From: Brevundimonas sp. EYE_349
GTDB lineage: Bacteria; Pseudomonadota; Alphaproteobacteria; Caulobacterales; Caulobacteraceae
Assembly (NCBI RefSeq): GCF_023147505.1
Contig: NZ_JAHXPB010000009.1
Location: 1 to 64,000 of the forward strand
Reading direction: 5' to 3'
Length of the DNA stretch: 64,000 nucleotides
Shown: piece after piece, positions 1 to 64,000 of the stretch
Layout: each line of letters begins with the position of its first letter
Position numbering within the stretch: the first letter of the stretch is position 1
Position numbers and translations under genes: made by a program
The notes under the pieces: model-generated
Told to the model about the DNA's origin: nothing
The model's database searches: none
Seen by the model: the letters and a program-made list of their open reading frames with translations, nothing else

Positions 1-187
1 AGCCGTTGTTCACTTCATACTTCCAGCTTGCGCCGGTGGTGGACGACTCGGCCGTGATGTCGTCCATGGTGTGATAACCGGCGTCGATGGCGCCGTACCA
101 ACCATTGGGTTCCGCCGATGCGGCGCCAGCCGACAGGGCCAGGGCGGCCGCTGCGCTGGAAGCCAGCACGAAAGTCTTCATACGCAT
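1..187 (-). CDS. Outer-membrane protein, N-terminal part (runs off the window)
   Basis: This is the first 62 codons of a minus-strand gene whose remainder lies outside the window. It begins MRMKTF, followed by an Ala/Leu-rich hydrophobic stretch and an A-x-A-type signal peptidase site near residue 24 (GAASAEP). The mature protein opens with NGWYGAIDAGYH, the aromatic/glycine pattern of an OmpA-like or Opacity-type eight-stranded beta barrel, so it is probably an outer-membrane porin-like protein. A GGAGG-type Shine-Dalgarno lies about 11 nt upstream of the first ATG; a second ATG two codons later is an alternative start. The exact barrel family cannot be settled from this fragment. Confidence 0.75.
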   Translation of the reverse strand, partial: MRMKTFVLASSAAAALALSAGAASAEPNGWYGAIDAGYHTMDDITAESSTTGASWKYEVNNG

Positions 188-442
188 AAGGGGGTATCCC
201 TCCGCCTCTGTTTATAAGGGGGCGGGTCTACCGCCTAGGCGGGTCTTACCAGCCTTGCCTTGGAATGTCGAGGCGGAAACGTGACCGATATCGGTGCTTC
301 TGCGGCCACCGTGACGTTGATGCTACAGACGAATTTGGAACTTGGTCGAAGTTTCGCTGACTTATGATCCCCCCAACGTCACAATCTTCACCCCCCGGCA
401 CGTCCAACTTGAGCGAGCATTGGCGACATCTGGCGGCGGCCT
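188..442 (-). promoter_or_regulatory. Upstream region of the outer-membrane protein gene
   Basis: This 255-bp stretch has no credible gene. It is the 5' region of the minus-strand outer-membrane protein gene. It holds a perfect palindrome CCGCCTAGGCGG at 231-242, a TATAAA-like element on the minus strand near 210-219, and two inverted copies of an 8-mer, GTGACGTT (311-318) and AACGTCAC (375-382). These could be regulator sites, but no specific regulator is recognised. Confidence 0.4.
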
Positions 443-443
443 T

Positions 444-899
444 TTAGGCCCGGACCATCTGCATGCCCAGCCATTCGGCGATCAGGGCCGGCTTGTCCTC
501 GCCCTCGATCTCGACCGTCAGCTCGTGCTTGAGCAGCCAGCGGCCGCCGCCCTTGTCTTCGGCGGACAGGAGCTTGAACCGACCGCGAATGCGCGATCCG
601 GCGCGCACGGGAGCCAAGAACCGAAGCTTGTCGAAGCCGTAGTTGACGCCCATCATCACCCCGTCCAGAGGCGCCACAGCGTCGTAGCTCATGGCCGAGG
701 CCAGGCTCAGCGTGAGGAACCCATGGGCGATGGTTCCGCCGAACGGCGTCGCTCTGGCGGCTTCGGGATCGACATGGATGAACTGGTGATCCTCGGTGCA
801 ATCGGCGAAGGCGTCGATCCGGGCCTGATCGACCTCAAACCATTTCGACAGCCCTACCTCTCGACCGATCAGCGCTTGAAGTTCACTGGCCTGCGTCAT
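444..899 (-). CDS. MaoC-like (R)-hydratase domain protein
   Basis: A 151-residue single hot-dog-fold protein of the MaoC/NodN dehydratase family. These proteins hydrate enoyl-CoA or related thioester substrates in the cytoplasm. The hydratase motif is visible around residues 35-60 as FADCTEDHQFIH followed by AIAHGF-like GTIAHGFLTLSLAS, with the catalytic Asp/His pair in place. Length is normal for the one-domain form. The ATG at 899 has a GAGG Shine-Dalgarno at good spacing. It sits 64 bp downstream of the threonine dehydratase gene on the same strand and may be co-transcribed with it. The physiological substrate cannot be told from sequence. Confidence 0.88.
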   Translation of the reverse strand: MTQASELQALIGREVGLSKWFEVDQARIDAFADCTEDHQFIHVDPEAARATPFGGTIAHGFLTLSLASAMSYDAVAPLDGVMMGVNYGFDKLRFLAPVRAGSRIRGRFKLLSAEDKGGGRWLLKHELTVEIEGEDKPALIAEWLGMQMVRA

Positions 900-963
900 C
901 GTGTCCTCGCTCCCTTTTCGATTTTGCGGGAGGGTGACCCAGTGGCGAGACGAATAAAACCCC

Positions 964-1944
964 TCAGCTGGCGAAACGGCCTTCGATGATCTGGGCGTAA
1001 AGGCCAGGATCGACGTTCCCGCCGGACAGGACGATGACGGTCGTGAGCCCTTTTGTCTCGACCTTGCCGGCCAGAAGCGCCGCCAGGGACACCGCGCCGC
1101 CCGGCTCGATCACCAGTTTCAGGTGACGGAAGGCGAAGCGCATCGCCTCGGCGACCTCGGCGTCCGACACGGTGACGGCGCCGGCGAGGCGCCGGTTGAT
1201 CGGCCAGGTCAGTTCGCCCGGCATCGGCGCCATCAGGGCGTCACAGATCGACGGCGCCCCTTGCGGGCGCCCGACTCGTTCGCCCGCAGCCAGTGACCGG
1301 GCGGTGTCGTCGAACGCTTCCGGCTCCACCACCAGGACCGAGGTCGCGGGGCTGCGTTCGGCCATCACCAGGTTGATCCCGGCCATCAGCCCCCCACCCG
1401 AGGCCCCGCACAGCAACTGATCCAGCGGTTCATCCGCCTGGTCCAGAATCTCCAGGGCGACCGTACCCTGGCCTTCGATGATGAAGGGGTCGTCGAAGGG
1501 CGGTACAAGAACGGCCCCGCGCTCGATGGCGATGGCGGCGCCGATGGCTTCGCGGCTTTCGGTCCAGCGATCGTACATCCGCACCTCGCCTCCGAAGGCG
1601 ATCACCCCATCGACCTTAACCTGGGGCGAGTCAGACGGCATCACTATGAGAGCCGGTGCGCCAACCAAGGCGGCGGCGGCGGCGACCCCTTGCGCATGAT
1701 TGCCGGAGGAGAAGGCCACAACCCCGCGCCCCTTCTCGTCTGGCGTCAGGCGGCTGATGCGATTGTAGGCGCCGCGAAACTTGAAGGCCCCGGACTGTTG
1801 CAGCGTCTCGGCCTTCATCAGAACCCGGCCGCCCACGCAGGCGTTCAGGGCTGGGTTCTCGATCAGGGGCGTGCGGACGGCGAAGCCGTGGATCTGTCGG
1901 GCGGCGTCCAGAACGCCTTCATAGCTGGGCCGGTGCGTGGTCAT
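964..1944 (-). CDS. Threonine/serine dehydratase (PLP, fold type II)
   Basis: A 326-residue PLP enzyme of the threonine ammonia-lyase / serine racemase group. The PLP lysine lies in SGAFKFRGAYNR near residue 54 and the phosphate-binding Gly loop is GASGGGLMAGI near residue 180. SSGNHAQGVA, the substrate loop, is also present. The protein lacks the C-terminal ACT-like regulatory domain of biosynthetic IlvA, so it is the short, catabolic or racemase-like type that converts Thr/Ser to oxo-acid and ammonia. It is divergent from glpK, with 56 bp between starts. A serine racemase or hydroxyaspartate dehydratase activity is possible. Confidence 0.88.
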   Translation of the reverse strand: MTTHRPSYEGVLDAARQIHGFAVRTPLIENPALNACVGGRVLMKAETLQQSGAFKFRGAYNRISRLTPDEKGRGVVAFSSGNHAQGVAAAAALVGAPALIVMPSDSPQVKVDGVIAFGGEVRMYDRWTESREAIGAAIAIERGAVLVPPFDDPFIIEGQGTVALEILDQADEPLDQLLCGASGGGLMAGINLVMAERSPATSVLVVEPEAFDDTARSLAAGERVGRPQGAPSICDALMAPMPGELTWPINRRLAGAVTVSDAEVAEAMRFAFRHLKLVIEPGGAVSLAALLAGKVETKGLTTVIVLSGGNVDPGLYAQIIEGRFAS

Positions 1945-2000
1945 ATGCTCCCATAGACCGCAACGTCGGCGTCGCCCAAGCCGCCGCAGGGAGAAAATCC

Positions 2001-3518
2001 ATGAGCCTGATCCTCGCCATCGACCAGGGCACGACCTCGACGCGGGCGATCGCTTTCGAGAGCGGGGCGAAGACGGCGTCGGGCGAGGCGGGCGACCTGC
2101 GTCCCGCCGCCGTCAGCCAGATCGAACTGGCCCAGCATTTTCCGCGTTCCGGCTGGGTGGAGCATGACGCCGGCGAAATCTGGACGGCGACGCTCCAGAC
2201 CTGCCGCGAGGTCGTTCGCAAGGCCGGCGGCGTGGCCCGCTTCGCCGCCATCGGCATCACCAATCAGCGCGAGACGGCTGTGATCTGGGATGCGACGACG
2301 GGCGAGCCGCTGCACCGCGCCATCGTCTGGCAGGACCGCAGGACAGCCGACGTGACCGCGCGACTGACGGCCGAAGGTCATGAGCCGAAGGTGCAGGCGG
2401 CGACCGGACTGATCCTGGATCCCTATTTCTCGGCGACCAAGTTCGCATGGCTGCTGGACGCCGTTCCGGGCGGGCGCGAGCGGGCGGCGCGGGGCGAGGT
2501 CAAGCTGGGGACCATCGACGCCTGGCTGATCTGGAAACTGACCGGCGGTCGGGTGCATGCGACCGACGCCACCAATGCGTCACGCACCGCTTTGATGGAC
2601 CTTGAGACGGTCGCTTGGCGCGAGGATCTTTGCGCCCTGTTCGACGTCCCGCGCATGGCCCTGCCGGCCATCGTTCCCTGCGCGGGCGTTATCGGCGAAA
2701 GCGACGCGGCCCTGTTCGGCCGCCCTCTGCCCATCGCCGGATCGGCGGGCGACCAACAGGCGGCCCTGGTCGGTCACGGCGCGCTGAAACCCGGCGACGC
2801 CAAGATCACCTATGGCACCGGCGCCTTCCTGGTCGCCAATGTCGGAGACCGGCCCGTCGCCTCGACGCGGCGTCTGCTGGGCACGCTGGGATATCAGGCC
2901 CCCGGACGTACGGCCTATGCGCTGGAAGGCTCCATCTTCTCGGCCGGGTCGGCGATACAGTGGCTGAGGGACGGGGTCGGCATGATCTCGCAGTCGCGCC
3001 AGTCGGAAGCGATGGCTCAGGACCTGACCGACAATGGCGGGGTCTATCTGGTCCCCGGCTTCACCGGCCTGGGCGCGCCGTGGTGGGAGCCCGAAGCGCG
3101 TGGGACCATCATCGGCCTGACGCGAGATTCCGGCCCCGCCCATTTCGTTCGTGCGGCGCTGGAGGCCCTGGCCTATCAGACGCGGGACCTGCTGGACGCT
3201 CTGGCCGAGGATGGCGCCCCGCCGCTGAAGACGCTGAATGTGGACGGCGGCGTAACCGCCAACAGTTTCGCCATGCAGTTCGTCGCCGACATCTGTCAGG
3301 TCGAGGTGGAACGCCCGGCCTTCCAGGAGATGACTGCGCTTGGCGCCGCGCGGCTGGCCGCCCTGGGCGTCGGCGTGGTTTCCGATCTGGAGGCGCGCCC
3401 GGCCGAGGCGCCTGCGCGCTGGTCTCCACGCATGGATAAGGCCGAGCGCGAACGGCTGCTTTCCGGCTGGCGTCGCGCGGTCAAGGCCGCCATCATCGCC
3501 GCGCCGAACCGGGCCTGA
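2001..3518 (+). CDS. glpK: Glycerol kinase
   Basis: A 505-residue FGGY-family kinase that phosphorylates glycerol to sn-glycerol 3-phosphate with ATP in the cytoplasm. The N-terminal phosphate loop is AIDQGTTSTRAI (Asp8), the substrate region includes GITNQRET, the catalytic-base region is GSAGDQQAALVGHG, and the C-terminal FGGY signature region reads NVDGGVTANSFAMQF. Length matches the family. GGGAG lies just before the ATG. No glpF, glpD or glpR is adjacent, so this is an isolated glpK; the next two same-strand genes follow at 47 and 12 bp and could share its transcript. Confidence 0.96.
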   Translation: MSLILAIDQGTTSTRAIAFESGAKTASGEAGDLRPAAVSQIELAQHFPRSGWVEHDAGEIWTATLQTCREVVRKAGGVARFAAIGITNQRETAVIWDATTGEPLHRAIVWQDRRTADVTARLTAEGHEPKVQAATGLILDPYFSATKFAWLLDAVPGGRERAARGEVKLGTIDAWLIWKLTGGRVHATDATNASRTALMDLETVAWREDLCALFDVPRMALPAIVPCAGVIGESDAALFGRPLPIAGSAGDQQAALVGHGALKPGDAKITYGTGAFLVANVGDRPVASTRRLLGTLGYQAPGRTAYALEGSIFSAGSAIQWLRDGVGMISQSRQSEAMAQDLTDNGGVYLVPGFTGLGAPWWEPEARGTIIGLTRDSGPAHFVRAALEALAYQTRDLLDALAEDGAPPLKTLNVDGGVTANSFAMQFVADICQVEVERPAFQEMTALGAARLAALGVGVVSDLEARPAEAPARWSPRMDKAERERLLSGWRRAVKAAIIAAPNRA

Positions 3519-3565
3519 GACCCGGACGGCGACAGGAAACGCGAACAGGACTGACCGGGCCGCCC

Positions 3566-4642
3566 ATGACCGACGCCTCTTCTATCGACGCCCAGGCCGC
3601 CTTTTCCGGCACGCGCGAGGTCGATCCCCGCTACCGGCTGGACGACGCCGCGCTGGACGCCTGGATGGCGGACCACGTCACCGGCTACGCCGGCCCGCTG
3701 ACTGTGCGCCAGTTCAAGGGCGGACAGTCCAACCCGACCTATGAGCTGATCACCCCGACCGCCGCCTATGTCTTGCGACGCAAGCCGCCCGGCGTCCTGT
3801 TGCCCAGCGCCCATGCGGTGGACCGCGAATATCAGGTCATCTCCGCCCTGGCCGCCCAGGGCTTTCCCGTGGCCAAGCCCCACGCCCTATGCCTGGACGA
3901 GGGCGTAATCGGCTCGATCTTCTATGTGATGGACAAGGTTGAGGGCCGTATCTTCTGGGACCTGAAACTGCCCGGCCTGACGCCACCCGAACGGCGCGCC
4001 GTCTATGAGGCCCAGACAGACACCCTCGCTCGGCTTCACGGCTTCGATCCCGTCGCCATCGGCCTGGCGGACTATGGCAAGGCCGGAAACTATTTCGCGC
4101 GTCAGGTCGGGCGCTGGACCAAACAATACCGGGCCTCGGAGATCGAATCCGTCGCGGCCATGGACCGCCTGATCGCCTTCCTGCCCGACAGCCTGCCGCA
4201 GGAAGGCCCAAGCCGGATCGTCCACGGCGACTTGCGATTGGACAATATGATCCTGGCGCCCGATCGCGCGGAAGTGCGCGCCGTGCTGGACTGGGAGCTG
4301 TCGACCCTCGGCGATCCCATGGCCGACTTCTCCTATCTGCTGATCGCCTGGGCCATTCCGGCGAACCTGCGCAACGGTCTGGCGGGGGCGGACCTGGAGG
4401 CGCTGGGCATTCCTTCGGTCGAAGAGACGGTCGAACGCTATGCCGCCGCGACCGGGATGAGGCCGGCCAATCTGGACTGGCTCTACGCTTACAACCTGTT
4501 CCGCCTGGCGGCCATCTGTCAGGGCATCGCAGGCCGGGTTCGCGACGGCACCGCCGCCAGCGCCCACGCCAGGACCATGGCCGCCCAGGTCGGCCCGCTC
4601 AGCGAAGCCGCCTGGGGCTTTGCGAAGAAAGCAGGCGCCTGA
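3566..4642 (+). CDS. Phosphotransferase family (APH/ACAD10-type kinase fold)
   Basis: A 358-residue protein with the aminoglycoside-phosphotransferase / choline-kinase fold. The Brenner motif is HGDLRLDNMIL near residue 220 and the metal-binding DWELSTLGDPMADFSYL follows, exactly as in the ACAD10/ACAD11 N-terminal kinase-like family. Those proteins phosphorylate hydroxyacyl-CoA intermediates or are associated with acyl-CoA dehydrogenases. No acyl-CoA dehydrogenase gene is adjacent here. It is not expected to be an antibiotic resistance enzyme. It lies 47 bp after glpK and 12 bp before the hydrolase gene on the same strand. Confidence 0.85.
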   Translation: MTDASSIDAQAAFSGTREVDPRYRLDDAALDAWMADHVTGYAGPLTVRQFKGGQSNPTYELITPTAAYVLRRKPPGVLLPSAHAVDREYQVISALAAQGFPVAKPHALCLDEGVIGSIFYVMDKVEGRIFWDLKLPGLTPPERRAVYEAQTDTLARLHGFDPVAIGLADYGKAGNYFARQVGRWTKQYRASEIESVAAMDRLIAFLPDSLPQEGPSRIVHGDLRLDNMILAPDRAEVRAVLDWELSTLGDPMADFSYLLIAWAIPANLRNGLAGADLEALGIPSVEETVERYAAATGMRPANLDWLYAYNLFRLAAICQGIAGRVRDGTAASAHARTMAAQVGPLSEAAWGFAKKAGA

Positions 4643-4654
4643 TAGGGACGCCGA

Positions 4655-5221
4655 ATGAAGACCGCGCTTTTGATCATCGACGTCCAGCAGGCCATCCTGC
4701 AGGGCGTTGCGACGCCGGATCGACAGGCTGTAATCGATAGCGAACTCGACAGGGTCTCATCGCGCCTCGGCTGCCTAAAAGCCTCGGCCGAAGCTGCAGG
4801 AATGCCGGTTGTCCTGGTGCAACACGATGGCGACCTCGGACATCGATTGGCCGTCGGAGCCGAGGGCTGGCGCTTCAGGCCTGAAATCGCGCCCAGCGAT
4901 CAGACGATCATCGTTCACAAGCGTAGCTGCGATTCATTCCACGAAACCGATTTGCAGGCGCGGCTGGAGGAACGAGGAATCGATCGCCTGATCGTCGGCG
5001 GCTGCATGACGCAGTTCTGCGTGGACACGACCGTGCGGCGCGCCGTGTCGAACGGCTTTGACGTGGTTTTGGTCGAGGATGGTCATGCCACCTCGGATTT
5101 CGGCGTCCTGACGGCGGATCAGATCGTGGCGCACCATAATCGGCTTCTGTCAGGCTTTGACGCGGGGTCGCGGATAGTAACGGTGGCGCCAGCGGCCGCG
5201 ATCCGCGTGTCGGACAGCTAA
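4655..5221 (+). CDS. Isochorismatase-like cysteine hydrolase
   Basis: A 188-residue cysteine hydrolase of the isochorismatase/nicotinamidase superfamily. The catalytic triad is readable as Asp9 (LIIDVQQ), Lys89 (VHKRSCDSF) and Cys122 (GGCMTQFCVDTT), with the cis-peptide-like GGCMT just before it. Such enzymes hydrolyse small amides, ureas or N-carbamoyl compounds. The substrate is unknown. Base composition looks slightly less GC-rich at third positions than in the flanking genes. It ends 2 bp from the end of the convergent DUF1223 gene. Confidence 0.87.
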   Translation: MKTALLIIDVQQAILQGVATPDRQAVIDSELDRVSSRLGCLKASAEAAGMPVVLVQHDGDLGHRLAVGAEGWRFRPEIAPSDQTIIVHKRSCDSFHETDLQARLEERGIDRLIVGGCMTQFCVDTTVRRAVSNGFDVVLVEDGHATSDFGVLTADQIVAHHNRLLSGFDAGSRIVTVAPAAAIRVSDS

Positions 5222-5223
5222 GC

Positions 5224-5973
5224 CTAGCTTCTGATCTTCGCCCCGATGATGCGTCTATCCGTCTTGGTCTGAACAAGAATGGCCAGGGCTTCGCCGCTGC
5301 GGACTTCCGGCAGGACATAAAGCACCGGACGCCCGCGCCAGTCGCCCAGGCGTTTGATGTCGCGCACCACATTCATGTGGCGCACCGACTGGCCCCGGTT
5401 CTCTCCGCTGCGGACCTGAACCACCTGGGGGCCTGGCGTATAGGTGACGGCGATGACTTCGGCGCCGCCGACGGGCGCGCGGCCTGAACCGATGCCGACC
5501 CGGTCGCCGGTCTCTCGGAACTCGATCTGGGGCGGCCAGTTCAGGCGGCTGGCCTCCTCGTCGATGGCGGCCTCAAGTTCGGCGGCGCGGGCGCCCGACA
5601 TCTGGCGGCGGCCGTCGATGACCACTTCCGGGGTCGAAACCCCGCGCAGGCGCAGGGCCGCGCGATAGGCGCGCTGGCGCTCCGAAAACTCGGGCTGGGC
5701 GAAGGTGTCGGTCCAGCCCAGATAGTCCCAATAATCGACGCCGTATGTCAGGGCGATCACGCCCGGCTCGGCCGCCGCCCGTTCGACCGCCGCATTGGCC
5801 TCCAGACAACTGCCGCAGCCCTGGGCGGTGAACAGCTCGATCACCACCGGCGGGGTGTTGGCGGCATGGCGCGTGGCGGCGGGACGCGCGCCCGTCGGCT
5901 GGGCGGAAGCGCCCATCGACAGAACGGCGCCCGCCATCACCGTGCCTGCAATGACCCAGCCCGTGGTTCTCAT
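5224..5973 (-). CDS. DUF1223 secreted thioredoxin-fold protein
   Basis: A 249-residue protein with an N-terminal hydrophobic segment (VIAGTVMAGAVLSMGASAQ) that reads as a Sec signal peptide with cleavage after ASA. The DUF1223 signature follows: VVIELFTAQGCGSCLEAN, a thioredoxin-like strand with a CGSC dithiol motif near residue 53, and later YWDYLGWTDTFA and TPEVVIDGRRQMSG. DUF1223 proteins are periplasmic or envelope thioredoxin-like proteins of unproven function that are common in Alphaproteobacteria. A redox role is inferred from the CxxC motif only. Convergent with the hydrolase gene. Confidence 0.88.
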   Translation of the reverse strand: MRTTGWVIAGTVMAGAVLSMGASAQPTGARPAATRHAANTPPVVIELFTAQGCGSCLEANAAVERAAAEPGVIALTYGVDYWDYLGWTDTFAQPEFSERQRAYRAALRLRGVSTPEVVIDGRRQMSGARAAELEAAIDEEASRLNWPPQIEFRETGDRVGIGSGRAPVGGAEVIAVTYTPGPQVVQVRSGENRGQSVRHMNVVRDIKRLGDWRGRPVLYVLPEVRSGEALAILVQTKTDRRIIGAKIRS

Positions 5974-6031
5974 GGCCGTGTTCTTAAACTTCGACGTTCA
6001 GCAGAGCGCCTCATAAGTCCGTGAGCCCGAC

Positions 6032-8242
6032 TCAATCCATCAGTTGCTGAGCCAGATAGACATAGTGACGGGCCCAGCGACGGGCGTTGGCGACGGGATC
6101 GGCGTCGTTGGAGTGACCGCCCGCCGTGTCCTCGTAATAGAGGTGGTCATAGCCCAGGTCGCCGAGGCGCGCGGCGAACTTGCGGGCATGGCCGGGGTGG
6201 ACGCGGTCGTCGCGGGTGTTGGTGGTCAGATAGACGCGCGGATAGGCGGCGCCGGGGCGAAGCTGCTGATAGGCCGAATAGCGGGCGATGAAGGCGGCGT
6301 CGGCGGGGATGCGCGGGTCGCCGTATTCGCCGATCCACGAGGCGCCCGCAGGCAGGTCCTGATAGCGCAGCATGTCCACCAGCGGGCTTTCGATCACCGC
6401 CGCATTGAACAGTTCGGGATGTTGGGTGATCGAGACCGAGGTCAGCACACCGCCGTTGGAGCGGCCATAGATGCCCAGGCGACGCGGGCTGGTGACGCCG
6501 CGCTGCTCAAGATCACGGGCCACGGCGGCGAAGTCGTCGAAGGCGCGCTGACGGTTTTCCTTCAGCGCCGCCTGGTGCCAGTCGGGACCGAACTCGCCGC
6601 CGCCGCGGATGTTGGCCTGAACGAAGACGCCGCCCCGCTCCAGCCACAGCTTGCCCATCTCGGGCTTGTAGGCGGGGTTCAGACTGACCTGGAAACCCCC
6701 GTAGCCCAGCATGATGGTCGGGTTCGACCCGTCCAGCTTCATGTCGCGCGGCCGGGTGATGAAATAGGGGATCTTGGTCCCGTCGGTGGAGATCGCCTCA
6801 TACTGTTCGGTGATGTCGCGCGAGGCGTCGAACTTGGCCGGGGCGGATTTCAACGTGGTCAGGGTCGCCGCGCCGACATTGGCCAGACTGAGGGTCGGCG
6901 GCACGAGGAAGCCCTGGGTCGAGACGAAGACCTCGCCGCGTGACTTGGAGCTATCGCCCAGACCGACCGCCAGATTGTCGGGAACCGCGATAGAGGAAGC
7001 GGTCCAACCCGTTTCACCGGGGCGGAATTTCATCAGTCGTCCGGCTACATTGTCCGTAATGGCCGCAACAATGGTGTCGGACAGGACGGCGACGCCCTGA
7101 AGCGCTTGGCGGGCCGTTGGCTCGAAGACGACAGCGCGATCGCGGTCGATCAGAATGTCGATCCGCGTCTCGCCCAACACCGCCATCGGCAAGGCGAGCA
7201 GCGACCCGGCGGCGTAGTCCTGACCGTCAAAGCGCCAAGCCTGGTCCGGCGAGAACACGAGACGGCCGTCGATTACGCCTGAAATCCCGACCCGCTCGGG
7301 CAGGGCCAGCTTCTGAGTCTTGCCGTCCCCCGTCAGTTGCCATGTCTCGGACCGGAAGGTGTCCAGCGGGCGGGTGATGATGACGGCCGTGACCTTGCCG
7401 TCCTTGTCGCGATAGACGGCGGGGCTGACGCCATAGCCGCCGTCGCCCTGTTTGCCGCGATAGACTTCGGTCGCCTGGGCCAGGGTCTGGCCGCGCTTCA
7501 GCGTCTTGACGATGAAGGGATAGCCGGACTCGGTCATGGTTCCGGCGCCGAAGTCGGTGGCGACCAGCAGGGTGTCGCGGTCCAGCCATTCGATGCGGTG
7601 CTTGCCCTCGGGCAGGCGGAAGCCGTCTTCGACGAACCGCTTGGTCGGCAGGTCGAACTCGCGCACCACCACCGCATCCTTGCCGCCGTCCGACAGCATG
7701 ATCAGGCAGCGCGCGTCGTCGGGCGCCAGGCAGTCGGCGCCCTTGAACACCCAGTCCTTGCCCTCGGCCCTGGACAGGGCGTCGATGTCCAGCAGGGTGT
7801 CCCACTGCGGCGTGGCGGTGCGATAGCTGGCCAGCGTCGTGCGGCGCCAGACGCCCTTGGGATTGTTCGCGTCCTGCCAGAAGTTTCCGACGCCGTCGCC
7901 CAGGAAGGACGGGCTGGGGATGCGGTCGGTCGCGGTCAGGATGGCCTGGGCCTCGGCCCGGAAGGTCTCGTAGCGCGGGTCGCCGGTCAAGACGGCGAGG
8001 GACTTGCGGTTTTCTTCCGCGACGAAGGCCATGGCCTCGGCCCCGTCCACCTGCTCCAGCGCCAGATGATCGTCCGCCGCCGCGACGCCGGCGGGCGTCA
8101 GGTCACGGGGGAAGTGGGGCGGGGCTTCGCGCGGGATCATCACTGGGGGGTCGTTATATTCTGCGTACTGCTGAGCAGGCACCGAACTACAGGCACCGAG
8201 CAGAAGCGCCGGAATGGCGGCGGACAGGATCAGGTGACGCAT
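6032..8242 (-). CDS. Prolyl oligopeptidase family lipoprotein (copy 1)
   Basis: A 736-residue S9 serine peptidase with an N-terminal beta-propeller and C-terminal alpha/beta hydrolase. The nucleophile lies in GIYGRSNGGVL near residue 590, followed by the Asp loop TNTRDDRVHPGHA and the C-terminal His in TAGGHSN. The N-terminus MRHLILSAAIPALLLGACSS carries a lipobox (LGAC), so it is probably an outer-membrane or periplasmic lipoprotein cleaving proline-containing peptides. The ATG at 8242 was preferred to an upstream TTG because CGGAG sits 8 nt before it. A paralogue follows on the same strand upstream. The oxyanion context GRSNGG is unusual versus the common GGSNGG. Confidence 0.9.
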   Translation of the reverse strand: MRHLILSAAIPALLLGACSSVPAQQYAEYNDPPVMIPREAPPHFPRDLTPAGVAAADDHLALEQVDGAEAMAFVAEENRKSLAVLTGDPRYETFRAEAQAILTATDRIPSPSFLGDGVGNFWQDANNPKGVWRRTTLASYRTATPQWDTLLDIDALSRAEGKDWVFKGADCLAPDDARCLIMLSDGGKDAVVVREFDLPTKRFVEDGFRLPEGKHRIEWLDRDTLLVATDFGAGTMTESGYPFIVKTLKRGQTLAQATEVYRGKQGDGGYGVSPAVYRDKDGKVTAVIITRPLDTFRSETWQLTGDGKTQKLALPERVGISGVIDGRLVFSPDQAWRFDGQDYAAGSLLALPMAVLGETRIDILIDRDRAVVFEPTARQALQGVAVLSDTIVAAITDNVAGRLMKFRPGETGWTASSIAVPDNLAVGLGDSSKSRGEVFVSTQGFLVPPTLSLANVGAATLTTLKSAPAKFDASRDITEQYEAISTDGTKIPYFITRPRDMKLDGSNPTIMLGYGGFQVSLNPAYKPEMGKLWLERGGVFVQANIRGGGEFGPDWHQAALKENRQRAFDDFAAVARDLEQRGVTSPRRLGIYGRSNGGVLTSVSITQHPELFNAAVIESPLVDMLRYQDLPAGASWIGEYGDPRIPADAAFIARYSAYQQLRPGAAYPRVYLTTNTRDDRVHPGHARKFAARLGDLGYDHLYYEDTAGGHSNDADPVANARRWARHYVYLAQQLMD

Positions 8243-8261
8243 TCGAATACTCCGCAAATCT

Positions 8262-8396
8262 GATCCTCCCCATCGGGGGAGGGGGACCGCCGTCGGGCGG
8301 TTGAGGGGGCGGAACCAGACAGGGCGCTCGGGGTCGCCCCCTCCACCACTTCGTGGTCCCCCTCCCCCATTTCGCTTCGCTTCATGGGGGAGGATC
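8262..8396. repeat. Nested palindromic intergenic repeat
   Basis: A 135-bp element fills the gap between the two peptidase genes. Outer arms GATCCTCCCC (8262-8271) and GGGGAGGATC (8387-8396) enclose perfect 14-bp arms GGGGGAGGGGGACC (8275-8288) and GGTCCCCCTCCCCC (8355-8368), 8-bp arms at 8303-8310 and 8336-8343, and ACCAC-TTC-GTGGT at 8345-8357. A separate 10-bp stem with a 13-nt loop is at 8361-8393. This resembles the REP/MITE-like elements spread between alphaproteobacterial genes. It could end transcription or stabilise the 3' end of the upstream peptidase mRNA. Confidence 0.75.
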
Positions 8397-8405
8397 GGAA
8401 AAGGA

Positions 8406-10586
8406 CTATTCCTGCGTCGGCGTGTCCATCAGACGGCGCGACAGATAGGTGTATTCCAGCGCCAGACGACGCGCGGTTTCACGCAGGTTGGCGCCCGCCG
8501 CGTGGCCGCCGTCGACGTTTTCGTAGAACAGGACCGGATAGCCCAGCGCCTCCAGACGCGCGGCCGCCTTGCGGGCGTGGCCCGGATGGACGCGGTCGTC
8601 CTTGGTCGAGGTGTGGATAAAGACCTCGGGGTAGGGCTGGCCCGCGCGCAGGTTCTGGTAGGGCGAATATTGCTCGATCCAGGCGCGCTGCTCGGGAATG
8701 TCCGGGTCGCCGTATTCGCCCTTCCAAGAGGCGCCCGCCAGCAGCTTGTGGAAGCGCAGCATGTCGAACAGAGGCACCTGAATGACGGCGGCGTTGATCA
8801 GGTCCGGGCGCTGGGTCAGCATCGCCCCCATGAACAGCCCGCCCTGCGAGCCGCCCATGATGCCCAGTTTTGGCTGGCTGCTGATGTTGCGGGCGATCAG
8901 GTCCAGGGCCACAGCCTGGAAATCCTCGTGCGCGCGCTGGCGGTTCTGCTGCAGCGCCGCCTCGTGCCAGCGGGGGCCGAACTCGCCGCCGCCGCGCGTA
9001 TTGGCGATGACATAGACGCCGCCCCGCTCCAGCCACAGCTTGCCGACCGTGGCCGAATAGCCGGGCAGCAGCGAGCTTTCGAACCCGCCATAGCCGTAGA
9101 GGAGGGTCGGGTTCGATCCATCCAGCGGCATGTCCGACTTATGCACCACGAAATAGGGGATCAGGGTCCCGTCGGCCGAGCGGGCCTCGTGCTGGTCCAC
9201 CGTCATGCCTGCGGCGTCGAACTTGGCCGGCATGGACTTGACCTGATCGACCGCGCCGGTCGCCGCATCGGCCAGCCACAGGCTGGAGGGGTTCAGATAG
9301 CCGGTGACGCTGACGAAGACCTTGTCGTCCTTTTCAGAGGCGGAGCCGACGCCGACCGAGACGTTCTGCGGCAGGTCCAGCGTCGTATGCGCCCATTCCC
9401 CATCGCCCGGCGTATAGACCCGCACCGAGCCGCGCACATTGTCGTAGAGGGCCACGACCAGGCGGTTGCGCGTGACGTTGACGCCTTCGATGGCCTGACG
9501 CTCGGTCGGGCGCACCACCAACTGGGCCGGGGTCGCCGGGTCGGCCAGCCACGCCTGCAGCGGCCAGGCGATCAGGTCGCCGGTCTTGAATTCCTGACCC
9601 GACGGCGCGGCCCAGTCCTGCTTCAGCGACACCAGAAGCCGGCCGTCGACCAGACCGCTTATGTCGGACTTGGCCGGCAGCTGCAACTGCGTCAGGGCGC
9701 CGTCATCGCCGACGCGCCAGGTCTCGGACGAATAAAAGTCCACTGAACGATTGATCAGCACCGCCTTCACCATCCCGTCGGCGTCGCGCAGCGTATAGCC
9801 GGACACCGACACATCCGTCGGCTGGCCGGTGAACAGGGTTTCGGCCTGATCCAGGCTCTGGCCGCGCTTCATCCGCTTGACCACCATCGGATAGCCCGAG
9901 TTGGTCAGGGTGCCGGGGCCGAAGTCGCGCGAGACCAGCAGGGTGTCCTTGTCGATCCAGGACGCACCGCCCTTGGATTCCGGCAGGACGACGCCACCCT
10001 CGACGAACTTGCGCTCGACACTGTCGAACTCGCGCAGCGTCACGGCGTCCTTGCCGCCGTTCGACAGGCTGATCAGGCAGTAGCGTTCCTCGGGTTGAAG
10101 GCAGATCGCCCCTTTGTAGACCCAGTTCTGGCCCTCGGCGGCGGCCAGGGCGTCGACATCCAGGATCGTCGTCCATTCCGGCGTCGCGGTGCGATAGCTG
10201 TCCAGCGTGGTGCGACGCCACAGGCCGCGCACGTGCTGGGCGTCCTGCCAGAAGTTGTCGATATGGCCATCGTGCGTGAAGCCGGGCGAGGGGATGCGGT
10301 CCTGGGCCTGGACGATGGCCAGGGCTTCCTGATGCAGGGTCTCGTAGCGCGGATCGCCCTGAAGCACGCCCAGCGAGTGGGCGTTGTGTTCGCGCACCCA
10401 GGCCATGGCCCGCTCGCCCTCCACATCCTCCAGCCAGACATAGGGGTCGGTCGCCTCGCTGGAGGCGAAGCCGCCAGAGGCTGGAGCGGGTGCGGGAGAA
10501 GCGGCAGGGGTCTGGGCCATGGATACCGTGGTCAGGCTGGTGGAGGCGAGAAGCGCCGCGAGCGCGACGGCGGAAGAGCGGATCAT
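8406..10586 (-). CDS. Prolyl oligopeptidase family peptidase (copy 2)
   Basis: A 726-residue S9 peptidase paralogous to the neighbouring copy. It begins MIRSSAVALAALLASTSLTTVSMAQ, a Sec signal peptide, so it is probably periplasmic and soluble, in contrast to the lipobox of copy 1. A longer in-frame start 18 codons upstream would bury the signal and was rejected. The beta-propeller is followed by GIMGGSQGGLFMG (nucleophile Ser), HTSTKDDRVHPGHA (Asp) and NVDGGHAAGA (His). Length is typical. The tandem pair, one lipoprotein and one soluble, suggests duplication with different localisation. Confidence 0.92.
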   Translation of the reverse strand: MIRSSAVALAALLASTSLTTVSMAQTPAASPAPAPASGGFASSEATDPYVWLEDVEGERAMAWVREHNAHSLGVLQGDPRYETLHQEALAIVQAQDRIPSPGFTHDGHIDNFWQDAQHVRGLWRRTTLDSYRTATPEWTTILDVDALAAAEGQNWVYKGAICLQPEERYCLISLSNGGKDAVTLREFDSVERKFVEGGVVLPESKGGASWIDKDTLLVSRDFGPGTLTNSGYPMVVKRMKRGQSLDQAETLFTGQPTDVSVSGYTLRDADGMVKAVLINRSVDFYSSETWRVGDDGALTQLQLPAKSDISGLVDGRLLVSLKQDWAAPSGQEFKTGDLIAWPLQAWLADPATPAQLVVRPTERQAIEGVNVTRNRLVVALYDNVRGSVRVYTPGDGEWAHTTLDLPQNVSVGVGSASEKDDKVFVSVTGYLNPSSLWLADAATGAVDQVKSMPAKFDAAGMTVDQHEARSADGTLIPYFVVHKSDMPLDGSNPTLLYGYGGFESSLLPGYSATVGKLWLERGGVYVIANTRGGGEFGPRWHEAALQQNRQRAHEDFQAVALDLIARNISSQPKLGIMGGSQGGLFMGAMLTQRPDLINAAVIQVPLFDMLRFHKLLAGASWKGEYGDPDIPEQRAWIEQYSPYQNLRAGQPYPEVFIHTSTKDDRVHPGHARKAAARLEALGYPVLFYENVDGGHAAGANLRETARRLALEYTYLSRRLMDTPTQE

Positions 10587-10673
10587 GGACAGTCCCCGAA
10601 AACGAAGCCGGCACCTTAGCGGCGGCGCAGGCGGCGGCAAGTCGGGGAGCCCAACCCTTTTGTCACACCGCGA

Positions 10674-11468
10674 TCAGTCCTCGTCGGGAATGCACAGCAG
10701 ATTGCCGCACGCCTTGCAGTGGACCGCATCCTGATCGTGGGTCTGAAGACCGCAGGCCTCGCACGGATAGCGGACCTTGTGCGGCTTGATCAGGGCCTGG
10801 GCCAGACGCAGGAACAGGGTGATGCCCACCAGCATGATGGCGATGGACAAGAGCTTGCCCATCGATCCCGGCAATGTCACGTCGCCGAAGCCGGTCGTGG
10901 TCAGGGTCGCGACGGTGAAATAGAGGGCGTCGACATAGCCGGCGATCCCGTCATGCCCCAGGAAGGTCGCATAGACGAAGCCGGTCGTGACGAAAACGAA
11001 GGTGACTAGGCTGGACAGAGCCCGCACGATCCCCTCGACCCGCGTGTCGTCGAACCGCGCCCCAACGGTGCGCCAGAAGAAGTCCGAGTTCAGCACCGTC
11101 CATAGCCGCATCATCCGCAGGAAGCCCAGGTTGAACAGCCAGGCGGGGAACAGCAGGGTGGCCAGGATGAACAGGTCCAGCCAGACGATGGGCCGCTTCA
11201 GCCAGTCCTTGATGTCGGAATAGGCATAGGCCCGCGCCGCCAGATCCAGGCCCAGGATCGTCGCCACCAGATAGTCCAGCGCATAGAAGGCCCACCCCAT
11301 GTTCTTAAGAATCGGCGAGGCCAGGAAGAAGGCGATGATGGCGAAATCGACGGCGATCACCGTCAGGCGGAACTTCACTGCGGCCGGCCGACTGCCGTGA
11401 TAAAGGTATCGCAGCCGCGCACGCAGGCGCAGGCCGTCGTCCTTGGGGTCGGTTTCGGTGTGCAGCAC
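10674..11468 (-). CDS. Ion channel (potassium-channel-like) with C-terminal zinc ribbon
   Basis: A 264-residue membrane protein with the layout of a six-helix voltage-gated-like channel. Hydrophobic segments are near residues 32-55, 60-75, 92-112 and 130-170, and the pore loop YFTVATLTTTGFGD carries the selectivity-filter-like TTGFGD near residue 197, followed by the last helix. The S4-equivalent segment (FLRMMRLW) has few positive charges. After the pore helix the tail has CEACGLQTHDQDAVHCKACGN, two CxxC pairs that form a plausible zinc ribbon. The start is GTG with GGAAA six nt upstream. Ion selectivity is inferred, with potassium the likely ion. Confidence 0.85.
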   Translation of the reverse strand: MLHTETDPKDDGLRLRARLRYLYHGSRPAAVKFRLTVIAVDFAIIAFFLASPILKNMGWAFYALDYLVATILGLDLAARAYAYSDIKDWLKRPIVWLDLFILATLLFPAWLFNLGFLRMMRLWTVLNSDFFWRTVGARFDDTRVEGIVRALSSLVTFVFVTTGFVYATFLGHDGIAGYVDALYFTVATLTTTGFGDVTLPGSMGKLLSIAIMLVGITLFLRLAQALIKPHKVRYPCEACGLQTHDQDAVHCKACGNLLCIPDED

Positions 11469-11509
11469 GCTGGTTTCCGGGGCGCGGGGATTGCGCCTAT
11501 ATGGCCTGC

Positions 11510-12337
11510 ATGACCCGTCCTTTCGTCAAGATGAACGGCGCCGGCAATGATTTCGTCGTCGTCAATGCGCTGGAACAGCCGTTCGCTCCCACTGAAGACC
11601 AGATTCGCGCGCTGGGCGACCGCGCGACGGGCGAGGGCTTCGACCAGTTGATCGCCATCGAGCCGTCAGACACGGCCGACGCCTTCATGCGGGTCTGGAA
11701 CGCGGACGGTTCGATGGTGGAGACCTGCGGCAACGCCCTGCGCTGCGTCGGCTGGTTATTGATGCAGGCCAACGGCGCGGATCGTGTGGTCATCGACACG
11801 GCTGGCGGCCCGACCGTCGCGACCCGCGCGGGCGATCACCGCGTGACGGTGGACATGGGCAAGCCTCGCCTGGACTGGGCCCAGGTGCCGCTGGCCGAAG
11901 ACATGGACACGCGCGGGATCGAGCTTCAGGTCGGCCCCATCGACGATCCTGTCCTGCACACCCCGGGCGCCGTCTCGATGGGCAATCCCCACGTCGTCTT
12001 CTTCACCGACCGCCAGGACGACGACTTCGTCGCCGGGTCAGGCTCTCTGGTCGAGCATCACCCGCTGTTCCCGCAAGGGGTCAATGTCGGCTTCGCCAAT
12101 GTGCTGGACCGGGATCACATCCGTCTGCGCGTCTGGGAGCGGGGGGCGGGCCTGACCAAGGCGTGCGGCACCGGCGCCTGCGCCGCCCTGGTCGCGACGG
12201 CGCGTCGGGGGCTGACCGAACGCAAGGCGACCGTGGTGGTGGACGGCGGCGAACTGGTCATCGAATGGAGCGCCGAGACCGATCACGTGCTGATGACCGG
12301 CCCGGTCGAGATCGAGCGCACTGGCGTTCTGACCTGA
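11510..12337 (+). CDS. dapF: Diaminopimelate epimerase
   Basis: A 275-residue cofactor-independent epimerase converting LL- to meso-diaminopimelate for lysine and peptidoglycan synthesis. The two catalytic cysteines are in ADGSMVETCGNALRC and TKACGTGACAAL. The N-terminus VKMNGAGNDFVV is the family hallmark. An ATG nine bases upstream (11501) would add MAC; the start at 11510 was preferred because it matches the usual MxxxFxKMNGAGNDF spacing. A TATAT-rich element directly upstream suggests a very short leader. It is divergent from the ion-channel gene. Confidence 0.95.
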   Translation: MTRPFVKMNGAGNDFVVVNALEQPFAPTEDQIRALGDRATGEGFDQLIAIEPSDTADAFMRVWNADGSMVETCGNALRCVGWLLMQANGADRVVIDTAGGPTVATRAGDHRVTVDMGKPRLDWAQVPLAEDMDTRGIELQVGPIDDPVLHTPGAVSMGNPHVVFFTDRQDDDFVAGSGSLVEHHPLFPQGVNVGFANVLDRDHIRLRVWERGAGLTKACGTGACAALVATARRGLTERKATVVVDGGELVIEWSAETDHVLMTGPVEIERTGVLT

Positions 12338-12435
12338 CGAAACCCGCCGCCTTGCGGAAATCCGCACGGACAGGCGCGCGCCGATCACCTTTTTCGCACA
12401 CGCTGGACGTGACGCGGCCCCGGCTGCGGCGGCTG

Positions 12436-12461
12436 CGCCCGCCAGGACGGGCAGGCGGGCG
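12436..12461 (+). promoter_or_regulatory. Hairpin in the leader before the malic enzyme gene
   Basis: The 212-bp gap between dapF and maeB has no gene. It holds a perfect 8-bp stem, CGCCCGCC with GGCGGGCG, around a 10-nt loop, and a short palindrome TGCGGA-AA-TCCGCA nearer dapF. There is no T-run, so this is better described as leader structure or a weak terminator than as a clear intrinsic terminator. The maeB promoter must lie in this gap. Confidence 0.35.
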
Positions 12462-12549
12462 ATAGAGCCTGGCCGGTTGTCCCGCCTGCGCCCGCGCTTT
12501 AGGAACAGACAAAGCCAATCAGAACGACGCGCCGGAAACGCCTGAAGCC

Positions 12550-14876
<2,327 letters not shown>

Positions 14877-14880
<4 letters not shown>

Positions 14881-15749
14881 GCGAAGCCTCGGTCTTTCCC
14901 GCCGCCGCCCCGCCGCCCCGGCGGGTGGAGCCGGGCCTGTATCTGGTCGCCACCCCGATCGGGAACCTGCGCGACATGACGCTGAGGGCGCTGGACGTTC
15001 TGGCCGCCGCCGATCTGGTGCTGGCCGAGGACACCCGCGTCACCGCCAAACTTCTGAGCGCCTATGGGCTGAAGGCGAAGCTGGAACGCTGCGACGACCA
15101 TGCGTCGAGCCGCGCCGCCGAACAGGCCATCGACCGGCTGCGCGACGGTCAGGTCGTAGCCCTGGTGTCGGACGCCGGCACGCCCCTGGTCAGCGACCCC
15201 GGCTTCGTCGTCGCGCGCGCGGTGATCGCCGAGGGCCTGCCGGTTCATCCGATCCCCGGCGCCTCCAGCCTGCTGGCGGCCCTGTGCATCGCCGGCCTAC
15301 CCGCCGACCGGGTGCTGTTCGCCGGTTTCCTGCCGCCCAAGACGGCCGGCCGCACCGCCGCGCTGGAAGCCTTGAAGGGTCAGCGCCAGACGCTGGTCTT
15401 CTTCGAAAGCGGGCCGCGCCTGAAGGACAGCCTGGCCGACATGGCCGCCGTCCTCGGGCCGCGCCCCGCCGCTGTCGCCCGCGAACTGACCAAGCTCTAC
15501 GAGGAATGCGTGCGCGGTCCGCTGGACCAGTTGGCCGTCGATCCGCGCCTGGATGCGCCCAAGGGCGAGATCGTCGTGGTCGTGGGCCCAGGCGAGGAGG
15601 TTCAGGCGACCGAGGCCGACGCCGACGCCGCCCTGATCGACGCCTTGCAGACCCTGTCCACCGGCGACGCCGCTTCCGAGGTCGCCAAGGCCCTGGGGCT
15701 GAACCGCAAGACCCTGTATCGCCGCGCGCTGGCGTTGAAGGCCAAGTGA
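14877..15749 (+). CDS. rsmI: 16S rRNA (cytidine-1402-2'-O)-methyltransferase
   Basis: A 290-residue SAM-dependent tetrapyrrole-methylase-fold enzyme that 2'-O-methylates C1402 of 16S rRNA. Seen motifs are YLVATPIGNLRDMTLRALD at residues 21-39, LAEDTR, LVSDAGTPLVSDPGF and GASSLLAAL. The start is a TTG overlapping the maeB stop (TTGA), which indicates translational coupling; the first 18 residues are a Pro/Ala-rich extension, so a later start cannot be excluded. The stop overlaps the yraN start (GTGA). The order rsmI-yraN is conserved in many bacteria. Confidence 0.94.
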
Positions 15750-16159
15750 GGCGGCTGGCCCGTCCCGCGCCCGTCCGCCGCCCCAAGGCGGCGTGGCGTC
15801 AGGCGAAGGGCGGGACGGCGTTCCGGGCGGGCCATGCGGCGGAATGGGTCGCGGCCTTCTGGCTGATGCTGCGCGGCTATCGAATCCTGGGTTTTCGCCT
15901 GAAGAGCCGGGCCGGCGAGATCGATCTTCTCGCCTGCCGCGGCCGGGTGCTGGCGGTCGTGGAGGTCAAACGACGCGCCACCATTCAGGCTGCGCGACTG
16001 GCGCTGAAGCCCGCCCAGTTCGACCGGCTGGTCGCGGCGGGCGAGGCGATCCGGCGCAATCGGCCGACCCTGAAAGGGCTGGACTTGAGAATTGATATTG
16101 TGGCGCTGGCTCCCTGGCGCTTTCCGCGTCATCTTCGCGGCGTCGAACGAGGCGGTTGA
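15746..16159 (+). CDS. yraN: YraN family (UPF0102) nuclease-like protein
   Basis: A 137-residue UPF0102 protein. The restriction-endonuclease-like core is readable as SRAGEIDLLACRGRVLAVVEVKRRAT, with the Glu-Asp-Glu-x-Lys arrangement of PD-(D/E)xK nucleases. The family is thought to act on DNA or RNA but its role is unproven. The GTG start at 15746 overlaps the rsmI stop by 4 nt and is in frame with the whole conserved domain. The N-terminus is longer and more basic than in E. coli YraN. SirB1 follows after 9 bp. Confidence 0.88.
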   Translation: MRRLARPAPVRRPKAAWRQAKGGTAFRAGHAAEWVAAFWLMLRGYRILGFRLKSRAGEIDLLACRGRVLAVVEVKRRATIQAARLALKPAQFDRLVAAGEAIRRNRPTLKGLDLRIDIVALAPWRFPRHLRGVERGG

Positions 16160-16168
16160 AGGAACGGC

Positions 16169-16984
16169 ATGACCCGCGAGGAGGCCGAACGTATCCTGAC
16201 GGCGGCCGGGGAGGCCGACGACGAGGCCTTCCCCCTGCTGGAGGCGGCGATCGCCTGCGCCATCCACGATCATCCCCTGCGCGATCCCGAACCGACCCGG
16301 GCCCTGGCCCGGAACGCCTGCGCGCGGTTGACGGAGCGGTTGGGCGGCGAAGGGCCCGACGACGCCCTGTCCGAGACTCTATGCGCGGACCTGCGGCTGA
16401 ACGGCGACCTGATCCACTACGATCACCCGGCCAACACCGACATCATCCAGGTGGCCGAGCGGCGACGCGGTCTGTCCGCCGCCCTGGCCGTCTTCTATCT
16501 GCACGCGGCGCGCCATGCGGGCATAGCGGCGGCGGGCGTGGATTTTCCGGGGCATTTCATGGTTCGGGTCGAGACGGCGGAGGGGCCGGTGGCGCTGGAC
16601 CCCTTCAGCCAGGGACGGCTGATCCTGCCCAGCGAACTGACCCGCCGGGCCCTCCGCGCCGGGCTGACGCCGCACGTGGCTGACCGGCTGGACATACTGA
16701 TGGCGCCGGTGACGGACCGGCAGTCGTTGATCCGGCTGCAGAACGTTCTGTTCAGCCGGGCCATCCGTGACCGCGACTATGAGGCGGCGGAACGCTCGGC
16801 CCTGCGCCGCGCCCTGCTGGACCCGGAGGACCACCGGCCGTGGCTCGATGTCGCTTCGGCGCGCGAGAAGCAGGGCGCCCTGGCCGGCTCGCTCCAGGCC
16901 CTGTCGCGCGCCCACGGATTAGACGGCGCCGAAGAGGCGCGGCGCTTCACGACGTTCGAGCGCGTGCGCTTGCAACTGAACTAG
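16169..16984 (+). CDS. SirB1 family protein (transglutaminase-like plus TPR)
   Basis: A 271-residue protein of the SirB1/YchA family. The N-terminal two thirds carry the transglutaminase-like SirB1 core, with RRGLSAALAVFYLHAARHAG, VDFPGHFMVRV and VALDPFSQGRLI, and the C-terminal 80 residues form TPR-like helices (RDYEAAERSALRRALLDPED). The biochemical activity of the family is unknown. It follows yraN at 9 bp, as in related Alphaproteobacteria where glutathione synthetase often comes next; that gene is not present here. Its last 4 nt overlap the end of the convergent hydroxylase gene. Confidence 0.85.
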   Translation: MTREEAERILTAAGEADDEAFPLLEAAIACAIHDHPLRDPEPTRALARNACARLTERLGGEGPDDALSETLCADLRLNGDLIHYDHPANTDIIQVAERRRGLSAALAVFYLHAARHAGIAAAGVDFPGHFMVRVETAEGPVALDPFSQGRLILPSELTRRALRAGLTPHVADRLDILMAPVTDRQSLIRLQNVLFSRAIRDRDYEAAERSALRRALLDPEDHRPWLDVASAREKQGALAGSLQALSRAHGLDGAEEARRFTTFERVRLQLN

Positions 16985-18237
16985 ACGACCGCCTCGCCGC
17001 GCAGCAGCCGGGGCAGGTCGCCGGTCGCGCCGCCGGCCTCCTGCATGAAGGCGCGACGCAGGGGGCCGATGCGGTTGACCGCCGCCATGCCCAGGTCGCG
17101 CGCCAGACGGATTGGCGCGATGTCGTTGGAGAACAGGCGTACGAAGGCGTCGAAGCCCGCCGCCAGGGCCGCATTGTCGAACCGGCGCCAGCGGGCGTAG
17201 CGGTCCAGCACGGTCTCGGCGCCGATGTCCTCGCCCAGGCGCGCGGCCTCGGCCAGCACCTCGGCCAGGGCGGCGGCGTCCTTGAGTCCCATGTTCAACC
17301 CCTGACCCGCGACAGGGTGGACGCCATGGGCGGCGTCGCCGATCAGGGCGATGCGGGGGGCGACCAGCGTCTCGGCCAGGCTGAGCGACAGCGGATAGAC
17401 GAAGCGCGGCCCCTCGACCGTCGCGCCGTCCAGGAATTCGCCGAACCGCCGCATCAGATGGGCGTGGAAGGCGGCGTCCGAGGCGTCGCGCAAGGCCTCG
17501 CCACGTCTCGTCGTCTCGGTCCAGACCAAGCTGGCGCGCTGATCCGTCAGCGGCAGGATGGCGAAGGGGCCGCCGGGCAGGAAATATTCGTGGGCGACAT
17601 TGCCGTGGTCGCGACCCAGCCGCACCGTGGCCACCACGCCGCTCTGGCCATAAGCCCAGCCGACGGTCTCGATGCCCGCCGCGCGGCGCACGATGGAGCC
17701 GCGTCCCTCGGCGCCCACCACCAGGGGGGCGGTCAGGACCGCGCCATCGGCCAGGGTCACCGTCGCCCTGCCGGCGTCGGTCGCAACGGTCGCGACGGCC
17801 GCCGGCGCCCGGACCGCGATCCCGGCCGCCGTCACCGCCTGGGCCAGGGCGGCGCGGATGCGGCGGTTTTCGACCATGTATCCCAGCGGCTCGCCGCCCG
17901 TCCGGCCGCCGATCTCCTCGGCGTCGAAGCGCAGGAAGGCGGGCGAGGCCGGGCGGCTGGCGGCGCCCGGTCGGCGACCGTCCGTCACCAGAATATGGTC
18001 CATGCGACAGGCGTGCGGCCGCAGCGCCTCGCCCAGCCCCAGGGCGTCCAACATGCGGAAGGTCGAGAAGGCGATGGCGGTCGAACGGCCGTCGAAGGTC
18101 GGCGCCAGCTGGGCGTCGAACGGCTGGGGATCGATCATCACCACCTTCAGCCCGCCTTGCGCGGCGGCCAGGGCGAAGGCCGCCCCGGTCAGGCCCGCAC
18201 CGGCGATGATGATGTCATGGCGTTCGATCTCGGACAT
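16981..18237 (-). CDS. UbiH/UbiF/COQ6-family FAD-dependent hydroxylase
   Basis: A 418-residue flavoprotein monooxygenase. The N-terminal dinucleotide motif is DIIIAGAGLTGAAFALAAAQGG (residues 8-29), the GD motif is LIGDAAHGVHPVAGQGLNMGLKDA near residue 305, and ARASL-type central strands lie between. UbiH-family enzymes hydroxylate the ubiquinone ring. The position attacked cannot be assigned from sequence alone, so no gene symbol is given. It is divergent from ftsK and convergent with the SirB1 gene, and looks monocistronic. Confidence 0.88.
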   Translation of the reverse strand: MSEIERHDIIIAGAGLTGAAFALAAAQGGLKVVMIDPQPFDAQLAPTFDGRSTAIAFSTFRMLDALGLGEALRPHACRMDHILVTDGRRPGAASRPASPAFLRFDAEEIGGRTGGEPLGYMVENRRIRAALAQAVTAAGIAVRAPAAVATVATDAGRATVTLADGAVLTAPLVVGAEGRGSIVRRAAGIETVGWAYGQSGVVATVRLGRDHGNVAHEYFLPGGPFAILPLTDQRASLVWTETTRRGEALRDASDAAFHAHLMRRFGEFLDGATVEGPRFVYPLSLSLAETLVAPRIALIGDAAHGVHPVAGQGLNMGLKDAAALAEVLAEAARLGEDIGAETVLDRYARWRRFDNAALAAGFDAFVRLFSNDIAPIRLARDLGMAAVNRIGPLRRAFMQEAGGATGDLPRLLRGEAVV

Positions 18238-18304
18238 GACAGGCTTGTCGCCCCGTGCGGCCGAAAGGTCCAGAGGGCGAAACGTCCGCGCACGGCCAAG
18301 CTGG

Positions 18305-18319
18305 TAAACAGCCCCTTAA
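18305..18319 (+). promoter_or_regulatory. CtrA-like box upstream of ftsK
   Basis: TAAA-CAGCCCC-TTAA has the spacing of the CtrA site TTAA-N7-TTAA known from Caulobacter, with one mismatch in the first half. It lies 28 bp before the ftsK start, between the divergent hydroxylase gene and ftsK. Binding is inferred from the match only. Confidence 0.35.
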
Positions 18320-18346
18320 CCCTGTGGGTGCGAAAAGGACGGTCGA

Positions 18347-20800
18347 ATGTCAGCCGCCCGGAAGGCTCGCCCCTTCATGTCCACCGCCCTCGTCATCGGC
18401 CGCCAGGCCTGGATCAGCGCCCGCATCCTGTGGGACGCGCCGTTCGTGGTGCGGTTCCGGGGGGTGCTGCAGGCGCTGTTGGCGACGCTGCTGCTGATCG
18501 CCCTGCTGTCCTGGAATCCGGCGGACGCCAGTCTGAATGCGGCCTCCACCCTGCCGACCACCAACTGGCTGGGGGCGAACGGCGCCCTGTTCGCCGACCT
18601 GTTCATGCAGTCGCTGGGCCTGGCCGCCTGGCCTGCCGCCCTGCTGCTGGTCGCCTTCGGTCTGGCGCGGGCGGTCGGGGACGCGATCCAGCAGCGGCTG
18701 AAGCCCACGCCGTTGAAGGCCCTGGCCGCGACCGGCGGGACCCTGGCCCTGTCGGCGGCGCTGGCGGCGCTGGCGGCGCCCGCGGCCTGGCCCTTGGCGG
18801 CCGGATTGGGCGGTCTGTGGGGCGACGCTCTGACCGGAGTGACGGCCAAGGCCATCGGCGCCCTGCACATTCCCGGCGCGCGGATCATCGCGGGCCTGAT
18901 CTTCTTGATCGCGGGCCTGTGGCTAGTTGGCTTCGCCATCGGCCTGAGGGCCATGGACTTCTTGGACGCCCTGCATTGGGGACGGTCGTTAAAGGCGCCC
19001 GCGCCGCGCGCGCCGGCCAAGCCCGCGCGTGAAAAGGCCCCGCCCAAGGCGCGAGCGCCCCGCGCCGCGCCTGTCCAGGACGCGCCTTCGCCTGTCGAGA
19101 CGGATCCGTCAGAGGATGCCGGCCCGCAGACCGCCTACGAAGACCTGCCGCCATGGGAGGAGGAGGCCGCGCCCTTGCCCCCCAGCGCGGCGCGCGCGGC
19201 CGCGCAATCCGTCGAACCGCGCGTCGCGGCCGTCAAGGCGCCCAAGGCTCGGAAGGACGATCTGGATCAGCAGGCCTTCGACTTCACCCGGCCTGAAGGG
19301 GATTTCGACCTTCCCCCGCTGGGCATATTGAGCAAGCCTGGCCAGCGCACCGCCTCGGTCGATGAGGATTCTCTGAAACAAAACGCCAAGATGCTGGAAG
19401 GCGTGCTGCAGGAGTTCGGCGTGCGCGGCGTGATCGATCAGATCCGTCCCGGCCCGGTGGTCACCCTGTACGAGCTGGTGCCGGCGCCGGGCGTGAAGCA
19501 TGGCCGCGTCGTGGCCCTGGCCGACGACATCGCCCGCTCGATGTCCGCCCGCGCTTGCCGCATCAGCGTGGTTCAGGGGCGCAACGCCATCGGCATCGAA
19601 CTGCCCAACGCCAAGCGGGAGACCGTCTATCTGCGCGACCTGCTGGCCAGCGCCGAATACGACAAGAAGGGCCATCTGCTGCCGCTCGCGCTCGGTGAGA
19701 CCATCGGCGGCGAACCCTATGTCGCCGATCTGGCGCGGATGCCCCACCTGTTGATTGCGGGCACCACAGGCTCAGGCAAGTCGGTGGGGGTCAACGCCAT
19801 GATCCTGTCGATCCTGTATCGCCACAGCCCGGCCGAATGCCGCTTCATCATGATCGACCCCAAGATGCTGGAGCTGTCGGTCTATGACGGCATTCCGCAC
19901 CTGCTGGCGCCCGTCGTGACCGATCCGAAGAAGGCGGTCGTCGCTCTGAAATGGACGGTGCGCGAGATGGAGGACCGCTATCGCCGCATGTCCAAGCTGG
20001 GCGTGCGCAACATCGCCTCCTACAACGAGCGCGCCCGCGAGGCCCAGGCCAAGGGCGAGCATTTCGAACGCACGGTCCAGACCGGCTTCGACGACCAGGG
20101 CCGCCCGGTCTATGAGTCCGAGAAGATCCGCCCCGAACCCCTGCCCTTCCTGGTCGTGGTCATGGACGAGATGGCCGACCTGATGCTGGTCGCCGGCAAG
20201 GACGTTGAGGGCGCGGTTCAGCGTCTGGCCCAGATGGCCCGCGCCGCCGGCATCCACCTGATCATGGCCACCCAGCGCCCGTCGGTGGACGTCATCACCG
20301 GCACCATCAAGGCCAACTTCCCGACCCGGATCTCCTTCCAGGTCACGTCCAAGATCGACAGTCGCACCATCCTGGGCGAACAGGGCGGCGAGCAGCTGCT
20401 GGGCCAGGGCGACATGCTCTATATGGCCGGCGGCGGCCGGATCACCCGCTTGCACGGCCCGTTCGTCGACGACAAGGAAGTCGAGGACGTCTGCAAACAC
20501 CTGAAGGCGCAGGCCGAGCCCGACTATCTGGATCTGATCACCGACGAGCCGGACGGCGACGGCGACAACGGCTATGACGAGGGCGGCGGTGGCGGATCGG
20601 GCGACGACCTGTACGATCGCGCCGTCGCCGTCGTCACCCGAGACCGCAAGGCCTCGACCTCCTACGTCCAGCGCCGTCTCCAGATCGGCTACAACCGCGC
20701 CGCCTCCCTGATCGAGCGGATGGAGCAGGAAGGCGTGGTCAGCCCCGCCAACCACGCCGGCAAGCGCGACGTCCTGGCCGGCCCGCCGCCGATGGTGTGA
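18347..20800 (+). CDS. ftsK: DNA translocase FtsK
   Basis: An 817-residue FtsK/SpoIIIE translocase that pumps DNA at the division septum and activates chromosome dimer resolution. Four or five membrane segments occupy residues 30-200, followed by a Pro/Ala/Lys-rich linker of about 130 residues, the alpha/beta motor with Walker [15 protein letters not shown] near residue 476, Walker [13 protein letters not shown] near residue 607, and a C-terminal winged-helix gamma domain ([19 protein letters not shown]). The linker is short compared with E. coli FtsK. A second ATG ([12 protein letters not shown]) ten codons in is an alternative start. lolA follows after a hairpin. Confidence 0.96.
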
Positions 20801-20812
20801 CGAAAATCGAGG

Positions 20813-20835
20813 AACGGCTGCGGCTCGGAGCCGTT
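20813..20835 (+). terminator. Hairpin after ftsK
   Basis: A perfect 7-bp stem, AACGGCT with AGCCGTT, encloses a 9-nt loop 13 bp after the ftsK stop. Only TTGTCTG follows, so it would be a weak intrinsic terminator. The 187-bp gap to lolA otherwise has no recognisable gene and must hold any separate lolA promoter. Confidence 0.4.
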
Positions 20836-20987
20836 GTCTGACCCGCTATCGCGTCCAAGCTTCAGCATTTCGATGAACAGGGCTTCATCGCAGCGCCGGA
20901 ATATGGTCAGGCTCGCGTCATTCCGACGCCAAGCCGACCGGGCAAGACGGCAGGATCGACAACCATCCCGAACGGGAGACGAACTTC

Positions 20988-21671
20988 ATGACCTCGCGCA
21001 CCAAGACCTTGGCCCTGCCAGCCGCCGACCTGCACCGCCGCAGCCTGCTGCTGGGCGCGGGCCTGACGACCGGCCTGATCGCCCTGGGCGCCTTCGACGC
21101 CGCCCATGCCCAGTCCAACCTGTCGGCCGACGACCGGGCGGTGGTGCAGCAAGCGCAGGGCTATCTGCAAGCCCTGACCTCGGCCCAGGGGACCTTCACC
21201 GAGACGGGCCCAAGCGGCCAGACCCGCCAGGGCCGGTTCTATCTGCAGCGTCCGGGCAAGATGCGGTTCGAATACACCGACCCGGCCGGGCTGCTGGTGG
21301 TGTCTGACGGCTATAACGTCAAACGCTACGACCCGCGCCTGAACACCTTCCAACAGGCGCCGCTGGGCCGCACGCCCCTGTCCACCTTCCTGGCGCGCAA
21401 CGTCCGCCTGGACCAGGGCGTCCGCATCGAGCGGGTGACGCGCATGGCGTCGGGCGCCTTCGCCATCACGGCGCGCGACGCCAGCCGGCCGAACGACGGT
21501 CAGGTGGTGCTGGCCTTCGCGGGCGACCCTGTGCGGCTGCACGAATGGACGATCACCGATCCGCAGGGCGCGCGCACCCGCACGCAACTGACGTCGCTGC
21601 AACCGGCGTCGAACTTGTCAGCGCGCCTGTTCCAGCTCAGCGACCCGACGCGCCGCCCCGGCCGGAACTGA
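20988..21671 (+). CDS. lolA: Outer-membrane lipoprotein carrier protein LolA
   Basis: A 227-residue periplasmic chaperone that carries lipoproteins from LolCDE to the outer membrane. After the signal peptide the LolA fold is visible as QGYLQALTSAQGTFTETGPSG, GRFYLQRPGKMRFEY and LLVVSDGYNVKRYDPR. The leader contains HRRSLLLGAGLTTGLIALG with a pair of arginines before the hydrophobic core, which resembles a Tat-type leader, preceded by 17 residues. GGGAG lies 12 nt before the ATG. ftsK-lolA adjacency is common in Alphaproteobacteria. Confidence 0.93.
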   Translation: MTSRTKTLALPAADLHRRSLLLGAGLTTGLIALGAFDAAHAQSNLSADDRAVVQQAQGYLQALTSAQGTFTETGPSGQTRQGRFYLQRPGKMRFEYTDPAGLLVVSDGYNVKRYDPRLNTFQQAPLGRTPLSTFLARNVRLDQGVRIERVTRMASGAFAITARDASRPNDGQVVLAFAGDPVRLHEWTITDPQGARTRTQLTSLQPASNLSARLFQLSDPTRRPGRN

Positions 21672-21737
21672 TTGCGCGCGGGGGCGGGGGTGGTCAGGTG
21701 ACCATTCCTCAACCCCTGTTCCCTTAAGCTGCCGGGC

Positions 21738-22301
21738 ATGAGCGCGACCGTACCGCCGTCCGGCGTCCCATCGCTGAAATGGACCGCGGCGGTCGGCGTC
21801 GGCGCGTTCGGCCTGTTTCTGCTAGGCGCCCTGGTGGTCGAACCGGCCCTGAACCGCCTGATCGAGCCGGGCGCCGCGCCCGCAGGATCCGGCGCCAAGG
21901 GGCAGGTGGTGATCGGCGATCCGGTGGTCGGGGGACGCTATGTCTCCGCCGGGTCAGACGCGCTTTCGCCCCTCACGATCCAGGCCGAAGGCGGCGCCCT
22001 GACCATCGAGGGCGCAGGTCGGCTGACCACCACCCCGCACAGGTTGGTGGGCGCGGGCCAGAAGGCCGACGCCGCCCGGACCTTCGCCGACGTCATGGGC
22101 GCGCCAGCCGCCGCCCAGATCGAAATCCGCAGGGTCGTCGCCGACGAGGACAGCCGGCTGTGCGCCGGTCAGGCCGTGGGCTGGCTGGCCTTGGCGGTGC
22201 GACGCAACGGCCTTCTGCTGATGCCGGTGCGCCAGGGTCCGCCGCCCGGCGCCCTGGCCTCCGCGGATCGGCTGTGCGCCGTTAGAGACTTCAACCGATG
22301 A
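21738..22301 (+). CDS. Hypothetical single-pass membrane protein
   Basis: A 187-residue protein that I do not recognise. One membrane segment lies near residues 14-37 (LKWTAAVGVGAFGLFLLGALVV), with the remainder predicted outside the cytoplasm. The exported part is rich in beta-forming and Gly/Ala residues and has two cysteines (SRLCAGQ and DRLCAVR) that could form a disulfide. Its stop overlaps the start of the DUF2459 gene (ATGA), so the two are translationally coupled. No function is proposed. Confidence 0.7.
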   Translation: MSATVPPSGVPSLKWTAAVGVGAFGLFLLGALVVEPALNRLIEPGAAPAGSGAKGQVVIGDPVVGGRYVSAGSDALSPLTIQAEGGALTIEGAGRLTTTPHRLVGAGQKADAARTFADVMGAPAAAQIEIRRVVADEDSRLCAGQAVGWLALAVRRNGLLLMPVRQGPPPGALASADRLCAVRDFNR

Positions 22302-22996
22302 TCCGCGCGCTGATCCTGGCCGCCCTGATCGGCGTCGCCGCCGCCCTGTGGACGTGGACCCGGCCGGGCGCGGCGGCGATCAGCGCGGTAGGCGATACGG
22401 TGGTCGTTCAGGTGCTGGACAACGGCTTTCACACCGACCTGGCCATGCCGCGCGCCGCTTTGATACGACGCGGCGGCCCCCTAGCCCATGCGACGGCGAG
22501 CCTGGCGTCCGGCGACTGGATTCTGATCGGCTGGGGCGACGCGCGGTTCTATGTGGATCAGAGCCCGATCGCGGATCGCCTGCCGGACGGCGCCCGCGCC
22601 TTTTTCCGGCCAGGCAATGCATCGGTCGTCATGCTGGACCCGGTCAGCGTCGATCCCGGCGCAGGCCATGGCGGTGAGGTGGCGCGCCTGATCCTGACGC
22701 AGGCGCAGTTCGACCGGATGGCGACCCGCGTCGAACAATCTCTGGCGCTGTACGGAGGTTCGCCCCGGGTCGTCGCGGCCCGCCCCGGCGACGACGCGCG
22801 GTTTTTCGCCAGTCGCGAGACCTTCTCCATCGGCCATCTGTGCAACCACTGGACTTCTGGCGTGCTGAACGCCGCAGGCGTGCCGATTCGGCCGGTCCGG
22901 TCGATCACCTCGGCCGAGGTGATGCGGTCCGTGCGGGCGGCGGAAAGGGCCAAGGCCCCGGAGCGAAAACTGGACACGCGACCATCGCGAGACTAG
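22298..22996 (+). CDS. DUF2459 / TIGR02117 family protein
   Basis: A 232-residue protein with an N-terminal hydrophobic anchor (LILAALIGVAAALWTW). The DUF2459 pattern is clear: VQVLDNGFHTDLAMPR, WILIGWGDARFYVDQ and ETFSIGHLCNHWTSGVLNAAG. The family is found near urease or PHA genes in some bacteria but has no proven activity; its conserved His, Asp and Cys suggest a hydrolase-like or NlpC-like site, which is inference. Coupled to the upstream hypothetical gene by a 4-nt overlap. Confidence 0.82.
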   Translation: MIRALILAALIGVAAALWTWTRPGAAAISAVGDTVVVQVLDNGFHTDLAMPRAALIRRGGPLAHATASLASGDWILIGWGDARFYVDQSPIADRLPDGARAFFRPGNASVVMLDPVSVDPGAGHGGEVARLILTQAQFDRMATRVEQSLALYGGSPRVVAARPGDDARFFASRETFSIGHLCNHWTSGVLNAAGVPIRPVRSITSAEVMRSVRAAERAKAPERKLDTRPSRD

Positions 22997-23062
22997 ACCG
23001 CCCGACTTTCGCCTATCCGGCCGGGTCCGATCCCCAGCGGGCCGAACACGAAGGAGAGGCCG

Positions 23063-23521
23063 ATGGCCCACAAGCAACATACCCGAAACGCCTCCGGTCC
23101 CGCCGGACCCAGCCAGCGTCAACTGCGCGCCGGCGAGCTGATCCGTCACGCCCTGGTCGACATCCTGCGCGAAGAGGATATCCACGACGAGGCCCTGGTC
23201 GGCGTGTCCGTCACCGTGACCGAGGTGCGCCTGTCGCCCGACCTGAAACACGCCACCTGTTTCGTGGAGCCGCTGGGCGCCGGGGTCGAGACGGCCCCCA
23301 CCGCCGGCCACGAAAGCGAGATCATCAAGGCGCTGAACGCCCACGCCAAATTCCTGCGCGGTCAGTTGGGTCGCCGGCTGGACATGAAGTTCACGCCCGA
23401 CCTGCGCTTCCGTCACGACGAAAGCTTCGACGCCGCCAGCCACATCGACCGCCTGTTCGACGACCCTCGCGTCCGCGCCGACCTGGAGCGACGCGACGGA
23501 GAGGATGAGGGCGACGCCTGA
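23063..23521 (+). CDS. rbfA: Ribosome-binding factor A
   Basis: A 152-residue single-KH-domain assembly factor for the 30S subunit. Readable core features are RQLRAGELIRHALVDILREEDIHDEAL at residues 14-40, VSVTVTEVRLSPDLKHATCFVEPLG and the PDLRFRHDESFDAASHIDRL C-terminal helix. It follows the usual gene order rbfA-truB-rpsO-pnp. infB, which normally precedes it, is absent here; lolA and two small genes are in that place. Two repeat copies separate it from truB. Confidence 0.95.
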   Translation: MAHKQHTRNASGPAGPSQRQLRAGELIRHALVDILREEDIHDEALVGVSVTVTEVRLSPDLKHATCFVEPLGAGVETAPTAGHESEIIKALNAHAKFLRGQLGRRLDMKFTPDLRFRHDESFDAASHIDRLFDDPRVRADLERRDGEDEGDA

Positions 23522-23527
23522 TGTTTA

Positions 23528-23599
23528 GGCCTCAATTAGGGCGAGGCGCGATAGGCCAAGCGACGCGGCCTCAAGTAGCGCGAAGCGCGATAGGCCAAC
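23528..23599. repeat. Two copies of a nested-hairpin repeat
   Basis: Two near-identical 33-bp units lie at 23528-23560 and 23567-23599. Each has outer arms GGCCT and AGGCC around an inner hairpin; in the second copy the inner part reads AGCGC-GAA-GCGC. Related copies occur before rpsO and after icd. The 3' arm of the second copy, ATAGGCC, lies 9 nt before the truB ATG and is the only purine-rich candidate for its ribosome-binding site, so folding of the repeat could mask it. Confidence 0.7.
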
Positions 23600-23603
23600 C
23601 GTA

Positions 23604-24533
23604 ATGGGCCGCAAGAAGAAGGGCGAGATCGTCGACGGCTGGGTGTGCCTGGACAAGCCGTTCGAGATGGGATCGACCGAGGCCGTCAGCCGCATCCGCC
23701 GCCTGTTCGACGCCCAGAAGGCCGGTCACGCAGGCACGCTGGACCCATTGGCCAGCGGCATCCTGCCCATCGCGCTGGGCGAAGCGACCAAGACCGTGCC
23801 CATGATGATGGAGGCGCAGAAGGTCTATCGCTTCACCATCAACTGGGGCGTCTCGACCGACAGCGTGGACCGCGAGGGCGAGATCATCGGACGGTCGGAC
23901 GTGCGCCCGACCGTGGATCAGGTGAAGGCCGCCCTGCCCGCCTTCGTCGGCGAGATCGACCAGACCCCGCCGCGCTTTTCCGCCATCAAGGTGGACGGCG
24001 CCCGCGCCTATGACCTGGCGCGCGACGGGGTGGAGTTCGAACTGCCGTCGCGGCGCGTGACCATCCATTCCGCCGAGGTCAGCGGCGCGCCCGACGCCGA
24101 CCACGTTGAAATCACCATCCGCACCGGCAAGGGCGTCTATGTGCGATCGCTGGCGCGCGACCTGGCGGCGGTTCTGGGCGCCGAGGGCCATGTCAGCGCC
24201 CTGCGACGCGAGCGGGTGGGGCCGTTCAGCACGCAAAACGCCGTCACTCTGGATTCTCTGGAGGAAATGGTGCATAGGGGCGCCGCCTCGGAAGGCTTGC
24301 TTGCCGTCGCGACCGCTCTGGACGACATCCCGGAACTGGCCGTAACGGAACAGGACGCCTTCTCGCTTCGGCAGGGACGCCCGATCGTTCTGCTCCCCCG
24401 TCAGGTGGAAACCCTCAAAGGCCGTCTTTCCGACGGTTCGCGCACGGTTTCAGCCTTTCAGGGCCAGACCCTCGTCGCCCTCTGTCAGTTGCGGGCCGGC
24501 CGGCTAGAACCCGACCGCGTTTTCAACCTCTAG
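23604..24533 (+). CDS. truB: tRNA pseudouridine-55 synthase
   Basis: A 309-residue pseudouridine synthase that converts U55 in the T-loop of tRNAs. The catalytic Asp is in [19 protein letters not shown] near residue 48, with [37 protein letters not shown] and [11 protein letters not shown] downstream, all as expected. The first residues [19 protein letters not shown] are typical of Caulobacterales. The ribosome-binding site seems to lie inside the preceding repeat. Confidence 0.96.
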
Positions 24534-24566
24534 GCCCGCGCCATCCGGCAAGGGCCGAGACCCCAC

Positions 24567-24599
24567 GGCCTCAAGTCGCGCGAAGCGCGATAGGCCAAG
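24567..24599. repeat. Nested-hairpin repeat between truB and rpsO
   Basis: This copy has arms GGCCT and AGGCC around a perfect inner hairpin TCGCGC-GAA-GCGCGA. It ends 14 bp before the rpsO start, and the AAGGA Shine-Dalgarno of rpsO follows directly. It lies in the 80-bp truB-rpsO gap. Confidence 0.75.
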
Positions 24600-24613
24600 A
24601 AAGGACTCTTACG

Positions 24614-24883
24614 ATGTCGGTTACTGCTGAACGCAAGCACGAGATCATCGCCGATAACGCCCGCTCCGCCGGCGACACCGGCTCGGCCGAGGTTCAGGTC
24701 GCGATCCTGTCGGAACGCATCGCCAACCTGACCGAACACTTCAAGACCCACAAGAAGGACAACCACTCGCGTCGTGGCCTTCTGAAGATGGTGTCGCAAC
24801 GTCGCCGCCTGCTCGACCACCTGAACAAGGTCGACGCCGGCCGCTACCAGGCGCTCATCTCCAAGCTGGGCCTTCGCCGCTAA
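24614..24883 (+). CDS. rpsO: 30S ribosomal protein S15
   Basis: An 89-residue S15 that binds the central domain of 16S rRNA and is a primary 30S assembly protein. The conserved core reads [30 protein letters not shown] and [25 protein letters not shown] is well placed before the ATG. In E. coli S15 represses its own mRNA; whether this leader does so is unknown, but the preceding repeat lies in the region where such a fold would act. Confidence 0.97.
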
Positions 24884-24912
24884 GGCGTCGGATCAGTGTA
24901 AAAGAACGCTTT

Positions 24913-24942
24913 CGAGGCGCGGGCGGTCACGTCCGCGCCTCG
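24913..24942 (+). terminator. Strong hairpin between rpsO and pnp
   Basis: A perfect 10-bp GC-rich stem, CGAGGCGCGG with CCGCGCCTCG, encloses a 10-nt loop, 29 bp after the rpsO stop. The following bases are TTGTGC, not a full T-run, so it is a partial terminator or an RNase III-type processing hairpin as found in other rpsO-pnp spacers. The rest of the 245-bp gap has a near-repeat of CCCGCCGGGA-TACG before pnp but no gene. Confidence 0.6.
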
Positions 24943-25128
24943 TTGTGCAACTAGACACGACCTGTGCGCCGCAGGACTTAACGGCGCTGCTGCGAGGGCC
25001 ATGACGGTCCTCTCCCGGTCGTTCGCGATGGCGCGGCGACCTCTGGATCGAAGGACTGAACGCCGACGCATCCGCCCCATGATGGGACCCCGCCGGGAAT
25101 ACGCCCGCCGGGATACGAAAGACGAAAT

Positions 25129-27363
25129 ATGTTCGACATCAAACGCAAGACGATCGAGTGGGCCGGACGCCCGCTGACCCTGGAAACGGGCCGCATCGCC
25201 CGCCAGGCCGATGGCGCCGTGCTGGCCACCTATGGCGAGACCGTGGTTCTGGCCACCGTCGTCTATGGCCGCGCGCCCAAGCCGGGCCTGGACTTCTTCC
25301 CCCTGACCGTCAACTACCAGGAAAAGACCTTCGCCGCCGGCAAGATCCCCGGTGGTTACTTCAAGCGTGAAGGCCGTCCGTCCGAGAAGGAAACCCTGGT
25401 TTCCCGCCTGATCGACCGTCCGATCCGCCCGCTGTTCGTCAAGGGCTTCAAGAACGAGACCCAGGTCGTCGTGACCGTGCTGCAGCACGACATGGAAAAC
25501 GACCCGGACGTCCTGGGCATGGTCGCCGCCTCGGCCGCCCTGACCATCTCGGGCGTGCCCTTCATGGGCCCGATCGGCGCCGCGCGCGTCGGCCTGATCG
25601 ACGGTGAGCTGGTCCTGAACCCGACCATCGACCAGGTCCCGACCTCGGACCTCGACCTGGTGGTCGCCGGCACGCAGGACGCCCTGATGATGGTCGAATC
25701 CGAAGCCAAGGAGCTGTCGGAAGAGAAGATGCTGGAAGCCCTGATGTTCGCGCACGCGGGCATGCAGCCGGTCATCGACGCCATCATCGACCTGGCCGAA
25801 CACGCCGCCAAGGAGCCGTTCGACTTCCAGGCCGAAGACCACGCCGACGTCGTCGCCTCGATCAAGTCGCTGGTCGGCGAGGACATCAAGGCCGCCTACA
25901 CCCACCCCGGCAAGTACGACCGTCGCTCGGGCGTCGATGCGGCCAAGAAGACCGCCGCCGCCAAACTGGTGAAGACCGACGAGAACCCCGAAGGCGTCGA
26001 CAGCTCCAAGTTCTCGGCCGCCTTCAAGGAATGTGAAGCCGAAGTCCTGCGTCGCGACATCATCGAAAACGCGCACCGCGTCGACGGCCGCGCCCTTGAC
26101 AAGGTCCGCGCCATCGTGTCGGAAGTCGGCGTCCTGCCGCGCACCCACGGTTCGGCCCTGTTCACGCGCGGCGAAACCCAGGCCCTGGTCGTCGCCACTC
26201 TGGGCACCGGCGAGGACGAGCAGTACATCGACAGCCTGCAGGGCACCTACAAGGAAAGCTTCCTGCTGCACTACAACTTCCCCCCCTATTCGGTGGGTGA
26301 AGCGGGTCGCATGGGTTCGCCCGGCCGTCGCGAAATCGGTCACGGCAAACTGGCCTGGCGCGCGATCCGCCCGATGCTGCCGACCAAGGAAGACTTCCCC
26401 TACACCATCCGTCTGGTGTCGGAGATCACCGAGTCGAACGGCTCGTCCTCGATGGCCACGGTCTGCGGTTCGTCGCTGGCCCTGATGGACGCGGGCGTTC
26501 CGCTGATCCGTCCGGTCTCCGGCATCGCCATGGGTCTGATCCTGGAGCCGTCGGGCGAGTTCGCCATCCTGTCGGACATCCTGGGTGACGAAGATCACCT
26601 GGGCGACATGGACTTCAAGGTCGCCGGCACGTCGCAGGGCATCACCAGCCTGCAGATGGACATCAAGGTCGCCGGCATCACCAAGGAGATCATGGAACAG
26701 GCCCTGACCCAGGCTTCGGCCGGTCGCCTGCACATCCTGGACGAGATGTCCAAGGCCATGGACGCGCCGCGCACCGAACTGGGCGAACACGCGCCCAAGA
26801 TCGAAACCATCAAGATCGCGGTCGACAAGATCCGTGAAGTGATCGGTTCGGGCGGCAAGGTGATCCGCGAGATCGTCGAGAAGACCGGCGCCAAGATCGA
26901 CATCGGCGACGACGGCACCATCAAGGTCGCCGCCAACGACCAGGAGAAGATCGACGCGGCCAAGGCCTGGATCCAGTCCATCGCCTCGGAACCGGAAGTC
27001 GGCACGATCTACACCGGCAAGGTCGTGAAGGTCGTCGACTTCGGCGCCTTCGTGAACTTCTTCGGCGCCAAGGACGGCCTGGTCCACGTGTCCCAGATCG
27101 CTCTGGAACGCGTCGCCAATCCGGCCGACGTCCTGTCGGAAGGCCAGGAGGTCAAGGTCAAGTTCCTGGGCTTCGACGATCGCGGCAAGACCAAGCTGTC
27201 GATGAAGGTCGTGGATCAGGAAACCGGCGAGGACATCACCGACAAGATCAACGCCGAACGCGCCGAGCGCGGCGAGGCCCCGCTGTCGGAAGACACCGGC
27301 GGTCGTCCCAAGCGCGAGGGCGGTGATCGGGGTGGCGATCGCGGCCGTCGTCGTCGCGACTAA
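25129..27363 (+). CDS. pnp: Polyribonucleotide nucleotidyltransferase (PNPase)
   Basis: A 744-residue trimeric 3'-5' phosphorolytic exoribonuclease of the degradosome. Two RNase PH cores flank a helical linker; the second core has [13 protein letters not shown] and [33 protein letters not shown]. The KH domain ([19 protein letters not shown], about 565-600) and S1 domain ([20 protein letters not shown], about 625-690) follow, and the C-terminus is a Gly/Arg/Asp-rich tail that may contact RNase E. It closes the rbfA-truB-rpsO-pnp block before a strong terminator. Confidence 0.97.
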
Positions 27364-27388
27364 GCGACTTCGATACCAAGACTGAACG

Positions 27389-27422
27389 AGGCCCGGCGGA
27401 ACAATCCGCCGGGCCTTTTTCT
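27389..27422 (+). terminator. Intrinsic terminator of pnp
   Basis: A perfect 12-bp stem, AGGCCCGGCGGA with TCCGCCGGGCCT, has the tetraloop ACAA and runs into TTTTTCTT. It begins 25 bp after the pnp stop and is the clearest Rho-independent terminator in the window. Confidence 0.92.
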
Positions 27423-27510
27423 TCGCCAACCGGACTGACCTTGCGGCGATTTCACTTGCCGCATCCACTCGTGCGGTCTCCATTGCCGCATCGTCCGTGG
27501 GGAGAACGTC

Positions 27511-29349
27511 ATGCTGGATCGCCGCCGCCTTCTTCAGTCCGCCGCCCTAGGCGCGGGCCTTTCGGCCCTTGGGGGCGCGACCGCCTTCGGCCGGCCGCAG
27601 GACGGCGGGACGGCGGGAGCGGCGGACGGCGCCTTCAAAATCTTCATGGACAAGGCGTTCGAGGGCACGTTGGATCGCGCGCCTGAGGTCGTAACCGCCT
27701 TCGGCCTGGACAAGGGCGGGCGCGCCGCCGCCAAGTCGCAACTGACCGCCCCGACCCGCGCCGAGGAGGAGGGCCAGCGCGCCTTCATCCGCCAGCAGTC
27801 CGCCGACCTGGCCCGCATCGACCGCCGCGCACTGTCGCCCCGCGACCTGAACTATTACGACAGCATCAAGGACAATCTGGACGGGGTCATCGCCACCTAC
27901 GACATCCCCTATGGCCAGGGCGGCTGGCCCAATCCGTATCGGGTCAGCCAGCAGGGCGGCGCCTATCAGTCCACGCCGGACTTCCTGGCCAATCAGCACA
28001 CCATCGAGACCGCCGCCGACGCCGACGCCTATGTGGTGCGGGTCAACGCCTTCGCCGATGTCCTGGCCGCCGAAACGGATCGGCTGAAGGAGGAGTATGC
28101 GCTGGGGGTCGTGCCGCCCGACTTCATCCTGGCCAAGGCGATCCGCCAACAGGATGGCGTCCTGGGCACTTCGGCGGCGACCTCCCCCCTGACCCAATCC
28201 GTGGTGGACCGGACCCAGGCCAAGGGCCTGAGCGGCGACTGGGGCGCCCAGGTCCAGCGTCTGATCGAAACACGGGTCTATCCGGCCCTGGCGGCGCAGA
28301 ACGCGGTGCTGAAGGCCGCCCAGCCGAACGCCGTGCACGAGGCGTCGGTGCGCCGCCTGCCGCAGGGCGAGGAGTATTACGCCAACAGCCTGCGCTACAT
28401 CACGACCACCCGACTGACCGCCGACGAGATCCACCGCACCGGCGTCGAACAGATGGCCGAATTGACCGCGCGCGCCGATGGCCTGTTGAAGGCGCAAGGG
28501 CTGACGCAGGGGTCGGTCGCCCAGCGGATCGCCGCCCTGGGGGACGATCCCAAGTACATCTACGCCAATACCGATGCGGGCAAGGCCGAGCTGATCGCCA
28601 AGCTGAACGCCCAGATGGCGGACATGCAGGCCCGCCTGCCCAACGCCTTCGGCCGCCTGCCCAAGGCCAAGGTCGAGATCAAGCGCGTGCCGCCCGAGAT
28701 CGAGGCGGGCGCGCCGATGGGCTATTACAACGCGCCCAGCCTGGATGGGACGCGGCCGGGCATCTATTGGATCAATCTGAAGGACACGGCGGAATGGCCG
28801 TCCTGGTCCCTGCCGACCCTGACCTATCACGAGGCCACGCCGGGTCACCATCTGCAGATCAGCCTGCAGCAAGAGAGCCCGTCGGCGCCGCTTCTGATGA
28901 ACCTGTTGGGCTTCTCCAGCTATGTCGAGGGCTGGGGGCTTTACGCCGAACAGCTCGCCGACGAACTGGGCGCCTATGAGAACGATCCGGTCGGGCAGGT
29001 CGGCTATCTTCAGTCGCTGATGTTCCGCGCCGCGCGCCTGGTGGTCGACACCGGCATCCACTCCAAGGGTTGGAGCCGCGAACAGGGAATCCGCTACATG
29101 ATGGAGGCCTATGGCGACCAGGAGGGGGCGGCGACGTCCGAGGTCGAACGCTATTGCGGCTGGCCCGGCCAGGCCTGCGCCTACAAGGTCGGGCACAACG
29201 AATGGGTTCGGCTGCGCGAGACGGCCAAGACCACCCTGGGGTCCAGGTTCGACATCAAGGGTTTCCACGACACGGCCCTGGCCGCCGGCGGCGTGCCGCT
29301 GTCGGTGCTGGAGCGGATCGTCAACGGTTGGGTCGCGGCCCAGGCCTGA
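27511..29349 (+). CDS. DUF885 family protein, metallopeptidase-like (copy 1)
   Basis: A 612-residue secreted protein. The leader MLDRRRLLQSAALGAGLSALGG has the twin-arginine pattern RRxLL and should go through Tat. The DUF885 zinc-type motif TYHEATPGHHLQ is near residue 445 and EGWGLYAEQLADELG about 30 residues later, the layout of gluzincin-like peptidases. DUF885 proteins are widespread in Xanthomonas and Caulobacterales; some are described as carboxypeptidase-like, but activity here is inferred. A paralogue lies 86 bp downstream. Confidence 0.87.
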   Translation: MLDRRRLLQSAALGAGLSALGGATAFGRPQDGGTAGAADGAFKIFMDKAFEGTLDRAPEVVTAFGLDKGGRAAAKSQLTAPTRAEEEGQRAFIRQQSADLARIDRRALSPRDLNYYDSIKDNLDGVIATYDIPYGQGGWPNPYRVSQQGGAYQSTPDFLANQHTIETAADADAYVVRVNAFADVLAAETDRLKEEYALGVVPPDFILAKAIRQQDGVLGTSAATSPLTQSVVDRTQAKGLSGDWGAQVQRLIETRVYPALAAQNAVLKAAQPNAVHEASVRRLPQGEEYYANSLRYITTTRLTADEIHRTGVEQMAELTARADGLLKAQGLTQGSVAQRIAALGDDPKYIYANTDAGKAELIAKLNAQMADMQARLPNAFGRLPKAKVEIKRVPPEIEAGAPMGYYNAPSLDGTRPGIYWINLKDTAEWPSWSLPTLTYHEATPGHHLQISLQQESPSAPLLMNLLGFSSYVEGWGLYAEQLADELGAYENDPVGQVGYLQSLMFRAARLVVDTGIHSKGWSREQGIRYMMEAYGDQEGAATSEVERYCGWPGQACAYKVGHNEWVRLRETAKTTLGSRFDIKGFHDTALAAGGVPLSVLERIVNGWVAAQA

Positions 29350-29435
29350 TCGCATCCCGGTCGCGCCGGACCGACGTCGAAGACAAACAGGGACCGCCTC
29401 GGCGCGGGCGCGGTCCGTCACCGAGAGTTCGCCGC

Positions 29436-31235
29436 ATGATCGACCGTCGCCGCCTTTTGCTGACCGCCGCCGCTGTGGCGGTCGCGCCGACTCTGGTTCA
29501 GGCCGAGCCCCTTCAGACCGACGCGGATGGACGGCTGAATGGTCTGCTGGACGGCTGGTTCGAGGCCGATATCGACGACAGCCCGGAGCGCGCCACCAAC
29601 CTGGGTCTGGATCGGGGCGCGCGCGCCAGCCTGTCGTCAAGGCTCAGCGAGACCGGGCCGGACGCCATCCGCAAAGATCGTGCGAAGGCCTTGGATCGCT
29701 GGGGCCAGTTGAAAGGCTTCGACCAGGCCGGTCTGTCGTCGGCCGGGGCGCTGAACTACGCCATCGCCGCCTTCGGCGCGGAGACGGCGGCGGAGACGGC
29801 GCGCTTCGACTATGGGGCGGGGCCGGGGCGACCGTCGCCCTATGTCGTGACCCAGTTGTCGGGCGCCTATTTCAGCACGCCGGACTTCCTGGACAATCAG
29901 CACCGGGTCGAGGATGCGGCCGGCGCCGACGCCTTCCTGTCGCGGCTGGAAGCCTTCTCGGGCGTACTGGACGGCGAGACGGCCAAGATAGAGGAAGACG
30001 CTGGTCTGGGCGCCATCCCGCCCGACTTCATCATCGACCGGATGTTGCCGCAGATTCGGGCCCTGCGCGACACGCCCGTCGCCGACATGGCCATGCTGAA
30101 GTCGCTGGCGCGCAAGACGGGCGATCTGGGCCTGGCGGGTTATGACGGTCGCGCCGCCGCGATCATGGACCAGAAGGTCAAACCGGCCCTGGCCGCCCAG
30201 ATCGCGGCGCTGGAAGCCTTGCGTCCCCGCGCCACCCATGACGCGGGGGTCTGGCGTCTGCCGGACGGCGAGGCCTTCTATGCGGCAGGGCTCAAGGCCA
30301 ATACGACCACGACCCTGACCGCCCGCGAAATCCACGCCTTGGGCCGCGAACAGGTGGCCGAAATCAGCGCCGAGATCGACGCCATCCTGAAGACCCAGGG
30401 CTATACCCAGGGCACGGTCGGCGAACGCATCCAGGCCCTGAACAAGGAGCCGGCCCAGCTGTTCGCCAACACCGACGCAGGCAAGGCCGAACTGCTGGCC
30501 TGGCTGAACCGGCTGGTCGCCGATCTGGAGCCGAAACTGCCTCAGGTGTTCGGCCGCCTGCCCAAGTCGCACGTCGAAATCCGTCGCGTGCCTGTGTCGA
30601 TCCAATCGGGTGCGCCGGGCGGCTATTACCAGGGACCGCCGTTGGATGGGTCGCGACCGGGCGCCTATTACATCAACCTGCGCGACAGCGGGAACTGGCC
30701 GCGCTTCGCCCTGCCGACCCTGACCTATCATGAGGCCTCGCCAGGGCATCACCTGCAGGTGGCGCTGCAGCGCGAGTCCGGCGAGCTGCCGCAATGGCGC
30801 CGCGCGGGCGGCTTCTCGGCCTATAACGAGGGCTGGGCCTTGTATGCGGAGGCGGTGGCGGCCGACGACCTGGACGCCTATGCGACGGATCCGCTGGGCC
30901 GGGTCGGTTTTTTGATGTCCTATCTGTTCCGGGCCGTGCGTCTGGTGGTGGACACGGGCCTGCACTCCGAGCGCTGGAGCCGGGAACGGGCGGTCGAATA
31001 TATGGCGGCCTCGGGCGCCAAGCCGCTGGATGCGTCGAACAGCGAGATCAACCGCTACTGCGTCTGGCCCGGCCAGGCCTGTTCCTACAAGGTCGGCCAT
31101 ACGGTCATCGCCCGCCTGCGCAAGGAGGCCGAAGCCAAGCCCGACTTCGACCTGCGCGCCTTCCACGACAAGGTTCTGGAGAACGGGTCGCTGCCGCTGG
31201 CGGTGCTGGAACGGATCGTGGGCGGCCGCGCCTAG
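29436..31235 (+). CDS. DUF885 family protein, metallopeptidase-like (copy 2)
   Basis: A 599-residue paralogue of the preceding gene. It starts MIDRRRLLLTAAAVAVAPTLVQAE, again a Tat-type leader; the open frame extends further upstream but the leader fixes the start at the ATG 29436. The motif TYHEASPGHHLQVALQ and EGWALYAEAVAADDLDAY are both kept, so both copies should be active. The N-terminal third has diverged most. It converges on the flavoprotein gene with a 9-bp gap. Confidence 0.86.
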   Translation: MIDRRRLLLTAAAVAVAPTLVQAEPLQTDADGRLNGLLDGWFEADIDDSPERATNLGLDRGARASLSSRLSETGPDAIRKDRAKALDRWGQLKGFDQAGLSSAGALNYAIAAFGAETAAETARFDYGAGPGRPSPYVVTQLSGAYFSTPDFLDNQHRVEDAAGADAFLSRLEAFSGVLDGETAKIEEDAGLGAIPPDFIIDRMLPQIRALRDTPVADMAMLKSLARKTGDLGLAGYDGRAAAIMDQKVKPALAAQIAALEALRPRATHDAGVWRLPDGEAFYAAGLKANTTTTLTAREIHALGREQVAEISAEIDAILKTQGYTQGTVGERIQALNKEPAQLFANTDAGKAELLAWLNRLVADLEPKLPQVFGRLPKSHVEIRRVPVSIQSGAPGGYYQGPPLDGSRPGAYYINLRDSGNWPRFALPTLTYHEASPGHHLQVALQRESGELPQWRRAGGFSAYNEGWALYAEAVAADDLDAYATDPLGRVGFLMSYLFRAVRLVVDTGLHSERWSRERAVEYMAASGAKPLDASNSEINRYCVWPGQACSYKVGHTVIARLRKEAEAKPDFDLRAFHDKVLENGSLPLAVLERIVGGRA

Positions 31236-31244
31236 AGGTTTGGC

Positions 31245-32168
31245 CTAATCCGCGACGGTCAGGCCGTCGATCTGGCGCAGGCGGTTGTGGATGTCGGTGG
31301 CGGCGACGGCGGCCTCGGCGGTGGCCACGGCGATCTGGTTGAGGCCGCGCACCACGTCGCCGGCGGCGTAGAGGCCGGGCACGCTGGTCGCCTGGTGCAG
31401 ATCGACCTCCAGCCGGCCGTCGTCGGACAGGCGCGCCCCCAGGCCTTGGGCCAGTTCGGCGTTCGGCGACGTTCCCAGCGCCGAATAGACCAGGTCGAAA
31501 GCCCGCGTCTGGACCGATCCGCCCGGCCCTTTCCAGGTCAGGGCCGTCACCCGATCCTGTTCCAGCCGTACGGCCTCCAGCGGAGCGAAGATCAGTTCGA
31601 CGCCCAGCCGGTCCAGCTCGTCACGCCGTGTCAGGGCGTCCGGCGGACCGATGTGGATCAGGGTGACCCGGTCGGAATAGGTCCGCATGAAGGCGGCCTC
31701 GCGCGCGCCCTTGTCGCTGCGCCCGATGACGGCGACGACCTTGCCGGTCGCCTCATAGCCGTCGCAGATCGGGCAGATGCGCACCAGCGCCCGCTGAACC
31801 GCCCGCTCAACGTCTGGTAGGTCAGGGTGATGATCGACGACGCCTGTGGCCAGAAGGACGGCGCGGGCGCGCAGGGTCTGGCCCTCGACTTCGGCGACGA
31901 AGCCTTGGCCATCCGGGGCCAGGGTCGTCACTCGGCCCGCCGAGAGGACGGCGCCATATTCCTCGGCCTGTTCGCGCATCCGGGCCAGGATGTCGGGGCC
32001 GGAGACCCCGGCGGGAAAGCCGGGGGTATTGTGGCTGAGCGGGATCCAGCAGGCGCGCGGTCGTCCGCCGTCGATCACCAAGGTCTGGCGACGAAAGCGG
32101 GCGAGGTAGGTCGCGGCCGTCAAGCCGGCGGGGCCGGCGCCGATGACCAGAACCTCTGGGTCGTTCAC
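31245..32168 (-). CDS. Thioredoxin-reductase-like FAD/NAD(P) oxidoreductase
   Basis: A 307-residue flavoprotein of the thioredoxin reductase fold. The FAD motif VLVIGAGPAGLTAATYLARF is at residues 7-26, the redox-active CPIC pair at Cys132 and Cys135 (ICPICDGYEA), the NAD(P) motif VVAVIGRSDKGAREA near 147, and the last FAD motif GLYAAGDVVRGLNQIAVA near 275. The GTG start overlaps the DUF1176 stop (GTGA), so an upstream reading of the frame was rejected. The CPIC dithiol differs from the CATC of ordinary TrxB; the electron acceptor is unknown. Confidence 0.87.
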   Translation of the reverse strand: MNDPEVLVIGAGPAGLTAATYLARFRRQTLVIDGGRPRACWIPLSHNTPGFPAGVSGPDILARMREQAEEYGAVLSAGRVTTLAPDGQGFVAEVEGQTLRARAVLLATGVVDHHPDLPDVERAVQRALVRICPICDGYEATGKVVAVIGRSDKGAREAAFMRTYSDRVTLIHIGPPDALTRRDELDRLGVELIFAPLEAVRLEQDRVTALTWKGPGGSVQTRAFDLVYSALGTSPNAELAQGLGARLSDDGRLEVDLHQATSVPGLYAAGDVVRGLNQIAVATAEAAVAATDIHNRLRQIDGLTVAD

Positions 32169-33301
32169 CGCGTGCGCCAGGCGACAGGCCAGAAGTCGGA
32201 CGGCACGCCCGCGCATTCGCCCATCGTGCTTTCGCGTGTCAAAACGAAGCGCTGGCCGGTCCAGGTCCAGGTCTGCAAGGTCCCGCAATCGCCGATGCCG
32301 CGCCCCTTGGCGAAGCTGGACAGGGTGCGCGAACCGGGATCGTATTCTCCATTGACGGTCGAGTTGTCGGGCGCGTTCGGATCCGCGCCCGGCCCGGCCG
32401 TGCCGATCAGGGCCGCCGGTCGGGGATCGCGCCCGCCCGGTCCGGTCAGATACCAGTTGTGGGTCAGGTTGTAGGCGCCCGAGCCGCAGGGCACGGCCCA
32501 CAGCTCGGTGCGCGCATCCAGCCGGGCGGACATGACCATGTCGCTGACGGCCGGCATGGCCGATTCCTTAAGACAGTTTCCGACCTCGGTCAGGCCGCGA
32601 AGGGCGGCGGGCAGGGTCTGGTTCTGATCGCCGAAGCCCGCCTGGCTCACGGGCGGCGCAGCCGCCACCGTGGGCAAGTCAGGCGCGACCGGCACGGTGG
32701 AGGCCGGCTTTTCGCCGCGTCGCATCAGGGCCGTGGGCGTGTCCAGGCGCCCTTGCTTCTCGTCGATCCACAACAGGGCGGCCGCTGCGCCATGCAGGGA
32801 GATATCCTGGCTGGAGACTCCGCGAATGGTCATGACCTTGCCCTGGGCCAAGGCGTCGATGACGGGCCGGACGTCGCCGGGGATCTGGCCGATCGGGGCG
32901 TCGTCCTCGCTGGCCGCGTTCAGATCGGCGGCGAAGTTGCGGCCGTCGATGGTCAGGCCGATACGCGCCGGACCCTTAGCATCGTCGTGCGGCCAGTAGC
33001 CGAACACCACCTGGGGCCTGGCGTCCGGGCCAGGGTCGAGCATGATGCGAACCCAGCCGCCATTGAACCCGGAGGTGAAGCCGAAAGCCCAGCAGGTTCC
33101 GTCATTGCCGCAGGTGGCGCTCCAGTCGCGGAACGATTTGGTCTCGCTGGCGATCTGAAGCACCGGCGCGGCGGCGGGCGTCGGGGCGGATGCGGCGGGG
33201 GCCGCGGGGGCGCCGGTCTTCTTCGTTGAATCCTTGTCGCCGCAGGCGGCCAGGGCGAGGGCGGACGCCCCGACGGCGACCATCATTCGGGAAGCGATCA
33301 T
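32165..33301 (-). CDS. DUF1176 lipoprotein
   Basis: A 378-residue DUF1176 protein. MIASRMMVAVGASALALAACGDK carries a lipobox (LAAC) so it should be an envelope lipoprotein, followed by a Pro/Ala-rich spacer. The family core is recognised in FRDWSATCGNDGTCWAFGF, CxxC-like spacing included, and WVRIMLDPGPDARPQVVFGYW; the C-terminal half carries conserved Cys and Trp. Function is unknown. It overlaps DUF2945 at its start (ATGA) and the flavoprotein at its end, so it sits in the middle of a coupled operon. Confidence 0.85.
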   Translation of the reverse strand: MIASRMMVAVGASALALAACGDKDSTKKTGAPAAPAASAPTPAAAPVLQIASETKSFRDWSATCGNDGTCWAFGFTSGFNGGWVRIMLDPGPDARPQVVFGYWPHDDAKGPARIGLTIDGRNFAADLNAASEDDAPIGQIPGDVRPVIDALAQGKVMTIRGVSSQDISLHGAAAALLWIDEKQGRLDTPTALMRRGEKPASTVPVAPDLPTVAAAPPVSQAGFGDQNQTLPAALRGLTEVGNCLKESAMPAVSDMVMSARLDARTELWAVPCGSGAYNLTHNWYLTGPGGRDPRPAALIGTAGPGADPNAPDNSTVNGEYDPGSRTLSSFAKGRGIGDCGTLQTWTWTGQRFVLTRESTMGECAGVPSDFWPVAWRTR

Positions 33302-33510
33302 GCCTTCTTCAACTCCGACGGTTTGTGGGCCGCGCGTGCGCCGGTCTTGGCGCTCTCCACGATATATTCCGGGTTATCGGGAGAAGCGGCGACCTTATGG
33401 CCCTTGATGCGGGTTTCAGAGGTGACCTTCTTGAGCACCTTGCCGGTGGTCGCGCCCTGGCTATGATCCCATTTTACGCGATCACCGGCCTTGAACGTCT
33501 TTTCCGGCAT
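33298..33510 (-). CDS. DUF2945 (TUDOR-like hypervirulence-associated) small protein
   Basis: A 70-residue protein of the DUF2945/HVA1 type. The single small beta barrel is visible as FKAGDRVKWDHSQGATTGKVLKKV at residues 6-29 and PEYIVESAKTGARAAHKPSEL near the end. The family is found in bacteria and fungi and its role is unproven; a nucleic acid or peptide binding role by analogy with TUDOR folds is inference. Its stop overlaps the DUF1176 start. Confidence 0.82.
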   Translation of the reverse strand: MPEKTFKAGDRVKWDHSQGATTGKVLKKVTSETRIKGHKVAASPDNPEYIVESAKTGARAAHKPSELKKA

Positions 33511-33641
33511 GGCTGTGCTCCCTGCGGCCCCGCTTGATGCTCAGCGATCAGCCGGCGCATCAGTTCCGCGTCGATCACTGGCGGCGCCTCGCAAAAGACC
33601 ATGATCCACTGCTCGACAAGGTCGCGCTCTTCATCCGTCAT
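33474..33641 (-). CDS. Small ORF at the head of the DUF2945 operon
   Basis: A 55-codon reading frame starts at an ATG (33641) with MTDEERDLVEQWIMVFCEAP and ends inside the DUF2945 gene, overlapping it by 37 nt. It is acidic and helix-like in its first 35 residues, with PPVIDAELMRRLIAEH, and loses regularity in the overlap. GGACGACGGA precedes the ATG. It may be a real small protein or an upstream coupling ORF. I do not recognise a family. Confidence 0.5.
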   Translation of the reverse strand: MTDEERDLVEQWIMVFCEAPPVIDAELMRRLIAEHQAGPQGAQPCRKRRSRPVIA

Positions 33642-33749
33642 TCCGTCGTCCGTCGTCGTTTCGGGCCCTGAAAGACTCCGAACGGGCGCATCTGGTTCAG
33701 CTTGGCCGCGGATGGCTTTTTCCGGGCAGGGTTAACGCCGGGTCGGGCT

Positions 33750-33777
33750 TTGCGTGAACGCCCCGCCCCGCTATACC
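33750..33777 (+). promoter_or_regulatory. Housekeeping-type promoter of icd
   Basis: TTGCGTG at 33750-33756 and GCTATACC at 33770-33777 match the Caulobacter-type vegetative promoter (TTGACGS, 10-14 bp spacer, GCTANAWC). The predicted start lies about 35 bp before the icd ATG. It is one of the few promoters in the window that fits a consensus well. Confidence 0.6.
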
Positions 33778-33820
33778 GCCGCCACGATATTCCTTCCCAC
33801 AGTCACAGGCGGACACGCGC

Positions 33821-35041
33821 ATGGCCAAGATCAAGGTCGAAAACCCCATCGTCGACATCGACGGCGACGAAATGACCCGCATCATCTGGCAGATGATCAA
33901 GGACAAGCTGGTCTTCCCGTTCCTGGATCTGGAGCTGGACTACTATGACCTGGGCATGGAGCACCGCGACGCCACCGACGACCAGGTGACCATCGATGCG
34001 GCCCACGCGATCCAGAAGCACGGCGTGGGCGTCAAGTGCGCCACCATCACCCCCGATGAGGCGCGCGTCGCCGAGTTCGGCCTGAAGAAGATGTGGAAGT
34101 CGCCGAACGGCACCATCCGCAACATCCTGGGCGGCGTGGTCTTCCGCGAGCCGATCATCTGCTCCAACGTGCCGCGCCTGGTTCCGGGCTGGACCCAGCC
34201 CATCGTGGTCGGCCGTCACGCCTTCGGCGACCAGTACAAGGCCACCGACTTCCTGATGCCCGGCCCCGGCACCCTGACGATCAAGTTCGTCGGCGAGGAC
34301 GGCGAAGTGATCGAACACGAGGTCTACAAGGCGCCCGGCGCCGGCGTGGCCATGGCCATGTACAACCAGGACGCCTCGATCCGCGAGTTCGCCCACGCCT
34401 CGTTCGCCTATGGCCTGCAGCGCAACTATCCGGTCTATCTGTCGACCAAGAACACGATCCTGAAAGCCTATGACGGCCGCTTCAAGGACCTGTTCCAGGA
34501 AGTGTTCGACGAACACTACGCCGCCGAGTTCAAGGCGCGCGGCCTGACCTACGAGCACCGTCTGATCGACGACATGGTGGCGGCCGCGATGAAGTGGTCG
34601 GGCGGCTTCGTCTGGGCGTGCAAGAACTACGACGGCGACGTGCAGTCCGACGTGGTGGCGCAGGGCTTCGGCTCGCTGGGCCTGATGACCTCGGTCCTGA
34701 TGACCCCGGACGGCAAGGTGCTGGAGACGGAAGCCGCCCACGGCACCGTGACCCGCCACTATCGCCAGCATCAGAAGGGCGAGGCCACCTCGACCAACTC
34801 GATCGCCTCGATCTTCGCCTGGACGCGCGGCTTCAAGCACCGCGCCAAGCTGGACGGCAACGCGGCCCTGGACCAGTTCGCCGACACCTTGGAGAAGGTC
34901 GTCGTCGACACCGTCGAAGCTGGCTTCATGACCAAGGACCTGGCGCTGCTGGTCGGCGACCAACAGGGCTGGCTGACCACCGAAGGCTTCCTCGACAAGG
35001 TGGCCGAAAACCTCAAGACCGCCCTGCCGGACGTCGGCTAA
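33821..35041 (+). CDS. icd: NADP-dependent isocitrate dehydrogenase
   Basis: A 406-residue homodimeric enzyme of the type II (eukaryote-like) NADP-IDH group. It converts isocitrate to 2-oxoglutarate and is a main NADPH source. Readable features are [25 protein letters not shown] at the N-terminus, the substrate loop [13 protein letters not shown] and the C-terminal [31 protein letters not shown]. Length is normal. It has its own promoter and terminator and supplies the substrate of the glutamate-dehydrogenase equilibrium. Confidence 0.97.
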
Positions 35042-35050
35042 GGTTGATCT

Positions 35051-35110
35051 TCTCCCCCAGCTTCGCCGGGGAGGACTGTCTCAAGTCGCGCGATGCGCGA
35101 TAGGATAGAC
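35051..35110. repeat. Repeat module downstream of icd
   Basis: This 60-bp stretch begins with a CTCCCCC...GGGGAGG partial palindrome of the kind found between the peptidase genes, then carries a copy of the nested-hairpin repeat at 35078-35110. In that copy the outer arms are GTCT and AGAC in place of GGCCT and AGGCC, while the inner hairpin TCGCGC-GAT-GCGCGA is kept. Both sides of the outer stem changed together, which supports a structural role. Confidence 0.7.
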
Positions 35111-35120
35111 AAGAATGAAG

Positions 35121-35150
35121 GCCCCGACGGAGCGATCCGTCGGGGCTTTT
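35121..35150 (+). terminator. Intrinsic terminator of icd
   Basis: A perfect 11-bp stem, GCCCCGACGGA with TCCGTCGGGGC, has the tetraloop GCGA and is followed by TTTTCGTT. It sits between the repeat module and the first DUF2939 gene. Confidence 0.9.
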
Positions 35151-35202
35151 CGTTGTGCCGGGAGCCGGGGCGTGCATGATCGGCGATAATGAGGAAGCGT
35201 TC

Positions 35203-35784
35203 GTGAAGCGGCTGTTCGGAAATCTGGTGCTGGCGGCGCTCGCCGTGGCGGTGCTGGCCTTCTTCGCCGCGCCGGCGGTGGGCTTCTTCGCCATACGTTC
35301 GGCGGCGGAGGCCAGCGATGTGGCGGGGCTTTCGCGACTGATCGACTTCGGCGCAGTCCGTCAGTCGCTGAGGCCGCAGCTGGCGGGGCGGCCCGAGGCG
35401 ATGGCGCCGGCGCCGTCCTTCCTGGAGGATCCCATCGGCGCCTTCCGACGACAGTTTGAGCAGCAGAACCCGCTGCAGCGTCAGCCCGATGTGAACGCCT
35501 ATCTGACGCCGGCGGCCCTTTCGGGCCTGCTGAGGGGCGAGGGGCGCTACGCCAACCAGCGGACGCACGCTGCGACGCCGCCGGGCGCAAAGGTCAAGAA
35601 GCCCTGGCCGCGCCCCGCCTATTGGAGCGTCAACCGGGTGCGGATGGCGGTCGCCGATCAGGGCGGATCGCGCACCCTGTTCACCTTCGAGCGGCGAGGG
35701 CCGTTCGAATGGAAGCTGGTCCATATCGGCCTGCCCGAGGGCGCAGCGCCGCTGGCCGCGCCCGCCCAGGTCGGTCGTCCATGA
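35203..35784 (+). CDS. DUF2939 membrane-anchored protein (copy 1)
   Basis: A 193-residue DUF2939 protein. The N-terminus VKRLFGNLVLAALAVAVLAFFAAP is a single membrane anchor, followed by the conserved RSAAEASDVAGLSRLIDFGAVRQSLRPQL helices and a C-terminal YWSVNRVRMAV-FERRGPFEWKLVHI sheet. The GTG at 35203 was chosen because GAGGAAG is 6 nt before it; an ATG at 35176 is in frame but has no such signal, and still earlier starts fall in the icd terminator. Function is unknown. Confidence 0.8.
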   Translation: MKRLFGNLVLAALAVAVLAFFAAPAVGFFAIRSAAEASDVAGLSRLIDFGAVRQSLRPQLAGRPEAMAPAPSFLEDPIGAFRRQFEQQNPLQRQPDVNAYLTPAALSGLLRGEGRYANQRTHAATPPGAKVKKPWPRPAYWSVNRVRMAVADQGGSRTLFTFERRGPFEWKLVHIGLPEGAAPLAAPAQVGRP

Positions 35785-35818
35785 GCCGCCTCATCATCCG
35801 TTTCCCAAAGGAGGGATC

Positions 35819-36373
35819 ATGACCCGCAAGATCGTCATCGGGGCCGTCATCGCCGGGATCGTCGCCCTGGCCGTCGCCCTGTTCGTCTCGCCCTTCCTGG
35901 CGGCGCAGGGGATCGTGCGGGCGGCGCGGGCCGGGGATGCGGGGGCGCTGGAACGGCAGGTGGACTTCCCCGCCTTTCGCGCCAGCCTGAAGAGCGAACT
36001 GAACGCCCGCGCGCGACTGGAAATCCGCGAACGGGCCAAGGGCGACCGGGGGCTGGCGGCCCTGGGGATGCTGGTGGCGCCGTCGCTGGTGGACGGGGCG
36101 GTCGACAACTTCGTCACGCCGCAGGGGGTTGCGGCCCTGGTGCGGTCCGGCGAGACGCCGGCGCCGGAACGGCCGGCGCCCGCCGACGACACGCCCGCCG
36201 CGCCCAAGGACAAGGTGCGCCAGTCATGGGCCTATCGCGGGCTGAACCGCTTCGCCGTGACCCTGACGCGCGACGACAAGCCGGAAGAGGAACTGGTGTT
36301 GATCCTGGAGCGTCGCGGGCCGTTCAACTGGAAGCTGGCCGGCGTCGATCTGACGCCCGATCCGATGATGTGA
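35819..36373 (+). CDS. DUF2939 membrane-anchored protein (copy 2)
   Basis: A 184-residue paralogue of the preceding gene, 34 bp downstream. It has the same plan: an N-terminal anchor (IVIGAVIAGIVALAVALFV), ARAGDAGALERQVDFPAFRASLKSEL, and the closing YRGLNRFAVTLTRDD-LERRGPFNWKLAGV. AAAGGAGGG lies ideally before the ATG. The pair is the only function-unknown duplicate with both genes clearly intact next to a TCA-cycle gene, but no link to icd is implied because a terminator separates them. Confidence 0.85.
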   Translation: MTRKIVIGAVIAGIVALAVALFVSPFLAAQGIVRAARAGDAGALERQVDFPAFRASLKSELNARARLEIRERAKGDRGLAALGMLVAPSLVDGAVDNFVTPQGVAALVRSGETPAPERPAPADDTPAAPKDKVRQSWAYRGLNRFAVTLTRDDKPEEELVLILERRGPFNWKLAGVDLTPDPMM

Positions 36374-36618
36374 TGCGGCGGCCCAATTGCACTGCACACC
36401 GTAAAATGGTGCAAAGTTCAATTTCGACCTGACGAATAAGCCGACTGGCTTGTCCTGCGCATGGCGACGATCCCCTTCTGACCGGCGATTATACGCGCAG
36501 TTCGAGCGGCGGCCGGCAGATGGACGCTGCTGCCAAACACGCTGTTGAAAACGCGGCCTTTTTCTCTCGCCAATAGGATCGATGGCCCGTCGTCCGGCGG
36601 ACGAAGGGCCTTGTCGGC
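36374..36618. other. Gene-free gap between DUF2939 copy 2 and alaS
   Basis: This 245-bp convergent gap has no credible gene. It is AT-richer than its surroundings between 36385 and 36440 and contains an inverted repeat TTGCAC (36387-36392) and GTGCAA (36409-36414). Near alaS a 12-bp stem with one mismatch (36584-36595 with 36599-36610, loop GGC) could serve as a terminator, but lacks a T-run on either strand. Confidence 0.45.
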
Positions 36619-39264
36619 TCAGCCCAGCGCCGCGCGCACCGCCGCCAGACCGTGCTCGGCCTTGGCGCCGTCCGGGGCGCCGCCCTGGGCGAAGTCGGGC
36701 TTGCCGCCCGCGCCCTGGCCGCCCATGGCCAGGACGGCGGCGCGGGCCAGTTCGGCGGCGTTGACCGTGCCGGTCAGGTCCGAAGTGACGGCGACGGTGA
36801 CGGCGGCCTTGCCCTCGGTCACGCCGATCAGGGCGACGACCCCCGTGCCGACCTGTTTGCGGAAGTCCTCGGCCACGCCGCGCAGACCCTTGCCGTCCAC
36901 CCCATCCAGGACGCGGGCGATCAGCTTGACGCCGCCGATCTCCTCCGGCGCGGAGGACGCGCCCGAACCGCCGCCCAGGGCCAACTGTTTCTTCAACTCG
37001 GCGACCTGTTTCTCCAGCGTCCTGACCGACCCCTGAAGGGTCTCGACGCGCGCCGGCACGTCCAACGGCTGGATCTTGAAGTCGCGAGCCAGGTTGCGGG
37101 CCACCTTGGCCTGACCTTCCAGATAAAGGCGCGCGGCCTCGCCGGTCAGGGCCTCGATGCGGCGGACGCCGGCGGCGACGCCGGTTTCCTGAACCACCTT
37201 GAACAGGCCGATGTCGCCGGTGCGGGCGACGTGGGTGCCGCCGCACAGTTCGACCGAATAGGGGGCGTTGTCCGAAACCAGCGAACGGCCCAGGGTCAGG
37301 ACGCGAACCTCGTCGCCGTATTTTTCGCCGAACAGGGCGATGGCGCCGGCCTCAATGGCGTCGGCCGGAGCCATCAGCTTGGTCTCCGCCGGGACGTTCT
37401 GACGGATCACGGCGTTGACCTCGGCCTCGATGGCGGCCAGCTCCTCCTCGGTGACCGGGGCCGAATGGCTGAAGTCGAAGCGGGCGCGCTCGGCGTCGAC
37501 CAGTTGGCCCTTCTGCGCCACCTGCGGGCCGAGGACATTCTTGAGCGCCGTGTGCAGCAGGTGGGCGGCCGAGTGGTTGGCGCGCGTGGTCAGGCGTTTG
37601 TCGGCGTCAACGCTCTGCGCCACGCGGGCGCCGATCTGAAGCGTGCCAGCCGTGATCTGGACGGACAGGACGTGAAGGTCGCCGGCGTGTTTCTTGACGT
37701 CCAGCACTTCCGCTGCGCCGCCCGGCCACTCCAGGGTTCCCTGGTCGCCGGTCTGACCGCCGCTCTCGGCGTAGAAGGGGGTCGTGTCGAACAGGACCTC
37801 GACGATGTCGCCGGCCCCGGCCGCCTCGACAGGAGCGCCGCCGTTCAGGATGGCCAGGACCTCGCCCGACCCTTCGACGGCTTCATAGCCGGTGAAGACG
37901 GTCGGCCCCATGCGGTCGCGCACGGCCAGCCATTCGCCGGCGTTGGCCGTCTGACCCGAGCCCTTCCAGTTCTCTCGCGAGCGCTGGCGCTGTTCGGCCA
38001 TGGCGGCCTCGAACCCGTCGACATTGACCGAGAAGCCGCGACGACGGGCCTCGTCCTGGGTCAAATCCAGAGGGAAGCCATAGGTGTCGGACAGGGTGAA
38101 GGCGGTCTGGCCATCCAGCATGTCGCCGGGCTTGAAGCCCTGAACCGCCGTGTCGAACAGGGTCATGCCGCGGCCGAGCGTGGTGCGGAAGCGGATCTCT
38201 TCCTGCTTCAGCGTGTCCTCGATGAAGGGCTGGGCGCGGGCCAGTTCGGGATAGGCGTCGCCCATCTGCGCCACCAGGGTCGGGACCAGACGGTGCATCA
38301 GCGGGTCGGCGGCGCCCAGCAGGTGGGCGTGGCGCATGGCGCGGCGCATGATGCGGCGCAGCACATAGCCCCGACCTTCGTTGGACGGCGTGACGCCGTC
38401 CGCGATCAGGAAGGACGACGAGCGCAGGTGGTCGGCGATGACTCGGTGGCTGGCGGCGCGCTCGCCCTCGGACTTGGTCGAGGTGGCGTCTTCGGAGGCC
38501 GCGATCAGGGTCTTGAACAGGTCGGTCTCGAACACCGAATGGACGCCCTGGAGGACGGTGGTCATCCGCTCAAGGCCCATGCCGGTGTCCACGCTGGGCT
38601 TGGGAAGGTTGCGAACGATCTGGTCGTTCTCCTTCTCGAACTGCATGAAGACGTTGTTCCAGATCTCGACGTAGCGGTCGCCGTCCTCGTCCGGGCTGCC
38701 GGGAGGGCCGCCGGCGATCTTGTCGCCGTGGTCCCAGAAGATTTCGGTGCAGGGGCCGCAGGGACCGCTGTCGCCCATGGCCCAGAAGTTGTCAGAGCCG
38801 GCGATGCGGATGATCTTGTCGTCGGAGAAGCCGGTGACCTTCTTCCAGATGGCGGCGGCCTCGTCATCGTCGATATAGACGGTGACCAAGAGGCGCTTGG
38901 CGTCCAGGCCGAACTCCTGCGTGACCAGCTTCCACGCCCGGTCGATCGCGTGTTCCTTGAAATAGTCGCCGAAGGAGAAGTTCCCCAGCATTTCGAAGAA
39001 GGTCAGGTGGCGGGCGGTATAGCCGACGTTGTCCAGATCGTTATGCTTGCCGCCCGCGCGGACGCATTTCTGCGAGGAGGTGGCGCGCGGATAGGGCGGC
39101 TTGGCCGCGCCCGTGAAATAGTCCTTGAACGGCACCATGCCCGCATTGACGAACAACAGGGACGGATCGTTCTGCGGCACCAGCGGCGCCGAGTGCACCT
39201 TCTCGTGGCCGTCGGCCGCGAAGAAGTCGAGGTAGGTGGCGCGGATCTCGTTCAGGCTGGGCAT
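36619..39264 (-). CDS. alaS: Alanyl-tRNA synthetase
   Basis: An 881-residue class II synthetase that charges tRNA-Ala. It begins MPSLNEIRATYLDFFAADGHEKV with the class II core, followed by the editing domain with the HxxxH pair (RANHSAAHLLHTAL, near 570) and CGGTHVARTGDIG (near 675), and the C-terminal C-Ala domain. Length is standard. It is transcribed on the minus strand behind the pirin gene with an 88-bp gap. Confidence 0.97.
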   Translation of the reverse strand: MPSLNEIRATYLDFFAADGHEKVHSAPLVPQNDPSLLFVNAGMVPFKDYFTGAAKPPYPRATSSQKCVRAGGKHNDLDNVGYTARHLTFFEMLGNFSFGDYFKEHAIDRAWKLVTQEFGLDAKRLLVTVYIDDDEAAAIWKKVTGFSDDKIIRIAGSDNFWAMGDSGPCGPCTEIFWDHGDKIAGGPPGSPDEDGDRYVEIWNNVFMQFEKENDQIVRNLPKPSVDTGMGLERMTTVLQGVHSVFETDLFKTLIAASEDATSTKSEGERAASHRVIADHLRSSSFLIADGVTPSNEGRGYVLRRIMRRAMRHAHLLGAADPLMHRLVPTLVAQMGDAYPELARAQPFIEDTLKQEEIRFRTTLGRGMTLFDTAVQGFKPGDMLDGQTAFTLSDTYGFPLDLTQDEARRRGFSVNVDGFEAAMAEQRQRSRENWKGSGQTANAGEWLAVRDRMGPTVFTGYEAVEGSGEVLAILNGGAPVEAAGAGDIVEVLFDTTPFYAESGGQTGDQGTLEWPGGAAEVLDVKKHAGDLHVLSVQITAGTLQIGARVAQSVDADKRLTTRANHSAAHLLHTALKNVLGPQVAQKGQLVDAERARFDFSHSAPVTEEELAAIEAEVNAVIRQNVPAETKLMAPADAIEAGAIALFGEKYGDEVRVLTLGRSLVSDNAPYSVELCGGTHVARTGDIGLFKVVQETGVAAGVRRIEALTGEAARLYLEGQAKVARNLARDFKIQPLDVPARVETLQGSVRTLEKQVAELKKQLALGGGSGASSAPEEIGGVKLIARVLDGVDGKGLRGVAEDFRKQVGTGVVALIGVTEGKAAVTVAVTSDLTGTVNAAELARAAVLAMGGQGAGGKPDFAQGGAPDGAKAEHGLAAVRAALG

Positions 39265-39352
39265 AGGGACGTGTCTTCGGCTCGGCGGTCGCTAAGGAAC
39301 CGGCGTCATATAGGGTTTTGGCGGGGAACGCATCCCCGCCTCCGGGCCGCCG

Positions 39353-40219
39353 TCAGACGCGCGGCGGCGGCCCGAACTTGCCGGCCTGATAGTCCTGGAC
39401 CGCCTGGATGATCTCTTCGCGGGTGTTCATGACGAAGGGGCCGTGGCTGAAGACCGGCTCGCCGATGGGTTCGGCGTGGCCCAGGAGGACGACGGCGTCC
39501 GATACGGCGGTGATCTGAACCGCATCGCCGTCGCCCAGGGCGGCCAGGTTCCATTGCGGCACGGCGGTGCCGGCGACGGAGACCTCGCCCTTGACGACAT
39601 AAAGGAAGACGTTGCGGCCGGGCGCGACGGGGGTCTCGAACGCCGCGCCGGTCGGCAGACGAACGACAGCCAGATGGATGTCGATCAGCGACTGGATCGG
39701 CGCCTCGACGCTCAGCCATTCGCCCGAGACCGGCTCGACCGTGACTCCATTCTCGGTGACGAAGGCCGGGATGTCGGGCTTCTGCAGGCCGACATAGGCC
39801 GGCTTGGTCATCTTCAACCGCGACGGCAGGTTCACCCACAGCTGAAGAATCTCCATCGGGCCGCCGTCACGCTTGAAGGCGGCTGGCGACAGTTCGGCGT
39901 GGATCAGGCCCGAGCCGGCGGTCATCCACTGGATGCCGCCCGCCGAGATGATGCTCTCTCCGCCGCCGGAATCGTTATGGGCCAGTTCGCCGTCCAGAAT
40001 GAAGGTGACGGTCTCGAAGCCACGGTGCGGATGGGGCCCGAAGGGCAGGCCCGCATTGCCGGGCGCATAGGTCTGGGGTCCGTGGTGGTTCAGGAACAGG
40101 AAGGGATCGATCTGGTCCACACCGGGGCCGGGCACGGGGCGGCGCGTGGTCAGGTCGCCGATGTCGTCGCGAACGGCGGGGTGCAGGCGAAGGACGGGAC
40201 GGGGCGTGTTCTGTGTCAT
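39353..40219 (-). CDS. Pirin family protein
   Basis: A 288-residue bicupin. The N-terminal metal-binding cupin is intact: HPHRGFETVTFILDGEL and GSGLIHAEL supply the His/His/His/Glu set. Bacterial pirins include quercetin dioxygenases and regulators of pyruvate metabolism; the substrate or partner here is unknown. The upstream secreted hypothetical ends 37 bp before it, so they may share a transcript. Confidence 0.92.
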   Translation of the reverse strand: MTQNTPRPVLRLHPAVRDDIGDLTTRRPVPGPGVDQIDPFLFLNHHGPQTYAPGNAGLPFGPHPHRGFETVTFILDGELAHNDSGGGESIISAGGIQWMTAGSGLIHAELSPAAFKRDGGPMEILQLWVNLPSRLKMTKPAYVGLQKPDIPAFVTENGVTVEPVSGEWLSVEAPIQSLIDIHLAVVRLPTGAAFETPVAPGRNVFLYVVKGEVSVAGTAVPQWNLAALGDGDAVQITAVSDAVVLLGHAEPIGEPVFSHGPFVMNTREEIIQAVQDYQAGKFGPPPRV

Positions 40220-40256
40220 TCGTCACATATAAGGTGGCTAATCTGCCGCCGCCAGC

Positions 40257-40853
40257 CTAGCCGGGACGAGCGACCGTCACGGCGCGCGCGCGACCGTTCT
40301 GGACCAGTTCGCCGCTCCAGCCGCGGCCGGCGGCCCGCAGATGCAGTTCGCCGTCCGCCAGCGGCACCACGGCGGCTGCGCCGTCGAACCTGGCAGGACC
40401 GGCCGGACCATCAGCGGTCGGCGCCGCCCGCGCGTCCAGCCGGCGCCAGGCGCCTTCGATGCGTCGACCCTCGCCCCGGTCGGTCAGGGCGAAGGACAAC
40501 AGCGGCTTGCCGTCGGCGTCCGCGACACGCCAGCGCCCGTCCAGCGGACCGGAGAGATGGTCAGCGTCGATCTCGGCCTGGGCGACGCCCTGGTCGTAGG
40601 CGGTCTGCCCGTCGCCAGGACTGACTTCATAATCGCCGGCATAGGCCTCAACGACGACCGCCGCGGTCAACGGGCTGCGTCGCCAGTCGCCGCCGGCGTC
40701 GCCCTGCGCTTCGATTTCCCGACCAAAGTCGGACGGCGGCTCGAACGGCCGGACCACGGGGGCCTGATAGGTTTCAGGCGTGGCGTCCAGAAGCCCCGCG
40801 GCTTGAGGCGTCTGGGCCAAGGCTGCTGCGGCGAGGAGGGCGAACAGGATCAT
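40257..40853 (-). CDS. Secreted hypothetical protein
   Basis: A 198-residue protein that I do not recognise. MILFALLAAAALAQTPQ is a short signal peptide. The mature region is rich in Ala, Gly, Asp and Arg and alternates strands; AVVVEAYAGDYEVSPGDGQTAYDQGVAQAEI and a WxxxxGxW-like GRWRVAD are visible. Two tryptophans and a repeated glycine pattern suggest a small beta protein of the envelope. Function is not proposed. Confidence 0.65.
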   Translation of the reverse strand: MILFALLAAAALAQTPQAAGLLDATPETYQAPVVRPFEPPSDFGREIEAQGDAGGDWRRSPLTAAVVVEAYAGDYEVSPGDGQTAYDQGVAQAEIDADHLSGPLDGRWRVADADGKPLLSFALTDRGEGRRIEGAWRRLDARAAPTADGPAGPARFDGAAAVVPLADGELHLRAAGRGWSGELVQNGRARAVTVARPG

Positions 40854-41035
40854 GCGCCCACCCTGCCAAATCGCGGGACCGATCGCCTAGAGCCGGCAAG
40901 CCTTCGCGCGAAAACGTGATTCGGGCGAACGGCAAGGGTTAGAGACGCAACAATCGTCCCTTATGGCCAGCCGTGCGTTGACACCGGCCGCCCGGGGTCA
41001 CAAAAGCCTCCGCAACCGCACACGGCGATTGAATT

Positions 41036-41059
41036 CATTCGCTTTTGAGAACCATTCGC
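41036..41059 (+). promoter_or_regulatory. Direct repeat immediately before sdhC
   Basis: CATTCGC occurs twice, at 41036-41042 and 41053-41059, directly before the sdhC ATG. The minus-strand reading GAATGGTTCTCA between them has a loose match to a Fur box. In Caulobacter Fur influences iron-using respiratory enzymes, so Fur control is possible; the match is not strong enough to call a site. Confidence 0.25.
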
Positions 41060-41524
41060 ATGACCAAGCCCAGCCCGAAGCCGGGTGGCGCAGCAAACGA
41101 CCGGACGGGTCGTTTCGTCACCCAACCGAACGGTCACGTCACGCCGCTTTCGCCGCACATGGGCGTATGGCGCTGGCACGTGACCATGGCCGCCTCCATC
41201 CTGTTTCGCGCGACCATCATCGCCGCGACCGTGGGCGTGCTGTTCGTGGTCGCCTGGCTGGGCGCGATGGCGTTCGGCCCGGAACGTTACGCGGACTTCC
41301 TTATACTGGCCGGATCGCCGCTGGGCCTGTTCGTCGGCTTCGGCCTGACGGTGGTGCTGTTCTCCTTCGTGCTGAACGGCGCGCGTCACACCTATAACGA
41401 CACCGGCAACGGGCTGACCCTGGGATCGGCCAATCTGCTGTCCAACATCGCGGTCTGGGCGCCCGTCCCGCTGGCCGTGCTGTTCTGGGTCGTCCTGTTC
41501 GTCGCCGGGAGGGTTTCGCTGTGA
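41060..41524 (+). CDS. sdhC: Succinate dehydrogenase cytochrome b556 subunit
   Basis: A 154-residue complex II anchor with three membrane helices. The N-terminal signature TPLSPHMGVWRWHVTMAASILFR is recognised; Ser46 and Arg50 of the ubiquinone site are kept, but the usual SILHR His is Phe49. In the second helix the haem-ligand His position (E. coli His84) is Phe103, in FSFVLNGARH; His110 of GARH is kept. A TTG five codons upstream was rejected in favour of the ATG. Its stop overlaps the sdhD GTG start (GTGA). Confidence 0.88.
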   Translation: MTKPSPKPGGAANDRTGRFVTQPNGHVTPLSPHMGVWRWHVTMAASILFRATIIAATVGVLFVVAWLGAMAFGPERYADFLILAGSPLGLFVGFGLTVVLFSFVLNGARHTYNDTGNGLTLGSANLLSNIAVWAPVPLAVLFWVVLFVAGRVSL

Positions 41525-41925
41525 GCGGCGCCGTCAAGTTCAAGAACAACGTCAAGGTTTCCGAGCGCCACGGCGCCGGAGAATGGCTGACCGAGCGGGT
41601 GCTGTTGATCGCCCTGCTGCCGCTGGGCCTGTGGGTCGCCTCGACCGGCTTCAGCCTGGCGGGCGCCGGGTATGACGCCGTTCTGGCCTGGTTCGCCAAT
41701 CCGCTGAACGCGGCCCTTATGGCGATCGCGGCGGTGGTCTTCTTCGGCTATCTGAGCCTGGCCTGGAAGGTGATCCTTGAAGACTATGTGCCGAACGCAG
41801 GGACACGCGGCCTGCTGGTCGCCCTGCTGAACATCGTCTTCGTCGTGCTGGCCGCCGCCAGCGTCTTCTTCATCGTGCGGCTGGCGCTGGGCTCGGCGCC
41901 GCTGCCCGCCGGCTTCGGAGCCTGA
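41521..41925 (+). CDS. sdhD: Succinate dehydrogenase hydrophobic membrane anchor
   Basis: A 134-residue three-helix anchor of complex [21 protein letters not shown] begins the first helix and the quinone-site signature WKVILEDYV is kept with Asp88 and Tyr89. The haem b ligand that normally lies 11 residues before the Asp (His71 in E. coli) is Tyr77 here, in [11 protein letters not shown]. The GTG start overlaps the sdhC stop, so both are coupled. Read with SdhC, neither canonical haem-ligand histidine is present. Confidence 0.87.
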
Positions 41926-41933
41926 ATAGACCG

Positions 41934-43718
41934 ATGGCTGCTTACGAACTTATCGATCACGAATACGACGTCGTCGTCGTCGGCGCCGGCGGCTCGGGCC
42001 TGCGCGCCGCACTGGGCGCCGCACAGCAGGGGCTGAAGGTCGCCTGCGTGACCAAGGTCTTCCCGACCCGCTCGCATACCGTGGCGGCGCAAGGCGGCAT
42101 CTCCGCCTCGCTCGGCAACATGGGCGAAGACAGCTGGCAGTGGCATATGTACGACACCGTCAAGGGGTCGGACTGGCTGGGCGACCAGGACTCCATCGAA
42201 TATCTGGTCCGCAACGCCCCCAAGGCGGTCTATGAGCTGGAACACTGGGGCGTGCCCTTCAGTCGCACCGACGAAGGCAAGATCTATCAACGCGCCTTTG
42301 GCGGCATGACCCGCAACTTCGGCGAAGGCCCGGTGCAGCGCACCTGCGCCGCCGCCGACCGCACCGGCCACGCCATCCTGCACACCCTGTACGGCCAGTC
42401 GGTCCGTCGCGAGGTGAAGTTCTTCGTCGAATATTTCGCGCTGGACCTGATCATGCAGGACGGCGCCTGCACCGGCGTCACCGCGCTTCAGCTCGACAAT
42501 GGCCAGCTTCACCAGTTCCGCGCCAAGATGGTGGTTCTAGCGACGGGCGGTTACGGCCGCGCCTATTTCTCCGCCACCTCGGCTCACACCTGCACCGGCG
42601 ACGGCAATGCGATGGTGCTGCGCGCCGGTCTGCCGCTGCAGGACATGGAGTTCGTCCAGTTCCACCCGACCGGCATCTATGGCGCCGGCTGCCTGATCAC
42701 AGAGGGCGCGCGTGGCGAGGGCGGATACCTGACCAACTCGGAAGGCGAGCGCTTCATGGAGCGCTATGCGCCGACCGTGAAGGACCTGGCCCCGCGCGAC
42801 ATGGTTTCGCGCTCCATGACCATCGAAATCCGCGAAGGCCGCGGCGTGGGTCCCAAGAAGGACCACATCTTCCTGCACCTGGATCACCTGGATCCGAAGA
42901 TCCTGCATCAGCGCCTGCCCGGCATTTCCGAAAGCGCCAAGATCTTCGCCGGCGTGGACGTGACCAAGGAGCCGATCCCGGTCCTGCCGACCGTCCACTA
43001 CAACATGGGCGGCATCCCCACGAACTATCACGGCGAGGTGCTGACGCTGCGCGACGGCAACCCCGACAGCGTGGTTCCGGGCCTGATGGCCGTGGGCGAG
43101 GCGGCCTGCGTCTCGGTGCACGGCGCCAACCGCCTGGGCTCCAACTCCCTGACCGACCTGGTGGTGTTCGGCCGAGCCGTCGGCCTGCGCTGCGGCGAGG
43201 TGGTGGACAAGGCGTCCGCCGTGCCGTCGGCCTCCAAGGCCCAGACCGACGCCCACATGGCCCGCCTGGACCGCTTCCGCTACGCGGACGGCTCGACCCC
43301 GACCGCCGAACTGCGTCTGTCGATGCAGCAGGCCATGCAAGCCGACGCCGCCGTCTTCCGCACCGGCAAGACGCTGGAAGAAGGCGTCCAGAAGCTGCGC
43401 GCCATCGACGCCGCCGGCGCCGACATCAAGACCACGGATCGCGGCCTGATCTGGAACACGGATCTGATGGAGACGCTGGAGTACGACAACCTGATCGCTC
43501 AGGCTCTGGTCACCATCGAGGGCGGCCTGAACCGCACGGAATCGCGCGGCGCTCACGCCCGTGAGGATTATCCCGATCGCGACGACGTCAACTGGATGAA
43601 GCACACCCTGGCCTGGAAGCGTCCGGGCGAGGGCGTCCAGATCGACTACCGTCCAGTCCACAACTACACCATGACCGACGAAGTCTCGTACATCGAGCCC
43701 AAGGCACGGGTTTACTAA
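41934..43718 (+). CDS. sdhA: Succinate dehydrogenase flavoprotein subunit
   Basis: A 594-residue flavoprotein that oxidises succinate to fumarate. The dinucleotide loop is [20 protein letters not shown], the covalent-FAD His is in [14 protein letters not shown] near residue 46, and [33 protein letters not shown] and [20 protein letters not shown] are all intact. Order sdhC-D-A-B is standard for Alphaproteobacteria. It begins 8 bp after sdhD. Confidence 0.97.
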
Positions 43719-43719
43719 G

Positions 43720-44514
43720 ATGGTTCAGCTCACCCTCCCCAAAGGCTCCAAGCCCACCAAGGGCAAGGTTCACAAGGCCGCGCCGGGGTCAAAGGACGTC
43801 AAGACCTACAAGGTCTATCGGTACGACCCCGAGGTCGACGCCGATCCGCGCTGGGACGTCTATGAGGTGCCGACCAGCGATCACGGCCCGATGCTGCTGG
43901 ACGCCCTGATCCACATCAAGAACACGATCGACCCGACCCTGTCGTTCCGTCGTTCGTGCCGCGAAGGCATCTGCGGCTCCTGCTCGATGAACATCGACGG
44001 GCGCAACACCCTGGCCTGCACCAAGGGCTGGGAGGAATGCTCCTCGCACAACATCACCATCGCCCCCCTGCCGCACCAGCCGGTGGTCAAGGATCTGGTG
44101 ACGGACCTGAGCCTGTTCTACGCCCAGTACGACTCGATCCAGCCCTATCTGCAATCGGACGAGCCGGACCCCGAGAAGGAACGCCTGCAGACCCCAGCCG
44201 AGCGCGAGAAGCTGGACGGCCTGTACGAGTGCATCCTGTGCGCCTGCTGCTCGACCTCCTGCCCCAGCTATTGGTGGAACCAGGAAGAGTATCTCGGCCC
44301 GGCGGCGCTGCTGCAGTCCTATCGCTGGATTTCGGACAGCCGCGACGACGCGACCCAGAAGCGCCTCGATGACCTTGAAGACCCCTTCAAACTGTATCGC
44401 TGCCACACGATCATGAACTGCGCCCAGGTCTGCCCCAAGGGGCTGAACCCGGCCAAGGCCATCGCCGAGACCAAGAAGCTGATGGTCGCCCCCAGCCGCA
44501 AGAAGGCGGCCTGA
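43720..44514 (+). CDS. sdhB: Succinate dehydrogenase iron-sulfur subunit
   Basis: A 264-residue subunit carrying electrons from FAD to quinone. The [2Fe-2S] ligands are in [23 protein letters not shown], the [4Fe-4S] set is [16 protein letters not shown], and the [3Fe-4S] set is [17 protein letters not shown]. Residues 1-25 are a Lys-rich extension ([18 protein letters not shown]). It starts one base after the sdhA stop, so the four genes are certainly co-translated. Confidence 0.97.
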
Positions 44515-44559
44515 GGATCGGACGCCGGAGGCCCTTGCCTCCGGCCCACCCTCGGTTAA

Positions 44560-44889
<330 letters not shown>

Positions 44890-44890
44890 C

Positions 44891-45694
44891 ATGGCCCGGG
44901 TCGATCCCGGGTTGGTCGAGATCATCGGTCGCTGGATCGAACACGCGGATGGGGATGCGCCGCCGCCCATCCTGGGCATCGCCGGTTCGCAAGGTTCTGG
45001 CAAGTCGACCCTGGCGCAGGTCGTCGCCGAACGGTTCGGCTGCGCGACCCTGTCGCTGGATGACGTCTATCTGACCCAGGCCGAACGTCGGACGCTGGCG
45101 GCCCGCGTGCATCCGCTGTTCGCCACGCGCGGTCCGCCCGGAACCCACGATCTGGGTCTGCTGAACCGCGTGCTGGATCGGTTGCGACGCGCCGAACCGG
45201 GCGACGCTACGCCCTTGCCGCGCTTTGACAAGCGGGCTGATGATCGCGCGCCAGCGGCGCACTGGCCGGTGTTCGAGGGACGTCCCGCCGCCGTCATCCT
45301 GGAAGGCTGGTGCCTGGGCGCCCGGCCTGAGACGCCCAAAGAGCTGGCGGAGCCCATCAACGATCTTGAGCGCGTCAGCGACGGCGACGGGCGTTGGCGG
45401 CGTGAAAGCAATGATAGACTGGCCCACGACTATGGGGCGCTGACAGAACGTCTGGATCGCCTGATTTTTCTGCGCGCACCCGATTTCGGGCGGGTGCTGG
45501 ATTGGCGCTGCGAACAGGAGGCCGAGCTGTTGGGCGTGCGTGAACTTTCGCCGGAACGTCGCGCCGCCATCGCCGATTTCGTCCGATTCTATGAAAGGTT
45601 GACGCGGCGCATGCTGGACAGCGGAGTCGGCGCGGATCTAACCGTCACGCTTGACCGAGACCGCCATCCCGTCGCCTTTGCGGGTCATCTGTAG
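44891..45694 (+). CDS. Glycerate-kinase-like P-loop kinase
   Basis: A 267-residue P-loop kinase of the phosphoribulokinase/uridine kinase superfamily. Walker A is GIAGSQGSGKSTLAQV with Lys39, and the substrate region is LSLDDVYLTQAERRTLA and VHPLFATRGPPGTHDLGLL, with PRFDKRADDRAP and VILEGWCLGARP downstream. This layout is that of plant-type D-glycerate 3-kinase and yeast Tda10. It would phosphorylate D-glycerate; substrate specificity is inferred. It starts 1 bp after the ferredoxin stop. Confidence 0.82.
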   Translation: MARVDPGLVEIIGRWIEHADGDAPPPILGIAGSQGSGKSTLAQVVAERFGCATLSLDDVYLTQAERRTLAARVHPLFATRGPPGTHDLGLLNRVLDRLRRAEPGDATPLPRFDKRADDRAPAAHWPVFEGRPAAVILEGWCLGARPETPKELAEPINDLERVSDGDGRWRRESNDRLAHDYGALTERLDRLIFLRAPDFGRVLDWRCEQEAELLGVRELSPERRAAIADFVRFYERLTRRMLDSGVGADLTVTLDRDRHPVAFAGHL

Positions 45695-45711
45695 CGTTCA
45701 GAGTATGTGGC

Positions 45712-46080
45712 TTGTTCGGTTTCAAACTCAGGCGCGGCGAGCCGGGACGCGCCCAGGCAGGCCGCGCGGATCGTCGCCTTCATCCACGCAGATTGATCAA
45801 TGTCGCCGGCGTGGTGTCTGCACCAGGTCTGGAGATGGGGTGCATCATAATCGACCTGTCGGACGGCGGCATGAGGCTGCGTCTGGACCGGGGAACCGCC
45901 CTGCCCGCCGAGATCGCCGTCATCGATGTGGCGGAGGGCGTCGCCTATCCCGGCGTTCTGGTCTGGCAGAGGCGGCACGAGGCCGGATTGCGCCAGACCG
46001 GCGCCGTTTCGCTGCGCGGACTGGTGCCGGCGCGTATGGCGGGCGCGCGCGACGCCTGGCGGCGCGCGGGCGGGCGCTGA
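45712..46080 (+). CDS. PilZ domain protein
   Basis: A 122-residue single PilZ domain, a cyclic-di-GMP receptor. RRLHPRR supplies the RxxxR motif near residue 22 and DLSDGGMRLRLD the DxSxxG motif near residue 48. The TTG at 45712 gives the full domain; an overlapping ATG at 45705 is in another frame. It starts 17 bp after the glycerate-kinase-like gene on the same strand and ends 7 bp before the convergent HAD gene. The regulated process is unknown. Confidence 0.8.
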   Translation: MFGFKLRRGEPGRAQAGRADRRLHPRRLINVAGVVSAPGLEMGCIIIDLSDGGMRLRLDRGTALPAEIAVIDVAEGVAYPGVLVWQRRHEAGLRQTGAVSLRGLVPARMAGARDAWRRAGGR

Positions 46081-46087
46081 TCGCGGA

Positions 46088-46936
46088 TCAGAGACCGGCG
46101 GGCATGGTCCCGGCGTTGATGGCGATGCGGCCGACCAGTCCCTTGACGATCAGATCCAGGGCCGAACCCTCGCGATAGTCGGCGGCGGCGACGAAGTTCA
46201 CCCGGTCCTCGGAGATTAGCGAATAGACCTTCTTCTGGTCCTTCTCGTTCGAGCGCGGATCATAGACGGCGATGGAGAAGCCGCCCTTGGTGTGCATCAT
46301 CTTCATGGTGGGCACGTCGGTGTCGCCGTCGCCGATGAAGATCATCCGTTCGAACGGCACAGGGCGCTCGTCGTCGGGAATGAAGTGGTTGATCCGCTCA
46401 TGCTCCCAATGGTTGTTCACGCCCTTGTTGATGCGGAACAGATACTGGGTCTTGGTGGTGTAGTTGACGCCCACTGCGGGCCAGGCGGCCTCTCCCTTGT
46501 CGTCATAAACATAGTGGGAGGCAAAGACGTGCTTCAGCGCCGGGCGGATCGGGGTGCCCTCGATCATCTCCTCCAGCCCGGCGGAGATGATGTAGTGTTC
46601 GATCTCCAACCCGTAGCGGGCGCCGAACGCATTGATCCGGTCGAACCAGCTGAGATCCTTCAGCCCTTCGAACAGGGCGACCTCGCGGCCGTGATCGCGC
46701 AGGGTCTCGCGCGTGACGGGCGCGCCATTCTGGCGCGCATGGTGCAGCATCAGCTGCATATACATCAGGATGCCGTCGCCGTCTGCGTCCTTGGTCAGAC
46801 GCTCGGCCTCGCTCCAGAAGGCGCCGATGTCCATGCCTACCGAGGGGATGAAGCTCACCTCCTGCATGTTTCCCCGGGCCAGGGTGCCGTCGAAGTCATA
46901 GATGAGAGCGGTTTTCAGCGGGGCTTTGTCGGCCAT
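46088..46936 (-). CDS. HAD family hydrolase
   Basis: A 282-residue HAD phosphatase. Motif I is IYDFDGTLA with Asp14 and Asp16, motif II is the Ser in YIISAGLEEM near residue 120, and motif IV is IFIGDGDTDVPTMKM near residue 215. A long cap region between motifs I and II is helical. The substrate is unknown. A short hairpin CTGATC-GCG-GATCAG lies in the convergent gap with the PilZ gene. Confidence 0.85.
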   Translation of the reverse strand: MADKAPLKTALIYDFDGTLARGNMQEVSFIPSVGMDIGAFWSEAERLTKDADGDGILMYMQLMLHHARQNGAPVTRETLRDHGREVALFEGLKDLSWFDRINAFGARYGLEIEHYIISAGLEEMIEGTPIRPALKHVFASHYVYDDKGEAAWPAVGVNYTTKTQYLFRINKGVNNHWEHERINHFIPDDERPVPFERMIFIGDGDTDVPTMKMMHTKGGFSIAVYDPRSNEKDQKKVYSLISEDRVNFVAAADYREGSALDLIVKGLVGRIAINAGTMPAGL

Positions 46937-46977
46937 GAGGCGGCATCCGGTGCGTCAGTCGAACCCCGCCCTCTATA

Positions 46978-47496
46978 TCAGCCCGCCGCCCCCGTCGATT
47001 GGCGCCTCTGCCCGAAGGTGGGGGCCGCCGTCTTCTGCTCGTCCCAATAGGCCGCGCCCGTCGTCGGTTTGAACATGGTGCGCGGCGTGCCGTTGCGCGC
47101 CACCACGGCGAAGGTGTTGGTGGATGCCTGATAGAGCAGGGTGTCGCCGTTCGGGCGTTTGACCGTCTCCACGTCACGCGGCGGCTTGGTGGTGAAGGCC
47201 GTCACCTTGGCCAGATAGTCCTCGGCCGAGCGGGCCCCGAAGTCGGCGCCGTTGCGGTCGTAGAGACGAGCGATCTTGGCGTCGACCGTCTCGCGACGGT
47301 TGGCGGTCAGGACGGGCTTCGGCTCGGCCGCGGACGCCGTTTCGGCGACCGATCCAGCCGTGTCCGCCAGAGCCATGGGCTTGGCCTCGGTCGAGCGATC
47401 ACGCGTCTCCACCGCCGAAGATCGGTCGCAAGCCCCCACGGCCAGCAGCAATCCGCCCAGCGCCAGCGCAGCCACGCCCCTAATCGTCGTCTTCAT
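46978..47496 (-). CDS. Small lipoprotein of unknown function
   Basis: A 172-residue protein with MKTTIRGVAALALGGLLLAVGACDR, a lipobox at VGAC. After a low-complexity Ala/Ser/Thr stretch, the C-terminal half has DAKIARLYDRNGADFGARSAEDYL and FAVVARNGTPRTMFKPTTGAAYW. That last block resembles a colicin-D/barnase-like fold motif seen in some toxins and housekeeping proteins, but no immunity gene is present. It is divergent from coaBC. Confidence 0.7.
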   Translation of the reverse strand: MKTTIRGVAALALGGLLLAVGACDRSSAVETRDRSTEAKPMALADTAGSVAETASAAEPKPVLTANRRETVDAKIARLYDRNGADFGARSAEDYLAKVTAFTTKPPRDVETVKRPNGDTLLYQASTNTFAVVARNGTPRTMFKPTTGAAYWDEQKTAAPTFGQRRQSTGAAG

Positions 47497-47609
47497 CTCC
47501 GCGCCCCTTCATATACCCGCTTGACGCGAAGAAAGCACAACTTGGCTGTTCGCGCAATGTTCCTACGCTCCGTCTCGACGCGGTCATGGAGGATCGCTAG
47601 ACCTGATCC

Positions 47610-48839
47610 ATGGACAGCCGCGCCCTTTCCCATCGCAAGATCCTGCTGATCGTCGGCGGCGGCATAGCCGCCTACAAGTCGCTGGAGCTGGTGCGGTTGA
47701 TCGCCAAGGCGGGCGGCCAGACGCGGGTGATCCTGACCGAATCCGGGGCCGAGTTCGTCACCCCCCTGTCGCTGGCGGCGTTGTCGGGCCATCCGGTGCG
47801 GTCGGGTCTTTTCCACCCCGAAGAAGAAACCACCATGGGCCATATCGAGCTGTCGCGCTGGGCCGATCTGGTGGTCGTGGCCCCGGCGACGGCGGGCCTG
47901 ATCGCCAAGGCGGCGAACGGTCTGGCCGACGATCTGGCCTCCACCACCCTGATCGCCACGGACAAGCGGGTGCTGCTGGCCCCGGCCATGAATGTACGGA
48001 TGTGGCTGCATCCGGCGGTCCAGGCCAATGTCGAGCGGCTGAAGGCTTTCGACGGTTTCCACGGCGTCGCGGTCGTGGGGCCGGACGACGGCGAGATGGC
48101 CTGTGGCGAATTCGGGCCGGGCCGGATGGCCGAGCCTGCGGCCATTCTCGACGCCATCATCGGCCTGACGGCGGGCGCCGCCGGGCGGCCTCTGGCGGGC
48201 CGGAAGGCGGTCGTCACCGCCGGGCCGACATTCGAGCCGATCGACCCGGTGCGCGGCCTGACCAATCGCTCCAGCGGCAAGCAGGGTTACGCCATCGCCG
48301 CCGCCCTGGCGGAACTGGGCGCCGAAGTGACGCTGGTGTCCGGCCCGACGGCGCTCGGCGCGCCGCCCGGCGTGACGCGAGTGTATGTGGAAAGCGCGCT
48401 GGAGATGCAGGCGGCGACGCAGGACCAACTGCCCGCCGATATCGCCGTGCTGTCCGCCGCCGTCGCCGACTGGCGCGTGGACATCATCGCGGGCGGAAAG
48501 ATCAAGAAGGGGCCGGGCGGCCCGCCCACACTGGCCCTGATCGAGAACCCCGACATCCTGGCGGGGATCGCCGCGCCCGGCCCGAACCGCCCCCGTCTGG
48601 TGATCGGTTTCGCCGCCGAGACGACCGATCTGGAGGCCAATGCGCGGGCCAAGCTGTCACGCAAGGGCTGCGACTGGATCATCGGCAATGACGTGTCGGA
48701 CGATGTGTTCGGATCGGACGGCAACGCCGTTCTGCTGGTCACCGCCGACAAGACCGAAGCCTGGCCGCGCCAGTCCAAGACCGCCATCGCCCGCGCCGTC
48801 GCCGCCCGCATCGCCGATCACTTCAAGGCCTCCGAATGA
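47610..48839 (+). CDS. coaBC: Bifunctional phosphopantothenoylcysteine synthetase/decarboxylase
   Basis: A 409-residue fusion that makes 4'-phosphopantetheine for coenzyme A. The N-terminal CoaC flavodoxin-like half has [13 protein letters not shown], the active-site His in [20 protein letters not shown] and the PAMNxxMW motif ([10 protein letters not shown]); the flap Cys is in [12 protein letters not shown]. The C-terminal CoaB half has the [12 protein letters not shown] motif. Its stop overlaps dut by 4 nt (ATGA). Confidence 0.96.
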
Positions 48840-49294
48840 CCGAACCCGCCGCCGTCCAGATCCAGCGCCTGCCGCATTCCGAGGGCCTGCCTCTGCCTGC
48901 CTATGAGACGGCCGGATCGGCGGGCATGGACCTGCGCGCAGCCGTGCCCGAGGACCAGCCGATGACCCTGGCGCCCGGCCAGCGGGTTCTGGTGCCCACG
49001 GGCCTGAAGATCGCCCTGCCGCTGGGCTATGAGGCTCAGGTGCGCGCCCGCTCGGGTCTGGCGCTGAAACACGGCATCATCTGCCCCAATGCGCCCGGCA
49101 CCATCGACAGCGACTATCGCGGCGAGTGCGGCGTGATCCTGGCCAATATCGGCGCCGAGCCCTTCGTCATCCGACGCGGCGAACGCATCGCCCAGCTGGT
49201 GATCGCCCGCCACGAACGCGCCGACTGGGTCGAGGTCGAGACGCTGGATGAAACCGCGCGTGGCGCGGGCGGCTTCGGCTCGACGGGGCGTTAG
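48836..49294 (+). CDS. dut: dUTP pyrophosphatase
   Basis: A 152-residue trimeric dUTPase that prevents uracil incorporation. All five family motifs are present: [42 protein letters not shown] and [11 protein letters not shown]. The ATG overlaps the coaBC stop, the order coaBC-dut seen widely in Proteobacteria. Confidence 0.97.
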
Positions 49295-49310
49295 GACGAG
49301 GCCGAGGGCA

Positions 49311-49733
49311 ATGGGGCGGTTGGATACGAAACTCCTCAGCGTCGTTGTCACGCTTGTTCTGGCTGGGTGTTCTGAAGCTTCGAATCCTCCTCAACCCACG
49401 ACGGCGCAGTCGTCCGAGTCGCAGAGTCTAGGTCCGGCTAAATGCCCGGCGTCAGTGTTTCCTATCGATGAGATTCAAAATACGACCGTCACATCCCTTG
49501 TTCTGGACGAGGGCGTGTATGCGTTCTTGCCGGACGGTCGATATCGGTTCCGCGGCGGGTGGGGCGGCTCAGAACAGGGCCTGTATCGTATGTGCGGCGC
49601 AGACCTCTGCATTTCCCGCAAGGATGGTTCTGAGTTCTGCCGCACGCTGCGCCGGGTCGCCAAGGGCCGCTATCTCGATCCAGAAGACACAGAAATGCTG
49701 TTCGAACCCACGGAGGTGCGCGAGCAGCGCTAA
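49311..49733 (+). CDS. Small lipoprotein of unknown function
   Basis: A 140-residue protein starting MGRLDTKLLSVVVTLVLAGCSEA, a lipoprotein signal with LAGC. The open frame runs 21 codons further upstream, into the end of dut, but the signal peptide fixes the start. The mature part has four cysteines (CPAS, MCGADLCISRKDGSEFCR) that look like paired disulfides. Its composition is visibly lower in GC than the neighbours, suggesting a recent or foreign origin. It overlaps the convergent transporter gene by 4 nt. Confidence 0.65.
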   Translation: MGRLDTKLLSVVVTLVLAGCSEASNPPQPTTAQSSESQSLGPAKCPASVFPIDEIQNTTVTSLVLDEGVYAFLPDGRYRFRGGWGGSEQGLYRMCGADLCISRKDGSEFCRTLRRVAKGRYLDPEDTEMLFEPTEVREQR

Positions 49734-50695
49734 ACCAGCGGCGCGGTCGACTGGATCAGGGCCTGACGGCGGCGGAGGTGTTCGCGCCAGGCGGTGTAGA
49801 GACCGCTGGAGGCGATCAGGGCGGCGCCGGCCAGGGTGCTGAGGGTCGGGGTCGTGGACATCAGCCACCAGCCGAAGACGATGGCGCCGACGATCTGCAG
49901 ATAGTCGAAGGGCGCGACCACGGCGACCGGCGCCTTCTGCAGCGAGGCGGTCATGAACAGCTGGGCCAGGCCGCCGGCGATGCCCGATCCGACCAGCAGG
50001 GCGAAGGTCGTAGGCGAACGCCAATGGCCGACGATGGGCAGCAGGATCGCCCCGACCAGCGACGAACCGACGAAGAACCAGAAGACGATGGCGGCGACGT
50101 GTTCTGTGTCGCGCAACTGGCGCAGGGTGATGGTCACGCCCGCCGTCAGCAGGGCGGCGATAAGACCGAAGGCGATGCCCTGGACTGGCACGGCGTGATC
50201 CGCCGCTCCTATGACGCCGGGAATGGGCCGCATGACGATGACCACGCCGATGAAGCCCACGGCGACGGCGGCCCAGCGGCGCGCGCCAACCGCCTCCTTC
50301 AGGATCAGGAAGGACAGCAGGGTGGCGAAGATGGGGGCGGTGAAGCTGAGGGTCGTGGCGTCGGCCAGAGGCAGCAGCGTCAGCGTCTGAAACACGCACA
50401 GGATCGACACTATGCCCAGCGCGCTGCGGCCTACATGGGCCCAGGGGTGCCGGGTAGACAGGGCGCTGAGGCCGCCCTGGCGGGTCATGACCCAGATCAG
50501 TACGACCGGCAGGCCGAAGAAGGCGCGGTAAAACAGCATCTCGGGCGCTACGACCCCGTCCAGCGACGCCAGTTTCAGCACCGCCGCCATGACCGAGAAA
50601 CAGCCCGCCGCCCCGATCCGCAGGGCGATGCCGCCGGCGATGTCCTCGCCGGCGGCTAGGGTTCGTTTGCGTCCCGGCCGTTCAGGCGCGGGCAC
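49730..50695 (-). CDS. DMT family transporter (EamA)
   Basis: A 321-residue protein with ten predicted membrane helices in two EamA repeats, typical of drug/metabolite transporters. The first repeat includes SLDGVVAPEMLFYRAFFGLPVVLIW, the second GSGIAGGLAQLFMTASLQKAPVAVVAPFDYLQIVGAIVFGW. Substrate is unknown. The GTG start follows the secB stop by 7 bp on the same strand, so the two may be co-transcribed. Confidence 0.87.
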   Translation of the reverse strand: MPAPERPGRKRTLAAGEDIAGGIALRIGAAGCFSVMAAVLKLASLDGVVAPEMLFYRAFFGLPVVLIWVMTRQGGLSALSTRHPWAHVGRSALGIVSILCVFQTLTLLPLADATTLSFTAPIFATLLSFLILKEAVGARRWAAVAVGFIGVVIVMRPIPGVIGAADHAVPVQGIAFGLIAALLTAGVTITLRQLRDTEHVAAIVFWFFVGSSLVGAILLPIVGHWRSPTTFALLVGSGIAGGLAQLFMTASLQKAPVAVVAPFDYLQIVGAIVFGWWLMSTTPTLSTLAGAALIASSGLYTAWREHLRRRQALIQSTAPLV

Positions 50696-50702
50696 GAGCG
50701 GC

Positions 50703-51227
50703 TTAGGCCTGGCCGGTTTCGACGGGCTGCTGGGCGATCTGCTGCTGGCGCGCGATGTAGATGGCGGCGAAGTCGATGGGGTCCAGTTGGAACGGAGGAT
50801 AGAAGCCGCCGTCGGCCGTAGCGCCCGAGATGATCTCGCGTGCGAACGGGAACAGGTAGCGCGGGCATTCGATCAGCAGCAGCGGCTCGATATCCTGCTC
50901 CTGAACATTGGCCAGCTGGAACAGGCCGCCATAGACCAGTTCCACGTGGAACACGGGCTGGTTTTCGTGGGTCGCCTTGATCGACAGCTTCAGGTCCAGC
51001 TCGAACAGGCCGTCAGGGCGGCCTTGGGCGGCCATTTCGACGCCCAGGTCGATGGCGGGCTTGCCGTCGATGCGGAGGGATTCCGGGGCCCGCGGGTTCT
51101 CGAACGAGAAGTCGCGGACGTACTGAGCCAGGATGCGGAAGCCGGGGCCGGCGGGCTGGCCCTGCTGAGCCTGGGCCTGATCGCCTTGTTGGGGTTGGCC
51201 TTCAGCAGGGGGGGCGGCGTCGGTCAT
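50703..51227 (-). CDS. secB: Protein-export chaperone SecB
   Basis: A 174-residue chaperone that holds preproteins for SecA. The core is [77 protein letters not shown]. The first 28 residues are a Gln/Pro-rich extension typical of Caulobacterales SecB. A longer in-frame reading would reach 51449 but overlaps the timA start; the ATG at 51227 gives the usual length. secA lies in the same window. Confidence 0.96.
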
Positions 51228-51431
51228 GGAGCGGTCTTCGAAGCGGTTTCTGGAAACGGATGGCGGCCGATAAGGCGGCAATGAGGCGCCGCGACTACCA
51301 TGCCGGGACGCTTGGCCGCAATGTCGCGCGCGCGATTGGGGGCGCGGTTCGCCTTGCTTCGCCCTATATGACACCCTAATCACGCCAGACATCCGTCCGG
51401 CGCGCCCGTCGCCCGCTACAGGAATTCCGCC

Positions 51432-52076
51432 TTGAACCTGCCGGTCCAATTCCAGATCGTCGTCTTCGCCGTAATCGCGGCCATCGTCCTGTTCCAGCTT
51501 TACAATGTGCTGGGCAAGCGGGTCGGGCGTCAGCCGCAGGAGGACGCCAAGGCGGCCGTGACCGGCCCGACGCCGAACGAGGCGCCGGCGGCGCCCGCCA
51601 TCGACCCCGCCACCCTGGCCTCCGTCGCCACCCTGAAGGCGCGTGATCCGGCCTTCGACCCGGCGCGGTTCCTAGACGGGGCGCGACAGGCCTATGAGAC
51701 CATCGTGCGCGGCTACGCCTCGGGCGACCGGGCGGCCCTGAAGCCCCTGCTGAAGCCCAATGTCATGGCCTCGTTCGAAGCCGGCATCGCGGCGCGGGAG
51801 ACGCGCGGCGAGACGGAATCGGTCGAGTTCCTGTTCCCCCCCCGCGCCGACCTGGAAGGGGCGACGGCCGAGGGCGATCGGGCGGTGGCCAAGGTGCGCT
51901 TCCTGGCCGAACTGCGCAGCCGGGTCACCAAGGCCTCGGGCGAGACCGCCGATTCCGAGACCGGCGAGCCGCTGGTCGAGGAACGCCGCACCGCCGAACA
52001 CTGGACGTTTGAGCGCACCCTGGGGGCGGCCGATCCGAACTGGGTCCTGGCGCGCGTCGAGCCGGCCAACGCCTGA
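51432..52076 (+). CDS. Tim44-like / TimA family protein
   Basis: A 214-residue protein with one N-terminal anchor ([27 protein letters not shown]) and a C-terminal Tim44-like domain from residue 60 ([33 protein letters not shown]). TimA-type proteins are thought to act at the inner membrane in protein export or assembly; activity is unproven. TTG start with AGGAA 7 nt upstream. Divergent from secB, and its stop overlaps the mltA ATG by one base. Confidence 0.88.
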
Positions 52077-53203
52077 TGCCCGGCCTGAGAGGTCTGGGCG
52101 GCGGATCGCTTGGCCTGGCCGCGTTGATGGTGCTGGCCGCCTGTTCGTCGGCGCCGATGACGCCGCACCGGCCGACGCCGGGCGCAATCCCCGGCGGGCC
52201 TGTTCCCTATACGCCATCGCCAAATCCGAGCGGACCGCCGGCGGCGGCGTCCAACGCCTTGAGCCCCGCTGTCCTGCCCGGATGGAACGACGAGGATCAT
52301 CTGGCCGCCTTCCGCGCCTATGTGGACGGGTGCGGCGCGGCGCGTGAGGACGCCGCGCGCAGGGTCTGCGCCCGCGCCAAGGCCATGGCGACGACCATGA
52401 CCGTCACCCCCTCGGACGCGCGGGCCTTCTTCGAGGCCAGTTTCAGCGCCGTGCCAGCGGCGACCGCCGACGGGCGGCCCGGCCTGCTGACCTCCTATTT
52501 CGCGCCTGAGTATCCGGCGCGCCGCCGGCCAGACGCGGAGTTTTCAGCCCCCGTCCTGCCCAAGCCCGCCAATCCGCGCGCGGCGGGCGACCGGGCCTAT
52601 ATCGAATCCGCCGCGCGGGCCGATCAGGCGCTGGCCTGGATGCGGGCCGAGGACCTGTTCTTCCTGCAGATCCAGGGCTCGGGCTATCTGACGTTCGAGG
52701 ACGGGACGCGAGGCCGCGCCGCCTACGCGGCCGACAACGGCAAGCCCTTCGTCGGCATCGCCCGGCCGATGGCGCAGCAAGGACTGCTGCCGCAGAACGG
52801 CACCTCGGGCGATGCGATCCGGGGCTGGCTGGCCGACCACCGGGGCTATCAGGCCCAGGCCGTGATGGCGCTGAATCCGCGCTACATCTTCTTCCGTCTG
52901 GACCCGGACGATAACGGCCATCCGGCCGGCGCGGCCGGCGTGCCCTTGACCGAACGCCGGGCCATCGCGGTCGATCCCGCCCATTGGCGCTATGGCGAAC
53001 TGGTCTGGCTGGAGGCCGACGGCGGCAATCTACGCGGCGCCAGCGCCAGCTATCGCGGCCTGGCGATGGCGCTGGACACCGGTTCGGCCATTCGCGGTCC
53101 CGTGCGGGCTGACCTCTATATGGGGCGTGGGGACGCCGCGGGGGCCGAGGCCGGAACCGTGCGCCACCCCTTGCGGATGTGGCGTCTGGTTCCGAAGGGC
53201 TGA
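52076..53203 (+). CDS. mltA: Membrane-bound lytic murein transglycosylase A
   Basis: A 375-residue lytic transglycosylase lipoprotein. The lipobox is LAACSS after [19 protein letters not shown]. The MltA fold is visible in LLTSYFAPEYPARR and DLFFLQIQGSGYL, and the 3D domain in ALDTGSAIRGPVRADLYMGRG near residue 335, which carries the catalytic Asp residues. It cleaves peptidoglycan to anhydro-muropeptides. It overlaps timA by 1 nt. Confidence 0.93.
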   Translation: MPGLRGLGGGSLGLAALMVLAACSSAPMTPHRPTPGAIPGGPVPYTPSPNPSGPPAAASNALSPAVLPGWNDEDHLAAFRAYVDGCGAAREDAARRVCARAKAMATTMTVTPSDARAFFEASFSAVPAATADGRPGLLTSYFAPEYPARRRPDAEFSAPVLPKPANPRAAGDRAYIESAARADQALAWMRAEDLFFLQIQGSGYLTFEDGTRGRAAYAADNGKPFVGIARPMAQQGLLPQNGTSGDAIRGWLADHRGYQAQAVMALNPRYIFFRLDPDDNGHPAGAAGVPLTERRAIAVDPAHWRYGELVWLEADGGNLRGASASYRGLAMALDTGSAIRGPVRADLYMGRGDAAGAEAGTVRHPLRMWRLVPKG

Positions 53204-53224
53204 CCCCCTCCCCGTTCCTGAACC

Positions 53225-53692
53225 TTAAGCCAGGTCCTCGATCTCATCCTCTGTCAGTTCGCCGGGGACGATGGTGACGGGCAGTTTGCGGCCGCCGATC
53301 TGGGCCCCGTGTTTGATGATGGCCGAGACCAGCGGGCCGGGTCCGCGCGAGCCCGCGCTGGCCGCCAGGACCAGAATCTTGATGTCGGGGTCGGCGGCGA
53401 CGACCTTTTTGATGGCGCCCTGGGCGTCGCCGGTCTCGATCAGGAAGACGGGCGCGGCGCCCGAACGGGCCATGGCCTCCTCGCCGAGGCGATTGAGCAG
53501 GCCTTCCGCCTCCTCGCGCTGCTGGCGGGCGATCTCTTCACGCGCGCCCGACCAGTGGGCGTCGCTGTCGGACGGCAGGACGCGCAGCATGACCACGCGC
53601 CCGCCCGTCGACTTGGCCCGGCGCGAGGCGAAGCGCAGGGCCGCCTCGAACTCGGGACTGTCGTCGACGACGACGAGGAATTTTCTCGGCAT
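53225..53692 (-). CDS. Universal stress protein
   Basis: A 155-residue single UspA domain. It starts MPRKFLVVVDDSPEFEAALRFA and has a long alpha2-like helix. The loop near residue 110-122 (AASAGSRGPGPLV) differs from the typical G-x2-G-x9-G(S/T) ATP loop, so ATP binding is not certain. It lies after the end of gdhZ on the same strand and converges with mltA by 21 bp. Confidence 0.88.
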   Translation of the reverse strand: MPRKFLVVVDDSPEFEAALRFASRRAKSTGGRVVMLRVLPSDSDAHWSGAREEIARQQREEAEGLLNRLGEEAMARSGAAPVFLIETGDAQGAIKKVVAADPDIKILVLAASAGSRGPGPLVSAIIKHGAQIGGRKLPVTIVPGELTEDEIEDLA

Positions 53693-53774
53693 TGCGGCCT
53701 CCCCAGCCTGATGTCGGACGAGAAGAGGCAGCTGAACGGAGATTCCGTCAAGCCGCCTCTGGCTCAGAACCGCA

Positions 53775-56700
53775 TCAGCCCCGCGTCGCAGCCGAGGCCA
53801 GGTCGCGGATCGTGGCGTTGGCGATGGTCAATTTGGCGAACGTCCAGCCCGAGCCGGACTGTTCGATCTCGTCCACCGAGGCGCGCACGCCCTCCACCGC
53901 CGCCTGTTTGGAGCCGATCCAGGCGTCCACGGCGCCCTCGGCCGCATCCTCGCTGACGCCGACCGACGGATCGGAGGCGCCGGCGACGGCGCGGGTCAAG
54001 GCGGCCTGTTCGTTCATCAAATCCTCGATCAGGCGACGCACGGCCAGACGGTCGAAATGATCCGCAGACGGAATGGAGCCGGCGGCGGCGCGCAGACGGT
54101 CGAAATCGAAGGCCGCACCGACCTGGTGATACAGGCGCGCCATGGCCGCGACCGGCCATCCGGCCTCCTGCGCCAGGTCGCCGATGTCGGAGGCGGCGAC
54201 CAGCGGCCGCATGATGGCGATGCTGCGCACCAGATCCTCGGGCGCGCCCATGTCGGCGAAGGTCTTGACCCGCGCATCCAGCCGCCCCTGTTCGAACCGC
54301 GACAGCACCGGCGCGCCCTCGGCCTGAAGGGCGTCGGCGATGGGGCGATAGCGGTCGATCAACCCCTGGACCGAGACGCCGGTCTTGGCGCGACGGGCCA
54401 TCCAGAAGGTCTGGCGACGCAAGACCACGGCGATTTCGCGATAGAGGGCGGTCTGCGCCTCGGCCGAAATCTTCAGGTCCAGGGCGGAAACGGCGTCCCA
54501 CGCCTGGTCCAGGCGGAAGACCCGGCGCGCGGCCTCGAAGGCGATGATCAGGGCCGTGGTGTCGCATTCCGCCGAGCCGCGCAGGCGGTCGGGGAAGGTC
54601 GGGCCGCACATGTTGACGACCTCGTTGGACATGACGGTGGCGATGATTTCGCGCCGCAGCCGGTGGCTCTTCATCTCCGGCTCGAACCGGGCCAGAGCGT
54701 CGGGGAAGTAGCGAACGAGAATCTGTTCGAAGAACGGATCCTCGGGCGCGCTCGACGCCACGATCTCGTCGGACAACTCCAGCTTGGCGTAGGCCGTCAG
54801 GACCGCCAGTTCAGGGCGGGTCAGGGCGACCCCGGAAGCCATCATTTCCCTGACGCGGACGTCGTTGGGCAGGCCCTCGACCTTGCGATCCAGTTTGCCG
54901 CGCGCCGACAGCGCCTGCATGAACCGCTGCTGGGCGTCCAGGGCTCCGGCCCCTTCCGCCTGCTGCAGGGTCAGGGCCAGGGTCTGGTCGTAGTTATGCG
55001 CCAGAACCTTCAGCCCCACCTCGTCGGTCATCGAGGCCAGAAGCGGGGCGCGCTCTTCCATCGGCAGGACGCCGTTGGTCACGGCCGAGCCGACCAGGAT
55101 CTTGATGTTGACCTCGTGGTCGGAGGTGTCGACCCCGGCAGAGTTGTCGATGGCGTCGGTGTTGATGCGGCCGCCATTCAGGCCGAACACGATCCGGCCG
55201 GCCTGGGTGAAGCCCAGGTTGGCCCCCTCGCCCACCACCTTGACCCGCAGTTCGTCACCATTGATCCGCAGGGCGTCCGTGCCCTTGTCGCCGACCTGGG
55301 CGTCGGTCTCGGCGGGCGATTTCACATAGGTGCCGATGCCGCCGAGATACAGCAGTTCCGTCGGCGCCTTCAGGATGGCGCGGATCAGGCTGATCGGGTC
55401 CAGAACATCGTCTGAAATGTCCAGGGCGGCCTTGATCTGGGGCGTCAGCTGGATCGACTTGGCCGAGCGCGAGAAGACGCCGCCCCCTTCCGAGATCAGG
55501 GCCTTGTCATAGTCCTGCCAGGACGAACGCGGCAGGTCGAACAGGCGCTTGCGCTCCGTCCATCCGGTCACATGATCCGGGTTCGGATCAATGAAGATGT
55601 CGCGGTGATCGAAGGCGGCGACCAGGCGCGTGGCCTTGGACAACAGGGCGCCGTTTCCGAAGACGTCGCCGGACATGTCGCCGACGCCGACCATGGTGAA
55701 GGGTTCGGTCTGGATGTCCTTGCCCATCTCGCGGAAGTGGCGCTTGACCGCCTCCCAGGCGCCGCGCGCGGTGATGCCCATGCCCTTGTGGTCATAGCCG
55801 ACCGACCCGCCCGAGGCGAAGGCGTCGCCCAGCCAGAAGCCATAGGAGGCCGAGACGCCGTTGGCGATGTCGGAGAAGGTCGCCGTGCCCTTGTCGGCGG
55901 CGACCACCAGATAGGGATCGTCCTGCTCCCAGGCGACGACATTGGCCGGACGCACCACCGAACCATCGGCGGCGATGTTGTCGGTGATGTCCAGAAGACC
56001 GGACAGGAAGGTCCGATAGGCGCGGATGGCCTCGCCCTGGATGGCCTCGCGGTCCGTCGTGCGGGGCAGTTGCTTGGGATAGAAGCCGCCCTTGGATCCG
56101 ACCGGCACGATGACGGCGTTCTTGACCTGCTGCGCCTTCACCAGCCCCAGAACCTCTGTGCGGAAGTCGTCGCGGCGGTCGGACCAGCGCAGGCCGCCGC
56201 GCGCAACGGGGCCGAAGCGCAGGTGAACGCCCTCGACATGCGGGGCCCAGACGAAGATTTCGCGGAACGGCTTGGGCAGGGGCAGGTCCTCAAGCTCGCG
56301 CGAGGCGATCTTGATGGCGATGTGCGGCTTGGGCTGACCGTCGGCGTCCAACTGGAAATAGTTGGTGCGCTTGATCGCGCCGATCAGGGCGGCGATGCGC
56401 CGCAGCGCGCGGTCGTGGTCCAGGCTCTTCACCTCCTGGAGGAGGGCGGCGATCTTGCCTTCAAGCTCGGCGACGGCCGAAGCGCGGTCGTCGGCCGATC
56501 CGCCGACGGCCGGTTCGAACTTGGCCTTGAACAGCGACAGCAGGGCGCGGGCCACGTCGGGATACTCGCGCAGCGCCTCTTCCTGCACGGTCTGGGACGG
56601 ATCGAGGCCTGTCTGCTGGCGATAGTGGGCCAGGGTGCGGATCAGGGCCGCCTCGCGCCATTCGACGCCCAGTTCGACCACCAGACGATTGAAGCCGTCG

Positions 56701-58640
56701 CTCTCGTTGCGGCCGGTCCAGACGGCGGCGAAGGCGTCCTCGAACGGCCCCTTCACATCGTCGAAGACCAGGGCCTCGCCGCGCGGATCCTCCATCAGGA
56801 ACTCATGGATGTGGATCTCGGTGTCGCCCAGCGGACGGATGGCGTTGCCATATTCCTCCAGCGTCTTCAGGCCCATGTCGGCCAGGATCGGCAGAACGTC
56901 GGACAAGGGCACGGCCGAGCCGCGACGATACAGTTTGAAGCGGAACTGCAGGCGGCTGTCGTCCGGGTTGCGGAAGGCGCGCACGGCGACGGGCTCCCCC
57001 TCCCCCGGCGCGCCGGTGTCGTTCAACCGGGTCATGAACTGCAGGTCCACCGCCGCCTCGTCGGCGTCGTAGCGGTCGCGGTAGCCCGCGCCGAAGGCCC
57101 GCGCCCATTTGGCGCTGACCGGCCCGACCGAAACCTCTTCCACCCCCGAACGGCGCAGGCCCGCCTCGAAGCGATCGACCCAACCGCGACCCGCCTCGGC
57201 CACGTCGGCCTCCAGCTGGACCGGATCGGGGACCGGGTGATCGCCGGGCGTCACGCCGATGATGTAGTGAACGCGCACCAGGGGCGCGTCGGACAGTTGC
57301 GGATACCAGGCCGAGATACGGCCGCCCCAGGCGCGGGCGACGATCTGGCCGATGCGCTCGCGCACCGCCGCGTCGAACTTCTCGCGCGGGATGAAGCACA
57401 GCACCGAAACGAAGCGGTCGAACGGATCCTGGCGCGAGAACAGGCGAATGCGCGGCCGGTCATACAGATGCAGTATGCCCAGGGCGATGGACAGCAGTTC
57501 GTCCTCGCTGATCTGGAAAAGCTCGTCGCGAGGATAGTTCTCCAGAATGTTCTTCAGGCGTTTTTCGTTGTGGCTGCCCGGCGCCTTGTCCGCGCGGGCC
57601 AGGGCGTTGGCCACCTTGCGGCGCAGCAGCGGCACCTCGGTCGCCAACTGGTCGTAGGCCTCGGACGTGAACAGGCCGACGAAGCGGGTTTCGCCCGTCG
57701 CCTTGCCGTCCGCGCCGTAACGCTTGACCCCGACGTAGTCCATGTAAGCCCGGCGATGCACGCGCGAGCGGGCGTTGGCCTTGGCCACCGTGACCGGCTC
57801 CGACAGATCCAGCTGGCGGCGCATCTGGTGCGTCAGGACCGCGGGCTCGGACGCGCGGCGCAGCACGGTGCGCTCGGGGTCCGCCAGTATGCCAAGGCCC
57901 TGGCCGGACTGGCTGAGAGGCGCCTCGGCCTCGTAGTCGCCGTTGGCGGTGCGCGGATAGTCGTAGTCGCGCGCGCCCAGGAAGACGAAATGGTCGCTCT
58001 TCAGCCATTTCAGGAAGGCGATGTTCTCGTCCAGCACCGCCTGATCGACGGCCGAGGGCGGGGTGGTCTCCAGACGCTGGACCGCTTGGCGCATCAGGCC
58101 CGTCATGGCCTCGTGGTCGGCGACGGCGGCGTGGACGTCGGCCAGGCTCTGGGCCAGGCCCTCGCCCAGGACGTCGCGACGCTCCTGCGGCACGCTGTCG
58201 ATGACCAGCATGATGATCGACAGGCGACGACCGTCCAGATCGACCACCGGGTGGAACAGGGCGCGCACCGAGACGGCGGCCTCGGCCAGGGCGCCCATGA
58301 CGCTGTCGACCAGGAAGGGGGCGTCCGCCTGGACGATGCGGACCAGGTCATAGTCCAGCGCCTTGCCGTCCACCCCATGCATCGGACCGACAGTGATGGC
58401 CGGGGCCGTCGCTTCGGCGCCATAGGCCCTGGCCGCCGTCCAGGACGCGGCCAGCAGGGCGGCCAGGTCCTCGCCGCCCAGTTCGGGCGTCTCGTCAGCG
58501 GCGTAATCCTCGTACGCCTGGGCCAGATAGACCTTCTCCGTCGCGCCGGGCCCGGTTCCGACGATCCGGGCGAAGGCCGCCTCCAACGCGGCCTCGGTGA
58601 TCGGCTGGACGACGGGTTGGCGCAGATCGGGGGCGGTCAT
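53775..58640 (-). CDS. gdhZ: NAD-dependent glutamate dehydrogenase, large (GdhZ type)
   Basis: A 1621-residue LGDH that converts glutamate to 2-oxoglutarate and ammonia. The N-terminal half has ACT-like regulatory domains; the catalytic part has [46 protein letters not shown] and the NAD site [15 protein letters not shown]. In Caulobacter the orthologue GdhZ also inhibits FtsZ, tying metabolism to division. The ATG at 58640 was preferred to an upstream ATG at 58703 because alignment to the family starts there. Three regulatory-looking elements lie upstream. Confidence 0.95.
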   Translation of the reverse strand: [1621 protein letters not shown]

Positions 58641-58693
58641 GGACGAGCAGTCTCGAACAACGCGGCGGGGCCGCTGGAGAAGCGGCGCGACGT

Positions 58694-58703
58694 GGCGCCA
58701 CAA
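58694..58703. repeat. GGCGCCACAA direct repeat, gene-proximal copy
   Basis: GGCGCCACAA occurs here and again at 58791-58800, 97 bp apart, on either side of the large palindrome upstream of gdhZ. This copy is part of the perfect 10-bp palindrome GTGGCGCCAC (58692-58701). The other copy is part of TTGTG-N6-CACAA. A pair of binding sites for one regulator is possible. Confidence 0.4.
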
Positions 58704-58746
58704 CTGCTGACTAGGCCAGGACCGGTCGCGCGGGAAGCCCCTGGCG

Positions 58747-58768
58747 ACCGATCATTGTAATGATCGGT
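58747..58768. promoter_or_regulatory. Perfect palindrome upstream of gdhZ
   Basis: Two 10-bp arms, ACCGATCATT and AATGATCGGT, are perfectly complementary around a 2-bp centre (GT). The centre lies about 117 bp upstream of the gdhZ ATG. The size and symmetry fit a dimeric repressor operator, for example a TetR-family site; no regulator gene is adjacent and the identity is not known. Confidence 0.6.
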
Positions 58769-58799
58769 GATAAGCTTGGAATTATTGTGCGGCGCCACA

Positions 58800-58925
58800 A
58801 AGCAGAAAGCCGCCGGACTGGGGGAGTCCGGCGGCCTGCGCGAGCGGCGCCTGGAGGGGAGGGGAGGGCGCCGATCTCGCTTCGCTGCGGTACGGAGGGG
58901 GGGTGTCCCGCAGCTTCGAACTGGG
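58800..58925 (-). ncRNA. Candidate small RNA with three C-rich-loop hairpins
   Basis: Read on the minus strand, three perfect stems follow one another: GCTGCGG/CCGCAGC (58914-58908 with 58890-58884) with loop containing CCCCCCCTCC; CGGCGCC/GGCGCCG (58873-58867 with 58851-58845) with loop CTCCCCTCCCCTCCA; and the 11-bp terminator stem with loop CCCCC and a T-rich tail. The first two loops are complementary to Shine-Dalgarno sequences, as in several alphaproteobacterial anti-SD small RNAs. No coding frame fits the region. The 5' end and promoter are not defined. On the plus strand the same bases form G-runs that could make a G-quadruplex. Confidence 0.45.
58806..58835 (-). terminator. Intrinsic terminator on the minus strand
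   Basis: On the minus strand, GCCGCCGGACT and AGTCCGGCGGC form a perfect 11-bp stem around CCCCC, followed by TTTCTGCTTT. The neighbouring gene at higher coordinates is on the plus strand, so this terminator has no protein gene to serve; that is the main reason to suspect an RNA gene. Confidence 0.75.
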
Positions 58926-59087
58926 AGATGGGAAGGCCGTTTCGCCGTTCAAGGGCGCGCGCGCGCGATTTTTCGCGACATTTTGGCCCCGCCGCGCGGC
59001 GGCCTGAAACACGCCACGGCGCAGACAACGGATTTCAGTGTTAAGCGTTGATCGCGTTCAAAGGTGAAGCTGGAGCACCGGGTCGAT

Positions 59088-59990
59088 ATGCGTCGATTTA
59101 TCATGGGGTCCATCGTCGCGGCGGTGATCGGCCTGATGCTCGCGGGCGCGGGCTATTGGGCCTATTGGAACTTCTATTCCAGGTTCCAGCCCGTCACGAT
59201 CAGCCGCAATCCCGGCGAGGTGCAGAGGCTGCTGGACGAGGCGTCCTGGGTGTCGGACGGCAGCGGGGGCCAGCCGCTCTACATCGTCACCTATCGCGAC
59301 AGCGCGTCCGGGCATCGCTATCTGCGTGACGAGGCGCCCAAGCTGAAGGCGGCGGGGGTAGAGACCCGGTTCATCCTGTTCGCCCGGCCCGATGCCGAGG
59401 GGACGCCGCGGTCCACCGCCGCCGAACGGGCCACGGTCGCCGAGCTTTGGCTGAGCCGGGACTGGCCGCTTTACGAACGCTGGATGGCCACCCCGTCCAG
59501 CAGTTGGACCGCCGCCGGCCTGCCCCAGGCGGACGGCAATCTGGCGCGCTCGGCCGTGGTCGAGGCCGGGCGCCGGTTCGACGAACAGCTAGGCCGGTTG
59601 CTGCGCGAGTCCGGGGTCAAGCTCAGCTATCCGCTGATCCTGTGGCGCGACAGGGACGGATTTCTGAAGGCCTGCGGCTGCGCCGACAGCCGGGCCTGGG
59701 CCTTCATCCGCGACGACGTCGGGGCCCCGGATCGACTGGGCGCGCCGAACAACGAGGCGCCAGGGCCCGACGAAGACCAGATCGCGCCGCAAGGCGCGAC
59801 GTCGGCCATGCCCTATCCCGACCTGCCCGCCATTCCGCCGGTCGATGCGCCAAACCGATCGCCCGTCGCACCGCCCGCCCAGGCGCAGAACCCGACACAC
59901 ACGCCGACCAGGCCATCGTCCCCATCCTCACGACCCTCCCCGCGCGCGGCGCCGGCGCCGACCCAGCAGGAAGACACCACCTTCTACTGA
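59088..59990 (+). CDS. Membrane-anchored thiol-motif protein of unknown function
   Basis: A 300-residue protein that I do not recognise. A membrane segment lies near residues 5-25 (MGSIVAAVIGLMLAGAGYWAYW). The middle has a thioredoxin-like layout, PLYIVTYRDSASGHRYL, YPLILWRDRDGFLKACGCAD with a CxC pair, and the last 75 residues are Pro/Thr/Ser-rich low complexity. A GTG eight codons upstream is an alternative start. A T4SS/DsbC-like thiol domain is possible. It abuts the convergent aminotransferase-like gene. Confidence 0.7.
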   Translation: MRRFIMGSIVAAVIGLMLAGAGYWAYWNFYSRFQPVTISRNPGEVQRLLDEASWVSDGSGGQPLYIVTYRDSASGHRYLRDEAPKLKAAGVETRFILFARPDAEGTPRSTAAERATVAELWLSRDWPLYERWMATPSSSWTAAGLPQADGNLARSAVVEAGRRFDEQLGRLLRESGVKLSYPLILWRDRDGFLKACGCADSRAWAFIRDDVGAPDRLGAPNNEAPGPDEDQIAPQGATSAMPYPDLPAIPPVDAPNRSPVAPPAQAQNPTHTPTRPSSPSSRPSPRAAPAPTQQEDTTFY

Positions 59991-61151
59991 TCAGAGGGCG
60001 GCCGAGGCGGCGATCAGCCGATCCACGTCATCGGCGTCTTGATAAAGGCCGAAGCCGAACCGGATGACGTCGTCGCGGACATCGGTGACGATGCCCGCCT
60101 GTCTCAGGGCCGTGCACCAGGCGGGGGCGTCGGAATGCCGCAATGCCAGGAAACGGGCGCGTGGCGCCAGGCCCTCGACCGGATTGAGGATTTCAGCCTC
60201 GGACAGCGGCCCAGCGCGTCCCGCGATCACCGCCGACTGGAACCGGGCGGCCAGGCCGCGGGCGTGGGCGGCGACGGCGGCGGTGTCCAGACCTTCGGCG
60301 GCCAACATCCGTCGCGCCGCATTGAAGCGGTACAGCGCCGAACAGTCGAAGGTCGCGCCCCAGAACCGGCCGCCGTCGCTGCGGTACTGGACCCCGCCGG
60401 GTGGTCCGCTCAGATCGCCGAACTCCGCGAACCAGCCCGTGACGACCGGCCGGGGGCAGAAGCCTGGCGGGGCGTGCAGGAAACAGGCGCCCTCGCCCGC
60501 CATGGCGTATTTATAGCCGCCCGCGACGTAGAAGACCTGGTCCGCCACCGCCGAAAGATCGGTCGGGGTCGCCATGAAACCATGGTAGCCGTCGACCAGA
60601 ACCCACGGACCTTCAGGTCGGGCCAGGGCGGCGAGATCCCCGATCCGGTCGAACAGACCGCCAGTGCGGAAGAAGACCTGGCTGACTACGATCCAGTCGT
60701 AGGCGCCCGTCTGGGCCTCGGCGACGAAACGGTCGGCGAAGGTGTCGAAGGGCGCCAGCGGCGCCCGCGTCACCACCGCCGCTCCGACCTCTTCCCACCG
60801 ATCCGCCTGACGCCGGAAGGAGTGGAACTCGCCGTCGGTTGACAGGATACGCACCGGCGCCCGCTCCACGCCCGAAAACAGGCGCAGCAGGAACTCATGG
60901 GTATTGGAGGAGAAGACGACGCTGTCGGGCGAGGGCAGGTTCAACTCGGCGGCGACGTGGGCCTGGGCCTCGGGGATCACCCGGCCGAACACCAGGTCCC
61001 ACTTGTGATCCGCGTGCCGATTGGCGTCGAGCCACGCCTGCTGCTGGGCCTCGAAACTGGCGTCGGGCCACAGATGATGGCTGTGCGCCGCGAAATGCAG
61101 CCGATCCGGCGCCGCCGACAGGGCGCGGGAGAAGAGGGATTTGTAAGCCAT
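59991..61151 (-). CDS. Class V aminotransferase-like (kynureninase-like) PLP enzyme
   Basis: A 386-residue fold-type I PLP protein. It starts MAYKSLFSRALSAAPDRLHFAAHSHHLWPD, has the PLP Asp in VLVDGYHGFMATPTDLS near residue 190 and the Schiff-base Lys in YVAGGYKYAMAGEGACFL near residue 214. This layout is that of kynureninase and selenocysteine-lyase relatives. The substrate is unknown. AGGAGGG precedes the ATG ideally. secA ends 67 bp upstream on the same strand. Confidence 0.87.
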   Translation of the reverse strand: MAYKSLFSRALSAAPDRLHFAAHSHHLWPDASFEAQQQAWLDANRHADHKWDLVFGRVIPEAQAHVAAELNLPSPDSVVFSSNTHEFLLRLFSGVERAPVRILSTDGEFHSFRRQADRWEEVGAAVVTRAPLAPFDTFADRFVAEAQTGAYDWIVVSQVFFRTGGLFDRIGDLAALARPEGPWVLVDGYHGFMATPTDLSAVADQVFYVAGGYKYAMAGEGACFLHAPPGFCPRPVVTGWFAEFGDLSGPPGGVQYRSDGGRFWGATFDCSALYRFNAARRMLAAEGLDTAAVAAHARGLAARFQSAVIAGRAGPLSEAEILNPVEGLAPRARFLALRHSDAPAWCTALRQAGIVTDVRDDVIRFGFGLYQDADDVDRLIAASAAL

Positions 61152-61218
61152 CCCTCCTCTTTACCGACCAAACCGGCCTGTCACCAAGCGCTCAAGCCGT
61201 GACCCACGGCACGCGCGA

Positions 61219-64000
61219 TCAGACCAGCGCGCCGTGGCAGTGTTTGAACTTGCGGCCAGACCCGCAGGGGCAGGGCGAGTTGCGGCCGGTCATTTCCCAG
61301 CCTGGCGGCAGCATTTCGACCGGCAGTCTGGCCCGGTCGTCGCCGATCAGGTTTTCTTCCGGGTTCTGGGCCGAGGGATTGGCCATCTCGTTCTCGCCGG
61401 TGCCGGGGTTCAGGTGGATTTCTTGGAACTCGGGCAGTTCGGGCGGGGCCTGGAAACGGAACTCGACCGTCATCAGCCAGCGCGTGACGTTGTGGCGCAG
61501 GTCATAGAGCAGGTTCTCGAACAACGAGAAGGCTTCGGTCTTGTATTCGTTGAGCGGGTCGCGCTGGCCATAGCCACGCAGGCCGATAACGCCGCGCAGG
61601 TGGTCCAGATGGACCAGATGCTCGCGCCATTGCATGTCGATCATCTGCAGCATGAACTGCTTTTCCAGACCGCGCGTCTGTTCCGCGCCGATCTGCTCCA
61701 GACGTTCGGCGGCGCGGGCGTCGGCGGCGGCCAGAAGCCGCTCCTCGATCTCCTCATTCGAAACGCCTTCCTCGGCGGCCCAGTCGTGCAGCGGCAGCTC
61801 CAGACCCAGGGTCGAGCGGACCTTCTCGTCCAGGCCGTCGATGTCCCACTGTTCGGCATAGGCCTTGGGCGGCATGTAACGTTCGACCAGGTCGGAGACC
61901 ACGTCGCGGCGGAAGTCGCCGACCAGTTCCGACAGGTCCTCGGAGTCCATGAACTCCTGACGCTGCTCGAACACCGCCTTGCGCTGATCGTTTACGACGT
62001 CGTCGTATTTCAGCAGGTTCTTGCGGATGTCGTAGTTGCGGGTTTCGACGCGCTTCTGGGCGGTCTCGATGGCGCGGTTCAGCCAGGGATGGGTGATGGC
62101 CTCGCCCTCCGCCACGCCGAAGGTCTTCATGATCGAGTCCAGACGGTCGCCGGCGAAGATGCGCAGCAGATCGTCCTCGCAGGACAGGTAGAATTTCGAC
62201 ACGCCGGGGTCGCCCTGACGGCCGGTGCGGCCGCGCAGCTGATTGTCGATACGGCGGCTTTCGTGGCGCTCGGTGCCCAGAACGAACAGGCCGCCGGCGG
62301 CCAGGGCGCGGTCCTTCTGCACCGCGATCTCGGCCTTGAACTCGGCCTCCTTGGCGGCTTCCATCTCGTGGGTCACTTCGACAGCCATGTTGCGCTGTTC
62401 CAGCATCCACTTCTGCATCTTCATCTCGAGGTTGCCCCCGAGCTGGATGTCGGTGCCGCGGCCGGCCATGTTGGTGGCGATGGTCACCGCGCCCGGCAGA
62501 CCGGCGTCGGCGACGATATAGGCTTCCTGTTCGTGCTGGCGCGCGTTCAGGACGCTGTGCGGAATGCCGCGCAGCCGGGTCTCGTAGGTGATGTCATAGG
62601 CGGCGTCGCCGATCTTCTCGGCTTCCTTGGTCTTGCCCGCGTAGTCCTTCTTCAAGGTGCGAGAGACTTCGACCTTGTGCTCGTAGCGGTTCAGCAGCTC
62701 CGACAGCTGTTCCGAACGCTCGATGGACACGGTGCCGACCAGGATCGGCTGGCCGGCCAAGTGGCACTCGGCGATCTGGCGGGCGATGGCCTGGTTCTTT
62801 TCGGCGTGGGTGCGATAGACCTCGTCGTCGAAGTCCTTGCGCTGGATCGGGCGGTTGGTCGGCACCTCCAGCACGTCCATCTTGTAGATGTCGCCGAACT
62901 CCTGGGCCTCGGTCGCGGCCGTGCCGGTCATGCCCGACAGCTTTTCGTACAGGCGGAAGTAGTTCTGGATCGTCACCGAGGCCAGGGTCTGGTTCTCGGG
63001 CTGGATCTTGACGTCCTCCTTGGCCTCTATGGCCTGGTGCAGACCTTCGGACAGGCGACGGCCGGTCATCATACGACCGGTGAATTCGTCGATCAGGACG
63101 ATCTCGCCGCCCTTGATGATATAGTCCTTGTCGCGCTGATACAGGGTGTTGGCGCGCAGGGCCTGGTTGGCGTGGTGAACCAGGGTGATGTTCGCCGCGT
63201 CATAGAGGCCGGTGGTGTCCTCGGCGAAGTGGCCGCCCTGCTCCAGCGCCTCCTCCATCCGCTCGGACCCCAGTTCGGTCAGCAGAACCTGCTTCTGCTT
63301 CTCGTCCAGCTCATAGGCATCCTTGTCCTTGATCAGCTCTTTGATCAGGCCGTCCAGCACCTTGTAGAGATCCGAGCGGTCCTCGGTCGGCCCCGAGATG
63401 ATCAGGGGCGTGCGCGCCTCGTCGATCAGGATGGAGTCGACCTCGTCGACGATGGCGAAGTTGTGCGGACGCTGCACCATCTCGCGACGGTCATAGACCA
63501 GGTTGTCGCGCAGATAGTCGAAGCCGAATTCGTTGTTGGTGCCGTAGGTGACGTCGGCGTTGTAGGCCTGCTGGCGCTGGCCTTGGCTCAGGCCGTTGAC
63601 GATCACCCCGACCTCCAGCCCCAGGAAGCGATAGACCTTGCCCATCGTCTCGGCGTCGCGGCGCGCCAGATAGTCGTTCACTGTGATGACGTGCACGCCC
63701 TTGCCGGTCAGGGCGTTCAGATAGACCGGCGCCACGGCGACCAGGGTCTTGCCTTCGCCGGTCCGCATCTCGGCGATGCCGCCTTCGTTCAGGATCATGC
63801 CGCCCGCCAGCTGCACATCGTACTGACGCTGACCCAGCACACGCTTGGAGGCCTCGCGCACCACGGCGAAGGCTTCAGGCAGAATCTTCTCCAGCGTCTC
63901 GCCGTTCGCCAGACGATCCTTGAAGGCGTCGGTCATCATCCGCAGTTCGTCGTCGGACAGGGCCGCGAACTTGGGCTCCAGCGCATTGATGCGCTGGGCG
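61219..64000 (-). CDS. secA: Preprotein translocase ATPase SecA (5' end off the window)
   Basis: The last 926 or so residues of SecA. Walker A is [12 protein letters not shown], the DEAD-like box is [16 protein letters not shown], and the C-terminus has the zinc-binding [14 protein letters not shown] that contacts SecB. The frame continues to the window edge ([20 protein letters not shown]), so an internal Met at 63939 is not the start; roughly 20-30 residues are missing. Together with secB this places two Sec export components in the window. Confidence 0.97.

Follow-up and report, generated by a model that had tools for sequence, protein, structure and literature searches.

A conserved, gdhZ-linked candidate small RNA with ar14-like anti-Shine-Dalgarno loops in Caulobacteraceae

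GdhZ ties glutamate and nitrogen metabolism to cell division in Caulobacter. The question raised by the gdhZ locus of Brevundimonas sp. EYE_349 is what the minus strand ahead of this gene encodes. An earlier note on the window (the whole stretch of DNA analyzed, 64,000 nucleotides of contig NZ_JAHXPB010000009.1) had proposed an anti-Shine-Dalgarno small RNA composed of three perfect hairpins, which it could not match to a known RNA. The reading that we favor, with a probability of about 0.78, is an independent Caulobacteraceae small-RNA gene with its own promoter and terminator, whose loops would block the ribosome-binding sites of several mRNAs. The features of the locus are collected in Table 1.

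Table 1. Features of the candidate small-RNA locus and its neighbors (window coordinates)
Feature	Position	Strand	Remarks
Predicted small RNA, about 115 nt	58802..58917	-	Start from promoter spacing, end from terminator
Hairpin 1	58884..58914	-	10-bp arms, one G-A mismatch, outer 7 bp perfect
Loop 1 ACCCCCCCTCC	58894-58904	-	Anti-Shine-Dalgarno core CCUCC
Hairpin 2	58845..58873	-	7 bp
Loop 2 CTCCCCTCCCCTCCA	58852-58866	-	CCUCC twice
Hairpin 3, intrinsic terminator	58807..58837	-	Perfect 11-bp GC-rich stem, extended to 13; loop CCCCC; T-rich tail
-35 like element TTGAAC	58947..58952	-	TTG(A/C)-type, common to 59/62 distinct homologues
-10 like element CCATCT	58926..58931	-	CYATCT-type, same 59/62
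gdhZ, NAD-dependent glutamate dehydrogenase	53775..58640	-	PF05088, 826.7 bits; start codon chosen by us
308-aa protein gene	59064-59990 (start 59064/59088)	+	No Pfam match

The minus strand holds three hairpins, but they are not all perfect as had been claimed, because hairpin 1 contains a mismatch. The identification of the third hairpin as a terminator held. It is the sole terminator-like site detected in 58500-59300, where shuffles gave a mean of 0.5; its U-tail (UUUCUGC) is imperfect. The C-rich loops described in the earlier note are likewise present, with CCUCC, which is complementary to the Shine-Dalgarno core GGAGG, read in both hairpins 1 and 2. The 123-nt minus-strand sequence folds with an energy of -62.5 kcal/mol (z = -5.1), which none of 200 shuffles equaled. 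From the end of the terminator to the likely ATG of gdhZ (58640) we measured about 160-170 nt, in agreement with the 160 nt given previously. Between the terminator and gdhZ lies a 10-bp inverted repeat, ACCGATCATT/AATGATCGGT, at 58747-58768, which is possibly a gdhZ operator; repeats resembling TGAACACTGTTCA or TGATCACTGATCA are found at a comparable position in several close relatives. The inverted-repeat region is flanked by a direct repeat, GGCGCCACAA, at 58694-58703 and 58791-58800, and in a read-through transcript the latter copy could base-pair with hairpin 2 at its 3′ arm.

The named gdhZ loci closest to that of the window are likewise from Brevundimonas. BLASTN with 171 bases gave matches at E ≤ 1e-5 in 39 of 121 genus genomes, including the genome of origin, and BLASTN matches were noted in 32 of 80 gdhZ loci, among them L040, L044, and L054. 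A sequence-only alignment of the window and 15 selected gdhZ loci (A1, n = 16) was used to construct covariance model R1, which was searched against 79 sources at a threshold of E ≤ 1; counts were made by hand from the result table, and L040, L044, and L054 were excluded from the 77-locus count as near-duplicates. This search with a model of the stems, which the earlier note had suggested, detected the element upstream of gdhZ and on the gdhZ strand in 73/77 gdhZ loci, 51 of them at ≥48 bits. The palindromic terminator also produces weaker opposite-strand matches, the best with 32.7 bits, at many of these positions. The four loci lacking a match are L066, whose sequence starts within gdhZ, L075, which starts about 1.2 kb ahead of gdhZ, and L085 and L107, which look like true absences. 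In L075, the end of an outer-membrane barrel gene precedes gdhZ. Two of the 73 matches (L065 and L110) are at contig ends, and L065, where the minus-strand match outscores the other, looks like an assembly artefact.

In a search of 149 family genomes, 23 of the 24 listed genus genomes contained a match at E ≤ 3.5e-5. The genome of origin has one strong copy (99 bits with R1), the next best matches scoring 33.4 and 31.2 bits; an Rfam scan of six R1 loci and six other loci returned tRNAs and sub-threshold matches, and no ar14 at E ≤ 0.5. When genome loci with R1 scores of ≥45 bits were examined by TBLASTN, gdhZ was found within the fetched 3 kb in 18 of 19, the exception being L180 (48.8 bits, from another genus). 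Matches of model R2 at 43-52 bits occur in stretches fetched without gdhZ (L180, L183, and L210-L214), so scores in that range are not specific alone. The locus L019 (29.1 bits with ar14; genus genome G083, missed by R1 and R2) is without gdhZ and looks unrelated.

The Caulobacter/Phenylobacterium set comprises 21 loci (L097-L118 without L101; 19 so named and two Caulobacteraceae). R2 detected an upstream, same-strand match in 20 of them, with none in L107, at 24-45 bits, scores that are not specific taken singly; the weaker form of the RNA in Caulobacter and Phenylobacterium is recognized by its constant place and strand. By eye, a CTATCT element is often seen farther up in these loci, together with one more C-rich hairpin. 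An extra C-rich hairpin between promoter and model match, giving a four-hairpin form, was also seen by eye in L093, L099, and other Caulobacteraceae gdhZ loci. Beyond the family, gdhZ was found in 16 of 30 selected class genomes, and R2 gave a single upstream, same-strand match at those gdhZ loci: L196 (33.6 bits), from another family of the same order, with one C-rich hairpin and a terminator. A weak 24.8-bit match lies behind gdhZ in L201, and Rfam found no ar14 in the seven class gdhZ loci scanned. Among 150 order genomes, 16 had R2 matches at E ≤ 0.001: 12 from the genus (13 listed), two from other family members, and two from another family.

Paired substitutions were counted in alignment A3, consisting of 65 matches at E ≤ 1e-5 from 65 sources, selected among strong matches, of which 62 are distinct. 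Since A3 had been aligned with the structure of the model as a guide, we repeated the count in the sequence-only A1. Across the 62 distinct A3 sequences, substitutions at both positions, with pairing kept, are seen for 21 of 25 base pairs, and 97.8% of cells are paired; none of 500 shuffles reached the observed values. In A1, both positions have been substituted in 11 of 25 pairs, and 95.7% of cells are paired (0/500 shuffles; 2/500 for pair types). The best-kept helix is the terminator stem, with 99.2% of cells paired in A3. The earlier note had named a lack of paired substitutions among relatives as evidence against the RNA, and the outcome was the opposite. Read as the minus strand, the alignment contains 88 G-U cells versus 10 A-C cells, indicating that pairing is preserved as minus-strand RNA. 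The distance between hairpins 1 and 3 is spread over all three frames (28, 22, and 12), which makes a conserved reading frame through the element unlikely. CCUCC is present in loop 1 in 61/62 sequences, in loop 2 in 60/62, and in both in 59/62, against means of about 21 and 27 for shuffled loops 1 and 2, respectively; it is found in 0/62 terminator loops and in 0/62 for the two linkers. The longer motif CCCCUCC occurs in 57/62 sequences in loop 1 and 57/62 in loop 2. As judged by comparative sequence analysis, the element is a conserved RNA gene.

The same data bear on the plus strand, which reads GGAGGGGAGGGGAGGG and which the earlier note had considered capable of forming a G-quadruplex in the leader of the plus-strand gene at 59088. 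That gene (start 59064/59088) was recognized in 9/80 gdhZ loci, all of them close relatives, versus the much wider occurrence of the RNA; the substitutions follow minus-strand pairing, and the stems covary although a quadruplex needs no stems. The G-quadruplex proposal is therefore extremely improbable, whereas the minus-strand anti-Shine-Dalgarno small RNA predicted in the same note is strongly supported by the paired substitutions, the G-U strand bias, the CCUCC loops, and the promoter-like elements upstream.

The promoter-like elements have the layout TTGAAC-N15-CCATCT in the window. A TTG(A/C)-N15/16-CYATCT-like pattern, picked after inspection of the sequences, is present in 59 of 62 distinct 60-base stretches upstream of hairpin 1 and leaves 3-11 bases between its end and the start of the model. 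After shuffling, the stretches matched the pattern 0.85 times on average, with a maximum of 4; control counts in four windows located farther upstream were 0/62, 1/62, 0/62, and 1/60. The three exceptions contain, by eye, CTATCT or CTATAT farther up, ahead of an extra C-rich hairpin. Many relatives have a C-rich -10 element, and a strict sigma-70 consensus scan of 58500-59300 found no promoter. A sigma-EcfG promoter was rejected, since no exact copy of GGAAC-N17-GTT was found near the element at the one spacing scanned; sites with one mismatch are near chance in the window (43 versus 33 expected).

The constant neighbor of the RNA is gdhZ, and it could be argued that the element is a 5′ leader or attenuator of gdhZ, in which hairpin 3 would stop or pass the polymerase and the C-rich hairpins would sense a signal in cis. 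All 73 R1 matches are consistent with this arrangement, as are the position of the terminator between promoter and gdhZ and the RNA end lying ≤300 nt from the gdhZ match in 34 of 46 distinct loci; in addition, a longer RNA from the window has an alternative fold, in which the 3′ arm of hairpin 2 pairs with 58791-58798. However, an attenuator should lie directly ahead of gdhZ in all relatives, and in 12 of the 46 distinct loci (L060, L061, L062, L068, L079, L084, L087, L088, L089, L091, L095, and L101) the RNA is >1 kb (1.1-1.3 kb) from the gdhZ match. In the three of these that were inspected (L088, L095, and L101), an outer-membrane barrel gene lies between the RNA and gdhZ, and an AI-2E-type transporter gene lies upstream; Pfam matches back the barrel assignment in L088 and L101 and, in L101, also that of the transporter, and the remaining assignments were made by likeness. 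The distance and the intervening gene indicate that the RNA is probably no gdhZ leader. Two further features speak against a cis function, namely, that the terminator stem is the best-kept helix and that the loops keep an anti-Shine-Dalgarno core that a cis leader does not need. We consider the leader explanation unlikely; the RNA most likely constitutes a separate gene.

A scan of 2.4 kb around the element against 4227 Rfam families identified ar14 (RF02344) as the best match, at the same place and over the full length of the model (1-123), with 32.3 bits and an E value of 0.0012, below the gathering score of 58.8; no other alphaproteobacterial RNA family among the 4227 matched. The element, which the earlier note could not match to a known RNA, thus has a full-length but sub-threshold match in ar14. 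The ar14 model also matches at the same place in five of six relatives' loci scanned (33.7-43.7 bits; none in L073). Weak ar14 matches mean little, since nine of 14 control genomes have one at E ≤ 10. The initial filtering in the ar14 genome searches loses weak matches, and the searches of control, family, and class genomes missed the window element, so that their counts are minimum values. No match over the cut-off was seen in the 99 family genomes. Among 190 class genomes, at least six had a match at E ≤ 1e-4, all of them below the cut-off; gdhZ is in none of the seven loci concerned, of which R2 recognizes five at E ≤ 0.1, with 23-35 bits. Matches to ar14 of 29.8-34.2 bits are found away from gdhZ in L016, L017, L018, and L020. 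Tandem ar14-like copies are present in L186/L192 (G269), at 56.9 and 52.9 bits, just below the cut-off. In L210 (1501-1629, minus strand), from another family of the order, there is a C-rich multi-hairpin RNA with 40.1 bits to ar14 and no gdhZ in the fetched 3 kb.

The founder of ar14 is NfeR1/Smr14C2 of Sinorhizobium meliloti, which is nitrogen-responsive, is repressed by NtrC, and silences ntrB via CCUCCUCCC loops (PMC10746234; PMC7143759). PMC7143759 gives six ar14 copies in S. meliloti and describes ar14 RNAs proper from Rhizobiaceae, Brucellaceae, and Phyllobacteriaceae. The Brevundimonas element resembles ar14 in having three hairpins, the last a terminator, in its predicted length (about 115-125 nt for this type), in its C-rich anti-Shine-Dalgarno loops on variable stems, and in a candidate sigma-70-type promoter directly upstream; compared with the ar14 promoter CTTAGAC-N17-CTATAT, this candidate has a similar layout and a weaker consensus, and the strict scan was negative. 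It differs in the loop motif: ar14 has identical CCUCCUCCC in all three loops, whereas CCUCCUCCC occurs in 0/62 homologues (loops 1 and 2), where the motif is CCCCUCC, is confined to two loops, and leaves the terminator loop without CCUCC. It differs also in copy number, with one strong, gdhZ-linked copy versus six in S. meliloti. Our designation for the RNA is ar14-like ('cuckoo'-type) anti-Shine-Dalgarno small RNA; we regard it as a Caulobacteraceae variant that is linked to gdhZ and distinct from ar14 proper. Because ar14 stems vary freely, the resemblance may reflect either common descent or convergence.

Cuckoo RNAs, as described by Reinkensmeier and Giegerich, have two to four hairpins, variable stems, and a conserved loop motif. 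The hairpin number and the loop motif agree with this description, with four hairpins seen by eye in some Caulobacter and Phenylobacterium, but the terminator stem is well conserved in sequence and less variable than the definition suggests. Two kinds of small RNA of Caulobacter were compared and rejected by location. GsrN, whose exposed cytosine-rich loop is thought to bind G-rich mRNA sites (PMC5869019), is likewise a Caulobacteraceae small RNA with a C-rich loop; its homologues typically sit close to general-stress genes, though not in C. crescentus itself, and carry a sigma-EcfG promoter, whereas the neighbor here is gdhZ and the promoter is sigma-70-like. The aR8 RNAs SisA-D share a common anti-Shine-Dalgarno motif, and SisA represses many mRNAs (PMC12559287). 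The window element has such a motif too, but aR8 is in most species beside an N-formylglutamate amidohydrolase gene, and neither neighbor here is one.

In the mechanism that we consider most likely, a sigma-70-like promoter belonging to the RNA gene (minus strand, 58952-58926) would drive transcription, with hairpin 3 ending the transcript at about 115 nt. Two stable stems would display the C-rich loops with their CCUCC core, and these interchangeable loops would pair in trans with several mRNAs at the ribosome-binding site and keep them from being translated, on the model of the NfeR1/ar14 RNAs in rhizobia. The gdhZ mRNA makes a poor target: its likely start lacks a Shine-Dalgarno sequence, and pairing with this start is weak for loop 2 (-3.0) and modest for loop 1 (-7.9 kcal/mol). 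For 51 crudely called window genes with poor starts, duplex energies averaged -10.5 at starts versus -7.9 inside genes, a difference to which we attach no weight. A search with an ntrC model toward ntrB covered 27 loci, in which no match reached the model cut-off and starts were miscalled.

The RNA might instead bind a protein or another small RNA as a sponge or decoy. Repeated identical loops are typical of protein-titrating RNAs. RNA-RNA traffic of the sponge type also exists in the family, as CrfA of C. crescentus acts as a sponge on SisA-D, which are anti-Shine-Dalgarno RNAs (PMC12559287). Against this, the conserved CCCCUCC of each loop contains a ribosome-binding-site complement, and we regard a sponge or decoy function as improbable and pairing with mRNAs as the preferred reading.

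A parallel between nitrogen-responsive NfeR1 and an RNA linked to gdhZ is suggestive only. By this analogy, we put forward tentatively, as a doubtful but real possibility, that the gdhZ-linked counterpart of NfeR1 answers to nitrogen state and lowers a set of nutrient and nitrogen mRNAs via its two CCCCUCC loops, which would tie glutamate metabolism and, through GdhZ, cell division to a small RNA. If true, this would be a small RNA tied to cell division in the same bacterial family as the standard cell-cycle model. What is structurally firm is an RNA that Caulobacteraceae keep next to gdhZ, either a relative of ar14 or a look-alike; an alignment, a model, a candidate promoter, and loop mutations are at hand for a bench test near the model organism.

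The literature examined contained nothing joining gdhZ, a small RNA, and Caulobacter, and among the titles retrieved on Brevundimonas small RNAs, Caulobacterales Shine-Dalgarno small RNAs, and NfeR1 with Caulobacter, none concerned a gdhZ-linked RNA. The conserved place may help to put a name to a Caulobacter small RNA that is so far unassigned. Given the numbering (R0095 at 4950, R0100 at 165492) and the place of gdhZ, we take CCNA_R0096-R0099 to be the candidate counterparts in C. crescentus; the main text of two further papers gave no position. PMC11005374 lists R0097 and R0098 among the Hfq-bound RNAs.
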